DNA from: a virus
Reading direction: 5' to 3' (one strand)
Virus record (IMG/VR): IMGVR_UViG_3300044825_004024
Coordinates: 1-38,827 of that record
Length of the DNA: 38,827 nucleotides
Numbering within the stretch: the first letter of the stretch is position 1; every line of letters starts with the position of its first letter. A program made the position numbers and the translations under genes. The notes below the pieces were generated by a model that had not been told where the DNA came from, ran no database searches, and saw only the letters and a program-made list of their open reading frames with translations. Shown in pieces: positions 1-38,827 of this stretch.

Positions 1-534
1 GAGATTTTTGGAATGAGGCCAGAGCACATCAGGCAGGAAGCTGACGGCTGGTGGTGGACGATTCCGAAAGCGCAGACAAAGAACGCCCGGTTCGAGAAGT
101 CCGAGGACCTGCGAGTGCCCCTGATCGGCAGGTCATTGGAAGTGGTGCGGCGTCGCCTGGATACCGTGGGTGAGTCGGGGTGGCTGTTCGAGACGGTGCA
201 GAAGGGCGAGGTGAAGCAGTACACCCAGCACTTCTTCAGCACCTACATCTACTCGCTGCAGCCCTACAGCGAGAAAATCGCGCGCCGGGATAGTGAGGGG
301 CTTGTCATCCCGGTGACGCACTGGACGCCGCACAGCCTGCGCCGAACCAGCCGGACCCTGCTGGCATCCTTGGGCTGCCCAGATGAAATCGCCGAGGCGA
401 TCATGGGGCACATGCCCCAGCACATCGTCGGCGTCTACAACCTGCACTCCTACGACGCGGAGCGCCGGCTGTGGCTGGGCAAGCTGGATCAGCTGCTGAA
501 CAGCCTTCATTTCGGCTTGCCGGCGCGGCCGTAG
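1..534 (+). CDS. int: Tyrosine recombinase / phage integrase, C-terminal part (5' end outside window)
   Basis: The frame is open from base 1, so the gene begins left of the window; 177 codons are visible. The C-terminal catalytic fold of tyrosine recombinases is recognisable: the HxLRR box (HSLRRT near residue 115 of the visible part), the IMGH box about 30 residues later, and a Tyr in GVYNLHSY as the expected DNA-attacking nucleophile. The family catalyses site-specific strand exchange between attP and attB. It reads rightward and overlaps tail-to-tail by 28 bases with the excisionase gene on the other strand, so int and xis transcripts converge. The Met at base 13 is internal and not a start. 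Confident as integrase; subfamily not determined. Confidence 0.92.
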   Translation, partial: EIFGMRPEHIRQEADGWWWTIPKAQTKNARFEKSEDLRVPLIGRSLEVVRRRLDTVGESGWLFETVQKGEVKQYTQHFFSTYIYSLQPYSEKIARRDSEGLVIPVTHWTPHSLRRTSRTLLASLGCPDEIAEAIMGHMPQHIVGVYNLHSYDAERRLWLGKLDQLLNSLHFGLPARP

Positions 535-743
535 CCGCTGTCAGGCGCCGGCAGCAGGTCGGACACTGGCCTGGATTCGGCCCACTCTTCCAGCTCGCGC
601 ACCAGGTAACCAACGCTGCCGTTGGAAATCTTGCGGCGGCGCGGAAAGTCACCGGCCTTTTCCAGGTTGTCGATCGTGGACTCGGACAGAGCAACGATCA
701 TGGCGGCCACATCTTTCTTGACGACGATGGGTCTGATGTTCAC
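507..743 (-). CDS. AlpA-type excisionase / small DNA-binding protein
   Basis: A 78-residue protein with a MerR/AlpA-like helix-turn-helix: VVKKDVAAMIVALSEST, then a basic wing (FPRRRKISNGSVGYL) and VRELEEWAESR. This layout is typical of AlpA/Xis regulators, which bind att DNA and steer integrase to excision. I chose the GTG at 741-743 because AGGAGG lies 4 bases upstream and the start overlaps the preceding stop in the 4-base arrangement used throughout this operon; the longer frame to 821 has no such support. It is the last gene of the PL operon and runs into the 3' end of int, so excisionase is made only when PL is derepressed. A role in excision is inferred from fold and position. Confidence 0.8.
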   Translation of the reverse strand: MNIRPIVVKKDVAAMIVALSESTIDNLEKAGDFPRRRKISNGSVGYLVRELEEWAESRPVSDLLPAPDSGYGRAGKPK

Positions 744-979
744 GGTTCCTCCTGTGTGCCATTGCGGCCGAGCTGGTCGACCTGGTCGGCAAAATGTGGC
801 AGGCCTGCCCAGTGCGTCCACTGGTGCTTGGCCTGGTAAACGCTGAGGCAGGCCACGCCGTTAGACCTGTTGATCAGCAGCAGCTTGACGCCGACTGGTG
901 GCGGCTGGTCGTCGATGGCGATCCAGCAGTGTCCCTGGTCGACCGCGGCGCTGCGTGTCGAGTCGATCGCGATGGTCAT
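740..979 (-). CDS. DUF551-like phage protein
   Basis: A 79-residue protein. The middle (CWIAIDDQPPPVGVKLLL) and the end of the conserved part (HQWTHWAGLP) resemble the W-I...PP-x-G...hW-x-x-LP pattern of DUF551, a small domain common in phage early regions with unknown biochemical role. ATG at 977-979 overlaps the upstream stop by 4 bases, and its stop overlaps the GTG of the excisionase by 4. No membrane segment or metal site is visible. The family call rests on the motif pattern only. Confidence 0.65.
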   Translation of the reverse strand: MTIAIDSTRSAAVDQGHCWIAIDDQPPPVGVKLLLINRSNGVACLSVYQAKHQWTHWAGLPHFADQVDQLGRNGTQEEP

Positions 980-1176
980 ACGACACCCCCGATCACCGCC
1001 CCAACAAGCATCACGACGCTGATCAGCGCGGCCAGGCTGACCACGTACAGCGCCGCAGTAATGCACTTGTCGACCCGGTCCGACAATGACCGGCGCAGTG
1101 GGCGGATGAGCCCAGCTTCTTTGGCCGGGCAGTTGCAGCCGCGGGCGCACTCGCCAAAACTGTTGCAGCAGCTCAT
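976..1176 (-). CDS. Small Cys-motif membrane protein, copy B (CCNxFGxCxxG family)
   Basis: 66 residues in two parts. The N-terminus carries CCNSFGECARGCNCP, a cluster of six Cys that could hold a metal or form disulfides. The C-terminus (about residues 40-66) is one hydrophobic helix (AALYVVSLAALISVVMLVG and on), so the protein is probably anchored in the inner membrane by its tail. It is a paralogue of the protein at 1343-1573, with the same N-terminal motif and the same single-helix tail. ATG at 1174-1176 overlaps the preceding stop by 4 bases. Short Cys-rich N-termini of this kind recur in phage and plasmid proteins, but I know no function. Confidence 0.75.
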   Translation of the reverse strand: MSCCNSFGECARGCNCPAKEAGLIRPLRRSLSDRVDKCITAALYVVSLAALISVVMLVGAVIGGVV

Positions 1177-1346
1177 TTTTGCTTCTCCTGTTTGGCCTTC
1201 AGCTTGGATGCACACTCGCGGCAGACATCCAGCTTGTGAAACTTCTCCGAGCCGGCCTGAGGCTTTTTCTGTTCGCAGACCATGCAGTCGATCACGGCAT
1301 TCGGCCTGAGGTCGGCGAGCGTGCGGGTCAGGTCTTGGCGCATCAT
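1173..1346 (-). CDS. Small zinc-ribbon-like protein
   Basis: 57 residues from the ATG at 1344-1346. Two CxxC pairs (DCMVCEQ and VCRECAS) about 19 residues apart form a probable zinc ribbon, followed by a Lys-rich tail (KLKAKQEKQK). Such proteins often bind nucleic acid or act as small adaptors. A second ATG follows directly at 1341-1343; the first is preferred because it gives the 4-base ATGA overlap with the upstream stop seen at most junctions here. It lies between the two paralogous Cys-motif membrane peptides. Function unknown. Confidence 0.7.
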   Translation of the reverse strand: MMRQDLTRTLADLRPNAVIDCMVCEQKKPQAGSEKFHKLDVCRECASKLKAKQEKQK

Positions 1347-1573
1347 TGGGGCCCCCACCATCTGACCCACGCATGCACGGCCAGCACCGCACCGCCGATG
1401 CTCACCATGATCACGCCGGCGTAACCTCCCGCAGAGGCCAGGCTCTGCAGGCGCTGCTTCCAGACCGGCAGCTCAGGCGGCAGGGCGGGCTGTTGGGCCA
1501 GCTCGCGGCGCACCGGACAGTCACGGCCTTGACGGCAGTGACCAAATTCATTGCAGCAGTCCATTGGGGTCAT
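1343..1573 (-). CDS. Small Cys-motif membrane protein, copy A (CCNxFGxCxxG family)
   Basis: 76 residues. The N-terminal motif CCNEFGHCRQGRDCPVR matches copy B at 976-1176 almost position for position. A Pro/Gln-rich linker follows, and then one membrane helix (about residues 48-70, YAGVIMVSIGGAVLAVHAWV) ending in RWWGPQ. The motif is predicted to stay outside the membrane. The start at 1571-1573 overlaps the previous stop by 4 bases. Copies A and B flank the zinc-ribbon gene, which looks like a duplication around it. Function not known. Confidence 0.75.
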   Translation of the reverse strand: MTPMDCCNEFGHCRQGRDCPVRRELAQQPALPPELPVWKQRLQSLASAGGYAGVIMVSIGGAVLAVHAWVRWWGPQ

Positions 1574-2004
1574 CCCTTCCTCGCCTGTCGTACCAATCTG
1601 GGCAGCTTTTCGGCGGCCACCTGAATCGCCCGCTGGCTGGCCTGCTGCAGCATTTCCCGTGCAGCGGCCGCTGCCACCTGGAGGGATCGTGCGTGCTGCG
1701 GCGTGATGACCGAGTTCTCGGCCACGCACTGATCGATGGCACTCAGTCCGCCACGGATCACGCGCACAGCTGGCTGGTCGTGGGTTTTCGGCTGGTCGTG
1801 CAAATGGGCCATCACGGCCAGCGTCAGCAGGGTCTGGAATCCGACCAGTGCAGCCTGGTCGGATTGGTGCAGGTTCAGCCAGGCGCGCGTCTCGTCCACC
1901 AGCAGGGCATCCAGCCACTTGCGGCGCTGCTCTTCGGTGCGCTGCTCGAGCTCGGTGCCGCCTGTCTGATGCACGCCGCGGTCAATGAATCCAAACAGGT
2001 TCAT
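1570..2004 (-). CDS. Phage early protein of unknown function, helical
   Basis: 144 residues, mostly predicted helix with long Ala/Gln/Glu stretches (for example VAAAAAREMLQQASQRAIQ). No recognisable domain, signal peptide or membrane helix. ATG at 2002-2004 overlaps the previous stop by 4 bases, and its own stop overlaps the next start by 4, so it is translated as part of the same chain. I do not recognise the family. The reading frame is supported by operon geometry and by the absence of a better frame. Confidence 0.65.
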   Translation of the reverse strand: MNLFGFIDRGVHQTGGTELEQRTEEQRRKWLDALLVDETRAWLNLHQSDQAALVGFQTLLTLAVMAHLHDQPKTHDQPAVRVIRGGLSAIDQCVAENSVITPQHARSLQVAAAAAREMLQQASQRAIQVAAEKLPRLVRQARKG

Positions 2005-2756
2005 CCTGCCCTCCGTTTCGCTGCCGGCTGGTCATTCGCTGCCGTCGGCAGCAAGCCCGTGAATGGCCCCGCCACGTATTCGCGCCAGATCTCGTGACGC
2101 CGGATCTGGCCGATCAGCGCCGCGCTGCAGCCGTAGCGGCTGCCCAGCTCGGCGTTCGATTCATCGCTCGCGCGGATCGCGACGATGTCATCCCAGGCGA
2201 AATTGCCGCGCCATTGGCGGGTGCCGCGCGCAATCGCAGCCCGCTGGGCCAGCGTCAAGACCTTGCCGCGCTGCCACTGGTTCTGCTTGCGCTTGCGCAG
2301 GTGTCCCGGGTCGACGCACCGATCGTTGCCGCAGGTGGGCATCAGCTGGATGCTGGCCGGCAGCGAATCCTCGCCATGGGCCTGCTGGTAGAGCCAGCGC
2401 TGGACATGCACCTGTCGCCTGGTGTCGCCCGGCATCTTGAAGGTCGGCGCACCTGTCTCGGACATGCCGCCGGTCCACTCCATGCAGCCGTCAACCCGCT
2501 TGATGTAGCCGTCCAGGTGCAGCCGGATGTCGGCGGCTGTCGGGTGCCAGTCGGCCAGCACGTAGCGCTGGATGCCGCACAGGTAGACCATGCGGATCAG
2601 TCCTTCATCGGCCAGCGTCTTCAGCAGCTGGCGGGCCTGGACTCCGCGCGGGTTCTTCCAGCAGCGGCTGGGCGCCAGATCGCGCAGGCGCACCGGTGCA
2701 GCGCTGATCGCCGACAGCACGTTCTGACGGGTCAGGGGCATGGTCTCAAGCCTCAT
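2001..2756 (-). CDS. HNH-like protein with degenerate active site and helix-turn-helix ends
   Basis: 251 residues. The N-terminus (to about residue 75) looks like a winged helix (RQLLKTLADEGLIRM...). The centre has the scaffold of an HNH_3 homing-type endonuclease: GCMEWTGG, a Gly/Pro-rich loop, and CGNDRCVDPGHLRKRKQ. The two His normally found before these boxes (aHR, and HC before the CxxxxC) are replaced, giving VQR and PTC, so cleavage activity is doubtful. The C-terminus (WDDIVAIRASDESNAELGSRYGCSAALIGQI) resembles a second helix-turn-helix of the kind found behind phage HNH domains. The start at 2754-2756 has GGGAG 6 bases upstream and overlaps the ParB-like gene by 11 bases. Probably a DNA-binding remnant or regulator. 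Confidence 0.65.
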   Translation of the reverse strand: MRLETMPLTRQNVLSAISAAPVRLRDLAPSRCWKNPRGVQARQLLKTLADEGLIRMVYLCGIQRYVLADWHPTAADIRLHLDGYIKRVDGCMEWTGGMSETGAPTFKMPGDTRRQVHVQRWLYQQAHGEDSLPASIQLMPTCGNDRCVDPGHLRKRKQNQWQRGKVLTLAQRAAIARGTRQWRGNFAWDDIVAIRASDESNAELGSRYGCSAALIGQIRRHEIWREYVAGPFTGLLPTAANDQPAAKRRAG

Positions 2757-4887
2757 CGCTGACTCCCGATTCGAGCTCGAGCTCATCCGGTGAATAGCGG
2801 TACTCGCCCTCGTACCCGTCCGGGATCACAAGCCAGTCGCCGCTGCTGAGCTGGCTCGTGACCTTCCCGGCCTTGCCAAAATTTGAATTCAGGATTGCCA
2901 CCCGCTTGCCGATCGCCAGCCCCTCGGCCTCGCTGTCATCTGCGGACCTGTCCCCCGCGGCCTCCGGCCGCGTTCCATCCCCTTCGCCGCCAGCGGCGGC
3001 GACTGATTCATCCTCCAAGCCCCGCATCGCGGCAGCGATGCCTGATCTGACATCCTCCTCGCGCGCCTTCGGCTCGGTCGGCGCCTCGGTCTTGCGCTTG
3101 CCCCGGCCGCGCCCGGACTCGCCCTTGCGCGAGCCGCGCGCAGCTGGGCCATCGCCGGCCACCGCCTCCCCCCGCGCCCCATTGGCTTGCGCAGCAGGGG
3201 AAAGGGGTAGATCGGCCTTCGCGGCCTCGGCGGCTTTCACGGCCTTGACCGCCGCGCGCGTGCTCGCCTTCACCTCGGCCTGCACCAGGGCCGGATCGAT
3301 GCCGAATTCGTCGGCGACCAGCCGCAAGCCGACATTGGTATCCGATTCGTCGAGCCAGTGCATATAGCCGACGTCGACAAACATCACCAGCAGCAGCAAG
3401 GCCTTGATCGGGTCGGTGTCTTGGTCCCTGACCCAGTCCAGCAAGCCTTGCTTCGGCGCGACCTTGCCCAGCTCGAGCAGCTTGCACAGACGCCCGCACT
3501 GTTCCTGGTTGAGCTTGTGCGCATAGGTCATGGCCAGGTGACGCATCAGAGCCGGCCAGGGCTCCACGCCGTCGCGGCCTTCGTTGATCTCGCGCCAGGT
3601 CGTCACCAGCAGCTGCCAGCGCCACTCGGTTTCATACTCGGTCTTGGCTTCCGCCTTGGCCTTCTCGGCAGCCGCCTTTTTCTGGTTCTGGTTGTACAGC
3701 TCCTGGTCGGCAGCCTCATCGGCACGGCCGGCGGCCTTCAGCAGCTGGGCCACCACGTCGTTCGGCAGGCAGGCCAGCAGCTCGCCTTCCTTGTAGGGGT
3801 TGGCGATCAGCACCGGGACGATGCCTTGCGCCTCCATCACCTTGCCGATGATGGCCCGCAGCGGCTGGCTGGTCGGGCTGTCGTCCGGATCGTCAAGCCG
3901 GCAGTGGCCGTCGACCCGGCCGGTGAACATCGTGGGCATCAGCGCCTTGGCCTCGCGCCCTTCGATGACGACCTGGCCGCGCTGGTGCGCTTCAAGCTTG
4001 GTGCGCTCGGCCAACGCATCGCGCTTGGCCTGGTGGCAGGGCGGGTCGATGCACAGGTCCTCGCCCTCGACGTCGGCGAACAGGTCCGGATCGGCGCCGG
4101 TGCGCTTGGGGCAGGTGGTGCAGCTGCCGCTGGCCGGCACCAGGGTGGCGTCCTGGATGTCGAACGGCGCCTCGCTCAGCTTGAGCATGTAGCGCATGCG
4201 CACCAGGCGCTTGGCCTGCCGGTACGACCTGGGCGAATTCTCGCCATTCGGGTCGGCGGCAATGTCACGTACCGCCTCGGCCTGCAGCCGTGTGTCCGGG
4301 ATGCGCGCGATCAGTAGCGCGTGGCTGGCGTCCATGCGGCCCTGGCGCAGCGCCTCGCGGCCGTCGGGGCCCAGTTCGAGCAGCTTGAGCCGGCCATAGA
4401 CATAGCTGCGGCTCTTGCCGATCTTGGCGCCCACGGCGTCGACGCTGAGCCCGCTATGCTGCATCAGGGCCTCGTAGCCCTCGGCCTCTTCCAGCTCGGT
4501 CAGGTCGTCGCGCTGCAGGTTCTCGATGATCTGGATCTCGAGCACCTGGTCGTCGGTCAGCGTGCGCACCATGGCGGGGATCGTGCTCAGGCCCGCCATC
4601 ATGCAAGCCCGGAAGCGCCGTTCGCCGGACACGATCTCGTGCGTCGGTCGTGGCTTCAGGCTGCCGTCAGCCAAGCGAATATGCTCGAACGTTTCCTGCA
4701 CCCGGCTGCCGGGCAGCGGACGCGCCAGGATGGGCTGGTGCACACCAGTCGCGCGGATGCTCTCGGCCAGCTCCTGCAGCTTGACCGGGTCGAAGTGCTT
4801 GCGCGGATTGCTCGGGCTGGTCACCAGCACCGCCAGCGGCAGGTGGTCGAAGTGGTCGACGTCGGGCAGGGCGTGTGCCGGGCTCAT
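2746..4887 (-). CDS. ParB/Srx-fold DNA-binding protein
   Basis: 713 residues. Residues about 15-115 form a ParB N-terminal domain: LVTSPSNPRKHF, then SGERRFRACMMAG (the CTP-binding GERR box) and ENLQRDDLTELEEAEGY. A ParB helix-turn-helix follows (SGLSVDAVGAKIGKSRSYVYGRL, around residues 145-170). A Cys cluster (SCTTCPK ... CIDPPC, about 250-280) could bind zinc. The middle is helical, the stretch near 560-640 is low-complexity and basic (GSRKGESGRGRGKRK), and the C-terminus has a KOW-like turn (GKAGKVTSQL). Phage proteins of this class occur in early operons and may act on DNA rather than in segregation; no parA is present. Start and stop overlap their neighbours by 4 and 11 bases. Confidence 0.85.
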   Translation of the reverse strand: MSPAHALPDVDHFDHLPLAVLVTSPSNPRKHFDPVKLQELAESIRATGVHQPILARPLPGSRVQETFEHIRLADGSLKPRPTHEIVSGERRFRACMMAGLSTIPAMVRTLTDDQVLEIQIIENLQRDDLTELEEAEGYEALMQHSGLSVDAVGAKIGKSRSYVYGRLKLLELGPDGREALRQGRMDASHALLIARIPDTRLQAEAVRDIAADPNGENSPRSYRQAKRLVRMRYMLKLSEAPFDIQDATLVPASGSCTTCPKRTGADPDLFADVEGEDLCIDPPCHQAKRDALAERTKLEAHQRGQVVIEGREAKALMPTMFTGRVDGHCRLDDPDDSPTSQPLRAIIGKVMEAQGIVPVLIANPYKEGELLACLPNDVVAQLLKAAGRADEAADQELYNQNQKKAAAEKAKAEAKTEYETEWRWQLLVTTWREINEGRDGVEPWPALMRHLAMTYAHKLNQEQCGRLCKLLELGKVAPKQGLLDWVRDQDTDPIKALLLLVMFVDVGYMHWLDESDTNVGLRLVADEFGIDPALVQAEVKASTRAAVKAVKAAEAAKADLPLSPAAQANGARGEAVAGDGPAARGSRKGESGRGRGKRKTEAPTEPKAREEDVRSGIAAAMRGLEDESVAAAGGEGDGTRPEAAGDRSADDSEAEGLAIGKRVAILNSNFGKAGKVTSQLSSGDWLVIPDGYEGEYRYSPDELELESGVSDEA

Positions 4888-5444
4888 GACGGCCTCCTGG
4901 CCATGGATTCGGCGGCGCCACGCTCGACATGCGCGAAGCTGTGGCCGCTCTTCGCCAGATCAGCCCACATGTGCACGCTGCCCACCGTCAGCCCCAGCTT
5001 GGCAGCCAGCTCGATCTCGATCCGGGCGCCCAGGCTGTTCTCGTGGTCGGGCAGCACCGCCAGCGCATCGCAGTCGACCAGTTCCTTGATGTCGGCGCGC
5101 ATGTGCTGGGTCCACGGGGCGCCCTTGGGCAGGCCGTTCTCGGCCGGGTTGATCACCGGGTAGCCCAGCTCGCGCAGCCAGGCCGCCGCCTGGTGGAAAG
5201 CAGGATAGTTGAAGTCGGGCAGGCCCGACATGGGGCCGCACAGGTACAGGCGCGGAAACCCGGTGTGCGGGGCCGGATGATCGGGCAGGGCGGGCAGGCC
5301 CCAGTCTTTGCGGGTACGGGACAGGATTTCGAGCGCATACGACTGCGCCGGGCTGCACGGGTGCCCGATGGCCGGGCGGAAGCTGCTGGCGACCGACACG
5401 CCGCCGGCGGGGGTGTCGGTGATGATCAGGGTGATCGATGGCAT
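4884..5444 (-). CDS. DUF4406 (nucleoside 2-deoxyribosyltransferase-like) protein
   Basis: 186 residues. The core from about residue 66 (LYLCGPMSGLPDFNYPAF ... LRELGYPVINPAE) is the DUF4406 signature; the fold is related to nucleoside 2-deoxyribosyltransferases, where the YxxGPM and NPxE elements line the nucleotide pocket. DCDALAVLPDHENSLGARIEIELAAKLG continues the Rossmann-like core, with the E in GARIEIELA at the usual catalytic-Glu position. This suggests handling of nucleotides or modified bases; the substrate is unknown. There is a 3-base gap to the gene upstream and a 4-base overlap with the ParB-like gene downstream. Confidence 0.8.
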   Translation of the reverse strand: MPSITLIITDTPAGGVSVASSFRPAIGHPCSPAQSYALEILSRTRKDWGLPALPDHPAPHTGFPRLYLCGPMSGLPDFNYPAFHQAAAWLRELGYPVINPAENGLPKGAPWTQHMRADIKELVDCDALAVLPDHENSLGARIEIELAAKLGLTVGSVHMWADLAKSGHSFAHVERGAAESMARRPS

Positions 5445-5447
5445 GGG

Positions 5448-5648
5448 TCAGGCTTTGGAATCAGAGGGAAACGGGGTGACGTCATGCCCGCGGTGAAACA
5501 CCAGCGCGTCGCCGCGCCGGCTGGGGCATTGCAGGTGCTGCTGACAACCGGGACGCAGCAGGCTGCTGGTCCAGTCGGGGCCGAAATAGGTGGCGCGCGG
5601 GTGCTCGATCTGCGTCGGCAGGGCGCGCGACATGGGCTGGATCTTCAT
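5448..5648 (-). CDS. Small phage early protein of unknown function
   Basis: 66 residues from ATG 5646-5648, which overlaps the previous stop by 4 bases. Basic, with two Cys (PGCQQHLQCPSRRGD) and several His, so weak metal binding is conceivable. No known domain. The longer upstream frame is rejected because it would overlap the neighbour deeply. Confidence 0.55.
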   Translation of the reverse strand: MKIQPMSRALPTQIEHPRATYFGPDWTSSLLRPGCQQHLQCPSRRGDALVFHRGHDVTPFPSDSKA

Positions 5649-6016
5649 GCGATACCCTCCGCCTTGGCGATCACGGCGGCGCGCTCGTTGGCTCGGGTGA
5701 TGCCTTCTCCGACAACGTCGTCCAGATCGTTGAGCCGGCCCCATTCCGCCTTCTGCTTGACCGTCATGACGGCCAAGGCGTTGCGGATGATCAGGTGAGC
5801 GGCGCGCAGCTCGCGTAGTAGTTCAGGGGAGGCAGCCATCAGGATGGCGTTGGCCTCCTGTTCCTGACGGAAGCTTTTATCCTCATACACCTCTGCCAGA
5901 TGAAGCGTTGCTAGCCAAGCGCGATGACCACCGCAATCCAGCACATGCCGTTTTTGATCGGATGATTCGCGGTCATCTGTCATCCACGGCCCCGGCGTGT
6001 GCTTCGGCGCACTCAT
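5645..6016 (-). CDS. Phage early protein with HTPGPW / NAxLMAASPELL motifs
   Basis: 123 residues beginning MSAPKHTPGPWMTDD. The N-terminal HTPGPW box and the later EANAILMAASPELLRELR segment are a very common pair in uncharacterised phage and prophage proteins of Proteobacteria. The C-terminal half is helical. No catalytic motif and no membrane segment. Start and stop overlap their neighbours by 4 bases each. The family is recognisable by eye; its biochemical role is unknown to me. Confidence 0.75.
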   Translation of the reverse strand: MSAPKHTPGPWMTDDRESSDQKRHVLDCGGHRAWLATLHLAEVYEDKSFRQEQEANAILMAASPELLRELRAAHLIIRNALAVMTVKQKAEWGRLNDLDDVVGEGITRANERAAVIAKAEGIA

Positions 6017-6267
6017 TTCGCATCTCCCAGCAGCGCATACCGCTGCAGCAGCGCAGCAGGGGTCGGCTCGATGCGCTCGGCATCCAGTCGGGCGGTCTCG
6101 AGGCGCACCTCAGGCGCATCGCGCCGGGCCTGGTGGATGGCGTCTTGCAGATCAGCTTGCACTGCCTGCTCGAGCTCCATGTCGCTCGGGCCATCCAGCA
6201 GTGCGCCTAGGGCCAGCAAGCCCATCGCGGCAGCGGCCACGAGGATCAGGTGATGGGCGCGGCTCAT
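6013..6267 (-). CDS. Small membrane-anchored phage protein
   Basis: 84 residues. The N-terminus has a hydrophobic helix (residues about 6-24, HLILVAAAAMGLLALGALL), read as a membrane anchor or uncleaved signal. It is followed by an acidic helical tail rich in Glu/Asp/Ala with several Arg (ELEQAVQADLQDAIHQARRD). ATG at 6265-6267 overlaps the previous stop by 4 bases. Only this ATG gives a plausible product from a frame that runs open much further upstream. Function not known. Confidence 0.6.
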   Translation of the reverse strand: MSRAHHLILVAAAAMGLLALGALLDGPSDMELEQAVQADLQDAIHQARRDAPEVRLETARLDAERIEPTPAALLQRYALLGDAK

Positions 6268-6470
6268 GCAGACACCTCGGCGTCTTCCACACGCTCGACC
6301 GACTCGATCGCGCAGCCGGTGATCGCCGAGGCGGCGCGCTGGGCGTGCTCGGCGCTGGCGGCCTTGACCTGGACGATGGGCAGCACGCCCGACTCGGACA
6401 GCTGTGTGCCGCCGTAGGCGTCCCTGGGGTGGTAAGCGCAGCGGTAGCTGCGGGCGGGGGTGACTTGCAT
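6264..6470 (-). CDS. First gene of the PL operon, small protein of unknown function
   Basis: 68 residues from ATG 6468-6470, with AGGAG about 10 bases upstream. An upstream in-frame ATG at 6551 is impossible because it lies inside the promoter -10. The sequence MQVTPARSYRCAYHPR ... VQVKAASAEHAQRAASAITG fits a small alpha/beta fold; the segment VLPIVQVKAASAEHAQRAA looks like a strand followed by a helix, as in small phage proteins that adapt residues or nucleotides, but I cannot name the family. It is the first product after derepression, behind a leader of about 74 bases containing a hairpin (stem GGGTTGCC/GGCAGCCC, one wobble pair). Confidence 0.6.
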   Translation of the reverse strand: MQVTPARSYRCAYHPRDAYGGTQLSESGVLPIVQVKAASAEHAQRAASAITGCAIESVERVEDAEVSA

Positions 6471-6550
6471 GATGGTCTGGCTCCTGGTTGGGTCTGGGCT
6501 GCCAGTCAATCGGGCAACCCGGTCTGCACGGGGGTGCCGGCATAAATGCA

Positions 6551-6579
6551 AGTATTAACCATTGGATAAGTCTAGTCAA
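6551..6579 (-). promoter_or_regulatory. PL early leftward promoter
   Basis: On the minus strand the -35 is TTGACT (6574-6579), the spacer is 17 bases and the -10 is AATACT (6551-6556), placing the start near 6544. The spacer contains a repressor operator, and the layout matches the PR promoter at 10462-10491 nearly base for base. It drives the 13-gene operon down to the excisionase. Confidence 0.75.
6555..6569. promoter_or_regulatory. Repressor operator OL1 (TTATCCAATGGTTAA on the minus strand)
   Basis: A 15-base pseudo-palindrome that fills most of the PL spacer and touches the -10. It matches the sites at 6579, 10425 and 10473. Binding here would block RNA polymerase at PL. Confidence 0.75.
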
Positions 6580-6593
6580 TAGCCAATGGATAA
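6579..6593. promoter_or_regulatory. Repressor operator OL2 (TTATCCATTGGCTAT on the minus strand)
   Basis: The second copy of the 15-base operator, centred 24 bases from OL1 and abutting the -35 of PL. The spacing suggests cooperative binding on one face of the helix. Confidence 0.72.
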
Positions 6594-6701
6594 GTTGAAC
6601 GGTAAGTTTTCGAGGCCGCGCATGGCTGGCGAGGTCGGGGCGGCCAGGGGTTGCAGGCTGCGAGCCGGCGTTACGCTGGGGCAATGCCTGAGCAACGGGC
6701 G

Positions 6702-6726
6702 AAAAAAAACCGCCCGGTGGGCGGTT
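6702..6726 (-). terminator. Rho-independent terminator closing the repressor/accessory transcript
   Basis: On the minus strand AACCGCCC-ACC-GGGCGGTT (8-base perfect stem, 6708-6726) is followed by a run of eight T (6702-6709 as A on the plus strand, partly in the stem). It lies about 90 bases after the HEPN-like gene and before PL, so the repressor transcript ends before the PL operon. Confidence 0.88.
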
Positions 6727-6814
6727 GGTGTGAACAGGCTTCGTTTAGGGTCGATCATCTCTGCACCGATGATGCAGCCTACCCCGAGGTGCCACAATGA
6801 GGCACTGCGGCGGT

Positions 6815-7174
6815 TTATGCCGCGGGCGGCATGGCCTTCAGGGACTGGAGTACCCGCCTGGCAGAGGACAGTGCTTTCAGTCCGTCGCTTTGATTAAGGT
6901 CGTAGTCGGGCTCGTAGTCGGCCTTCTCGCGCAGACTGCGAAGAAGTCGTAGGCTGTCTGAAACCAAGGTGTCGCCGGCAGCCATGTAAGCATCAATCAC
7001 GCGCTGATGGCCACTTTGGCCCTTGGTCCTAAGTTGTGGATTGGCATCACGTGCCACGATCAGGGCACCGTAATAGGCCCGCGAGATCAAGGTGCGCAGC
7101 GGCGCGCCGTCCTGTCGCGCCTGCAGGTGCAAGCCCTGGGCCAGGGTGTAGAACTCTGCCGGTGAAAACGCCAT
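6815..7174 (-). CDS. HEPN (UPF0332-like) domain protein
   Basis: 119 residues, all helical. SRAYYGALIVARDANPQL (from about residue 31), HQRVIDAYMAAGD and LRSLREKADYEPDYDL reproduce the SRxYYAxxxAA ... R-x-x-ADY pattern of HEPN proteins of the UPF0332 type. Many HEPN proteins are ribonucleases or nucleic-acid-binding halves of toxin-antitoxin and defence systems; the R-x-x-ADY segment sits where the catalytic RxxxxH would be in nuclease members, so RNase activity is not assured. It is the last gene of the accessory cassette behind the repressor, 6 bases after the stop of the 7181-7717 gene, and just before a strong terminator. An immunity or exclusion role is inferred from position. Confidence 0.72.
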   Translation of the reverse strand: MAFSPAEFYTLAQGLHLQARQDGAPLRTLISRAYYGALIVARDANPQLRTKGQSGHQRVIDAYMAAGDTLVSDSLRLLRSLREKADYEPDYDLNQSDGLKALSSARRVLQSLKAMPPAA

Positions 7175-7180
7175 GCCAAC

Positions 7181-7717
7181 TCACATTACAGAGATGACCA
7201 GGTAGCGCTTGGCCTCCGCCAGTCGGCCGTCCGCCGCAATGGTGGACCGCAGTGCGGTCTCATGCCGCAGCTGCTCATCGAAGTCCATGCCGTGCGTGTC
7301 CAATGACAGGAACAGGGCCGGGCCGGTCTCTTCCTGCTCGATACTGATGCATACGCTCAGCCGGCTGGCGGCCTGGAAAGCTTTCACCGCCAAATCGTAG
7401 ATGCCCTGAACCGCGACCAGGTCGGCGGCCGGGAACTGCAGCCGAAACTGGTTGACGCTGGCGTGATTCATGATGTTGTAGCCGATGGGGCTGGCCACAT
7501 TATCCTGCGCCGCTATGGCGGCCGGCAAGGCGCCTAGGCTCTGGTAGCCCTGCGTCGTCGGGGGTTGCCAGGCCCAATCGTTGGCGGGATGGACGCCGGG
7601 CCACCCTATGGCCAAACTGCCGGCCAGCATGGCCGCCGTGGTGGCGCCCGACCCAAAGCCTTGCCGGCCGAAGCTGCGCGCCGTGTACGTGGGCTGGGAA
7701 TAGGTCTGGGTGCTCAT
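7181..7717 (-). CDS. Unknown protein of the accessory cassette, between TIGR04255-like and HEPN genes
   Basis: 178 residues. The first 50 are low-complexity and Gly/Ser/Thr-rich, with one weakly hydrophobic stretch (GATTAAMLAGSLAIGWPGV), and could be a flexible or membrane-associated lead. The rest looks like a mixed fold ending in LFLSLDTHGMDFDEQLRHE ... AKRYLVISV. I do not recognise the family. Its ATG overlaps the end of the upstream TIGR04255-like gene by 4 bases, and the HEPN-like gene starts 6 bases after its stop, so the three are very likely translated together as a module. Confidence 0.68.
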   Translation of the reverse strand: MSTQTYSQPTYTARSFGRQGFGSGATTAAMLAGSLAIGWPGVHPANDWAWQPPTTQGYQSLGALPAAIAAQDNVASPIGYNIMNHASVNQFRLQFPAADLVAVQGIYDLAVKAFQAASRLSVCISIEQEETGPALFLSLDTHGMDFDEQLRHETALRSTIAADGRLAEAKRYLVISVM

Positions 7718-8517
7718 GACGCCACTCGCATGCCGATTTCGGCCTGCTTCTGGTCGGTCAGCAGCTCGCGCAGCAGGGTCATGTTGCTGTCGTGCAGCTG
7801 GCGGAACACACCGTCCAGCAGGTCCAGGTTGTCCAGGCCAAAAGCGATGCCGCCATCCAGGCTGGCCACAATTCGGTGGTCAATCACCGTCGCGTAGCGC
7901 GAGCGATCGTCCATCCGCAGGTTGCTGATGTTGACCTGGTTCAGGTACTTGAAGGCGCCACCCGGCCGCTCGAACCAGCCCTGGTACACATGCCACAGCA
8001 GGCCGCTGTGCCAGGCCTTGGCCGTCAGGTACGGCGTGTCGGCGCGGAACAGCTCGCCCAGGCTGTAGCGGGGCTCGTCTTCGGGCTGCAGGTCGTAGTT
8101 GAACTGGTCCAGCACCTGGTGCACCAGCTCCAGGCACGCGAAGCCATCATTCAGCTGCGTCAGCACCAGTCGCAGGTAGCGTCTTGCCTGCTCCCAGACG
8201 GCCGAGAAGTCGGTGTAGTCATGGCAGGTGACGGTGATCGTCGCGCCTTGTACCTGCACCCGCCACAGATGTGCCCCGTTCGGGCGGGCGACGAAGCGGG
8301 TCAGCTCGTGCAATGCGGGCATGGGATGCTGCAAGGCGCCAAGCTGGAACCCAAACCCCTGGCCCATTTGCTGGCCGGGCAGCTCATCGCCCAGCGCATC
8401 GAACGCGGCATTGATGCGCTGCAGGGCGGGCAGCTCGATCGGCTGGGCTAGTTGCAGAGAAAAGACCGCAGCTTCGATCGCATTGCGATGTTGCGACGGC
8501 GTTGAAACGGGATGCAT
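7714..8517 (-). CDS. TIGR04255-family-like protein
   Basis: 267 residues from ATG 8515-8517, with AAAGGA 7 bases upstream. The start NAIEAAVFSLQL ... ALGDELPG, the central strand-rich part (VQGATITVTCHDYTDFSAVWEQARRYL) and KYLNQVNISNL follow the layout of the sporadically distributed TIGR04255 family, whose function is unknown and which often sits in accessory or mobile loci. A 121-base gap separates it from the BRCT gene upstream, so a separate promoter is possible, although I see no convincing -35/-10 pair. It is the first gene of a tight three-gene unit with 7181-7717 and the HEPN-like gene. The family call is by pattern only. Confidence 0.6.
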   Translation of the reverse strand: MHPVSTPSQHRNAIEAAVFSLQLAQPIELPALQRINAAFDALGDELPGQQMGQGFGFQLGALQHPMPALHELTRFVARPNGAHLWRVQVQGATITVTCHDYTDFSAVWEQARRYLRLVLTQLNDGFACLELVHQVLDQFNYDLQPEDEPRYSLGELFRADTPYLTAKAWHSGLLWHVYQGWFERPGGAFKYLNQVNISNLRMDDRSRYATVIDHRIVASLDGGIAFGLDNLDLLDGVFRQLHDSNMTLLRELLTDQKQAEIGMRVAS

Positions 8518-8638
8518 GAAAAAATCCTTTACAGCTTGCCACCTATTTTGAAGTATGCAGCCAGTGATGGTGACAGGTGGAGCGTTTTGAAACAAGCATT
8601 CATCTAGATGCTCACCCGCGCCGGCGGAACTCCTGATG

Positions 8639-9280
8639 CTACAGATTGGCGCCTGTTTCAGACTGAAAGTTCCGCAGCGCCTCTGCCCAAGCATCCTCAT
8701 GCACGATCCGCACCTTGGCCCCTTCGCGCTGCAGCTCCACGGCGCGCTCGACCTTGGTGCCAAAGCCGCCGTGTTTCCATTCCTTGCTGCCCAGGCCGCC
8801 TACCACCACGAAGTCGACCTTCTTGCTCACGTTGGGCTTGATCTGACCACCGCGCCGTGTGATGGCATCCTGGCAAGTCTCGCGTGGGCCGAACACGAAA
8901 TCGCCCGTCAGGCAGAACACCCGGCCGTCAAACCGGATGTCCTCGCCTTCGTCCATCGCCAGCTGGGTGACCATGGGCGACTCGGCCAGATCATCCAGCC
9001 TGCCACCCACCAGCTCCTGCAAGGTGCTGACCAGGTGATCCCGTTCAGTTTCGGTGATGCAGCCATCGCGCAGCACTTCCTCAACCTGCTCGCGCAAGAC
9101 GTCGCCCGGCCAGCAACTGGACAAGGCTTCATTGTTCGCCAGCCAGTCGCGCAGGAACCGGATCTCGCTGTCCTGCAGCTGGCCATCGGACAGCAGGCCC
9201 TGGGCGATGCCGAGCAGGACGGCGCAGGACCCTTTCAGCTCGTTGGCAACAGCAATGTGGTGGCGTGCAAAAGGGTTCAC
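8639..9280 (-). CDS. TerB-like / BRCT domain protein
   Basis: 213 residues. The N-terminal half (AVLLGIAQGLLSDGQLQDSEIRFLRDWL ...) resembles the all-helical TerB-like repeat, with its LxxDGxLxxxE pattern. The C-terminal half (about residues 118-205: FCLTGDFVFGPRETCQDAITRRGG ... DFVVVGGLGSKEWKHGGFGTKVERAVEL ... IVHEDAW) is a BRCT domain like that at the end of bacterial DNA ligase LigA, with the conserved FCLTG, GG and final W. BRCT domains bind nicked or broken DNA ends or phosphoprotein. No ligase catalytic domain is present. It overlaps the gene at 9277-9660 by 4 bases and is part of the repressor transcript. Confidence 0.82.
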   Translation of the reverse strand: MNPFARHHIAVANELKGSCAVLLGIAQGLLSDGQLQDSEIRFLRDWLANNEALSSCWPGDVLREQVEEVLRDGCITETERDHLVSTLQELVGGRLDDLAESPMVTQLAMDEGEDIRFDGRVFCLTGDFVFGPRETCQDAITRRGGQIKPNVSKKVDFVVVGGLGSKEWKHGGFGTKVERAVELQREGAKVRIVHEDAWAEALRNFQSETGANL

Positions 9281-9660
9281 GATTGCTCCGTTTCGGCTTG
9301 TGCAAACAGTTTCTTGATGTCCAGAGTGAAGGTGACAGGCACGCCGGTCCGCCGGCAGATCATCACGGGTTCGGCATCGGTGTCGAGCTGCAGGTCTTCA
9401 TTCCGCAGGCCCTGCCACATGGCAACATACTGCAAGGCACCGATCTTGTTGCGGGTCTTGATAGCACGCTCAACCCCGCCGCGATAGGGCAGTACCGGCA
9501 GCTCCCCGGCTTGGGCACGGGCGGCAATTCCAGGGTGTGCCTTGGCGTAGCTGAGGCCGGCAATCCAGGCATTGATCAGTCCGTGATCCGGCCCCTTGAG
9601 GCGCCGGTCGTAATCGTGCTCGTAGGCAGGCGGGTGGTTGACGCTGGCTTGTATCAGCAT
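9277..9660 (-). CDS. Unknown protein directly downstream of the repressor
   Basis: 127 residues (MLIQASVNHPPAYEHDYDRR ...). Soluble, alpha/beta-looking, with no metal or nucleotide motif that I can see; the C-terminus (VTFTLDIKKLFAQAETEQS) is helical. The gene starts 16 bases after the repressor stop and overlaps the BRCT gene by 4 bases, so it is co-transcribed with the repressor and co-translated with the BRCT protein. Pairing with a BRCT protein suggests a small partner. Family not recognised. Confidence 0.62.
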   Translation of the reverse strand: MLIQASVNHPPAYEHDYDRRLKGPDHGLINAWIAGLSYAKAHPGIAARAQAGELPVLPYRGGVERAIKTRNKIGALQYVAMWQGLRNEDLQLDTDAEPVMICRRTGVPVTFTLDIKKLFAQAETEQS

Positions 9661-9676
9661 GGGTGTTTTCCGTGAT

Positions 9677-10411
9677 TCAGTAGCCCTTGACCGACATCCA
9701 CGCCCGCACCCGGCCGCAGATGGTCAGCTCCTCTTCGCGGGCCAGTGCCGGCTTGTGGCGCTCGTTGTCCGACAGGATCTGGATGCGCTGGGTGGCAAAG
9801 TCGGCCGACAGCCGCTTGATCAGGAGCGTGTGGTTGAACACCAGGACATAGACACCTTCGCCCTCGAAGTGGTTGCAGCTGGTGTCGACGAAGGCCAGGT
9901 CGCCATCGTTGATGGTCGGGCTCATGGAATCGCCCTTGACCGGCAGCGCGCGGATGCGGTCAAGCCTATCGCCCAGTCGCTTGCGCGCCCATTGCTCGGC
10001 CAGGTCGATGTGGCCCAGCACGGCGGCGTAGTCAGCCGGCTCGCGGCCAGGGCCAGCCGAGGCAGCCAGTTCCAAGACGGGAAAGCGGACATTGCCGGCG
10101 CTTGGCTGGGCTGCTGGATCAACACGCTGGGTATGAACGCCATGAGTGGCGGCATGCACTTGGTCACTTCTTGGCGGGTTGTCCATCCAGCCACGTGTCA
10201 GTCCTAACTTTTCCTCGATCTCACGGGCCATCGCATCACCCATTTGGTAGATCGCTTCTCCCCTGCCTGGGCGCTTGTTGGCGTTCTTGATCTGGCTGAG
10301 CTTTGGATCGGTTCGTGCCCAGCCCAGTGCCACGTTCAAGTCAGCTATAGCCCCTTGCTGCTCGATGAGGCGCTCGAGGTTTTCTCGCCGGATTTCTGCA
10401 CTTGTTTTCAT
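9677..10411 (-). CDS. CI/LexA-like phage repressor (S24 self-cleaving)
   Basis: 244 residues from ATG 10409-10411 (the longer frame to 10432 has no support). Residues 1-75 form the DNA-binding part (RRENLERLIEQQG ... LGLTRGWMDN). A linker leads to the S24 peptidase domain with a likely Ala119-Gly120 cleavage point (AASAGPG), the nucleophile Ser162 in VKGDSMSPTINDGDLAFVD, and the base Lys199 in LLIKRLS. This is the layout of RecA-triggered autoproteolysis, so SOS induction is expected. An operator at 10425-10439 lies 14 bases before its start and indicates autoregulation. Five accessory genes follow on the same strand. Confidence 0.93.
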   Translation of the reverse strand: MKTSAEIRRENLERLIEQQGAIADLNVALGWARTDPKLSQIKNANKRPGRGEAIYQMGDAMAREIEEKLGLTRGWMDNPPRSDQVHAATHGVHTQRVDPAAQPSAGNVRFPVLELAASAGPGREPADYAAVLGHIDLAEQWARKRLGDRLDRIRALPVKGDSMSPTINDGDLAFVDTSCNHFEGEGVYVLVFNHTLLIKRLSADFATQRIQILSDNERHKPALAREEELTICGRVRAWMSVKGY

Positions 10412-10424
10412 CAAGCCAAGTAAA

Positions 10425-10439
10425 ACAGCCAAAGGCTAA
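10425..10439. promoter_or_regulatory. Repressor operator OR3-like (ACAGCCAAAGGCTAA)
   Basis: Matches 12 of 15 positions of the operator consensus. It lies between the repressor start and PR and is centred 48 bases (two 24-base steps) from the PR operator. Its place just before the repressor start codon fits autoregulation. A weaker site (TTCGCAAAAGGCGAT, 10448-10462, 10 of 15) lies midway. Confidence 0.6.
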
Positions 10440-10461
10440 TGATGGAATTCGCAAAAGGCGA

Positions 10462-10491
10462 TTGACATTAGCTAATCCAATGGCTAATAAT
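10462..10491 (+). promoter_or_regulatory. PR early rightward promoter
   Basis: A perfect -35 TTGACA (10462-10467), an 18-base spacer and a -10 AATAAT (10486-10491, 5 of 6). The expected start is 10497-10499, which coincides with the ATG of the Cro-like gene. The spacer holds an operator. Confidence 0.85.
10473..10487. promoter_or_regulatory. Repressor operator OR1 (TAATCCAATGGCTAA)
   Basis: A 15-base pseudo-palindrome inside the PR spacer, overlapping the -10. It has the same core as OL1 in the same place relative to the promoter. Binding by the repressor or the Cro-like protein would close PR. Confidence 0.75.
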
Positions 10492-10497
10492 CAGGCC

Positions 10498-10752
10498 ATG
10501 AACTTGAATGACTGGTTGAAACAGGAGCGCGGGCGGCAGGCTGAGCTGGCCCGGCACCTGGGCATCAAGCCCCCGCAGGTGGCTGACTGGATCAGCCGCG
10601 ACAAGCCCGTTCCCGTGGTCCACATGGCTGCGATCGAGGCCTACACCGATGGCGCCGTCACCCGCCGCGAGATGCGTCCGGACGACTGGCAGCGCATCTG
10701 GCCCGAGCTGGTCAAGGCCAATCGCATCGGCCAGGCGACCCACGCGAGGTAA
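10498..10752 (+). CDS. Cro/YdaS-like antirepressor
   Basis: 84 residues: MNLNDWLKQERGRQAELARHL is the first helix and recognition set-up, followed by KPPQVADWISRDKPVP and IEAYTDGAVTRREMRPDDW ... IWPEL. This is the YdaS/Cro-like pattern found opposite CI-type repressors. It should compete at the same operators and favour lytic growth. The frame also has an ATG at 10480, but that lies inside the promoter spacer, upstream of the likely transcription start. The ATG at 10498 is therefore preferred and may be the very first base of the mRNA. Confidence 0.88.
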   Translation: MNLNDWLKQERGRQAELARHLGIKPPQVADWISRDKPVPVVHMAAIEAYTDGAVTRREMRPDDWQRIWPELVKANRIGQATHAR

Positions 10753-10966
10753 TGGGCGTGACCCGTCTTTTCACCGTTTTCCAGCACGCTGGCCCGGCTG
10801 TCCGGGCTGACCTGTCCTGCCTCCATTCCGCAGCGTTTTCCTCCCAGGCGCACGCGGTCAAGGACGGGTCGCTGGCTTTTCTTTCCTCCCATGCTTGCTT
10901 CCTCCCTGCTGCCAGTGTCGCAGCGGCGGGGCGGGCTGTCGTTAGCAGCGTTTGCTGAGGTCTGCC
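10753..10966. other. 214-base gap between the Cro-like and CII genes without a clear gene
   Basis: It contains a hairpin GCCCGG-CTGT-CCGGGC (10792-10807) without a T run. A 68-codon frame starts with the ATG of the TAATG that ends the Cro-like gene (10752-10958), but its residue make-up (Ala/Ser-rich, no pattern) and lack of a Shine-Dalgarno do not support it. It may hold a leader or nut-like site. Confidence 0.4.
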
Positions 10967-11434
10967 ATGCAATTGCTCGATGCCGCTTACCACACCGTCC
11001 ACGACTACCCCGGCGGTGCGCCGTCTCTCGCCCCACGCATGGGCAAGAGCCCGCACACGCTCAACCACGAGGTCACCGGCAACGGCAGCGCCAAGCTCGG
11101 CCTGGTCGACGCGGCCAAGGTCTGCCAGCTGACGGGCGACTACCGAATCCTCTACACCTTCGCCGAGGCCTGCGGCCATGTCTGCATCCCGCTGCCGGCC
11201 GGCTCTGAGTCCGATGCCGGTGCAGTGCTGGAACAGCTGGCCAAGGCTTCGGGCGAGTTCGCGGACCTGTGCTACGAGGTCTGCAGCTCGGCTGCCGACG
11301 GCAGCATCAGCGACAACGAGCTCGACCGAATCAGCACCGAACGGCTGGCCCTCATGGGCGCGCTGGCCAGGCTGGGCGAGGCGGTGCTGTCCCTGAACCA
11401 GGCGGGCAAGCCCGTCCAGCTGCGGGGGCAATGA
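10967..11434 (+). CDS. Phage regulatory protein CII (CP76 family)
   Basis: 155 residues from ATG 10967, with GAGG 7 bases upstream. MQLLDAAYHTVHDYPGGAPSLAPRMGKSPHTLNHEV and KLGLVDAAKVCQLTGDYRILYTFAEACGHVCI are the hallmark N-terminal half of Phage_CP76 proteins, a helix-turn-helix followed by a small core. The C-terminal half is helical (EFADLCYEVCSSAADGSIS ... RLGEAVLSL). In phages of this type the protein controls establishment of lysogeny or replication genes. It is the second gene of the PR transcript, 3 bases before the next gene. The in-frame ATG at 10952 is a less likely start. Confidence 0.82.
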   Translation: MQLLDAAYHTVHDYPGGAPSLAPRMGKSPHTLNHEVTGNGSAKLGLVDAAKVCQLTGDYRILYTFAEACGHVCIPLPAGSESDAGAVLEQLAKASGEFADLCYEVCSSAADGSISDNELDRISTERLALMGALARLGEAVLSLNQAGKPVQLRGQ

Positions 11435-11437
11435 GCC

Positions 11438-11731
11438 ATGCGACCCGCGTCTGAAGTCCGCACCGCGCTGCTGCAGGCCGCCCGCCATTGCCACGGCCTG
11501 GGCCAGCGCCCGACGCTGCTCGAGCTGGCCCACCAGGCCCAGGTGGGCATTGCCGCGGCCACCCATACCGTCAAGAACCTGCGCCGCGCCGGCCTGCTGC
11601 AGATCTGCGGCACGCGCCGGGTGGCCTACCGGAACCGCCCCGTGGCGGAATACGCGCCGGTCAGCCAGCCGATCGAGCTGGCAGCCGTGCATTCACTGCA
11701 ATCGACCCTGCACAGCTGGGTCAAACCTTAA
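11438..11731 (+). CDS. Small winged-helix-like phage regulator
   Basis: 97 residues. TALLQAARHCHGLGQRPTLLELAHQAQVGIAAATHTVKNLRRAGLLQICGTRRVAYRNRP has the helix-turn-helix plus beta-wing pattern of a winged helix, with a basic recognition helix (THTVKNLRR). It starts 3 bases after the CII stop and precedes the replication gene, where phages often carry small DNA-binding proteins. No name can be assigned. Confidence 0.7.
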   Translation: MRPASEVRTALLQAARHCHGLGQRPTLLELAHQAQVGIAAATHTVKNLRRAGLLQICGTRRVAYRNRPVAEYAPVSQPIELAAVHSLQSTLHSWVKP

Positions 11732-11737
11732 CTTTTC

Positions 11738-11818
11738 ATGACATTCGCACCAGTGCCGCCGGCGGTGGACACGCCGGCCTGGGCTGACATCCCCCTGAAT
11801 TCGAGAGGTGCCGCATGA
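11738..11818 (+). CDS. Possible 26-residue leader peptide overlapping the primase start
   Basis: A frame MTFAPVPPAVDTPAWADIPL and six more residues. It begins 6 bases after the previous stop and ends with TGA inside the ATGA of the primase start, a typical coupling overlap. No Shine-Dalgarno precedes it, and at 26 codons chance is a real alternative. Rich in Pro/Ala, no domain. Confidence 0.3.
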   Translation: MTFAPVPPAVDTPAWADIPLNSRGAA

Positions 11819-14388
11819 ACCGCGCTCCTCTGCCTCCCATCAATTTCAACGCCCTGGCCGACGCGCTGCTGTCGCGCGCCGAGCAGATCGTGCCGGCCTG
11901 GCTGCCGGGCGGTCGCCGTGCCGGCCATGAGTGGGTCTGCGGCGGCCTGCATGGCGGCGAGGGCACCAGCTGCTCGGTCAACCTGCACACGGGCCGATGG
12001 GCCGACTTCGCCAGCGACGACAAGGGCGGCGATCTGGTCAGCCTGTACGCGGCCATCCATGGCCTGGACCAGGGCAGGGCGGCCGTGGCCGTCGCCCGCG
12101 ATGAAGGTCTGGAAGACGTGGCTGGCGTGCAGCGCGACGTGAATCACCAGCGCCCGGCCCGCCCCGAGCCTCCGCCGGCTCCTTCCCGTCCACCGCGCCA
12201 GGACGAAGGCTGGACCACGGTGCGCCCAGTTCCGGCCAACGCGCCGGCACCCACCTTCAAGCACTACAGCCGGCCGGCCAGCGACATCGTGCGCAAGGCC
12301 GAATACCGCCTGGGCGACGAGTTGCACGGCTATGTGGTGCGCTTTCGTACCAGCGACGGCGGCAAGGACGATTTGCCCTACACCTTTTGCCAGTCAGCCC
12401 GCGACGGTGCCGCCAAGTGGCACTGGAAGCAGTTCGACGAACCGCGCCCGCTCTACCTGCCGGGCCGCAGCCTGCCCGAGGGCCGCACCGTCGTCCTGGT
12501 CGAGGGCGAGCGCAAGGCCGAGGTGCTGCAGCAGCTGCTCGACGCGCATGCCCCAGACATCTACTGCGTGGTGGGCTGGCCGGGCGGCTGCAAGGCCTGG
12601 GCCAAGGCGGACTGGTCGTGGATCGCCGGCAGTACCGTGCTGGCCTGGCCCGATACCGACAGCAAGCGCGTGCCGCTCACAGCCAAGGAAGCCAACGCCT
12701 GCGCCGACGACGCCGAGCGCGACACCCTCAAGGCCAGCAAGCCCTACCTGCCAACCCACAAGCAGCCCGGCATGGCTGCGATGCTGGGCATCGGCCGACT
12801 GCTCGAGCACGAGCACGGCTGCAGGGTCCAGCTGCTGGCCATCGATGGCCCCGGCGTCAAGCCTGACGGCTGGGACGCTGCCGATGCGATCGAGGCCGAC
12901 GGCTGGGACTTCGATCGCGTCATGGCCTTCTTTGGCACCGCCTACGCTCTTCCGCCCGAGGGCGACCAGCCTGCCGAGCCGGAGCAGCCAGCCGCCAAAA
13001 AAATCGACGGCCCCGTTGGCACTGACGGCGGCGATTCCCCCGCTTCGCCTGCGGCACTGCCCTGGTGGCTCGAGTGCTTCTACGACCCGATCAAGGGCCG
13101 CTGGAACCTGAGCCGCAAGACCGTCATCCTGGCCCTGCGCCACGACCCCGAGCTGCAGGGCGTGCTTGGCTACAACGAGCTGTCCAACACCATGGAAGCG
13201 CGCCGCAACTGGCCCTTCCAGCATGGTCGGGTTGGCAAGATCACCGGCGCCGTGGATCTGCTGCTGGGCAACTGGCTGAGCAAGCGCTACGGCCTGCCGT
13301 CGATCACCCGCCAGGCCATCATGGAAGCGATGGAGACAGTCGCCTACGAGAGTCCCTGGCACCCGGTGCGCGACTGGCTGGCTGGCCTGCAGTGGGACGG
13401 CAAGACCAGGGCGGACAAGTGGCTGATCCACGCCATCGGCGAGACCCCCGAGGCGCTCGACCCCAGGATGCGCGAATACCTGATGCTGGTCGGCCGCTTC
13501 TGGCTGATCGGCATGGTCATGCGCGTGATGGAGCCGGGCAGCAAGTTCGACTACTGCCCGGTGCTCGAAGGCCCGGGCGGCTTGGGCAAGTCCACCATGG
13601 TCGAGACCCTGGCCAGCAGCGCCTGGTACAGCGACACGCCGTTCGAGATCGGCAAGGGTAAGGAATCGCAGGAGCAGGTGCAGGGCATCTGGGGCTACGA
13701 ACTGGGCGAGCTGTCCCAGATGGGCAAGGCCGAGATCACCGCGATCAAGGCCTTCATCAGCTCCAAGGTCGACCGCTACCGTCCGGCCTATGGCCGCGTG
13801 GTCGAGGAACACCCGCGCCAGTGTGTTCTGGTGGGCACGACCAACGAATCCACCTACCTGCGCGACCGTACCGGCAACCGGCGCTTCTGGCCGATCCCGG
13901 TGCGCAACCCGATCAAGATCGAGTGGCTGGCCAAGTACCGCGAACAGCTGTTTGCCGAGGCCTACGCGCTCTACCTGGAAGGCGCAACCTGCATCCCGAC
14001 CCGCGAGCAGGAATCCCGCCTGTTCGCTCCGGTGCAGGAATCCCGCCTGATTGAGACCGCCGTCACCAGCGAGCTGCTGGCCGTGCTGACTCGCCAGCCC
14101 ACCGCCACCGGCATTGGCGCCCTGGTCAACCAGCTGACCGACTTCGTCACGCTGGCCCAGCTGGTCAAGGCGCTCGATATGGATGCGGGCAAGTCCACGG
14201 CTGGCCTGGAGTCCCAGATCCGCAGCTGGATGACGCACCAGGGCTGGGTGCACAAGAAGAAGCAGATCAACGGCGTGCGCGCCCACGGCTGGGAACGCCC
14301 TGCCAACTGGCCAGCCCCCGAGACCGACGAGCCCGCAGCGGACGCTGGGCCTTTAAGCAACGAGCCGGCGGACGATGAACCGTTCTGA
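11815..14388 (+). CDS. Replication protein: CHC2/Toprim primase fused to VapE-like helicase
   Basis: 857 residues. The N-terminus (about 37-80: HEWVCGGLHGGEGTSCSVNL ... GRWADFASDDKGGDLVSL) is a primase zinc-binding domain. A Toprim-like core follows (about 225-285: RTVVLVEGERKAEVLQQLL ... VLAWPDTD). The C-terminal half is a virulence-associated-E (VapE) superfamily 3-like ATPase with Walker A EGPGGLGKSTM (about 585), ELGELSQMGKAEITAIKAF as B/motif region and VLVGTTNESTYLRDRTGNRRFWPI as the sensor with arginine finger. It should prime and unwind phage DNA at the origin. It starts 84 bases after the winged-helix gene and is followed by a repeat-rich gap. A second small frame overlaps its last 14 bases. 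Confidence 0.93.
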   Translation: MNRAPLPPINFNALADALLSRAEQIVPAWLPGGRRAGHEWVCGGLHGGEGTSCSVNLHTGRWADFASDDKGGDLVSLYAAIHGLDQGRAAVAVARDEGLEDVAGVQRDVNHQRPARPEPPPAPSRPPRQDEGWTTVRPVPANAPAPTFKHYSRPASDIVRKAEYRLGDELHGYVVRFRTSDGGKDDLPYTFCQSARDGAAKWHWKQFDEPRPLYLPGRSLPEGRTVVLVEGERKAEVLQQLLDAHAPDIYCVVGWPGGCKAWAKADWSWIAGSTVLAWPDTDSKRVPLTAKEANACADDAERDTLKASKPYLPTHKQPGMAAMLGIGRLLEHEHGCRVQLLAIDGPGVKPDGWDAADAIEADGWDFDRVMAFFGTAYALPPEGDQPAEPEQPAAKKIDGPVGTDGGDSPASPAALPWWLECFYDPIKGRWNLSRKTVILALRHDPELQGVLGYNELSNTMEARRNWPFQHGRVGKITGAVDLLLGNWLSKRYGLPSITRQAIMEAMETVAYESPWHPVRDWLAGLQWDGKTRADKWLIHAIGETPEALDPRMREYLMLVGRFWLIGMVMRVMEPGSKFDYCPVLEGPGGLGKSTMVETLASSAWYSDTPFEIGKGKESQEQVQGIWGYELGELSQMGKAEITAIKAFISSKVDRYRPAYGRVVEEHPRQCVLVGTTNESTYLRDRTGNRRFWPIPVRNPIKIEWLAKYREQLFAEAYALYLEGATCIPTREQESRLFAPVQESRLIETAVTSELLAVLTRQPTATGIGALVNQLTDFVTLAQLVKALDMDAGKSTAGLESQIRSWMTHQGWVHKKKQINGVRAHGWERPANWPAPETDEPAADAGPLSNEPADDEPF

Positions 14389-14542
14389 CCGTCACCTCAT
14401 CACCACACAGGACACGGCGCTGAATGGCGCCCGTGTGCTGGTCTCACGCGCCGTGTGCGCCTGGGATGCGGAACGCACGGGGGCGATCTGCCCCCGCCAG
14501 CACGCGGGCGCATGGATGCGCGTGGCTCAGGCCGTGCCCTGA
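14375..14542 (+). CDS. Possible 55-residue small protein overlapping the primase end
   Basis: ATG at 14375 lies 14 bases before the primase stop, and the frame is open to the TGA at 14540-14542. The product (MNRSDRHLITTQDTALNGAR ... GAWMRVAQAVP) has a balanced composition and two Cys, and fits the tight spacing of this operon, but there is no clear Shine-Dalgarno and no recognisable family. I see no better gene here. Confidence 0.4.
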   Translation: MNRSDRHLITTQDTALNGARVLVSRAVCAWDAERTGAICPRQHAGAWMRVAQAVP

Positions 14543-14770
14543 GTGTCCAAGTGTCCAGGGTGTCCGGTGTTTTCCATGGAGGCACAGCGGCAGCAATAGG
14601 GCCTGAATCAGCAGGTCGAGCCGCTGCATTGTCCAGAGCCAGGCCAGCCACCCCGGCCACTACCCCAAGGCAGGCGCAGGCGTGCAGGCGGGTGCACAGG
14701 CACGTGCGCACACGCGCGGACACATTCACTCCCGTTACCTCTTTATGAAAAAGGATGGACAGATGGACAC
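14543..14770. repeat. Cluster of GTGTCC(A/G) repeats, possible replication origin
   Basis: GTGTCCA at 14543 and 14551 and GTGTCCG at 14560 (steps of 8 and 9 bases); a near copy TTGTCCA at 14629; then inverted copies CGGACAC at 14717, TGGACAG at 14756 and TGGACAC at 14764. They fill a non-coding gap just behind the primase-helicase gene, where phage origins are common. The last two copies flank and enter the start of the next gene. Confidence 0.45.
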
Positions 14771-15080
14771 TTCAAGGACCGCAGCAGATGTCGAGCAGGC
14801 GATTCGCGACATCAAGGCCCACATGCCCGAGACCTACAAGGCCATCCTCGAGCGGGCCAAGGACTCGGATCTGGGCCGCCAGGCCTATGCGCTGGTCAGG
14901 CGCGGCATCAAGGGCGAGCCCAACTGCTTCTATGCGATGGAGCAGGGCCGCGTGGTCGGGGCGCCGTTCAGCATGCCCGACGTCACGGCCGAGATGGCCC
15001 GCTACATGGTGCAGTTTGGCTGCAGCTTCCTGATCATGTGGAAGCCTGCCAGTGATCGCCAGTCGGCGCCGGGAGCCTGA
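14763..15080 (+). CDS. Phage early protein of unknown function
   Basis: 105 residues from ATG 14763, with AAGGA 7 bases upstream (alternative ATG at 14745 lacks this). MDTSRTAADVEQAIRDIKAHMPETYKAILE is helical; the rest includes GRQAYALVRRGIKGEPNCFYAMEQGRVVGAPF and a short hydrophobic end (CSFLIMW). It lies 2 bases before the antiterminator gene. Comparable small genes sit before Q in other phages, but I cannot name it. Confidence 0.68.
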   Translation: MDTSRTAADVEQAIRDIKAHMPETYKAILERAKDSDLGRQAYALVRRGIKGEPNCFYAMEQGRVVGAPFSMPDVTAEMARYMVQFGCSFLIMWKPASDRQSAPGA

Positions 15081-15082
15081 CC

Positions 15083-15481
15083 ATGGCACGCATTGACTGG
15101 GTCAGCACCAGGCTGGCGATCTGGGGCGCCTGGAAGGCCAGGCGCGAGGACAGCGGCCTGGGCTATCCGCGCACCAACATCCTGCTGAGCATGGGCGGCG
15201 GCGGCGCCGGTGGTTATCGCGAGACCGTGATCCCGATCAACGAGCTCGAGGCGGCCGAGACCGACCGCGCGGTCGAGTCGCTCAAGCTGGTCAAGTCGCA
15301 CCTCTACCTGACGCTGCAGCACATCTATGTCGGCAACACCGGTATCAAGCTGTGTGCCCAGCGCATGCGGCGCGCCGAATCGACGATCAAGGCCCAGCTC
15401 GAGCAGGCCGATGCCGAGATTGCGCGTTGGTTCGATGCCAAGCGCGAGGCGGCCGAAGCCAAAAGGAGTTTTACTCCTTAG
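15083..15481 (+). CDS. Q-like late antiterminator (Phage_antitermQ family)
   Basis: 132 residues. The N-terminus RLAIWGAWKARREDSGLGYP is the signature of this family, followed by a Gly-rich loop and a helical, basic part (RMRRAESTIKAQLEQADAEIARWFDAKREA). Q proteins load on RNA polymerase paused at the late promoter and let it read through terminators. Right behind the gene come a hairpin that includes its stop codon, a candidate late promoter and a strong terminator, as expected for Q action. It is the last gene of the early right operon. Confidence 0.85.
   Translation: MARIDWVSTRLAIWGAWKARREDSGLGYPRTNILLSMGGGGAGGYRETVIPINELEAAETDRAVESLKLVKSHLYLTLQHIYVGNTGIKLCAQRMRRAESTIKAQLEQADAEIARWFDAKREAAEAKRSFTP
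15463..15479 (+). promoter_or_regulatory. Perfect hairpin at the end of the Q-like gene (AAGGAGT-TTT-ACTCCTT)
   Basis: A 7-base perfect stem with a 3-base loop, made of the last codons and the stop of the antiterminator gene. It directly precedes and partly overlaps the candidate late promoter, so it could be a Q-binding element or a weak end signal for the early transcript. Confidence 0.5.
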
Positions 15482-15497
15482 ACCTTCCTGGTACATT
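15470..15497 (+). promoter_or_regulatory. Candidate late promoter (PR')
   Basis: TTTACT (15470-15475) with a 16-base spacer and TACATT (15492-15497), 4 of 6 matches in each box; start expected near 15504. A terminator follows about 40 bases later, the usual Q-controlled layout. Strength is uncertain. Confidence 0.42.
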
Positions 15498-15544
15498 TCA
15501 GGCAAGCTGTGCAGTCGGTGTGTCCACCCACTGCTGCACATCCC

Positions 15545-15580
15545 GCCCCGCAGTGGTTTCCGCTGGCGGGGCTTTTTTTT
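15545..15580 (+). terminator. Terminator before the late operon (tR'-like)
   Basis: GCCCCGC (15545-15551) pairs with GCGGGGC (15566-15572), then eight T (15573-15580). It stops transcription ahead of the late genes unless Q modifies the polymerase. Confidence 0.85.
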
Positions 15581-15587
15581 GCCCATC

Positions 15588-15974
15588 ATGCCCAAGTCCG
15601 CACCACGCCCCTGCACTCATCCAGGCTGTGGTGTGCTGGTGCGTGATGGATCTGGCCGCTGCGACCAGCACAAGCGGGTCGAGGCCCGGGCTCTGGATGC
15701 ACGGCGCGGATCGTCGGCAGAGCGTGGCTACAGCTACAAGTGGCAGCAGGCGCGCGAGGGTTTCCTGCGCGCCCATCCGCTGTGCGTCCGACATCAGGCC
15801 CGCGGCGAAGTCGTGGCGGCCACTGTGGTCGACCACATCACCCCGCACAAGGGCGACAAGGCGCTGTTCTGGCAGCGCGCCAACTGGCAGCCACTGTGCA
15901 AGCAGTGCCACGACATCAAGACCGCGATCGAGGATGGCGGCTTCGGCCGATCGGTCGCAGCGCCGGCGGCCTGA
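15588..15974 (+). CDS. HNH endonuclease (packaging-associated)
   Basis: 128 residues. An N-terminal Cys knuckle (RPCTHPGCGVLVRDGSGRCDQH) and then an HNH core: LRAHPLCVRHQARG, VVDHITPHKGD, NWQPLCKQCHDIKT. The Cys pairs hold the structural zinc, and DHI...H with the final CH supply the catalytic His. HNH proteins next to terminase are needed for cos cleavage and packaging in HK97-like phages. The ATG at 15588 follows the terminator by 7 bases and has no clear Shine-Dalgarno; no other start gives the full domain. It lies directly before the candidate cos and terS. Confidence 0.9.
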   Translation: MPKSAPRPCTHPGCGVLVRDGSGRCDQHKRVEARALDARRGSSAERGYSYKWQQAREGFLRAHPLCVRHQARGEVVAATVVDHITPHKGDKALFWQRANWQPLCKQCHDIKTAIEDGGFGRSVAAPAA

Positions 15975-16023
15975 GGCCCAGGGGTAGGGGTGGTCAGAAG
16001 TCTGAGACTTTTGGCTCTAGACC

Positions 16024-16076
16024 GACCGGTCCCTCGAATTTTTGCGCGCGCAAGTTTTGAGAGGGGGGGTACCCCC
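16024..16076. other. Palindrome cluster, candidate cos site
   Basis: Three perfect palindromes within 53 bases: GACCGGTC (16024-16031), TTGCGCGCGCAA (16042-16053) and GGGGGTACCCCC (16065-16076). They sit in the non-coding gap between the HNH and terS genes, the usual place of cos in phages with this gene order. The cut position cannot be read from the sequence. Confidence 0.5.
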
Positions 16077-16110
16077 GAAGCCTGACCCTGACTTACCCGA
16101 GGACATCAAC

Positions 16111-16683
16111 ATGACTGGATCCCGCGGGCCGCTCCCGAAGCCTGCGGCCCTGAAATTGCTCGAAGGCAACCCTGGCAAGCGAGCCCTCGACCTGGCGGCC
16201 GGTGTCAATCCGCGCATCGAGATCCCGACGGTGCCCAAGCACCTGGGGCCCGAGGCTCGTAAGGAGTGGAAGCGGATCACGCCGCTGCTCGAGGAGCTGG
16301 GTCTGATCAGCGGCCTCGACCGCACCGCCCTGGCGCTGTACTGCCAGGCAGCGGGCCGGCTGGCCGAGCTCGAGACCGCCTTCAACGGCCAGGTCGCGCG
16401 CCTGGTCGAGCAGGAAGGCATCGACTACGCCGACGCGGTATACCGCGCAAGCCATGCGATCACGCCCAGCGGCTACGCGCAGCAGAGCGTGATGGTCCAG
16501 CTGATCAAGAGCCATCGGGAGCAGGTCAACCGCTACCTGATGCACTTCGGGCTCAGCCCGGCCGCGCGCGGTCGGGTGCAGGCCAGCAACTACGTGCAGC
16601 CGACGCTGCCCGGCATCGATGCGCCGCCCCAAGCGCAGGCCAACGGCTTTGCCCGCTTCGCGGTGGTCGGGGGCGGGCGTTGA
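16111..16683 (+). CDS. terS: Terminase small subunit (P27 family)
   Basis: 190 residues from ATG 16111, with GAGG 8 bases upstream. MTGSRGPLPKPAALKLLEGNPGKRALD is the typical start of P27-type small terminases, and the body is helical (EARKEWKRITPLLEELGLISGLDRTALALYC) with a basic tail. It recognises cos DNA and hands it to the large subunit. Its TGA overlaps the TTG start of terL by 4 bases. Confidence 0.9.
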   Translation: MTGSRGPLPKPAALKLLEGNPGKRALDLAAGVNPRIEIPTVPKHLGPEARKEWKRITPLLEELGLISGLDRTALALYCQAAGRLAELETAFNGQVARLVEQEGIDYADAVYRASHAITPSGYAQQSVMVQLIKSHREQVNRYLMHFGLSPAARGRVQASNYVQPTLPGIDAPPQAQANGFARFAVVGGGR

Positions 16684-18362
16684 GCAATCGCTACGTCGAG
16701 GCGGCCGAGGCCTACAGCCGCGCGGTCATGGCCGGCGAGATCCCGGTCTGTAAGTGGACCAGGCTGGCGGTCGAGCGGCAGCTGGCCGACCTGGCGCGCG
16801 AGCCAGGCCCGGACTGGCCCTGGGTGTTCAGCGCCGAGGCGGCCGAGCGGCCGTGCGCCTTCATCGAGCTGCTGCCGCACATCAAGGGCAAGTGGGCGCG
16901 CGAGCGCCGGCTGATCGAGCTCGAGCTGTGGCAGTGCTGGATCCTGACCACGGTGTTCGGCTGGGTGCACCGCGAGACCGGTCTGCGCCGCTACCGCGAG
17001 GGCTACGTCGAGGTGCCGCGCAAGAACGCCAAGTCGACGCTGTCGAGCGGCCTGGGGCTGTTCATGCTGGCCGCCGATGGCGAGCATGGCGCCGAGGTCT
17101 ACAGCGCGGCGACCACGCGCGACCAGGCGCGCATCGTGTTCGACGATGCCCGGGCCATGGCCGAGCGCACGCCGGACCTGCGCACCTGGCTGGGCGTGGC
17201 CATCATGCAGCACAGCCTGACGGTGGCGCACACGGCCAGCAAGTTCACGCCACTGGCCGCTGAAGGCTCGACGCTCGATGGCCTGAACGTGCATTTTGCG
17301 GTGATCGACGAGCTGCACGCGCACAAGACCCGCGCCGTCTACGACGTGATCGACACGGCACGCGGTGCGCGCGAGCAGTCACTGCTGTGGAACATCACCA
17401 CGGCGGGCACCGACCGCAGCGGCATCTGCTACGAGCGGCGCACGCATGTGACCAAGCTGCTCGACGGCGTGATAGAGGATCCGGCCATGTTCGGCGTGAT
17501 CTACACGATCGACGACGGGGACGACCCCTTCCAGCCGACCAGCTGGGCCAAGGCAAACCCAAACTGGAACAAGTCGGTGCTGCCGGATGACATGCAGGCC
17601 GCTGCCCGCAAGGCCGAGGCCATGCCGTCGGCGCTGAGCAACTTCCTGACCAAGCGCCTGAACGTCTGGGTGTCGGGCGAGTCACCATGGATGGACATGC
17701 GTGCCTGGGAGCGCTGTGCCAACCAGGCGCTGCGCGACGTCAGCGCCTACGCTGGCCAGGGCATCAAGGTCTGGGCCGGCCTGGACCTGGCCCAGAAGAA
17801 GGACTTCGCCGCGCTGGTGTTCGTGTTCGAGCTCGACGGCAAGTGGCATGTGTGCGTGCGTCTGTACCTGAACGAGCTGGCGATTCAGGAGAGCGGCAAC
17901 GCGCACCTGAGCGGCTGGGCCCGGCAGGGATACGTGACGGTCACCGATGGCGACATCACCGACTTTGACGTGGTGGCCGATGACATGCGGCAGCTGTGCC
18001 GTGACTTCGATGTGCAGGAGATTGCCTTCGACCCGGCGCTGAGCATGTACTTCGCCGGCAAGCTGATCGAGGAAGGCCTGCCGCTGGTCGAGATCACGCA
18101 GCGGTCGCTGTTCTTCACGCCGCCGCTGATCCAGGTCGAGAACCTGGTACTGGAAAAGAAGCTGGCCCACGACGGCAACCCGGTCATGGGCTGGATGGTG
18201 TCAAACCTGGTGGTGAAGGAAAGCAAGTTCAACGAGCTCAAGTCGCCCACCAAGGAACGACCCGAAAACAAGATCGACGGCCCGATCGCCATGTTGATGG
18301 CGCTGGGCCGGGCGCTGGCCATGTCGGAACCGCAACCGAAACCTGAACTGATCATCCTATGA
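16680..18362 (+). CDS. terL: Terminase large subunit
   Basis: 560 residues from a TTG start at 16680 in a TTGA overlap with terS; the next ATG (16728) would cut into the N-terminus. ATPase motifs of the Terminase_1 family are visible: a deviant Walker A VPRKNAKST (about 112-120) and Walker B FAVIDELHAH (about 205), with ITTAGTDRSG as coupling motif. The C-terminal nuclease shows WAGLDLAQKKDFAAL, IAFDPA and the late DGPIAMLMALG acidic site. The protein cuts concatemers and drives DNA into the prohead through the portal. Its stop overlaps the portal start by 4 bases. Confidence 0.95.
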   Translation: MSNRYVEAAEAYSRAVMAGEIPVCKWTRLAVERQLADLAREPGPDWPWVFSAEAAERPCAFIELLPHIKGKWARERRLIELELWQCWILTTVFGWVHRETGLRRYREGYVEVPRKNAKSTLSSGLGLFMLAADGEHGAEVYSAATTRDQARIVFDDARAMAERTPDLRTWLGVAIMQHSLTVAHTASKFTPLAAEGSTLDGLNVHFAVIDELHAHKTRAVYDVIDTARGAREQSLLWNITTAGTDRSGICYERRTHVTKLLDGVIEDPAMFGVIYTIDDGDDPFQPTSWAKANPNWNKSVLPDDMQAAARKAEAMPSALSNFLTKRLNVWVSGESPWMDMRAWERCANQALRDVSAYAGQGIKVWAGLDLAQKKDFAALVFVFELDGKWHVCVRLYLNELAIQESGNAHLSGWARQGYVTVTDGDITDFDVVADDMRQLCRDFDVQEIAFDPALSMYFAGKLIEEGLPLVEITQRSLFFTPPLIQVENLVLEKKLAHDGNPVMGWMVSNLVVKESKFNELKSPTKERPENKIDGPIAMLMALGRALAMSEPQPKPELIIL

Positions 18363-19738
18363 CAACAGCCCACTGGTACAACGCGGAACGCGTCCATCAG
18401 TCAGGCAGCGTCATCCTCAAGGACTGGATGGCGCAGCGCCAGGCAGGCCGCGGCCCCCAGGCTGCGGCAGGAGTTCCTCTGTCGGAAATCTTGCCTGGCA
18501 CCGAAATGTTCGACATCCTGACCGGCGCGTCCATGGGCGCTGCCGGTGTGCCCGTCAACGAGCAGACGGCGATGGCTGTTTCGGCGGTGTACGCCTCGGT
18601 CGGCCTGATTGGTGGAGCAATCGCCGCGCTGCCGTTCCACCTCTACAAGCGTCTGCCTGGTGGGCGTGACCGATATGACAGCGACCTGTGGTGGCTGTTC
18701 AACGAGCAGCCCTGGGCCAACTGGACAGCTGCAAGCGCATGGAGCTGGGCGGCGCAGTCGATCGCGCTGCGCGGCGACGGCTTCTGGCGCATCCATCGTG
18801 CCTCGGCCTACAGCAATACCATCGTCGGCTTCGAGCCGCTGCACCCTGGTCGCGTTCAGGTCTACCGACAGGACGGCGAGACGGTCTACCTGGTGCAGAC
18901 GGATCAGGGCGCGATCGCTCCCGTCGCACCGGCCGACATGCTGCATTTCCCCGGGATCGGCTTCGATGGCGTGCGCAGCCTGACGCCGATCCGATCGGCG
19001 TTGCGATCGTCCGTCGGAATCGCACTCGCTGCGGACCAGTACGCCGGAGCGTTCTTTCGCAATGGTGCGCGTCCCGACTTCGCACTGAAAACGCCCGGCA
19101 AACTGGACCAGGAGCAGGTCGACAGCTTGCGGATGCAATGGGCCAGCCGCCATGCCGGCCCGTCAAACGCGCATTTGCCTGCGGTTCTGCAGGGCGGACT
19201 CGATGTGCAACAGCTGACCATGAGCGCCGAGGATGCGCAGCTGTTGAGCACCCGCCAGTTCCAGATCCAGGACGTCGCTCGCATCTTCGGCGTGCCACCG
19301 CACATGATCGGCTACACCGAGAAGACCACCAGCTGGGGGGCCGGCGTGGAACAGATGTCGATCGGCTTCGTCCGCTACACGCTGCGGCGCTACCTGGATG
19401 CGATGCAGCAGGAGATCAACCGCAAGATCTGGCCGCGCAGCCGTCTGTACTTTGCCGAGTTCAACACCGACGCACTGCTCGAAGGCGACTCCAAGACCCA
19501 AGCCGAATACCTGTCCAAGGCCCTCGGCGGCCCAGGATCGCAGGGCTGGATGACGGTCAACGAGGTCCGGCGGCTCAAGAACCTGCCTCCCGTTCCGGGT
19601 GGCGACGAGATGATTCGATCAGGCGGTGGATCAGCGCCAGATGACAGCTCGCAGTCGGACGGATCCGATGATCCAGCCGATCCGACCCAAGATCCCAATC
19701 TCACTGATCCGGAGAATCCGAATGCACCCGATGCTTAA
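18359..19738 (+). CDS. Portal protein (HK97 family)
   Basis: 459 residues. AVSAVYASVGLIGGAIAALPFHLYKR and the following WxxxxNEQPWANWTAASAW are characteristic of HK97-type portals; later come GPSNAHLPAVLQGGLDVQQL, FGVPPHMIGYTEKTTSWGAGVEQ and the C-terminal helix. The portal forms the dodecameric ring at one capsid vertex. The last 30 residues are Asp/Pro/Ser-rich. It overlaps terL by 4 bases at its start and the protease by 17 bases at its end. Confidence 0.95.
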   Translation: MTTAHWYNAERVHQSGSVILKDWMAQRQAGRGPQAAAGVPLSEILPGTEMFDILTGASMGAAGVPVNEQTAMAVSAVYASVGLIGGAIAALPFHLYKRLPGGRDRYDSDLWWLFNEQPWANWTAASAWSWAAQSIALRGDGFWRIHRASAYSNTIVGFEPLHPGRVQVYRQDGETVYLVQTDQGAIAPVAPADMLHFPGIGFDGVRSLTPIRSALRSSVGIALAADQYAGAFFRNGARPDFALKTPGKLDQEQVDSLRMQWASRHAGPSNAHLPAVLQGGLDVQQLTMSAEDAQLLSTRQFQIQDVARIFGVPPHMIGYTEKTTSWGAGVEQMSIGFVRYTLRRYLDAMQQEINRKIWPRSRLYFAEFNTDALLEGDSKTQAEYLSKALGGPGSQGWMTVNEVRRLKNLPPVPGGDEMIRSGGGSAPDDSSQSDGSDDPADPTQDPNLTDPENPNAPDA

Positions 19739-20489
19739 GCTGCTGGCCAGCAATCGCGCCAAAGGCTGGTTCAAGGTCGATGCCGCCCAGACTGCCGACG
19801 AGGCCACGATCTACCTCTACGACATGGTGGTCGACAGCGACCTCGAGGCCGAATGGTGGGGTGGTGTTGCGCCCCGGGCCTTCATCGCAGAGCTCAACGC
19901 CATTACGGCGCCCACCATCCACCTGCGCGTCAACAGCCCCGGTGGCAGCGTGTTTGCGGCACGCGCGATCGAGCAGGCCTTGCGCGAACACTCGAGCCGG
20001 ATCGTGGCCCATGTCGATGGACTGGCGGCCAGCGCGGCCAGCTTCCTGATCATGGCTGCCGACGAGATCGTGATGTCTCCCGGATCTTTCCTGATGATCC
20101 ACAAGGCCTGGACCTATGCCTACGGCAATGCGGACGACTTCACCAAGACCTCCGGCCTCCTTGAGCAGATTGACGGCAGCCTGGTCAAGACCTATGCCAA
20201 GCGCAGCCAGCAGGCCGCTGACGAGATCGCCGCCTGGATGAGCGCCGAGACCTGGTTCGAGTCAGACCGGGCCGTCGAGCTGGGATTCGCCGACTCGGTG
20301 GCAGATTCCAGCCCGCAGGATCGCGCAGCCCATGATGGCCAACGCGCACTGGCATGGGATCTGTCGGCCTTCTCGAACCGCCCCAGAGCCACGCCTGACC
20401 GCACTGCAACCCCGCCTGCCCATGCCCAGTCTCAGCCCGATCGTGATGCGCTTCACCGCGCCGTGCTGAAGGCATTGATCCCCGCCTGA
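19722..20489 (+). CDS. Capsid maturation protease, ClpP-like (S14)
   Basis: 255 residues from ATG 19722, with GGAG 7 bases upstream (a second ATG at 19731 is possible). The ClpP fold is clear: HLRVNSPGGSVFAARAIEQAL, the nucleophile Ser in DGLAASAASFLIMAADE, and the catalytic His in FLMIHKAWT. Members of this group cleave the scaffold domain of the capsid protein during head maturation. The tail after about residue 205 is low-complexity. It overlaps the portal end; a terminator-like hairpin lies between it and the capsid gene. Confidence 0.92.
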   Translation: MHPMLKLLASNRAKGWFKVDAAQTADEATIYLYDMVVDSDLEAEWWGGVAPRAFIAELNAITAPTIHLRVNSPGGSVFAARAIEQALREHSSRIVAHVDGLAASAASFLIMAADEIVMSPGSFLMIHKAWTYAYGNADDFTKTSGLLEQIDGSLVKTYAKRSQQAADEIAAWMSAETWFESDRAVELGFADSVADSSPQDRAAHDGQRALAWDLSAFSNRPRATPDRTATPPAHAQSQPDRDALHRAVLKALIPA

Positions 20490-20514
20490 CGCGCTCCCGC
20501 GCCAAGCCATCCAC

Positions 20515-20536
20515 GGCCGCCTAGAGCGGCCTTTTT
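20515..20536 (+). terminator. Internal terminator-like hairpin before the capsid gene
   Basis: GGCCGC-CTAGA-GCGGCC followed by five T. It lies within the late operon and is expected to be passed by Q-modified polymerase or to tune protease versus capsid level. Confidence 0.7.
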
Positions 20537-20557
20537 CTTGCCCTGAAAGGAAACGCC

Positions 20558-21844
20558 ATGAAAGGCATTCACGCCCTGCGGGAGCGCCGCGACGCGCTCG
20601 CCAAGAACCTGCAAACCCTGGTCGACAAAGACAAGACCCCGGAATGGAAGCCGGAGCACCAGGCCCAGTACGACGCCGCGATGAAGGAGATCAGCGACAT
20701 CGATGCGCAGATCAAGCGCCACAACGATGCGATCGCCGCGATCGCTGCCGGCGCGGCTGACAACGGCCAGATCAGCGACGACATGCGCGAGCAGTTCACC
20801 CGCACCCCTGGCGCGCACCGCAACCAGGATGAAAACCGCGCCCTGCGTGCCTACCTGTCCGGCGGCATGCACGCACTCGGTCAAGAAGACCTGCAGCGCA
20901 TGCGCGCGCGCCAGACCGGTGACATCGCCAATGCCATGCGCCTGCCGCAAGCCGCCATGTCCACCACCACGCCGGCCGAGGGCGGCTACACCGTGGCCAC
21001 CGAGTATTTCCGCCAGCTGACCGAGGCAATGAAGGCCTTTGGCGGCATTCGCGAGGAAGCCACCATCATCCAGACCGGCACGGGCGCTCAGATGAACTTC
21101 CCGGCCGCTGACGCGACCAGCGAGGAAGGCGAGATCGTGGGCCAGAACGGCGCTGTCACGGGTCTCGACACCACGTTCAGCAACATCAGCGTCGACGTCT
21201 ACAAGTATTCGTCGAAGAAGATCGCGGTGCCGTTCGAGCTGATCCAGGATTCGATGTTCGACATCGAGGCCTACATCAACCGGCTGCTGGCAATGCGCAT
21301 TGGTCGCATCACGGCCAAGCACTTCACCGTCGGTACCGGCACCAGCCAGCCGCGCGGCATCGTGACGGCAGCATCGTCGGGCAAGGTCGGCACCACTGGC
21401 CAGACCGCCTCGGTCACCTACGACGACCTGGTCGACCTCGAGCACAGCGTCGATCCCATCTACCGTGCCCGCCCGGGGGCCTGCTTCATGCTGCACGACA
21501 ACTCCCTCAAGGTGGTGCGCAAGATCAAGGATTCCCAGGGTCGCCCGATCTTCGTGCCGGGCTACGAGCAGGGCATGCCCGGCGGTGCACCCGATCGCCT
21601 GCTGGGCCGGCCGATCTGCATCAGCCAGGAAATGCCGACCATGGCCGCCAACGCCAAGTCCATCCTGTTCGGTGACCTGGGCTCCTACCTGATCCGCGAG
21701 GTGATGGACCTGACCCTGTTCCGCATGGCCGACTCCAACTTCATCCTGAACGGCCAGATCGGCTTCGTCGCCTTCAACCGTCAGGGCGGCAACCTGATCG
21801 ACGTTGGCGGCGCCGTCAAGTACTACCAGAACTCCGCCACCTGA
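20558..21844 (+). CDS. Major capsid protein (HK97 fold)
   Basis: 428 residues, AAAGGAAACGCC just upstream. The first 75 residues form a coiled coil (RERRDALAKNLQTLVDKDK ... ISDIDAQIKRHND), the internal scaffold that the protease removes. The rest is the HK97 capsid domain: STTTPAEGGYTVATEYFRQL, AQMNFPAADATSEEGE, KIAVPFELIQDSMFDIEAYI and GRPICISQEMPTMA, ending in GQIGFVAFNRQGG. Several hundred copies build the shell. This is the strongest structural match in the window. Confidence 0.96.
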   Translation: MKGIHALRERRDALAKNLQTLVDKDKTPEWKPEHQAQYDAAMKEISDIDAQIKRHNDAIAAIAAGAADNGQISDDMREQFTRTPGAHRNQDENRALRAYLSGGMHALGQEDLQRMRARQTGDIANAMRLPQAAMSTTTPAEGGYTVATEYFRQLTEAMKAFGGIREEATIIQTGTGAQMNFPAADATSEEGEIVGQNGAVTGLDTTFSNISVDVYKYSSKKIAVPFELIQDSMFDIEAYINRLLAMRIGRITAKHFTVGTGTSQPRGIVTAASSGKVGTTGQTASVTYDDLVDLEHSVDPIYRARPGACFMLHDNSLKVVRKIKDSQGRPIFVPGYEQGMPGGAPDRLLGRPICISQEMPTMAANAKSILFGDLGSYLIREVMDLTLFRMADSNFILNGQIGFVAFNRQGGNLIDVGGAVKYYQNSAT

Positions 21845-21850
21845 TGAAGC

Positions 21851-21876
21851 GGCGGCCCGGTTGACTCCGGGCCGCC
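21851..21876. repeat. Strong hairpin after the capsid gene, no T run
   Basis: GGCGGCCCGG-TTGACT-CCGGGCCGCC, a perfect 10-base stem between the capsid stop and the next Shine-Dalgarno. Without T run it is more likely an RNA-stability or processing element that protects capsid mRNA. Confidence 0.6.
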
Positions 21877-21890
21877 TGAAAGGATTTCCC

Positions 21891-22175
21891 ATGACCGAGA
21901 CGCTGAACCAAGACCTGATCGATCCCCAAGCCGCAGCCACCGATGCACAGCTGGGGACCGATCTTCTACAGCCTGCCGTGCACGCTACTGCCACGACTCC
22001 GAAAAGCGAGCGCACCATCAAGGCGCGCGTGCTGGTCGAATGCGAACACGGCCGCCCCAACGATTTGATCGAGCTGCCGAGTCAGCTGGCAAAGGCTGCC
22101 GAAAAGGCCGGCCTGGTTGATACCGACAAGGCCGCGGTCGCCTACGCCGCCAGCCTGGCGAGCCACCAGGGTTGA
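21891..22175 (+). CDS. Small head-region protein of unknown function
   Basis: 94 residues from ATG 21891, with AAAGGA 6 bases upstream. The N-terminal third is acidic and Thr/Ala-rich. The C-terminal part (TIKARVLVECEHGRPNDLIELPSQLAKAAEKAGLVDTDKAAVAYA) is a compact fold that recurs in small proteins between capsid and connector genes of tailed phages. A head-decoration or connector-helper role is inferred from place only. Confidence 0.68.
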   Translation: MTETLNQDLIDPQAAATDAQLGTDLLQPAVHATATTPKSERTIKARVLVECEHGRPNDLIELPSQLAKAAEKAGLVDTDKAAVAYAASLASHQG

Positions 22176-22189
22176 TCCCGTAGCGCCAG

Positions 22190-22801
22190 ATGTCCACCGT
22201 CCGCATTTCACAGCCTTCTGTCGAGCCCGTCACGCTGGCCGAGGCCAAGCTGCATCTGCGCGTCGATCACGATGTTGAAGACCAGTTGATTTCTGGCTAT
22301 ATAGCCTCAGCTCGTGCCCTATGCGAAAAAGAACTGCAGCGCACGCTGATCACCACCGGGTGGCGCTTGACGCTGCCGGATTTTCCGTGCCTGGACTACC
22401 AGCGACTGTGTGATCCGGTGCCGACGCTGTTGGCCCAGGCCATACGCTTGCGCATGGGCGACGTGCAGTCGGTGTCCAGCGTGACCTATCTGGACCCCGA
22501 CGGTGTGCAGCGCACGCTGTCGCCCACGGCCTACAAGCTGCAAAGCTGGTCCGGTCAATGGCTGCTGGCACCGGAGCACGGTGCTTCCTGGCCTGCGACG
22601 CTGTCCGGCCTGCAATCGGTCACGGTGGACTATGTGGCTGGCTACGGTGCTACATCGGACAGCGTGCCAGCACCCCTGCGCAGCTGGATCCTGCTGGCGG
22701 TCGGCGACCTGTATTCGCAGCGCCTGCGTTCGGGTGACAAGCCGGCCGTCCCGCATCAGTTTGTCGACGGTCTGCTCGACGCCTACAAGGTCTGGGGTTG
22801 A
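22190..22801 (+). CDS. Head-tail connector (gp6-like)
   Basis: 203 residues. VEPVTLAEAKLHLRVDHDVEDQLISGYIASARALCEKEL is the classic start of HK97 gp6-like connectors, which form the ring below the portal. The middle is strand-rich (VQSVSSVTYLDPDGVQRTL), and the end (RSWILLAVGDLYSQR) is the conserved helix. Starts 14 bases after the previous stop and ends 1 base before the next ATG. Confidence 0.9.
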   Translation: MSTVRISQPSVEPVTLAEAKLHLRVDHDVEDQLISGYIASARALCEKELQRTLITTGWRLTLPDFPCLDYQRLCDPVPTLLAQAIRLRMGDVQSVSSVTYLDPDGVQRTLSPTAYKLQSWSGQWLLAPEHGASWPATLSGLQSVTVDYVAGYGATSDSVPAPLRSWILLAVGDLYSQRLRSGDKPAVPHQFVDGLLDAYKVWG

Positions 22802-22802
22802 C

Positions 22803-23126
22803 ATGTTCCAGCCCGGTAATCTTGACCAGCGCATCACCATCCAGGCGCGCGACCTGGCGGTCGACCAGGTCGGCCAGCCGATCGAGGTCTGGCAGCCCGT
22901 GGCCATGCTGTGGGCCAACATCAAGCACCTGTCGGGTGCCGAGTCGATCCGCGGCGACGCGCCCCTGTCGACGCTGCGGGCTTCGATCCGCATCCGCTGG
23001 CGGTCCGGCCTCGATGCCGGCATGCGCGTGCTGCACGGCGCGACGGTGTACGAGATCAAGGCCCTGGTGCCGCAGGGCCGCGAGTGGATCGACCTGGTGT
23101 GCGAGGCCTGGAATGCTGCGACTTGA
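22803..23126 (+). CDS. Head-tail adaptor / head closure protein
   Basis: 107 residues starting MFQPGNLDQRITIQARDL, with the usual second half ASIRIRWRSGLDAGMRVLHGATVYEIKAL. This is the head-tail joining (SPP1 gp16-like) family: a small beta barrel that closes the head and binds the tail terminator. Its end overlaps the next gene by 14 bases. Confidence 0.9.
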   Translation: MFQPGNLDQRITIQARDLAVDQVGQPIEVWQPVAMLWANIKHLSGAESIRGDAPLSTLRASIRIRWRSGLDAGMRVLHGATVYEIKALVPQGREWIDLVCEAWNAAT

Positions 23127-23628
23127 TTTCGACAGCAGCGCGCTGACCGCTGGCCTGGACCGCATTGCCGAGGAGGCGCGCCAGAACCTGCGCGCCGTCA
23201 CCCAGGCCGGCGCCGAGGTGCTGTACCAGGAGGTCAAGCTGCGCGCGCCGGTGGCCGCCGAGGCCCGGGTGCTGTCGAGCAAGACCGGACGCATGAGCAA
23301 GCCGGGCACGCTCAAGAACAGCATCTACCAGGTCTTCAGCCAGGACAACAGCAACGCCAGCCGCGCGACCTATCACGTCAGCTGGAACGCCCGCAAGGCG
23401 CCCCACGGCCACCTGGTCGAGTACGGCTACGTGCGCACCAGGGTGGTCATCAAGACGCCTGAGGGCCGCTACATCACCACCAAGCAGAAGCTGGCCCAGC
23501 CGGTGCCAGTGCCTGCCCATCCGTTCTTGCGGCCGGCATTCGATGCCAAGAACGTCGCCGCGCTGCAGGCGGCGCGCGAGGAGTTCAAGCGCCGCATGTC
23601 CACCGTGCCAGGAATCACCCAATCATGA
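23113..23628 (+). CDS. HK97 gp10-like tail-joining protein
   Basis: 171 residues from ATG 23113. LDRIAEEARQNLRAVTQAGAEVLYQEVKLRAPV, then GTLKNSIYQVF, HGHLVEYGYVRTRVV and PVPAHPFLRPAFDAKN, are the conserved elements of HK97 gp10 proteins. These take part in head-tail joining and tail completion. Its stop overlaps the following ATG by 4 bases. Confidence 0.9.
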   Translation: MLRLDFDSSALTAGLDRIAEEARQNLRAVTQAGAEVLYQEVKLRAPVAAEARVLSSKTGRMSKPGTLKNSIYQVFSQDNSNASRATYHVSWNARKAPHGHLVEYGYVRTRVVIKTPEGRYITTKQKLAQPVPVPAHPFLRPAFDAKNVAALQAAREEFKRRMSTVPGITQS

Positions 23629-23981
23629 ACGCCTACCAGGCCACGCGCGCCTTGCTGCTGCCCCTGGCTGGCGGCCGGGTCTACCCAGACGTGGCACCGG
23701 AAGCCCCGCAGCTGCCCTACATCACTTTCCAGCAGGTCGGTGGCGAGGTGCTGAACTTCCTGGACCGGACCCTGCCCAGCAAGCTCAACGCGCGCATGCA
23801 GGTCAACGTCTGGGCCGCCACCCGACTCGAGGCCTGCGACCTGGCGCGGCAGGTGGAAGAGCTGTTCCTGCTCTCGCTGACCCTGCAGGCATCGGCCCTG
23901 GGGGCTGCCGTGGCGGATTTCGAGGAGGTCGGTCTGCTGTACGGCTTCCGACAGGATTTTTCGGTCTGGGTCGATCGCTGA
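23625..23981 (+). CDS. Tail terminator / completion protein (DUF3168)
   Basis: 118 residues. RVYPDVAPEAPQLPYITFQQVGG, ARMQVNVWAATRLEACDLARQVE and the final YGFRQDFSVWVDR match DUF3168, the gpU-like ring that caps the tail tube. It starts in a 4-base overlap with gp10 and is followed by a terminator. Confidence 0.88.
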   Translation: MNAYQATRALLLPLAGGRVYPDVAPEAPQLPYITFQQVGGEVLNFLDRTLPSKLNARMQVNVWAATRLEACDLARQVEELFLLSLTLQASALGAAVADFEEVGLLYGFRQDFSVWVDR

Positions 23982-24014
23982 CCCGAATTTCATCGCCCGT
24001 CAGGGCACCTATCC

Positions 24015-24036
24015 GACCCGCCCTGGCGGGTCTTTT
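24015..24036 (+). terminator. Internal terminator before the tail tube gene
   Basis: GACCCGCC-CT-GGCGGGTC then TTTT (and more T after one G). It divides head-completion from tail genes inside the late operon. Confidence 0.75.
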
Positions 24037-24056
24037 GTTTTCACGAGGTACTTCCC

Positions 24057-24698
24057 ATGTCAGCTCGACTCCCTGACGGCGCGGCCGTCGCCATTGCCAC
24101 CGCCTACGGCGCTGCCAAGACCATCACGGCCATCAGCAACGCCAACCCGGCGGTGGCCGGCTCCGTCGCCCACGGCTTCACCAACGGCGACCTGATCGCC
24201 ATCGACAGCGGCTGGCCGCGCGTCAACGAGCGCATCGTGCGCGTGACCAGTGCCGTGGCCGACTCCTTCGGCCTGGAAGGTATCGACAGCACCGACGTCA
24301 CCCGCTACCCAGCCGGCTCGGGCGCTGGCCAGGCCCGCGAGATCACGACCTGGACGCCGATCACCCAGATCCTGGAATTCACCACCAGCGGCGGCGACCA
24401 GCAGTTCACCAACTTCAGCTACCTCGAGGAAGACTTCGAGCGTCAGCTGCCTACCATCACCAGCGCGCAGTCGATCACCATCGGCATTGCCGACGATCCG
24501 ACCCAGCCCGGCTACATCGCGCTGAAGCTGGCCAGCGACGTGCGTGCCATGCGCGCGCTGCGCCTGACGCTGCCGGACGGCTCGATCCTGCTCTACAACG
24601 GCATCGTGTCGCTCAACGAAACCCCGACCCTGACCAAGGGCCAGGTCATGCAGGTGCGCGCGACCTTCTCGCTGCAGTCCAAGCCGACCCGCTACTGA
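24057..24698 (+). CDS. Major tail tube protein
   Basis: 213 residues, ACGAGG 8 or so bases upstream. GAAVAIATAYGAAKTITAISNANPAVAG and GFTNGDLIAIDSGWPRVNE are an N-terminal extension; REITTWTPITQILEFTTSGGDQQFTNFSYLEEDFERQLPT and VRATFSLQSKPTRY belong to the tube fold of long-tailed siphophages. It polymerises around the tape measure. Placement before the chaperones supports it. Confidence 0.88.
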   Translation: MSARLPDGAAVAIATAYGAAKTITAISNANPAVAGSVAHGFTNGDLIAIDSGWPRVNERIVRVTSAVADSFGLEGIDSTDVTRYPAGSGAGQAREITTWTPITQILEFTTSGGDQQFTNFSYLEEDFERQLPTITSAQSITIGIADDPTQPGYIALKLASDVRAMRALRLTLPDGSILLYNGIVSLNETPTLTKGQVMQVRATFSLQSKPTRY

Positions 24699-24709
24699 TC
24701 GCCCGCACC

Positions 24710-25087
24710 ATGAGCAAGAAAATCAGCCTGGGCCAGCCGCCGGCCTCGTTCCCGGCGCGCGTCAAGTTCGCGCTGCTCGATGGCGGCGAGACCGAGATCC
24801 CCGTGCGCTTCAAGTACCGCACGCGCAGCGAGTACGCGGCATTCGTGTCGGCCACCTGGCCCAAAGCCCCAAGCGAGCCGCCAGCCGACATGACGCCGAC
24901 CGATGTCGTCGAGCGCGACATCGAGGGCGAGGTGCGCTACATGACCGGCGCTCTGGACGCCTGGGACTTGGAAGACCCGCTCAACGGCGTCAACCTGCGC
25001 CGCCTAGCCGACATGTACCCGGCAGCCAGCCAGGCCATCGCCAGCGCCTACTACGTCGCTGTCAACGAGGGCCGCGTAAAAAACTGA
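24710..25087 (+). CDS. Tail assembly chaperone, zero-frame product (gpG-like)
   Basis: 125 residues. FPARVKFALLDGGETEIPVRFKYRTRSEYAAFVS starts a chaperone-like fold, and RYMTGALDAWDLEDPLNGVNLRRLADMYPAASQAIASAYYVAV ends it. Its last codons GTA AAA AAC TGA contain the slippery heptamer A AAA AAC in the right phase, so part of the ribosomes should shift back by one and continue into the next frame. In lambda, gpG and gpGT made this way bind the tape measure during tail assembly. The order tail tube, G, GT, tape measure is the same here. Confidence 0.88.
   Translation: MSKKISLGQPPASFPARVKFALLDGGETEIPVRFKYRTRSEYAAFVSATWPKAPSEPPADMTPTDVVERDIEGEVRYMTGALDAWDLEDPLNGVNLRRLADMYPAASQAIASAYYVAVNEGRVKN
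25078..25084 (+). promoter_or_regulatory. Programmed -1 ribosomal frameshift site (AAAAAAC)
   Basis: X XXY YYZ with zero-frame codons AAA (25079-25081) and AAC (25082-25084), one codon before the TGA. After slippage reading continues CTG AGG TCG ... without a stop to 25401. A GC-rich stretch able to fold follows within 15 bases. Confidence 0.9.
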
Positions 25088-25104
25088 GGTCGGTCGCGCG
25101 CGCC

Positions 25105-25401
25105 ATGTTCGAGCGACAGGCGAGCGCGGCCGAGCTGGCGGCCTTTGGCCTGCGGCCCGAGGACTACGCGCACGAAGTGGCCCTTTACTGGCCAGACACC
25201 GAGCGGGCCGTGCAGCTGTTCGCGCGGCTGCAGACACAGTGGCGCGCCGGCAGCGGCGGGGCCTTTGGCCTGGACTACTTGGCGGCCTACCCGCTGCTGG
25301 ACCGCATGGCCCAGGACGATGCCGAGTGGGAGTCCCTGCTCGATGACCTGCGGGTCATGGAAGACGAGGCCCTGGCGGCCATGCACGAGAAACCGGATTG
25401 A
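25105..25401 (+). CDS. Tail assembly chaperone, -1 frame extension (gpT-like, DUF1799-like)
   Basis: 98 residues if read from its own ATG, but the frame is open back to the slippery site at 25078, so the natural product is the 230-residue fusion encoded by 24710-25401. LAAFGLRPEDYAHEVALYWPDTERAVQLFARLQTQWR ... GLDYLAAYPLLDRM is the DUF1799-like domain found as the shifted half of tail chaperones. The ATG at 25105 has no good Shine-Dalgarno, which supports expression by frameshift. It ends 9 bases before the tape measure gene. Confidence 0.85.
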   Translation: MFERQASAAELAAFGLRPEDYAHEVALYWPDTERAVQLFARLQTQWRAGSGGAFGLDYLAAYPLLDRMAQDDAEWESLLDDLRVMEDEALAAMHEKPD

Positions 25402-25410
25402 TGACACCCT

Positions 25411-28311
25411 ATGGCAGACCTGAAATCACAGCTCGAGATCAGCGCTGACGCCTCGGGCGTCGAGGCTGGCGTCAGCCAGGCCAAGCGCTCGCTGGCTAGC
25501 CTGGGCCAGTCCGCGGCTGCTGCCGGAAAGGAGTCGCAGCAGGCGCTGACTGGCGTGGCCGAAAGCGGCGTGCAGACCACCCAGAAGATCGATGCCGCGA
25601 CGCGGTCGCTGACCAACAGCATCCAGCGTCAGATCGCCGCCATGGAGGCGGGCGGCAAGTCCACGTCCAACTACTACCGCCTGCTGGCCAGCCAGCGCGG
25701 CATTGATGCGGGCGGGCTGTCGCCATACCTGGATCAACTGGACAGGCTCAACGCCAAGCAGGCCGCCATAGGTGTCTCAGCCGGCCAGACGGCGGCAGCC
25801 CTGCGCAGCGTGCCGGCCCAGGCAAGCGACATCGTCACCAGCCTGGCTGGCGGCCAGGACCCGTTGCTGGTGTTGCTGCAGCAGGGCGGCCAGCTCAAGG
25901 ACATGTTCGGTGGCGTAGGCGCAGCGGCCCGGGCCCTCGGCGGCTATGTCCTGGGCCTGGTCAACCCGTTCACGCTGGCGGCGGCGGGTGCCGGCGCGCT
26001 GTTCATGGCCTATGAAAGCGGGCGTGCTCAGATCTATGAACTTGAGCAGGCCTTGCGCGCCAGCGGCGGCCGGCTGGGCGTCACGGCTGGCCAGCTGACC
26101 GAGATGGCCAAGGCGATCGACTCCGAAGGTTTCTCGCGCGGCGCAGCGGTGTCGGCCCTGGCTGAGATTGCCAGGACTGGCGCCGTCGCTGGCAGCAGTC
26201 TGCAGGAGTTCACGAAAGCGGCCCTCGGGCTTGAGCGCGAGCTCGGCATCCCGATCGAGAAGACCACCCAGGCATTCAAGGCCCTGGGCGAAGAGCCGGT
26301 CAAGGCATCGGAAAAGCTGACCAAAGAGCTCGGCTACCTGACCGTCGCCCAGTACGAGCAGATCAAGGCGCTGGAAGAGCAGGGCCGCAAGACCGAGGCA
26401 GCCACGTTGGCGCAAGGCCTTTACCTGGCGGCATTCAAGACGTCGGCGGATGCGGCGCGCAACAACCTGAACTTCCTCGAGGTGGCTTGGCGTGGCGTGG
26501 GTGACGCGGCAAAGTGGGCATGGACTCAGATGTCTGATGTCGCCAGGAATGCTGTGGGCGCCAACACCGGCGAGGAGCGGCTGGCCGCCGCCCGAGCCCG
26601 GCTGCAGGAGGTGCAGAACATCAGCTCGCTGCGGATCACGGATGAAGTGCGCGGTATCCGCATTCAGAAGCTCCGGCAGGAGATCACTTACCTCGAACGC
26701 GTGCTGCAGGCACAGAAGGACGGCGCCAAGGCCGCAGCCCGGGCTCAGGAAGTCGAGCGCAACGGCCTGGCCGCGCTGGCCGCCGTGGGTCAGGTGCAGG
26801 ACAAGGGCCTGACCCGTCAGCAGCAGCTCAACAAGGCGCTGGCAGACTACCGGGAAAACCTGGACAAGGTCCGCGCCGCCAACCCGAACAGCGCGCTGCT
26901 CGATCCGGCCAAGATCAAGGCCGGCGAGGAAGCGCTGCGCAGGCAGTACAAGGAAGACAAGCCCAAGGCCTACACCGAGGATTCGGGCTCGCGCATGCTG
27001 GCCAACCTGAAGGAACAGGGGGCCGCGCTGCGCGTGCGCCTGTCGTCCGAGGTCGGCCTCAACACCGCGCTGCAGGAGCAGGCCAAGTTCGAGGCACAGA
27101 TTGCCGACATCAAAGGAAAAACCCAGCTGACGGCCGAGCAGAAAGCGCTGCTGGCTGCGCAAGACAAGATCCGCGCCCAGCTGGCAATCAACGTCGGCAT
27201 CGAGCGCGAAATCGAGCTCAAGGCCAAGGCTCAGAAGGCCGAGGAAGAACAGGCCAAGGCTTTGGAGGCGGTCCAGAACCGGGCTGACGGCATCCGCCGC
27301 ACCATGGCCGACCGTGCGCGCGGCCAGGCGGAGCAGTACGACGATCAGCTGTCCGTGATCGGTCTGGGCAGCGAAGCGGCCGAGCGTCTGCGCAGTCGTC
27401 AGCAGATCGAGCGCCAGTACGCCGGCTTTCAGCGTCAGCTGACCGAGGAGGCGGCCAAGAACAAGCTGCTCGAGTCGGATGTTTACAAGCAGGGTACGGC
27501 TGACATCCAGGCATCGCTGCAAGCCGCGCTGCAGGCCAACGAGACCTACTACGCGGCCATCGGCAAGCTGCAGGGCAGCTGGGAACTGGGTGTGTCGTCT
27601 GGCCTGGCCAACTATGCCAGCGGTGCAGCCAACGTGTTCAAGCAGACCGAGAGCCTGGTGACCAAGGCCTTCGGCGGCATGGAGGACGCCCTGGTCAACT
27701 TCGCGATGACCGGCAAGCTGTCGTTTGGCGACATGGCCAAGTCGATCATCGCGGACATCCTGCGCATCTACTACCGCAGCCAGCTGCTCAACATGCTGGG
27801 CGCGGGGTCGGGTGGCGGTGGAGGCATCCTGCAGACCGTGATCGGCGCCGCGCTGGGTGGGGCCATGGGCAGGTTTGGCGGGTCTTCGGCTTCGTCGGCC
27901 TATTCGCTGACCACGGCCAGCAATTACTCGCCCGGCGGCCTGGGTCTGACCTACGGCGGCATGCGAGCCGGCGGCGGGCCGGTCAATGCTGGATCGCTTT
28001 ATCAAGTCAATGAGCTTGGTCCGGAGGTGCTGTCCGTGGGCGGGCGCGACTACCTGATGATGGGCGCCCAGTCGGGCCATGTCACGCCCAATGCGGGAGC
28101 AGTCGGGTCGGCAAGCCAGGGTGAGCTCAAGCTGACCATCATCAACAACACCTCGGCGCCGATCGGTCGCGTCACCGAGCGCATCACCCCGACCGAGCGT
28201 GCGCTGATCGTCGAGGAGGCCGTGGCCGCCACGGCCAGCCAGTTCGGCGACCCGAACAGCAAGACGTCCAAGAGCCTGGGGGCGCACTACGCCCTGCAGC
28301 GGAGGCGCTGA
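25411..28311 (+). CDS. Tape measure protein
   Basis: 966 residues. A helical, Ala/Gln-rich N-terminus (MADLKSQLEISADASGVEAG) leads to the conserved block (SVPAQASDIVTSLAGGQDPLLVLLQQGGQLKDMFGG), a hydrophobic stretch (LGGYVLGLVNPFTLAAAGAGAL), long coiled coils (about 370-740), and the lambda-type C-terminus (GMEDALVNFAMTGKLSFGDMAKSIIADILRIYYRSQLLN). Its length sets tail length: at about 1.5 angstrom per residue a tail near 145 nm is expected, an estimate from the helix rise only. Confidence 0.93.
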   Translation: MADLKSQLEISADASGVEAGVSQAKRSLASLGQSAAAAGKESQQALTGVAESGVQTTQKIDAATRSLTNSIQRQIAAMEAGGKSTSNYYRLLASQRGIDAGGLSPYLDQLDRLNAKQAAIGVSAGQTAAALRSVPAQASDIVTSLAGGQDPLLVLLQQGGQLKDMFGGVGAAARALGGYVLGLVNPFTLAAAGAGALFMAYESGRAQIYELEQALRASGGRLGVTAGQLTEMAKAIDSEGFSRGAAVSALAEIARTGAVAGSSLQEFTKAALGLERELGIPIEKTTQAFKALGEEPVKASEKLTKELGYLTVAQYEQIKALEEQGRKTEAATLAQGLYLAAFKTSADAARNNLNFLEVAWRGVGDAAKWAWTQMSDVARNAVGANTGEERLAAARARLQEVQNISSLRITDEVRGIRIQKLRQEITYLERVLQAQKDGAKAAARAQEVERNGLAALAAVGQVQDKGLTRQQQLNKALADYRENLDKVRAANPNSALLDPAKIKAGEEALRRQYKEDKPKAYTEDSGSRMLANLKEQGAALRVRLSSEVGLNTALQEQAKFEAQIADIKGKTQLTAEQKALLAAQDKIRAQLAINVGIEREIELKAKAQKAEEEQAKALEAVQNRADGIRRTMADRARGQAEQYDDQLSVIGLGSEAAERLRSRQQIERQYAGFQRQLTEEAAKNKLLESDVYKQGTADIQASLQAALQANETYYAAIGKLQGSWELGVSSGLANYASGAANVFKQTESLVTKAFGGMEDALVNFAMTGKLSFGDMAKSIIADILRIYYRSQLLNMLGAGSGGGGGILQTVIGAALGGAMGRFGGSSASSAYSLTTASNYSPGGLGLTYGGMRAGGGPVNAGSLYQVNELGPEVLSVGGRDYLMMGAQSGHVTPNAGAVGSASQGELKLTIINNTSAPIGRVTERITPTERALIVEEAVAATASQFGDPNSKTSKSLGAHYALQRRR

Positions 28312-28314
28312 CCC

Positions 28315-28806
28315 ATGACCAATCCTGTGATGCCGCGCGGCATGAGGCCGGTGACAGAGGGCTACAGCATGTCCGCCCCTGGCGGCGTGGCGCGCACTGA
28401 AGTCGCTGGCGGCATGGCTCGCTACGGCCTGGCCTGGGACCGGGGTGTGCAGACCTTCCGCGTGACCATGATCCTGGACGACACCCAGTTCAGCGTCTGG
28501 ACGGCCTTCTTCCTGCATGTGATCAAGAAGGGCAGCATCGCCTTCCAGATGCCCTTGGACTCGGGCTACGGCGTGGCGCCGCATTTGTGCAACATCGTGC
28601 CGGACAGCTACAGCGCCAACCGCACCGCCGGCGGCAACTACGCCGTGTCGATGGTGGTCGAGGCCGAGAGCGCGGCCTACCAGATGACCAGCACCGACGC
28701 CCTGGCGCTGATCGCCCTGCACGAGCAGTATGGCCGCGACAGCGACGCGCTGCTGGCGCGCCTGCACCAGTTCGCCAACCTCGACACCCTGGTGCTGGGA
28801 GGCTGA
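28315..28806 (+). CDS. Distal tail protein (gpM-like position)
   Basis: 163 residues, starting 3 bases after the tape measure stop. The fold looks beta-rich (FRVTMILDDTQFSVWTAFFLHVIKKGSIAFQMPLD ... YAVSMVVEAES) with a helical end. Place between tape measure and the DUF1833 gene equals lambda M. I do not recognise a named family with certainty; a role in the tail tip hub is inferred. Confidence 0.72.
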   Translation: MTNPVMPRGMRPVTEGYSMSAPGGVARTEVAGGMARYGLAWDRGVQTFRVTMILDDTQFSVWTAFFLHVIKKGSIAFQMPLDSGYGVAPHLCNIVPDSYSANRTAGGNYAVSMVVEAESAAYQMTSTDALALIALHEQYGRDSDALLARLHQFANLDTLVLGG

Positions 28807-28807
28807 C

Positions 28808-29314
28808 ATGTCGCTCGACCTCGAATCCCGCCTGCGCGTGTTCCTGGCCAGCGCGCCGCAGAACCTGCGCGCCATCCCGGTGCTGCAGATCAGCCACAGC
28901 GCCATGACCAAGGTCTATTACCTGTGGCGCGAGCCCTACACCGGCACGGTCACCACCGAGACCGGCGCCCACCAGGTCGAGCCGCTGAACCTCGAGATCA
29001 AGCTGGCCGGCAGCGAAAACAACCTCGATCAGCGCTTCCAGATCTTGCTGGACCTGACCGACGTCTCCGACGAGTTCCGCGAGCAGCTGGATCGCATCCC
29101 GCTGACCTCGCTCGAGCACATCCAGGTGATCTATCGCGAGTACCTGAGCGACGACCTGACCGCCGTGCTGGCCCAGGCCACGCTGCAGGTCGAGAGCGTC
29201 AGCCTGACCCTGGGCTCGGCCACGCTGATCGCGGTGCAGCCCCGCCTGTCCATGACCCGCACCGGCGAGGTCTACGCCCCGCGCGATGTCCCCATGTTGA
29301 GAGGTTTCCTGTGA
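28808..29314 (+). CDS. DUF1833 family tail tip protein (gpL-like position)
   Basis: 168 residues from ATG 28808. AIPVLQISHSAMTKVYYLWREP, VEPLNLEIKLAGSENNLDQRFQILLDL and LQVESVSLTLGSATL match DUF1833, a tail tip component next to NlpC/P60 proteins in many phages. It overlaps the following start by 1 base (TGATG), or by 4 if the adjacent GTG is used. Confidence 0.82.
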   Translation: MSLDLESRLRVFLASAPQNLRAIPVLQISHSAMTKVYYLWREPYTGTVTTETGAHQVEPLNLEIKLAGSENNLDQRFQILLDLTDVSDEFREQLDRIPLTSLEHIQVIYREYLSDDLTAVLAQATLQVESVSLTLGSATLIAVQPRLSMTRTGEVYAPRDVPMLRGFL

Positions 29315-29739
29315 TGGACGTTTCCCGCTACATGGTCACCACCTATCCGGCGCCGCCCTGCTGGGCGCTGGTGGCCGACGTCTATGCCCGCGAGCTGGGG
29401 CAGGGCGTCAACGACTACCGCACCATCAACGCCAGCGCGCGCGCAATCGCCGCCGCGTTCCGCCTGGCGCTGCACAAGAGCGCCCACGGCTTCGAGCCGG
29501 TGACCGCGCCGGCCGCACCCGCCGATTTCGACGTGGTGCTGCTGGGCAAGGCGCCGAGCCTGGGCCTGCACCACTGCGGCGTCTACTGGCAGGGCGGGGT
29601 GCTGCATGCGCTTGAGACCGGTGCGGTCTACCAGGACCTGGCCAGCCTGCGCGACACCTACCCGCTGGTCGAGTTCTGGCGCAAGGCGGTGGTGCAGCCC
29701 GTGGCGCCAGCGCCGTCTGCACCGGAGGTGGCCGCGTGA
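29314..29739 (+). CDS. NlpC/P60-like tail peptidase (gpK-like)
   Basis: 141 residues from ATG 29314; a GTG directly before it (29311) is an alternative. The catalytic Cys16 lies in YPAPPCWALVADVYA and the catalytic His in SLGLHHCGVYWQGGVLHAL (His86/87 and His98). This is a minimal NlpC/P60 fold like the C-terminal half of lambda K, which cuts cell-wall peptide links during DNA entry. The tail after residue 130 is Pro/Ala-rich. Its stop overlaps the tip protein start by 4 bases. Confidence 0.82.
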   Translation: MDVSRYMVTTYPAPPCWALVADVYARELGQGVNDYRTINASARAIAAAFRLALHKSAHGFEPVTAPAAPADFDVVLLGKAPSLGLHHCGVYWQGGVLHALETGAVYQDLASLRDTYPLVEFWRKAVVQPVAPAPSAPEVAA

Positions 29740-32351
29740 TCGAGATCCGCCTGTTCGAGCACCCGTTCGCACCCGTGGCGCCGCGGGTCTTCCAGGCCGA
29801 CAGCGTCGGCGCCTGGCTGCTGCAGCACTACGGCGACACGCCCCAGGTCGGCCTGCAGATCTACGCCGGCGAGCCCAGCGCCGAGACCGAGATCACCCAC
29901 GACCTGCAAGCCCTGCTGCACGGCCGCGCGCCGGTGGTGACCGTGCTGCAGAGCCCTGGCGATCCGGTGACGATCCTGACCAACATTGCAATCGCGATCG
30001 CGGTCAGCGTGGCGATGTCGCTGCTGTTCCCGCCGCCGTCGATGCCGGGCAACGTCAACCGCACCCAGCAGTCACCGAACAACCAGCTGGCCGCGCGCGA
30101 GAACCAGGTGCGCCTACTGCAGCGAGTCGAGGACATCTACGGCACCGTGCGCGCCATCCCCAGCCTGCTGATGCCGACCTACAACAAGTACCAGGACCAC
30201 CGCCGGGTGGAGTACGGCTACTACTGCGTGGGCCGTGGCTACTACGACATCGCCAAATTGCGCGACGGCGACACGCTGCTGGCCGACATCACCGGGTCTA
30301 GCGCGGCGGTCTACGCCCCGTTCACCAGCCCCAACAGCGGACACGCGCCACAGATCCAGGTGGGTGATCCGATCGCGGGTGGGATCGTGACGGCCGAGCG
30401 CTCGGCGCAGGTCGACGGCATCACCCTCAAGGCGGCCAACCAGTGCCAGCCGGCGGTCGGCGCCACCTACACGTTCTGGCCGGTTGGTTCCGGGGACGGA
30501 TCGACTGTTCCGGCCGAGGTGACGGGCGATGCTATCTCGCAGGCCAGCCGGCAGCCGAACTTCAACGCCATTGCAGCCGTCGGCCAGTCGATCACGATTG
30601 CCATGCAGCCGGTGACTGTCAACGTCGGCGGCACCACTGACCCAATCACCGGGGAAACGACCGGCGGCACGTCGGTGGAAGTCAATTACAGCGGCACGCG
30701 CACCATATCAGCCATTGGCGATGGCTTCGTGGTGCTGTCGGGCCAGGGATGGGGACGCAAGGTCACGTCGACCGCCAACGTGACGGTGGCCAACGATCTG
30801 CACGAGTGGACCGACTGGGTGACGCTGCCGGATGCCGACCGCACGCAAGCGTGGGCCAACGTGGTTGCGCCAATGGGCATGTACCGCGACAGCGGTGGCG
30901 GCAAGGGCGCTACCAGCGTCACGGTGGAGCTGCAGATCGAGCGCCTGGATGTCGGCCTGGACCCGACCGGACAGGTGGAGACGCTGCAGGCCGAGGTGTC
31001 TGGCGCCACGTCCGACGAGCGCGCTATCACGATCGAGCGCACGACCGCCTGGACAGGGCCGGCGCGCGCGCGCATGCGCCGCGTCACGCCGTTCGACTAC
31101 GGATTCGAAGGTACTCTGATCGACGAGCTCAAGTGGGCGGACCTGTACGGCGTCACGCCGGCCAGCAAATCCCACTTCGGCAACAAGACCACAATCCAGA
31201 CCGTGACGCTCGCCACTCCGCGAGCCACGGCCGCGCGTCAGCGGCAGCTCAACTGCCTGGCCAGCCGCAAGCTGCCCAGCGTCAGCGCCGACGGAAGCGT
31301 CAGCGGCGCCTTCGACGCCGATGGCCGGCACATCAGCGGCACCATCGCGGCGACCAGCCGGATCGTGGACATCCTGGCCGCCGTGGCGGCCGACCCGCGC
31401 ATCGGCAACGGAGCCGCCCAGGTCGACCTGGTGCAGATACACGGCGTGCAGCAGCAGCTCGATGCCTGGTCAAGCGCTGCCGGCCAGTTCAACTACACCT
31501 TCGACAGCGACCAGACCAGCTTCGAGGAGACGCTGACCATCATCGCCAACGCGGCGTTCTGCATCCCTTACCGCCAGTCGGGCCGGATCCGGCTGGGCTT
31601 CGACCGGCTGCAGACCAGCAGCGCCGCGCTGTTCACGCACCGCAACAAGCGCCCGAACAGCGAGACCATCACGCGCAGCTTCAGCACCGATGCCGAATAC
31701 GACGGCGTTGAATTCGTCTACCAGGACCCCGACACCGAGCAGTCCGAGACCATCAAGCTGCCGCTGGATGGCAGCGCGATCAAGTACAAGCGCTTCGAGA
31801 TCCCGGGCATCCGCAACTTCGCCCAGGCCTGGTACCGCGCAAACCGCGAGTACCGCAAGCTGCTGGGACAGCGCCTGGCCATCGAGACCGAGTGCACCAC
31901 CGATGCCCGCCTGCTGCTGCCCAACAGCCGGATCGACATCGTCGACAACACCCGCTTCAAGTCCTACGACGGCGAGGTGATTGCTCAAAGCGGCCTGGTG
32001 CTGACGCTGAGCCGCGACGTGGCCTTCACCTCCGGCGCCGCCCACTCGATCCTGCTCATGAAGCGCGACGGCTCGCTGCAGTCGATCGCCTGCACCGCCA
32101 GCGCCGCCGCCAATCAGGTCGTGCTGGCCAGCGCCCCGGCCGAGGCCATCGTGACCACGCCCGGACAGGACGGCATCCGCACCATCTTCAGCTTCGCCTC
32201 GGACAGCTCACGCGCCGCCCAGGCCTGGCTGGTCCAGGAGGTCGGCATGAGCGACGGCCAGTACATCCGCGTCAAGGCCATCAACTACAGCCCCGACTAC
32301 TACGCCGCCGACACCCAGGCGGTGCCGGACAAGAACACCATCATCAACTGA
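29736..32351 (+). CDS. Tail tip / host-specificity protein (TipJ family)
   Basis: 871 residues. The first 120 residues carry a gpI-like part with a hydrophobic segment (ILTNIAIAIAVSVAMSLLFPPPSMPG, about 79-105). Then comes the TipJ core: RENQVRLLQRVEDIYGTVRAIPSLLMPTYNKY and VEYGYYCVGRGYYDIAKLRDGDT. The centre is strand-rich, and the end has the fibronectin-like and tip modules (FNYTFDSDQTSFEETLTIIANAAFCIPYRQSGRIRLGFD). It forms the baseplate hub and carries the fibre. The gene is as GC-rich as the rest of the operon, unlike the fibre gene that follows. Confidence 0.9.
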   Translation: MIEIRLFEHPFAPVAPRVFQADSVGAWLLQHYGDTPQVGLQIYAGEPSAETEITHDLQALLHGRAPVVTVLQSPGDPVTILTNIAIAIAVSVAMSLLFPPPSMPGNVNRTQQSPNNQLAARENQVRLLQRVEDIYGTVRAIPSLLMPTYNKYQDHRRVEYGYYCVGRGYYDIAKLRDGDTLLADITGSSAAVYAPFTSPNSGHAPQIQVGDPIAGGIVTAERSAQVDGITLKAANQCQPAVGATYTFWPVGSGDGSTVPAEVTGDAISQASRQPNFNAIAAVGQSITIAMQPVTVNVGGTTDPITGETTGGTSVEVNYSGTRTISAIGDGFVVLSGQGWGRKVTSTANVTVANDLHEWTDWVTLPDADRTQAWANVVAPMGMYRDSGGGKGATSVTVELQIERLDVGLDPTGQVETLQAEVSGATSDERAITIERTTAWTGPARARMRRVTPFDYGFEGTLIDELKWADLYGVTPASKSHFGNKTTIQTVTLATPRATAARQRQLNCLASRKLPSVSADGSVSGAFDADGRHISGTIAATSRIVDILAAVAADPRIGNGAAQVDLVQIHGVQQQLDAWSSAAGQFNYTFDSDQTSFEETLTIIANAAFCIPYRQSGRIRLGFDRLQTSSAALFTHRNKRPNSETITRSFSTDAEYDGVEFVYQDPDTEQSETIKLPLDGSAIKYKRFEIPGIRNFAQAWYRANREYRKLLGQRLAIETECTTDARLLLPNSRIDIVDNTRFKSYDGEVIAQSGLVLTLSRDVAFTSGAAHSILLMKRDGSLQSIACTASAAANQVVLASAPAEAIVTTPGQDGIRTIFSFASDSSRAAQAWLVQEVGMSDGQYIRVKAINYSPDYYAADTQAVPDKNTIIN

Positions 32352-32359
32352 GGCCCGAC

Positions 32360-34702
32360 ATGCCAGCAATCACCATCACCGATCTCGAGAACGCCAAGAC
32401 GGACGTCGACCACCTGGCAGCCATTGCCAACAGCACCGCTCTGACCGCCACCGACCGCCTTGGACGCCCCAAGCAAACGATCGCTGGCCTGTCGGCGGAA
32501 TTCCCGAATGCGGCGGCGAATGCGGCGGCGGCGGCTGCGTCGGCTACCCAGGCTGCCAACGAGGCCACGTCGGCGCAGACCTCGGTCGGCCTGGCGACAA
32601 ACCAGGCTACGGCCGCGCAAGCTTCGCGCGTCGCTGCAGAGTCGGCCCGTGACGCGGCGTTTGTGAACGCCAACGTTTACGCCAGCACCGCCGCAGGTCT
32701 CGCTGCTACGACTGATGGCGAGCAGTTCCAGGTGGTCAGCGGAAATGAAATCATCCGCTATGTGCGTACCAACAGCACCACGGCCACTGAAGTCGCTCGG
32801 TATGCCTCCTCTGCAGGGTCGATGATTTACCGTGGTGCACCGGCCACTGCATCACTAGATTTCAATACCACAACGAGCTCTGGCCTGTGGCTCATCAACG
32901 GGCCTCAATACAACCCGCCTCCTGGCGTGCTCTACCCAGGCCTATTGACTGTAAAAAATTTTGGGACCTGGGCTTATCAGGAGTACATCCCGACAGCTGG
33001 CAGCATCCAGTACGGCGGCCAGCGGTGGTCGAGGATTATTGGGATCAGCCCCAGCAGCATCGGCGACTGGGTCGCAAACTATGGGTACGCCGGAACAACG
33101 TCAGCCGGCACGGGTCTTGATGGCATCAGGACGGCTGGTCTTTATACGGTCAGCGGAATAGCGACTGGCAAGCCGTCTGATCCAGAATCTCCGGCAGTTT
33201 CAGCTGCGGCATTGATCGTTGATGTGGTTGGTGACACCATTTATCAGCGCTATGTGGGGCGTAATGCTGCCTTCAGCGGGCTGGTGTGGTCTCGCACTAT
33301 CACAATCTCAACAAACACTGTTGGCGCATGGAAGCGAAGCGACAACTACTCTGGTGATTTGTCTACGGATGTCAACGCAAATACGCTGACCAACACCGGA
33401 ACCTATCTGGTGACTGTGCAGCAGACCAACGCGCCGGAGGTTTCTGGTTGGCTGAACGTCTCGCAGCGTAATGGATGGGTGCTGCAGGAAATGATATCCC
33501 TGGATGGCGCTCGTCGGTGGGTCAGAAATTACAGGATTTCAAATAGCACATGGAGCGCGTGGGTTGAGGCGCGCGCAGTTATCGCAACGTCCGCCGTTAC
33601 CACGGACAAAATAGCTCCATCATCCGTTACTACGGAAAAAATAGCTGCATATGCAGTGACTACTGGTTTGATAGCTGGAGAGGCTGTTGATTCCAGCAAG
33701 CTGTCTGCAAAACACGACTGGGTTGCCACGATCTCAACTGGAGATGTGAACGACTACACGACAAAATCGGGCGGGTGGATGGTCGCAGGCGCTATGACAA
33801 ACGCCCCGACCGGATCAGGGTGGTTGTTTGTTCACAAGTTTGGTGGTGCAGGGAATTTCATTCTGCAGCGCTGGCACGATTTCACCGATCCGAGCATTTT
33901 TTGGGTTCGCAAGAATTACAACGGAACTTGGTCGGCATGGGCAAAGCTAGTGCAGCCGCAAGTCCTGCCGAAAACCGGGAAAAACGTTGTCTGTCTCGGT
34001 GACTCGATCACAGAAAACGGCGACTACCCAGCCCGCCTTGCCACACTCACTGGGGCAACGGTGACGAATTGCGGATTCGGAGGTTCTCGTCTGGCATTCA
34101 GCACGGGTGACTATGCCTACCTGTCGTTCCACAAGCTGGCCGACTACATTTCTTCTGGAAACTACACTGATCTGATTGCGGCATGCGATCGACTGGCAGG
34201 CGCTCCTGTGTACGATGACAATCGCGCCATTGCAGCAAGACTAGCAGCCGTTAACTGGAGCACCGTTGACTATATCGTCGCAGGCTACGGAACCAACGAC
34301 TACGGATCTCCAGATGTTCCGCTTGGCGTCGCAACAGACACAACGGGTGCCTCGTTCAGGGGCGCTATCAACTACGCTGTCAACAAGATTTGTACCGCGT
34401 ACCCGCACATAAAAATCTTGTTTGTCTCCCCGATCTGGCGCGCGCGCTACGATTCAGTTGGTGATGGGAAAGACTCTGACACCTATGCAAACTCGCGCGG
34501 TGCAACCCTGATTGATTTTGTCGATGCAATGAAAGAAATGGCGGCTCTCAACAAAATTCCGTGCATCGACATGTACCGCACTAGCGGGATCAACAAGTAC
34601 ACCGGATCGACACTTCTTTCAGATGGTCTGCACCCGACAGCGGGTATCGGCTATCAGCGCATTGCTGAAAAAGTCGCAGCCGGTTTGAATGCAAACTGGT
34701 GA
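32360..34702 (+). CDS. Tail fibre / receptor-binding protein with C-terminal SGNH esterase domain
   Basis: 780 residues. The N-terminus is a short anchor and an Ala-rich coiled coil (about 45-110). The middle shows pyocin-knob-like repeats (GTYLVTVQQTNAPEVSGWLNV ... WSAWVEA, then a second copy ending WSAWAKL) separated by VTT(D/E)KIA repeats (about 410-440). The C-terminus is an SGNH hydrolase: block I GDSIT with Ser549, block II GFGGSRL, block III GYGTNDYG with Asn646, block V DGLHPT with Asp755 and His758. It likely removes acyl groups from a surface sugar. Base use turns clearly more AT-rich from about 32.7 kb, pointing to separate origin of this module. Confidence 0.88.
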   Translation: MPAITITDLENAKTDVDHLAAIANSTALTATDRLGRPKQTIAGLSAEFPNAAANAAAAAASATQAANEATSAQTSVGLATNQATAAQASRVAAESARDAAFVNANVYASTAAGLAATTDGEQFQVVSGNEIIRYVRTNSTTATEVARYASSAGSMIYRGAPATASLDFNTTTSSGLWLINGPQYNPPPGVLYPGLLTVKNFGTWAYQEYIPTAGSIQYGGQRWSRIIGISPSSIGDWVANYGYAGTTSAGTGLDGIRTAGLYTVSGIATGKPSDPESPAVSAAALIVDVVGDTIYQRYVGRNAAFSGLVWSRTITISTNTVGAWKRSDNYSGDLSTDVNANTLTNTGTYLVTVQQTNAPEVSGWLNVSQRNGWVLQEMISLDGARRWVRNYRISNSTWSAWVEARAVIATSAVTTDKIAPSSVTTEKIAAYAVTTGLIAGEAVDSSKLSAKHDWVATISTGDVNDYTTKSGGWMVAGAMTNAPTGSGWLFVHKFGGAGNFILQRWHDFTDPSIFWVRKNYNGTWSAWAKLVQPQVLPKTGKNVVCLGDSITENGDYPARLATLTGATVTNCGFGGSRLAFSTGDYAYLSFHKLADYISSGNYTDLIAACDRLAGAPVYDDNRAIAARLAAVNWSTVDYIVAGYGTNDYGSPDVPLGVATDTTGASFRGAINYAVNKICTAYPHIKILFVSPIWRARYDSVGDGKDSDTYANSRGATLIDFVDAMKEMAALNKIPCIDMYRTSGINKYTGSTLLSDGLHPTAGIGYQRIAEKVAAGLNANW

Positions 34703-34995
34703 GATGGATGGACGTGAAAACAGCAAAAGGCCTGCTGGCCTGGTACATGCGCCGCTGCGGCTTCCTGGGCTGGACCAGCTTCTGGGGCGCCATCTACGTG
34801 CTCCCAGGTAGCGAGCGCGACGATCGCCTGCTTCGGCATGAGCGCGAGCATCTGCGGCAGATCGAGCGCGACGGCCGCCTGCTTTTCGCACTGCGGTACT
34901 CCTGGTGGACATTGCGGCACGGGTACTGGAACAACCCCTACGAGGTCGAGGCCCGCGTCGCCGAGCTGCCCCCGCCCAGGCCGCCCACCCCATAA
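34699..34995 (+). CDS. Small HExxH protein behind the fibre
   Basis: 98 residues from the GTG at 34699 (4-base GTGA overlap); the ATG at 34708 is an alternative start. RHEREHLRQIERDGRLLF holds an HExxH zinc-binding box, and NPYEVEARVAE about 40 residues later offers a Glu as third ligand, as in small metalloproteases. Two aromatic segments (FLGWTSFWGAIYVL) could touch the membrane. Known small phage proteins with this pattern sit between fibre and lysis genes; protease activity is not shown. Confidence 0.72.
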   Translation: MRWMDVKTAKGLLAWYMRRCGFLGWTSFWGAIYVLPGSERDDRLLRHEREHLRQIERDGRLLFALRYSWWTLRHGYWNNPYEVEARVAELPPPRPPTP

Positions 34996-35007
34996 CCCGA
35001 AGCCATC

Positions 35008-35301
35008 ATGCCCGAACCAGCCACCACGACCACCGCCGCCGTCACCCTGGCCGCCGGATCCATCGCCGTCCCAGCACTGACCGTCGCCGGCATTCCGCTC
35101 GGGCTGAGACCCGACATTCTGCTCGCCGGATTTGCCGGCTCGCTGGTTGCGATCATCCTGCTCAACAGCGTTCCGAGCACCGGAGACACCTGGGTCGCAC
35201 TGCTGCGGACCACGCTCGACTTCACCGGGCCAAACTACGTCACGCAAGTGGGTGAGGTGTTCAAGTCTCGCACCCGCTACAAGCTCGACACCAAGAACTA
35301 A
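35008..35301 (+). CDS. Small membrane protein, putative holin
   Basis: 97 residues. Two hydrophobic segments (about 9-30, AAVTLAAGSIAVPALTVAG, and 36-54, DILLAGFAGSLVAIILLNS) are followed by a polar, basic tail. Size and place before the lysis enzymes suggest a holin or holin-like protein. The tail (TLDFTGPNYVTQVGEVFKSRTRY) is soluble, so the protein lacks a third helix seen in many relatives and may be shortened. Confidence 0.6.
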   Translation: MPEPATTTTAAVTLAAGSIAVPALTVAGIPLGLRPDILLAGFAGSLVAIILLNSVPSTGDTWVALLRTTLDFTGPNYVTQVGEVFKSRTRYKLDTKN

Positions 35302-35327
35302 TCGGCACCGCCAGAAAGAACAACAAT

Positions 35328-35699
35328 ATGTCCGACAACTACACCGGGGCCGACCGTAGAACGTCGGACCCGATCCTCGCGGCGTGGAACGAGCGAATGT
35401 CGGTTCTGCACGCCGACATTGCCGAGATGAAGAGCGCGATCAAGGAAGTCGCCCAGGCACTGACCAAGCTCGCGCTGGTCGAAGAGCGGCAGACGCACCA
35501 GTCCGCCGCGCTCGAGCGCGCCTTCAAAGCCGTCGAGATCCAGGGCGAGAAGATCGAGAAGATCGACGCCCGGGTGGTCGAGCTGGAAAAGAACGAGCCG
35601 GGGCAGACCCGCACCTCGGAGTGGGTCGATCGCGCTGTCTGGGCGATCGTAGCCTTCACGGCAGCGACGCTGGCGTCCAAGCTGGGGATGATTGGGTGA
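35328..35699 (+). CDS. Coiled-coil protein with C-terminal membrane helix (XhlA-like)
   Basis: 123 residues. Residues about 25-95 form a coiled coil (MKSAIKEVAQALTKLALVEERQ, KAVEIQGEKIEKIDARVVELEK). One membrane helix ends the protein (WVDRAVWAIVAFTAATLASKLGMIG). This topology equals hemolysin XhlA-type holin partners, not spanins, which have the helix at the N-terminus. Probably an accessory lysis protein. Confidence 0.65.
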   Translation: MSDNYTGADRRTSDPILAAWNERMSVLHADIAEMKSAIKEVAQALTKLALVEERQTHQSAALERAFKAVEIQGEKIEKIDARVVELEKNEPGQTRTSEWVDRAVWAIVAFTAATLASKLGMIG

Positions 35700-35773
35700 G
35701 TGCCTTGCTGCTCCTGGTCTGGCCCTTGATCTGCTGGAGGTTCTGCTATGGCCGATTTCCTGCCTGCTTTTGA
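35696..35773 (+). CDS. Possible 25-residue hydrophobic peptide before the muramidase
   Basis: GTG at 35696 overlaps the previous stop by 4 bases (GTGA), and the frame ends inside the muramidase gene. The product is strongly hydrophobic (LLLLVWPLICWRFCYGRF). Overlap and hydrophobicity fit a small lysis regulator, but chance cannot be excluded. Confidence 0.3.
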   Translation: MSALLLLVWPLICWRFCYGRFPACF

Positions 35774-36254
35774 GCAGATGATCTCGAACGAGGGCGGCTA
35801 CAGGCTGCACCAGGTCGCTGGCGATCGTGGCGGCATGACCTATGCTGGCATCGCTCGCAATCGCTGGCCCAGCTGGAGCGGATGGCGGCTGATCGACGCC
35901 GGCCAGGTGCCTCCGGTAGATCTGGTGCAAGGCTTCTACCAGGGCAATTTCTGGAACCCATTGAGACTTGACAGTGTCACTGACCAGACGGTGGCGCGCT
36001 CGCTGTTTGACTTTGCAGTCAATGCCGGCGTCGGCACAGCCACCAGGCTAGCTCAGATCGTGGCCGGCACGACGCCAGACGGGGTGATCGGAGCCAAGAC
36101 GCTGGAGGCACTCAACGCCATCACACCAGAGCTGTTTCTGGCGCGCTTCGCGCTGGCCAAGCTGGCGCGGTACGAGCAGATCGTGAGCCGGGATCGCAGC
36201 CAGGAGCGGTTCCTGCTGGGCTGGGTGCGGAGAACCTTGAAGGAGGCGGCATGA
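35748..36254 (+). CDS. Endolysin, glycoside hydrolase family 108 muramidase
   Basis: 168 residues, GGAGG 7-8 bases upstream. The N-terminus FEQMISNEGGYRLHQVAGDRGGMTYAGIAR is the GH108 signature, with the catalytic Glu15 in NEGGY. The C-terminal part (DFAVNAGVGTATRLAQIV ... DGVIGAKTLEALNAI) is the usual peptidoglycan-binding end. It cuts the glycan chain between N-acetylmuramic acid and N-acetylglucosamine. There is no signal peptide, so export depends on a holin. It overlaps the following holin gene by 4 bases. Confidence 0.92.
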   Translation: MADFLPAFEQMISNEGGYRLHQVAGDRGGMTYAGIARNRWPSWSGWRLIDAGQVPPVDLVQGFYQGNFWNPLRLDSVTDQTVARSLFDFAVNAGVGTATRLAQIVAGTTPDGVIGAKTLEALNAITPELFLARFALAKLARYEQIVSRDRSQERFLLGWVRRTLKEAA

Positions 36255-36658
36255 ATCCGATTGGGGCCATCGTGGCTGCCGTGGGTGGCGTGATTGATGA
36301 TCTGCACACCAGCGACAAGGAGCGCCTGGATGCCGAGATCGAGCTGCGCAAGATCGACGCCGGTCTGCTGCAAGGCCAGATGGAAGTGAACAAGGTCGAG
36401 GCCGCCAGCAGCAGCCTGTTTGTGGCCGGCTGGCGGCCTGCGATCGGCTGGATCGGCGCCGTGGCGCTGGGCTACCAGTTCCTGCTCTACCCGCTGCTGG
36501 TCTGGGCCTGGGCGCTGCTGCAGGCGCGAGGCCTGGTGCCGAGCAACCTGCAGCCGCCGCCCATGCTTGACACCGAGGCGCTATGGGTGGTCCTGTCGGG
36601 CATGCTGGGTATCGCGGGTCTGCGCTCGGTCGAGAAGGTCAAGGGCGTGGCCCGCTGA
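36251..36658 (+). CDS. Holin of the 3TM (GTA_holin_3TM) family
   Basis: 135 residues. An amphipathic start is followed by EAASSSLFVAGWRPAIGWIGAVALGYQFLLYPLLVWAWALL, the hallmark of this family, then a third helix (LWVVLSGMLGIAGLRS). It should open the inner membrane for the muramidase. It is the last gene of the late operon; no Rz/Rz1 spanin pair is visible after it. Confidence 0.88.
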   Translation: MNPIGAIVAAVGGVIDDLHTSDKERLDAEIELRKIDAGLLQGQMEVNKVEAASSSLFVAGWRPAIGWIGAVALGYQFLLYPLLVWAWALLQARGLVPSNLQPPPMLDTEALWVVLSGMLGIAGLRSVEKVKGVAR

Positions 36659-36819
36659 GCGGGTAGCCACTGGCGCCCGCCTTCTTGAGCGTTATGTCAT
36701 CCACGGGCGCCTGAGCAAGTGTCTGAGCCTTCGGCGGATCCAGCAGGAGCGGAACCACTGCAGCGCATCGACGATCGGCCACCTAGAATGATTCTGCCTA
36801 ATCAACAGGGGGTAAAGCG
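36659..36819. other. Gap between holin and RcsF-like gene with inverted repeat and -10-like box
   Basis: It holds an inverted repeat GGCGCCCG/CGGGCGCC (36672-36679 and 36704-36711) and a good -10 box TAGAAT (36784-36789) without a clear -35. A separate promoter for the moron gene is therefore possible. Confidence 0.4.
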
Positions 36820-37176
36820 ATGCGTATTTTTGTTCTTGTGCTGGCAATCGGGTTGAGCGCGTGTGAGCCGCATATCCCTATCCAGAGGCTGGATGGAGTT
36901 GATAGCTCAGTGCTCCATGCGGCTGACGGCGTCAAGGTTGTCTCGCTGGATGAGGCAAAGCAGATGCAGATCGTGGGGGCGGTAGCCGGCCACTCATGCA
37001 AGCACCTTTTGTGGGATCCGGCAGCGACAGAAGATGCCGCCATGCGCCAGATGAAGGTTGATGCCGCGCAGAGCGGAGCCACTGCAATCACTGCAGTGCG
37101 CTGCCATTCAAAGCAGACATCGCTGGGCACCAACTGCTGGGAGTCTGTCTCTTGCGCAGGGACGGCGCTGCGGTAA
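36820..37176 (+). CDS. RcsF-like outer-membrane lipoprotein (moron)
   Basis: 118 residues, AGGGGGT 7 bases upstream. The signal peptide ends in a lipobox LSAC with lipidated Cys15. The C-terminal part resembles RcsF: GAVAGHSC, AAMRQMKVDAAQSGATAI, RCHSK, GTNCWESVSCAGTALR. Its four Cys at 60, 95, 106 and 112 are spaced 35-11-6, close to 35-9-6 in E. coli RcsF as I recall it. RcsF senses envelope stress in enterobacteria. Here it stands alone behind the lysis genes and ends in its own terminator, so it could be expressed in the lysogen and change the cell surface. Confidence 0.78.
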   Translation: MRIFVLVLAIGLSACEPHIPIQRLDGVDSSVLHAADGVKVVSLDEAKQMQIVGAVAGHSCKHLLWDPAATEDAAMRQMKVDAAQSGATAITAVRCHSKQTSLGTNCWESVSCAGTALR

Positions 37177-37196
37177 CGCTGGGCGGCTCTAAAAAT

Positions 37197-37225
37197 GAAA
37201 AAGGCCCCGCTCAGGGGCCTTTTTT
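37197..37225. terminator. Bidirectional terminator after the RcsF-like gene
   Basis: AAGGCCCC-GCTCA-GGGGCCTT with A run before and T run after. It ends the phage transcript before attR and may also act leftward. Confidence 0.9.
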
Positions 37226-37245
37226 CTGGCCGTGGCTAGCTATAC

Positions 37246-37269
37246 GGTGTAAGTTTTGGTGTAGGTTTT
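37246..37269 (+). repeat. Tandem 12-base repeats near attR (GGTGTAAGTTTT / GGTGTAGGTTTT)
   Basis: Two adjacent copies differing in one base. Their place beside the inferred att core suggests arm-type binding sites for integrase or excisionase. Confidence 0.6.
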
Positions 37270-37276
37270 TTGCTTT

Positions 37277-37295
37277 ACCTATGATTTTCATAGGT
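37277..37295. repeat. Perfect inverted repeat ACCTATGA-TTT-TCATAGGT
   Basis: An 8-base perfect stem, ending 4 bases before the tRNA-Gly fragment. It could be the core-type integrase site or a stabilising hairpin. Confidence 0.6.
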
Positions 37296-37299
37296 GGGC

Positions 37300-37326
37300 G
37301 CCGTTCTACCATTGAACTACACCCGC
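37300..37326 (-). pseudogene. tRNA-Gly 5' fragment, presumed attR
   Basis: 27 bases on the minus strand (GCGGGTGTAGTTCAATGGTA and seven more) equal the 5' half of bacterial tRNA-Gly of the CCC/UCC type: acceptor strand and full D-arm. The anticodon stem and all that follows are missing, and the phage side starts instead. It marks the prophage end beside the host gene. The complete copy, if any, would be at attL outside the window. Confidence 0.65.
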
Positions 37327-37357
37327 TCAAGCTGCCTAGTTTACTGTAGAAATCTTC

Positions 37358-38827
<1,470 letters not shown>

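Follow-up and report, generated by a model that had tools for sequence, protein, structure and literature searches.

In TAC systems, such as HigBA1-SecB-TA of M. tuberculosis, a SecB-like chaperone protects the antitoxin via a C-terminal addiction domain (ChAD), which can be grafted onto other antitoxins and also functions at the N terminus of test proteins (PMC5105189). In CmdTAC, a phage capsid protein draws the chaperone off, and degradation of the antitoxin by ClpP then releases the toxin (PMC11618068). In retron-Kva2 (type IX), the effector is a HEPN protein that degrades tRNA. It carries no canonical motif; H64 and R122 converge in the dimer, and the H64A, R122A, and Y40-42A mutations each abolish defence (PMC13405049).

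Here, we compare with these systems a three-gene module from the IMG/VR virus record IMGVR_UViG_3300044825_004024, whose 38,827 bases were analysed as a whole and are referred to as the window. The sequence evidence makes it highly likely that the module is a tripartite toxin-antitoxin system. As in type II toxin-antitoxin systems, the putative toxin and antitoxin genes are adjacent in one operon, the overlaps or short gaps between them are conserved, and known toxins occupy the third position in relatives. As in TAC, the operon has three genes and the type II toxins are swappable; however, TAC toxins belong to the HigB, HicA, and MqsR families, while the cassettes described below also carry HEPN, MazF, PIN, YhaV, and zeta proteins. 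In further contrast to TAC, the third protein is a member of the TIGR04255 family without detectable SecB similarity, and the gene order is third protein, antitoxin, toxin.

The three open reading frames, genes 1 to 3, form one unit on the minus strand (Table 1). Genes 1 and 2 overlap by four bases (ATGA), and genes 2 and 3 are separated by a 6-base gap, exactly as the first-pass annotation had reported. The mechanical call of gene 1 extends to a TTG at 8763; the ATG at 8517 is the start that has an AAGGA Shine-Dalgarno sequence. The same annotation had placed the unit in the immunity region, on the repressor strand, and had it end at a strong terminator just before PL. Both statements held: an S24-type repressor gene lies upstream on the same strand, and a strong intrinsic terminator (AACCGCCC-ACC-GGGCGGTT-T6) follows about 90 bp past gene 3. 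Beyond it, a promoter-like TTGACT-17-AATACT at 6579-6551 on the minus strand is consistent with the claimed PL. We found no promoter-like site in the 8518-8638 interval directly upstream of gene 1, and the repressor gene region is the probable source of the lysogenic transcription of the module. In lambda, rexAB likewise follows the repressor gene and lies on the lysogenic strand; no rex-like match was found in Pfam or PHROGs.

Table 1. Features of the three-gene module and its surroundings in the window.
Feature	Position	Strand	Basis
Gene 1, member of the TIGR04255 family (267 aa), candidate antitoxin-guard/regulatory subunit	7714..8517	-	NCBIfam TIGR04255 and AlphaFold2
Gene 2, putative composite antitoxin, 178 aa	7181..7717	-	Position, overlap with gene 1; pattern in relatives
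N-terminal segment of gene 2 (residues 1-79), predicted to be disordered, may depend on TIGR04255	7481..7717	-	AlphaFold2 pLDDT <50
C-terminal folded domain of gene 2 (residues 80-178), candidate for neutralising HEPN	7184..7480	-	AlphaFold2 block means 78-94
Gene 3, predicted HEPN RNase toxin, 119 aa, pI 9.4	6815..7174	-	Profile of 10 relatives against PDB
Codons Y34-Y35, matching substrate-positioning Tyr Y40-42 of retron-Kva2 HEPN	7070..7075	-	Alignments; PMC13405049
Codon H56, matching catalytic H64 of retron-Kva2 HEPN	7007..7009	-	Alignments; PMC13405049
Codon R82, matching catalytic R122 of retron-Kva2 HEPN	6929..6931	-	Alignments; PMC13405049
Gene 1 Shine-Dalgarno AAGGA	8525..8529	-	Read from sequence
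Intrinsic terminator closing the operon	6708..6726	-	Terminator scan
S24-type (CI/LexA-like) repressor, upstream, same strand	9677..10432	-	Pfam Peptidase_S24 E=1.1e-17

Two further minus-strand genes lie between the repressor and the module. One (9277-9660) encodes a 127-aa protein that matched nothing in any library searched. The other (8639-9280) encodes a BRCT-domain protein (phrog_3989, E=9e-67; PADLOC PDC-S48, E=2.8e-7), which is missing at the corresponding place in prophage L001 and is possibly another lysogenic accessory or defence gene. No near relative of the window DNA was found among phages, and no close homologues of its proteins were found in annotated phages and plasmids. Within the module, PADLOC returned HEPN matches only, which were weak, and has no model matching gene 1 or gene 2. 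The gene 1 product (pI 5.6) and the putative antitoxin are acidic, and the putative toxin is basic.

The identity of gene 1 as a TIGR04255-like protein, suggested by the earlier annotation, was confirmed by the NCBIfam model: residues 11-260 match positions 4-250 of 252 with 38.2 bits (curated cut-off 30; E=1.3e-9). Loci L001, L006, L007, L009, L037, L045, L054, L058, L094, and L105 and a plasmid of Thermus brockianus carry the trio with its gene order unchanged, so that the possibility that the homologues never co-occur, raised in the first-pass annotation, was overturned. In prophage L001, all three genes are present (88, 88, and 74% identity), with gene 1 placed 11 bp after that prophage's own repressor gene. 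More distant trios keep the tight spacing in Hydrogenophaga (L006), Paraburkholderia (L007), Desulforhopalus (L009), and more genomes of Pseudomonadota and Desulfobacterota. The Thermus plasmid (Deinococcota, the third phylum) has TIGR04255 and a gene 2, and its HEPN gene, which the family profile detects at 4.7e-29, lies where no gene is listed. Because phage-type integrase genes, recognised from their translations, lie within a few kilobases in L006 and L009, carriage by mobile elements is likely.

The three genes are thus almost certainly a functional unit. The weak match of gene 3 alone to Pfam could be read as a sign that three unrelated accessory genes have come together by chance. This reading is refuted by the conserved co-occurrence of the trio, which is found in at least nine other loci from three phyla, with 4-bp overlaps, and it also disagrees with the non-random distribution of partners on the TIGR04255 tree; we regard it as extremely improbable.

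Gene 3 on its own matches Pfam HEPN below the cut-off (E=0.03), while the best relative reaches 7.2e-7. A profile built from 10 relatives matched solved HEPN structures, including 9xbd (1.4e-10), the retron-Kva2 HEPN (2.5e-4), and the UPF0332 protein AF0298 (2hsb, 1.5e-3), in agreement with the HEPN (UPF0332-like) assignment made at first pass. The canonical HEPN Rx4-6H motif was sought and is absent, as the invariant R82-x3-D86-Y87 contains no histidine and the invariant histidine is H56. The residues invariant in all ten proteins are Y34-Y35, H56, R82, D86, and Y87. Like the retron-Kva2 effector, gene 3 thus lacks Rx4-6H and has the same split site of His, Arg, and Tyr, a correspondence of residue identity only (Table 1; the retron numbering was checked by counting in the alignment). 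Because these residues match those needed for defence in retron-Kva2, we predict that the gene 3 product is active as an RNase and consider it likely to serve as the toxin; by analogy with the retron, tRNA may be its target. The two systems differ in how HEPN is held, which in retron-Kva2 is by a reverse transcriptase-msDNA-winged-helix complex rather than by an antitoxin and TIGR04255. HEPN/MNT systems (type VII, HepT/MntA) also pair a HEPN toxin with a protein partner; however, gene 2 gave no match to the MNT nucleotidyltransferase in Pfam, NCBIfam, or PHROG, and gene 3 lacks the RX4HXY motif.

HEPN relatives are also found without TIGR04255 (L106-L108, L110-L115, L130-L132, L003, and L004), where they pair with a 220-300 aa protein of TPR-like helical repeats, in L003 and L004 among phage tail genes. 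This looks like another HEPN-partner system. A C-terminal domain common to gene 2 and these TPR-like partners was suspected on inspection, but comparison of profiles gave it no support (probability 1.3%).

TIGR04255 was found in 30 of 398 genomes drawn by phylum, 23 of 297 in a second phylum draw, and 35 of 369 drawn by class, that is, in about 8-9% of the genomes drawn. We analysed the neighbourhoods of 93 distinct loci, with a spacing limit of about 70 bp. A same-strand gene 2 follows in 84 of them and a gene 3 in 74; an overlap of exactly 4 bp is more frequent than any other junction (31 loci). Eight loci away from contig ends have no gene 2 in range, and others have no gene 3. Pfam scanning of 62 gene 3 proteins identified PIN (4), PemK/MazF (2), DUF7689 (3), YhaV (E=6.8e-46), HicA (2, the best at 1.9e-4; one displayed in full falls below the cut-off), and HEPN (3 at E<=0.01, with 6 of the 10 proteins in the HEPN set matching at E<=1). 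On a Vibrio plasmid, an annotated zeta toxin occupies the gene 3 position, and the gene 3 clusters also include several unnamed families. All named families are toxins except DUF7689, a family without known function. As a control, among the 59 nearest genes upstream of TIGR04255, no Pfam family was found twice. One gene 2 weakly matches PrlF, the YhaV antitoxin family (E=0.0058). On the TIGR04255 tree, the toxin classes cluster yet switch (27 changes against a minimum of 10), with HEPN on at least four separate clades. Going beyond the earlier annotation, the middle gene reads as an antitoxin, and TIGR04255 heads cassettes that are not limited to HEPN.

This arrangement resembles the hyperpromiscuous Panacea (DUF4065) antitoxins, in which one domain is common to many toxin families; in contrast to Panacea, the common part here would be a separate first gene together with the antitoxin N-segment, and DUF4065 matched neither gene 1, gene 2, nor any of 40 gene 2 proteins. 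Large recurring gene 2/gene 3 pairs behind TIGR04255 (clusters B1, B2, HTH, and CDMS; for example, L016, L025, L019, and L020) are probably unrecognised antitoxin-toxin families. DUF7689 cassettes also occur without TIGR04255 (L135, 317-1448; L136, 608-1442; both numbered in the orientation that puts DUF7689 on the plus strand). Their first gene is a different one (225 and 115 aa) and their gene 2 begins with a different N terminus, which suggests that other proteins can replace TIGR04255. No two-gene standalone DUF7689 or MazF antitoxins were found on plasmids. In the open literature, no paper found names TIGR04255, and no tripartite HEPN or three-component system of this form appeared among the titles and abstracts returned; subscription papers lay outside this search.

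Gene 2 gave no match in Pfam, NCBIfam, PHROGs, or PADLOC, and Foldseek of its model returned weak OsmC/Ohr-like matches only, none below 1e-3. Its predicted division into a disordered N-terminal half and a folded C-terminal half (Table 1) is the build expected of an antitoxin with a toxin-binding C terminus and an N terminus that answers to gene 1. The clearest view of the two parts comes from loci L048 and L050, whose TIGR04255 proteins are closely similar (score ratio 0.88). Their DNA is alike (74%) from 88 bp before TIGR04255 to base 2481, a point some 80 codons after the start of gene 2; beyond it, the antitoxin ends differ and so do the toxins (a 223-aa protein versus MazF). We then compared all labelled pairs of loci. 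Where the toxin class is shared and TIGR04255 is unrelated, gene 2 proteins resemble each other over their last 60 residues (mean z 1.97 versus 0.07, MWU p=1e-14) but not over their first 60 (mean z 0.08). For different toxins with similar TIGR04255, the first 60 residues gave a mean z of 1.03 versus 0.07 (p=3e-4) without L048/L050, and this N-segment effect is modest once the two loci are left out. Because the pairs are not independent, the p values serve as guides only. The C-segments of HEPN-class antitoxins are alike across unrelated TIGR04255 clades.

Thus, gene 2 of this family is made of two pieces, an N terminus that tracks TIGR04255 and a C terminus that tracks the toxin class. We consider the C terminus a likely HEPN antitoxin, and TIGR04255 would, on balance, be expected to act through the N terminus. 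In TAC, too, the antitoxin has an additional segment that folds poorly and is linked to the third protein (PMC5105189, PMC11618068); in contrast to the C-terminal ChAD, the variable, disordered segment is N-terminal here.

A hydrophobic N-terminal segment at or above threshold was found in 14 of 78 gene 2 proteins, as compared to 1 of 69 gene 3 and 3 of 93 TIGR04255 proteins (Fisher p=7e-4 and 2e-3). It was rejected as a general property of gene 2, as only a minority have one and it is weak in the window. The second genes with such a short stretch include L013, L029, L031, L041, L048, L060, and L073, as well as L077, L079, L087, L088, L094, and L095; it is present near the N terminus of antitoxins of unrelated classes and resembles a signal or degron segment.

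The gene 1 product was modelled with AlphaFold2 from six sequences as two b-a-b-b-b-a halves (pLDDT 75, pTM 0.78). SecB homology was considered and rejected: Pfam SecB is absent in 25 TIGR04255 members, and SecB is not among the 50 best Foldseek matches. The protein resembles no known chaperone, and sequence searching of the PDB found no relatives of TIGR04255. In Foldseek, TATA-binding proteins rank first (E=4e-4 to 1e-3), but the fold match is loose, as the TM-scores against the query are only 0.23-0.30. These matches would fit a tripartite system with TIGR04255 acting chiefly as a transcriptional co-repressor: together with the antitoxin N terminus, its TBP-like fold would bind the operator and autoregulate the operon, and gene 2 alone would control the toxin; the 88 bp of upstream DNA within the conserved block of L048 and L050 could be such an operator. 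Apart from the low TM-scores, this is at odds with the acidic pI of gene 1, with the little room for an operator of its own that the 11-bp distance to the repressor leaves in L001, and with the lack of a promoter-like site between 8518 and 8638 in the window, and we judge it rather unlikely. Further down the Foldseek ranking, many of the matches are to ligand-binding proteins of the helix-grip type, among them PYL and START-like proteins. TIGR04255 might then sense a ligand or a phage protein directly in a helix-grip-like pocket, ligand binding releasing the toxin with no chaperone-like guard involved. Here too, the TM-scores are low and a conserved pocket was not identified; nothing at the sequence level tells a sensor from a guard, and we consider this quite an unlikely role. 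The swap pattern in gene 2 is what an addiction segment like that of TAC would leave behind, and for this reason we prefer the guard model. We lean slightly toward TIGR04255 being a guard or chaperone rather than a co-repressor.

The explanation that best covers these results, and that we find reasonably likely as a whole, combines a HEPN toxin, an antitoxin encoded by gene 2, and a TIGR04255 guard in a phage-triggered exclusion system. In the lysogen, transcription of the repressor strand would express the module. The HEPN ribonuclease, probably a dimer, would cut tRNA or other cellular RNA via its split site, and the folded C-terminal half of gene 2 would bind and block it. The disordered N-terminal half would make the antitoxin dependent on gene 1, as TIGR04255 would bind it and keep the antitoxin folded or shielded from proteases. 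An infecting phage, or loss of the prophage, would disturb this contact; loss of the antitoxin would then free HEPN and arrest growth, thereby excluding a second phage. The sequences themselves establish that the trio is conserved, that TIGR04255 stands first in cassettes with various known toxin families, that gene 2 of the family has two parts, and that the HEPN active-site residues are retained. We infer the TIGR04255-antitoxin binding, the protection from proteolysis, the triggering by phage, and the RNA target.

Expression from the repressor strand suggests superinfection exclusion, and for an anti-phage role of the module we see the chances as even. The same tripartite logic could instead serve addiction or prophage maintenance with no anti-phage role. 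The cassettes are carried by plasmids and prophages and lie beside integrases (L006 and L009), as addiction modules do, and PADLOC has no model for the first two genes. However, a place in the immunity operon of the lysogen, closed by a terminator of its own, suits exclusion genes, and SecB-type TAC and HEPN systems that resemble the module in layout or active site have anti-phage activity (PMC11618068, PMC13405049). We therefore consider pure addiction unlikely.

Together, these data suggest that TIGR04255, a family without known function, is a shared control subunit of modular toxin-antitoxin systems. There is perhaps an even chance that it represents a new, widespread class of antitoxin guards unrelated to SecB, whose partner segment, the antitoxin N terminus, evolution has attached to toxin-antitoxin pairs of unrelated kinds (HEPN, MazF, PIN, YhaV, HicA, zeta, and several without a name); phage or stress would then probably be their trigger. 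If so, TIGR04255 would be a second, independently evolved chaperone-addiction system, suggesting that control of antitoxins by a third protein has arisen more than once. The exchange point of L048 and L050 marks the gene 2 segment of interest for experiment. Viewing TIGR04255 as a shared first gene gives this "sporadic" family a testable role and links the unnamed second and third genes of its cassettes to probable new antitoxins and toxins.
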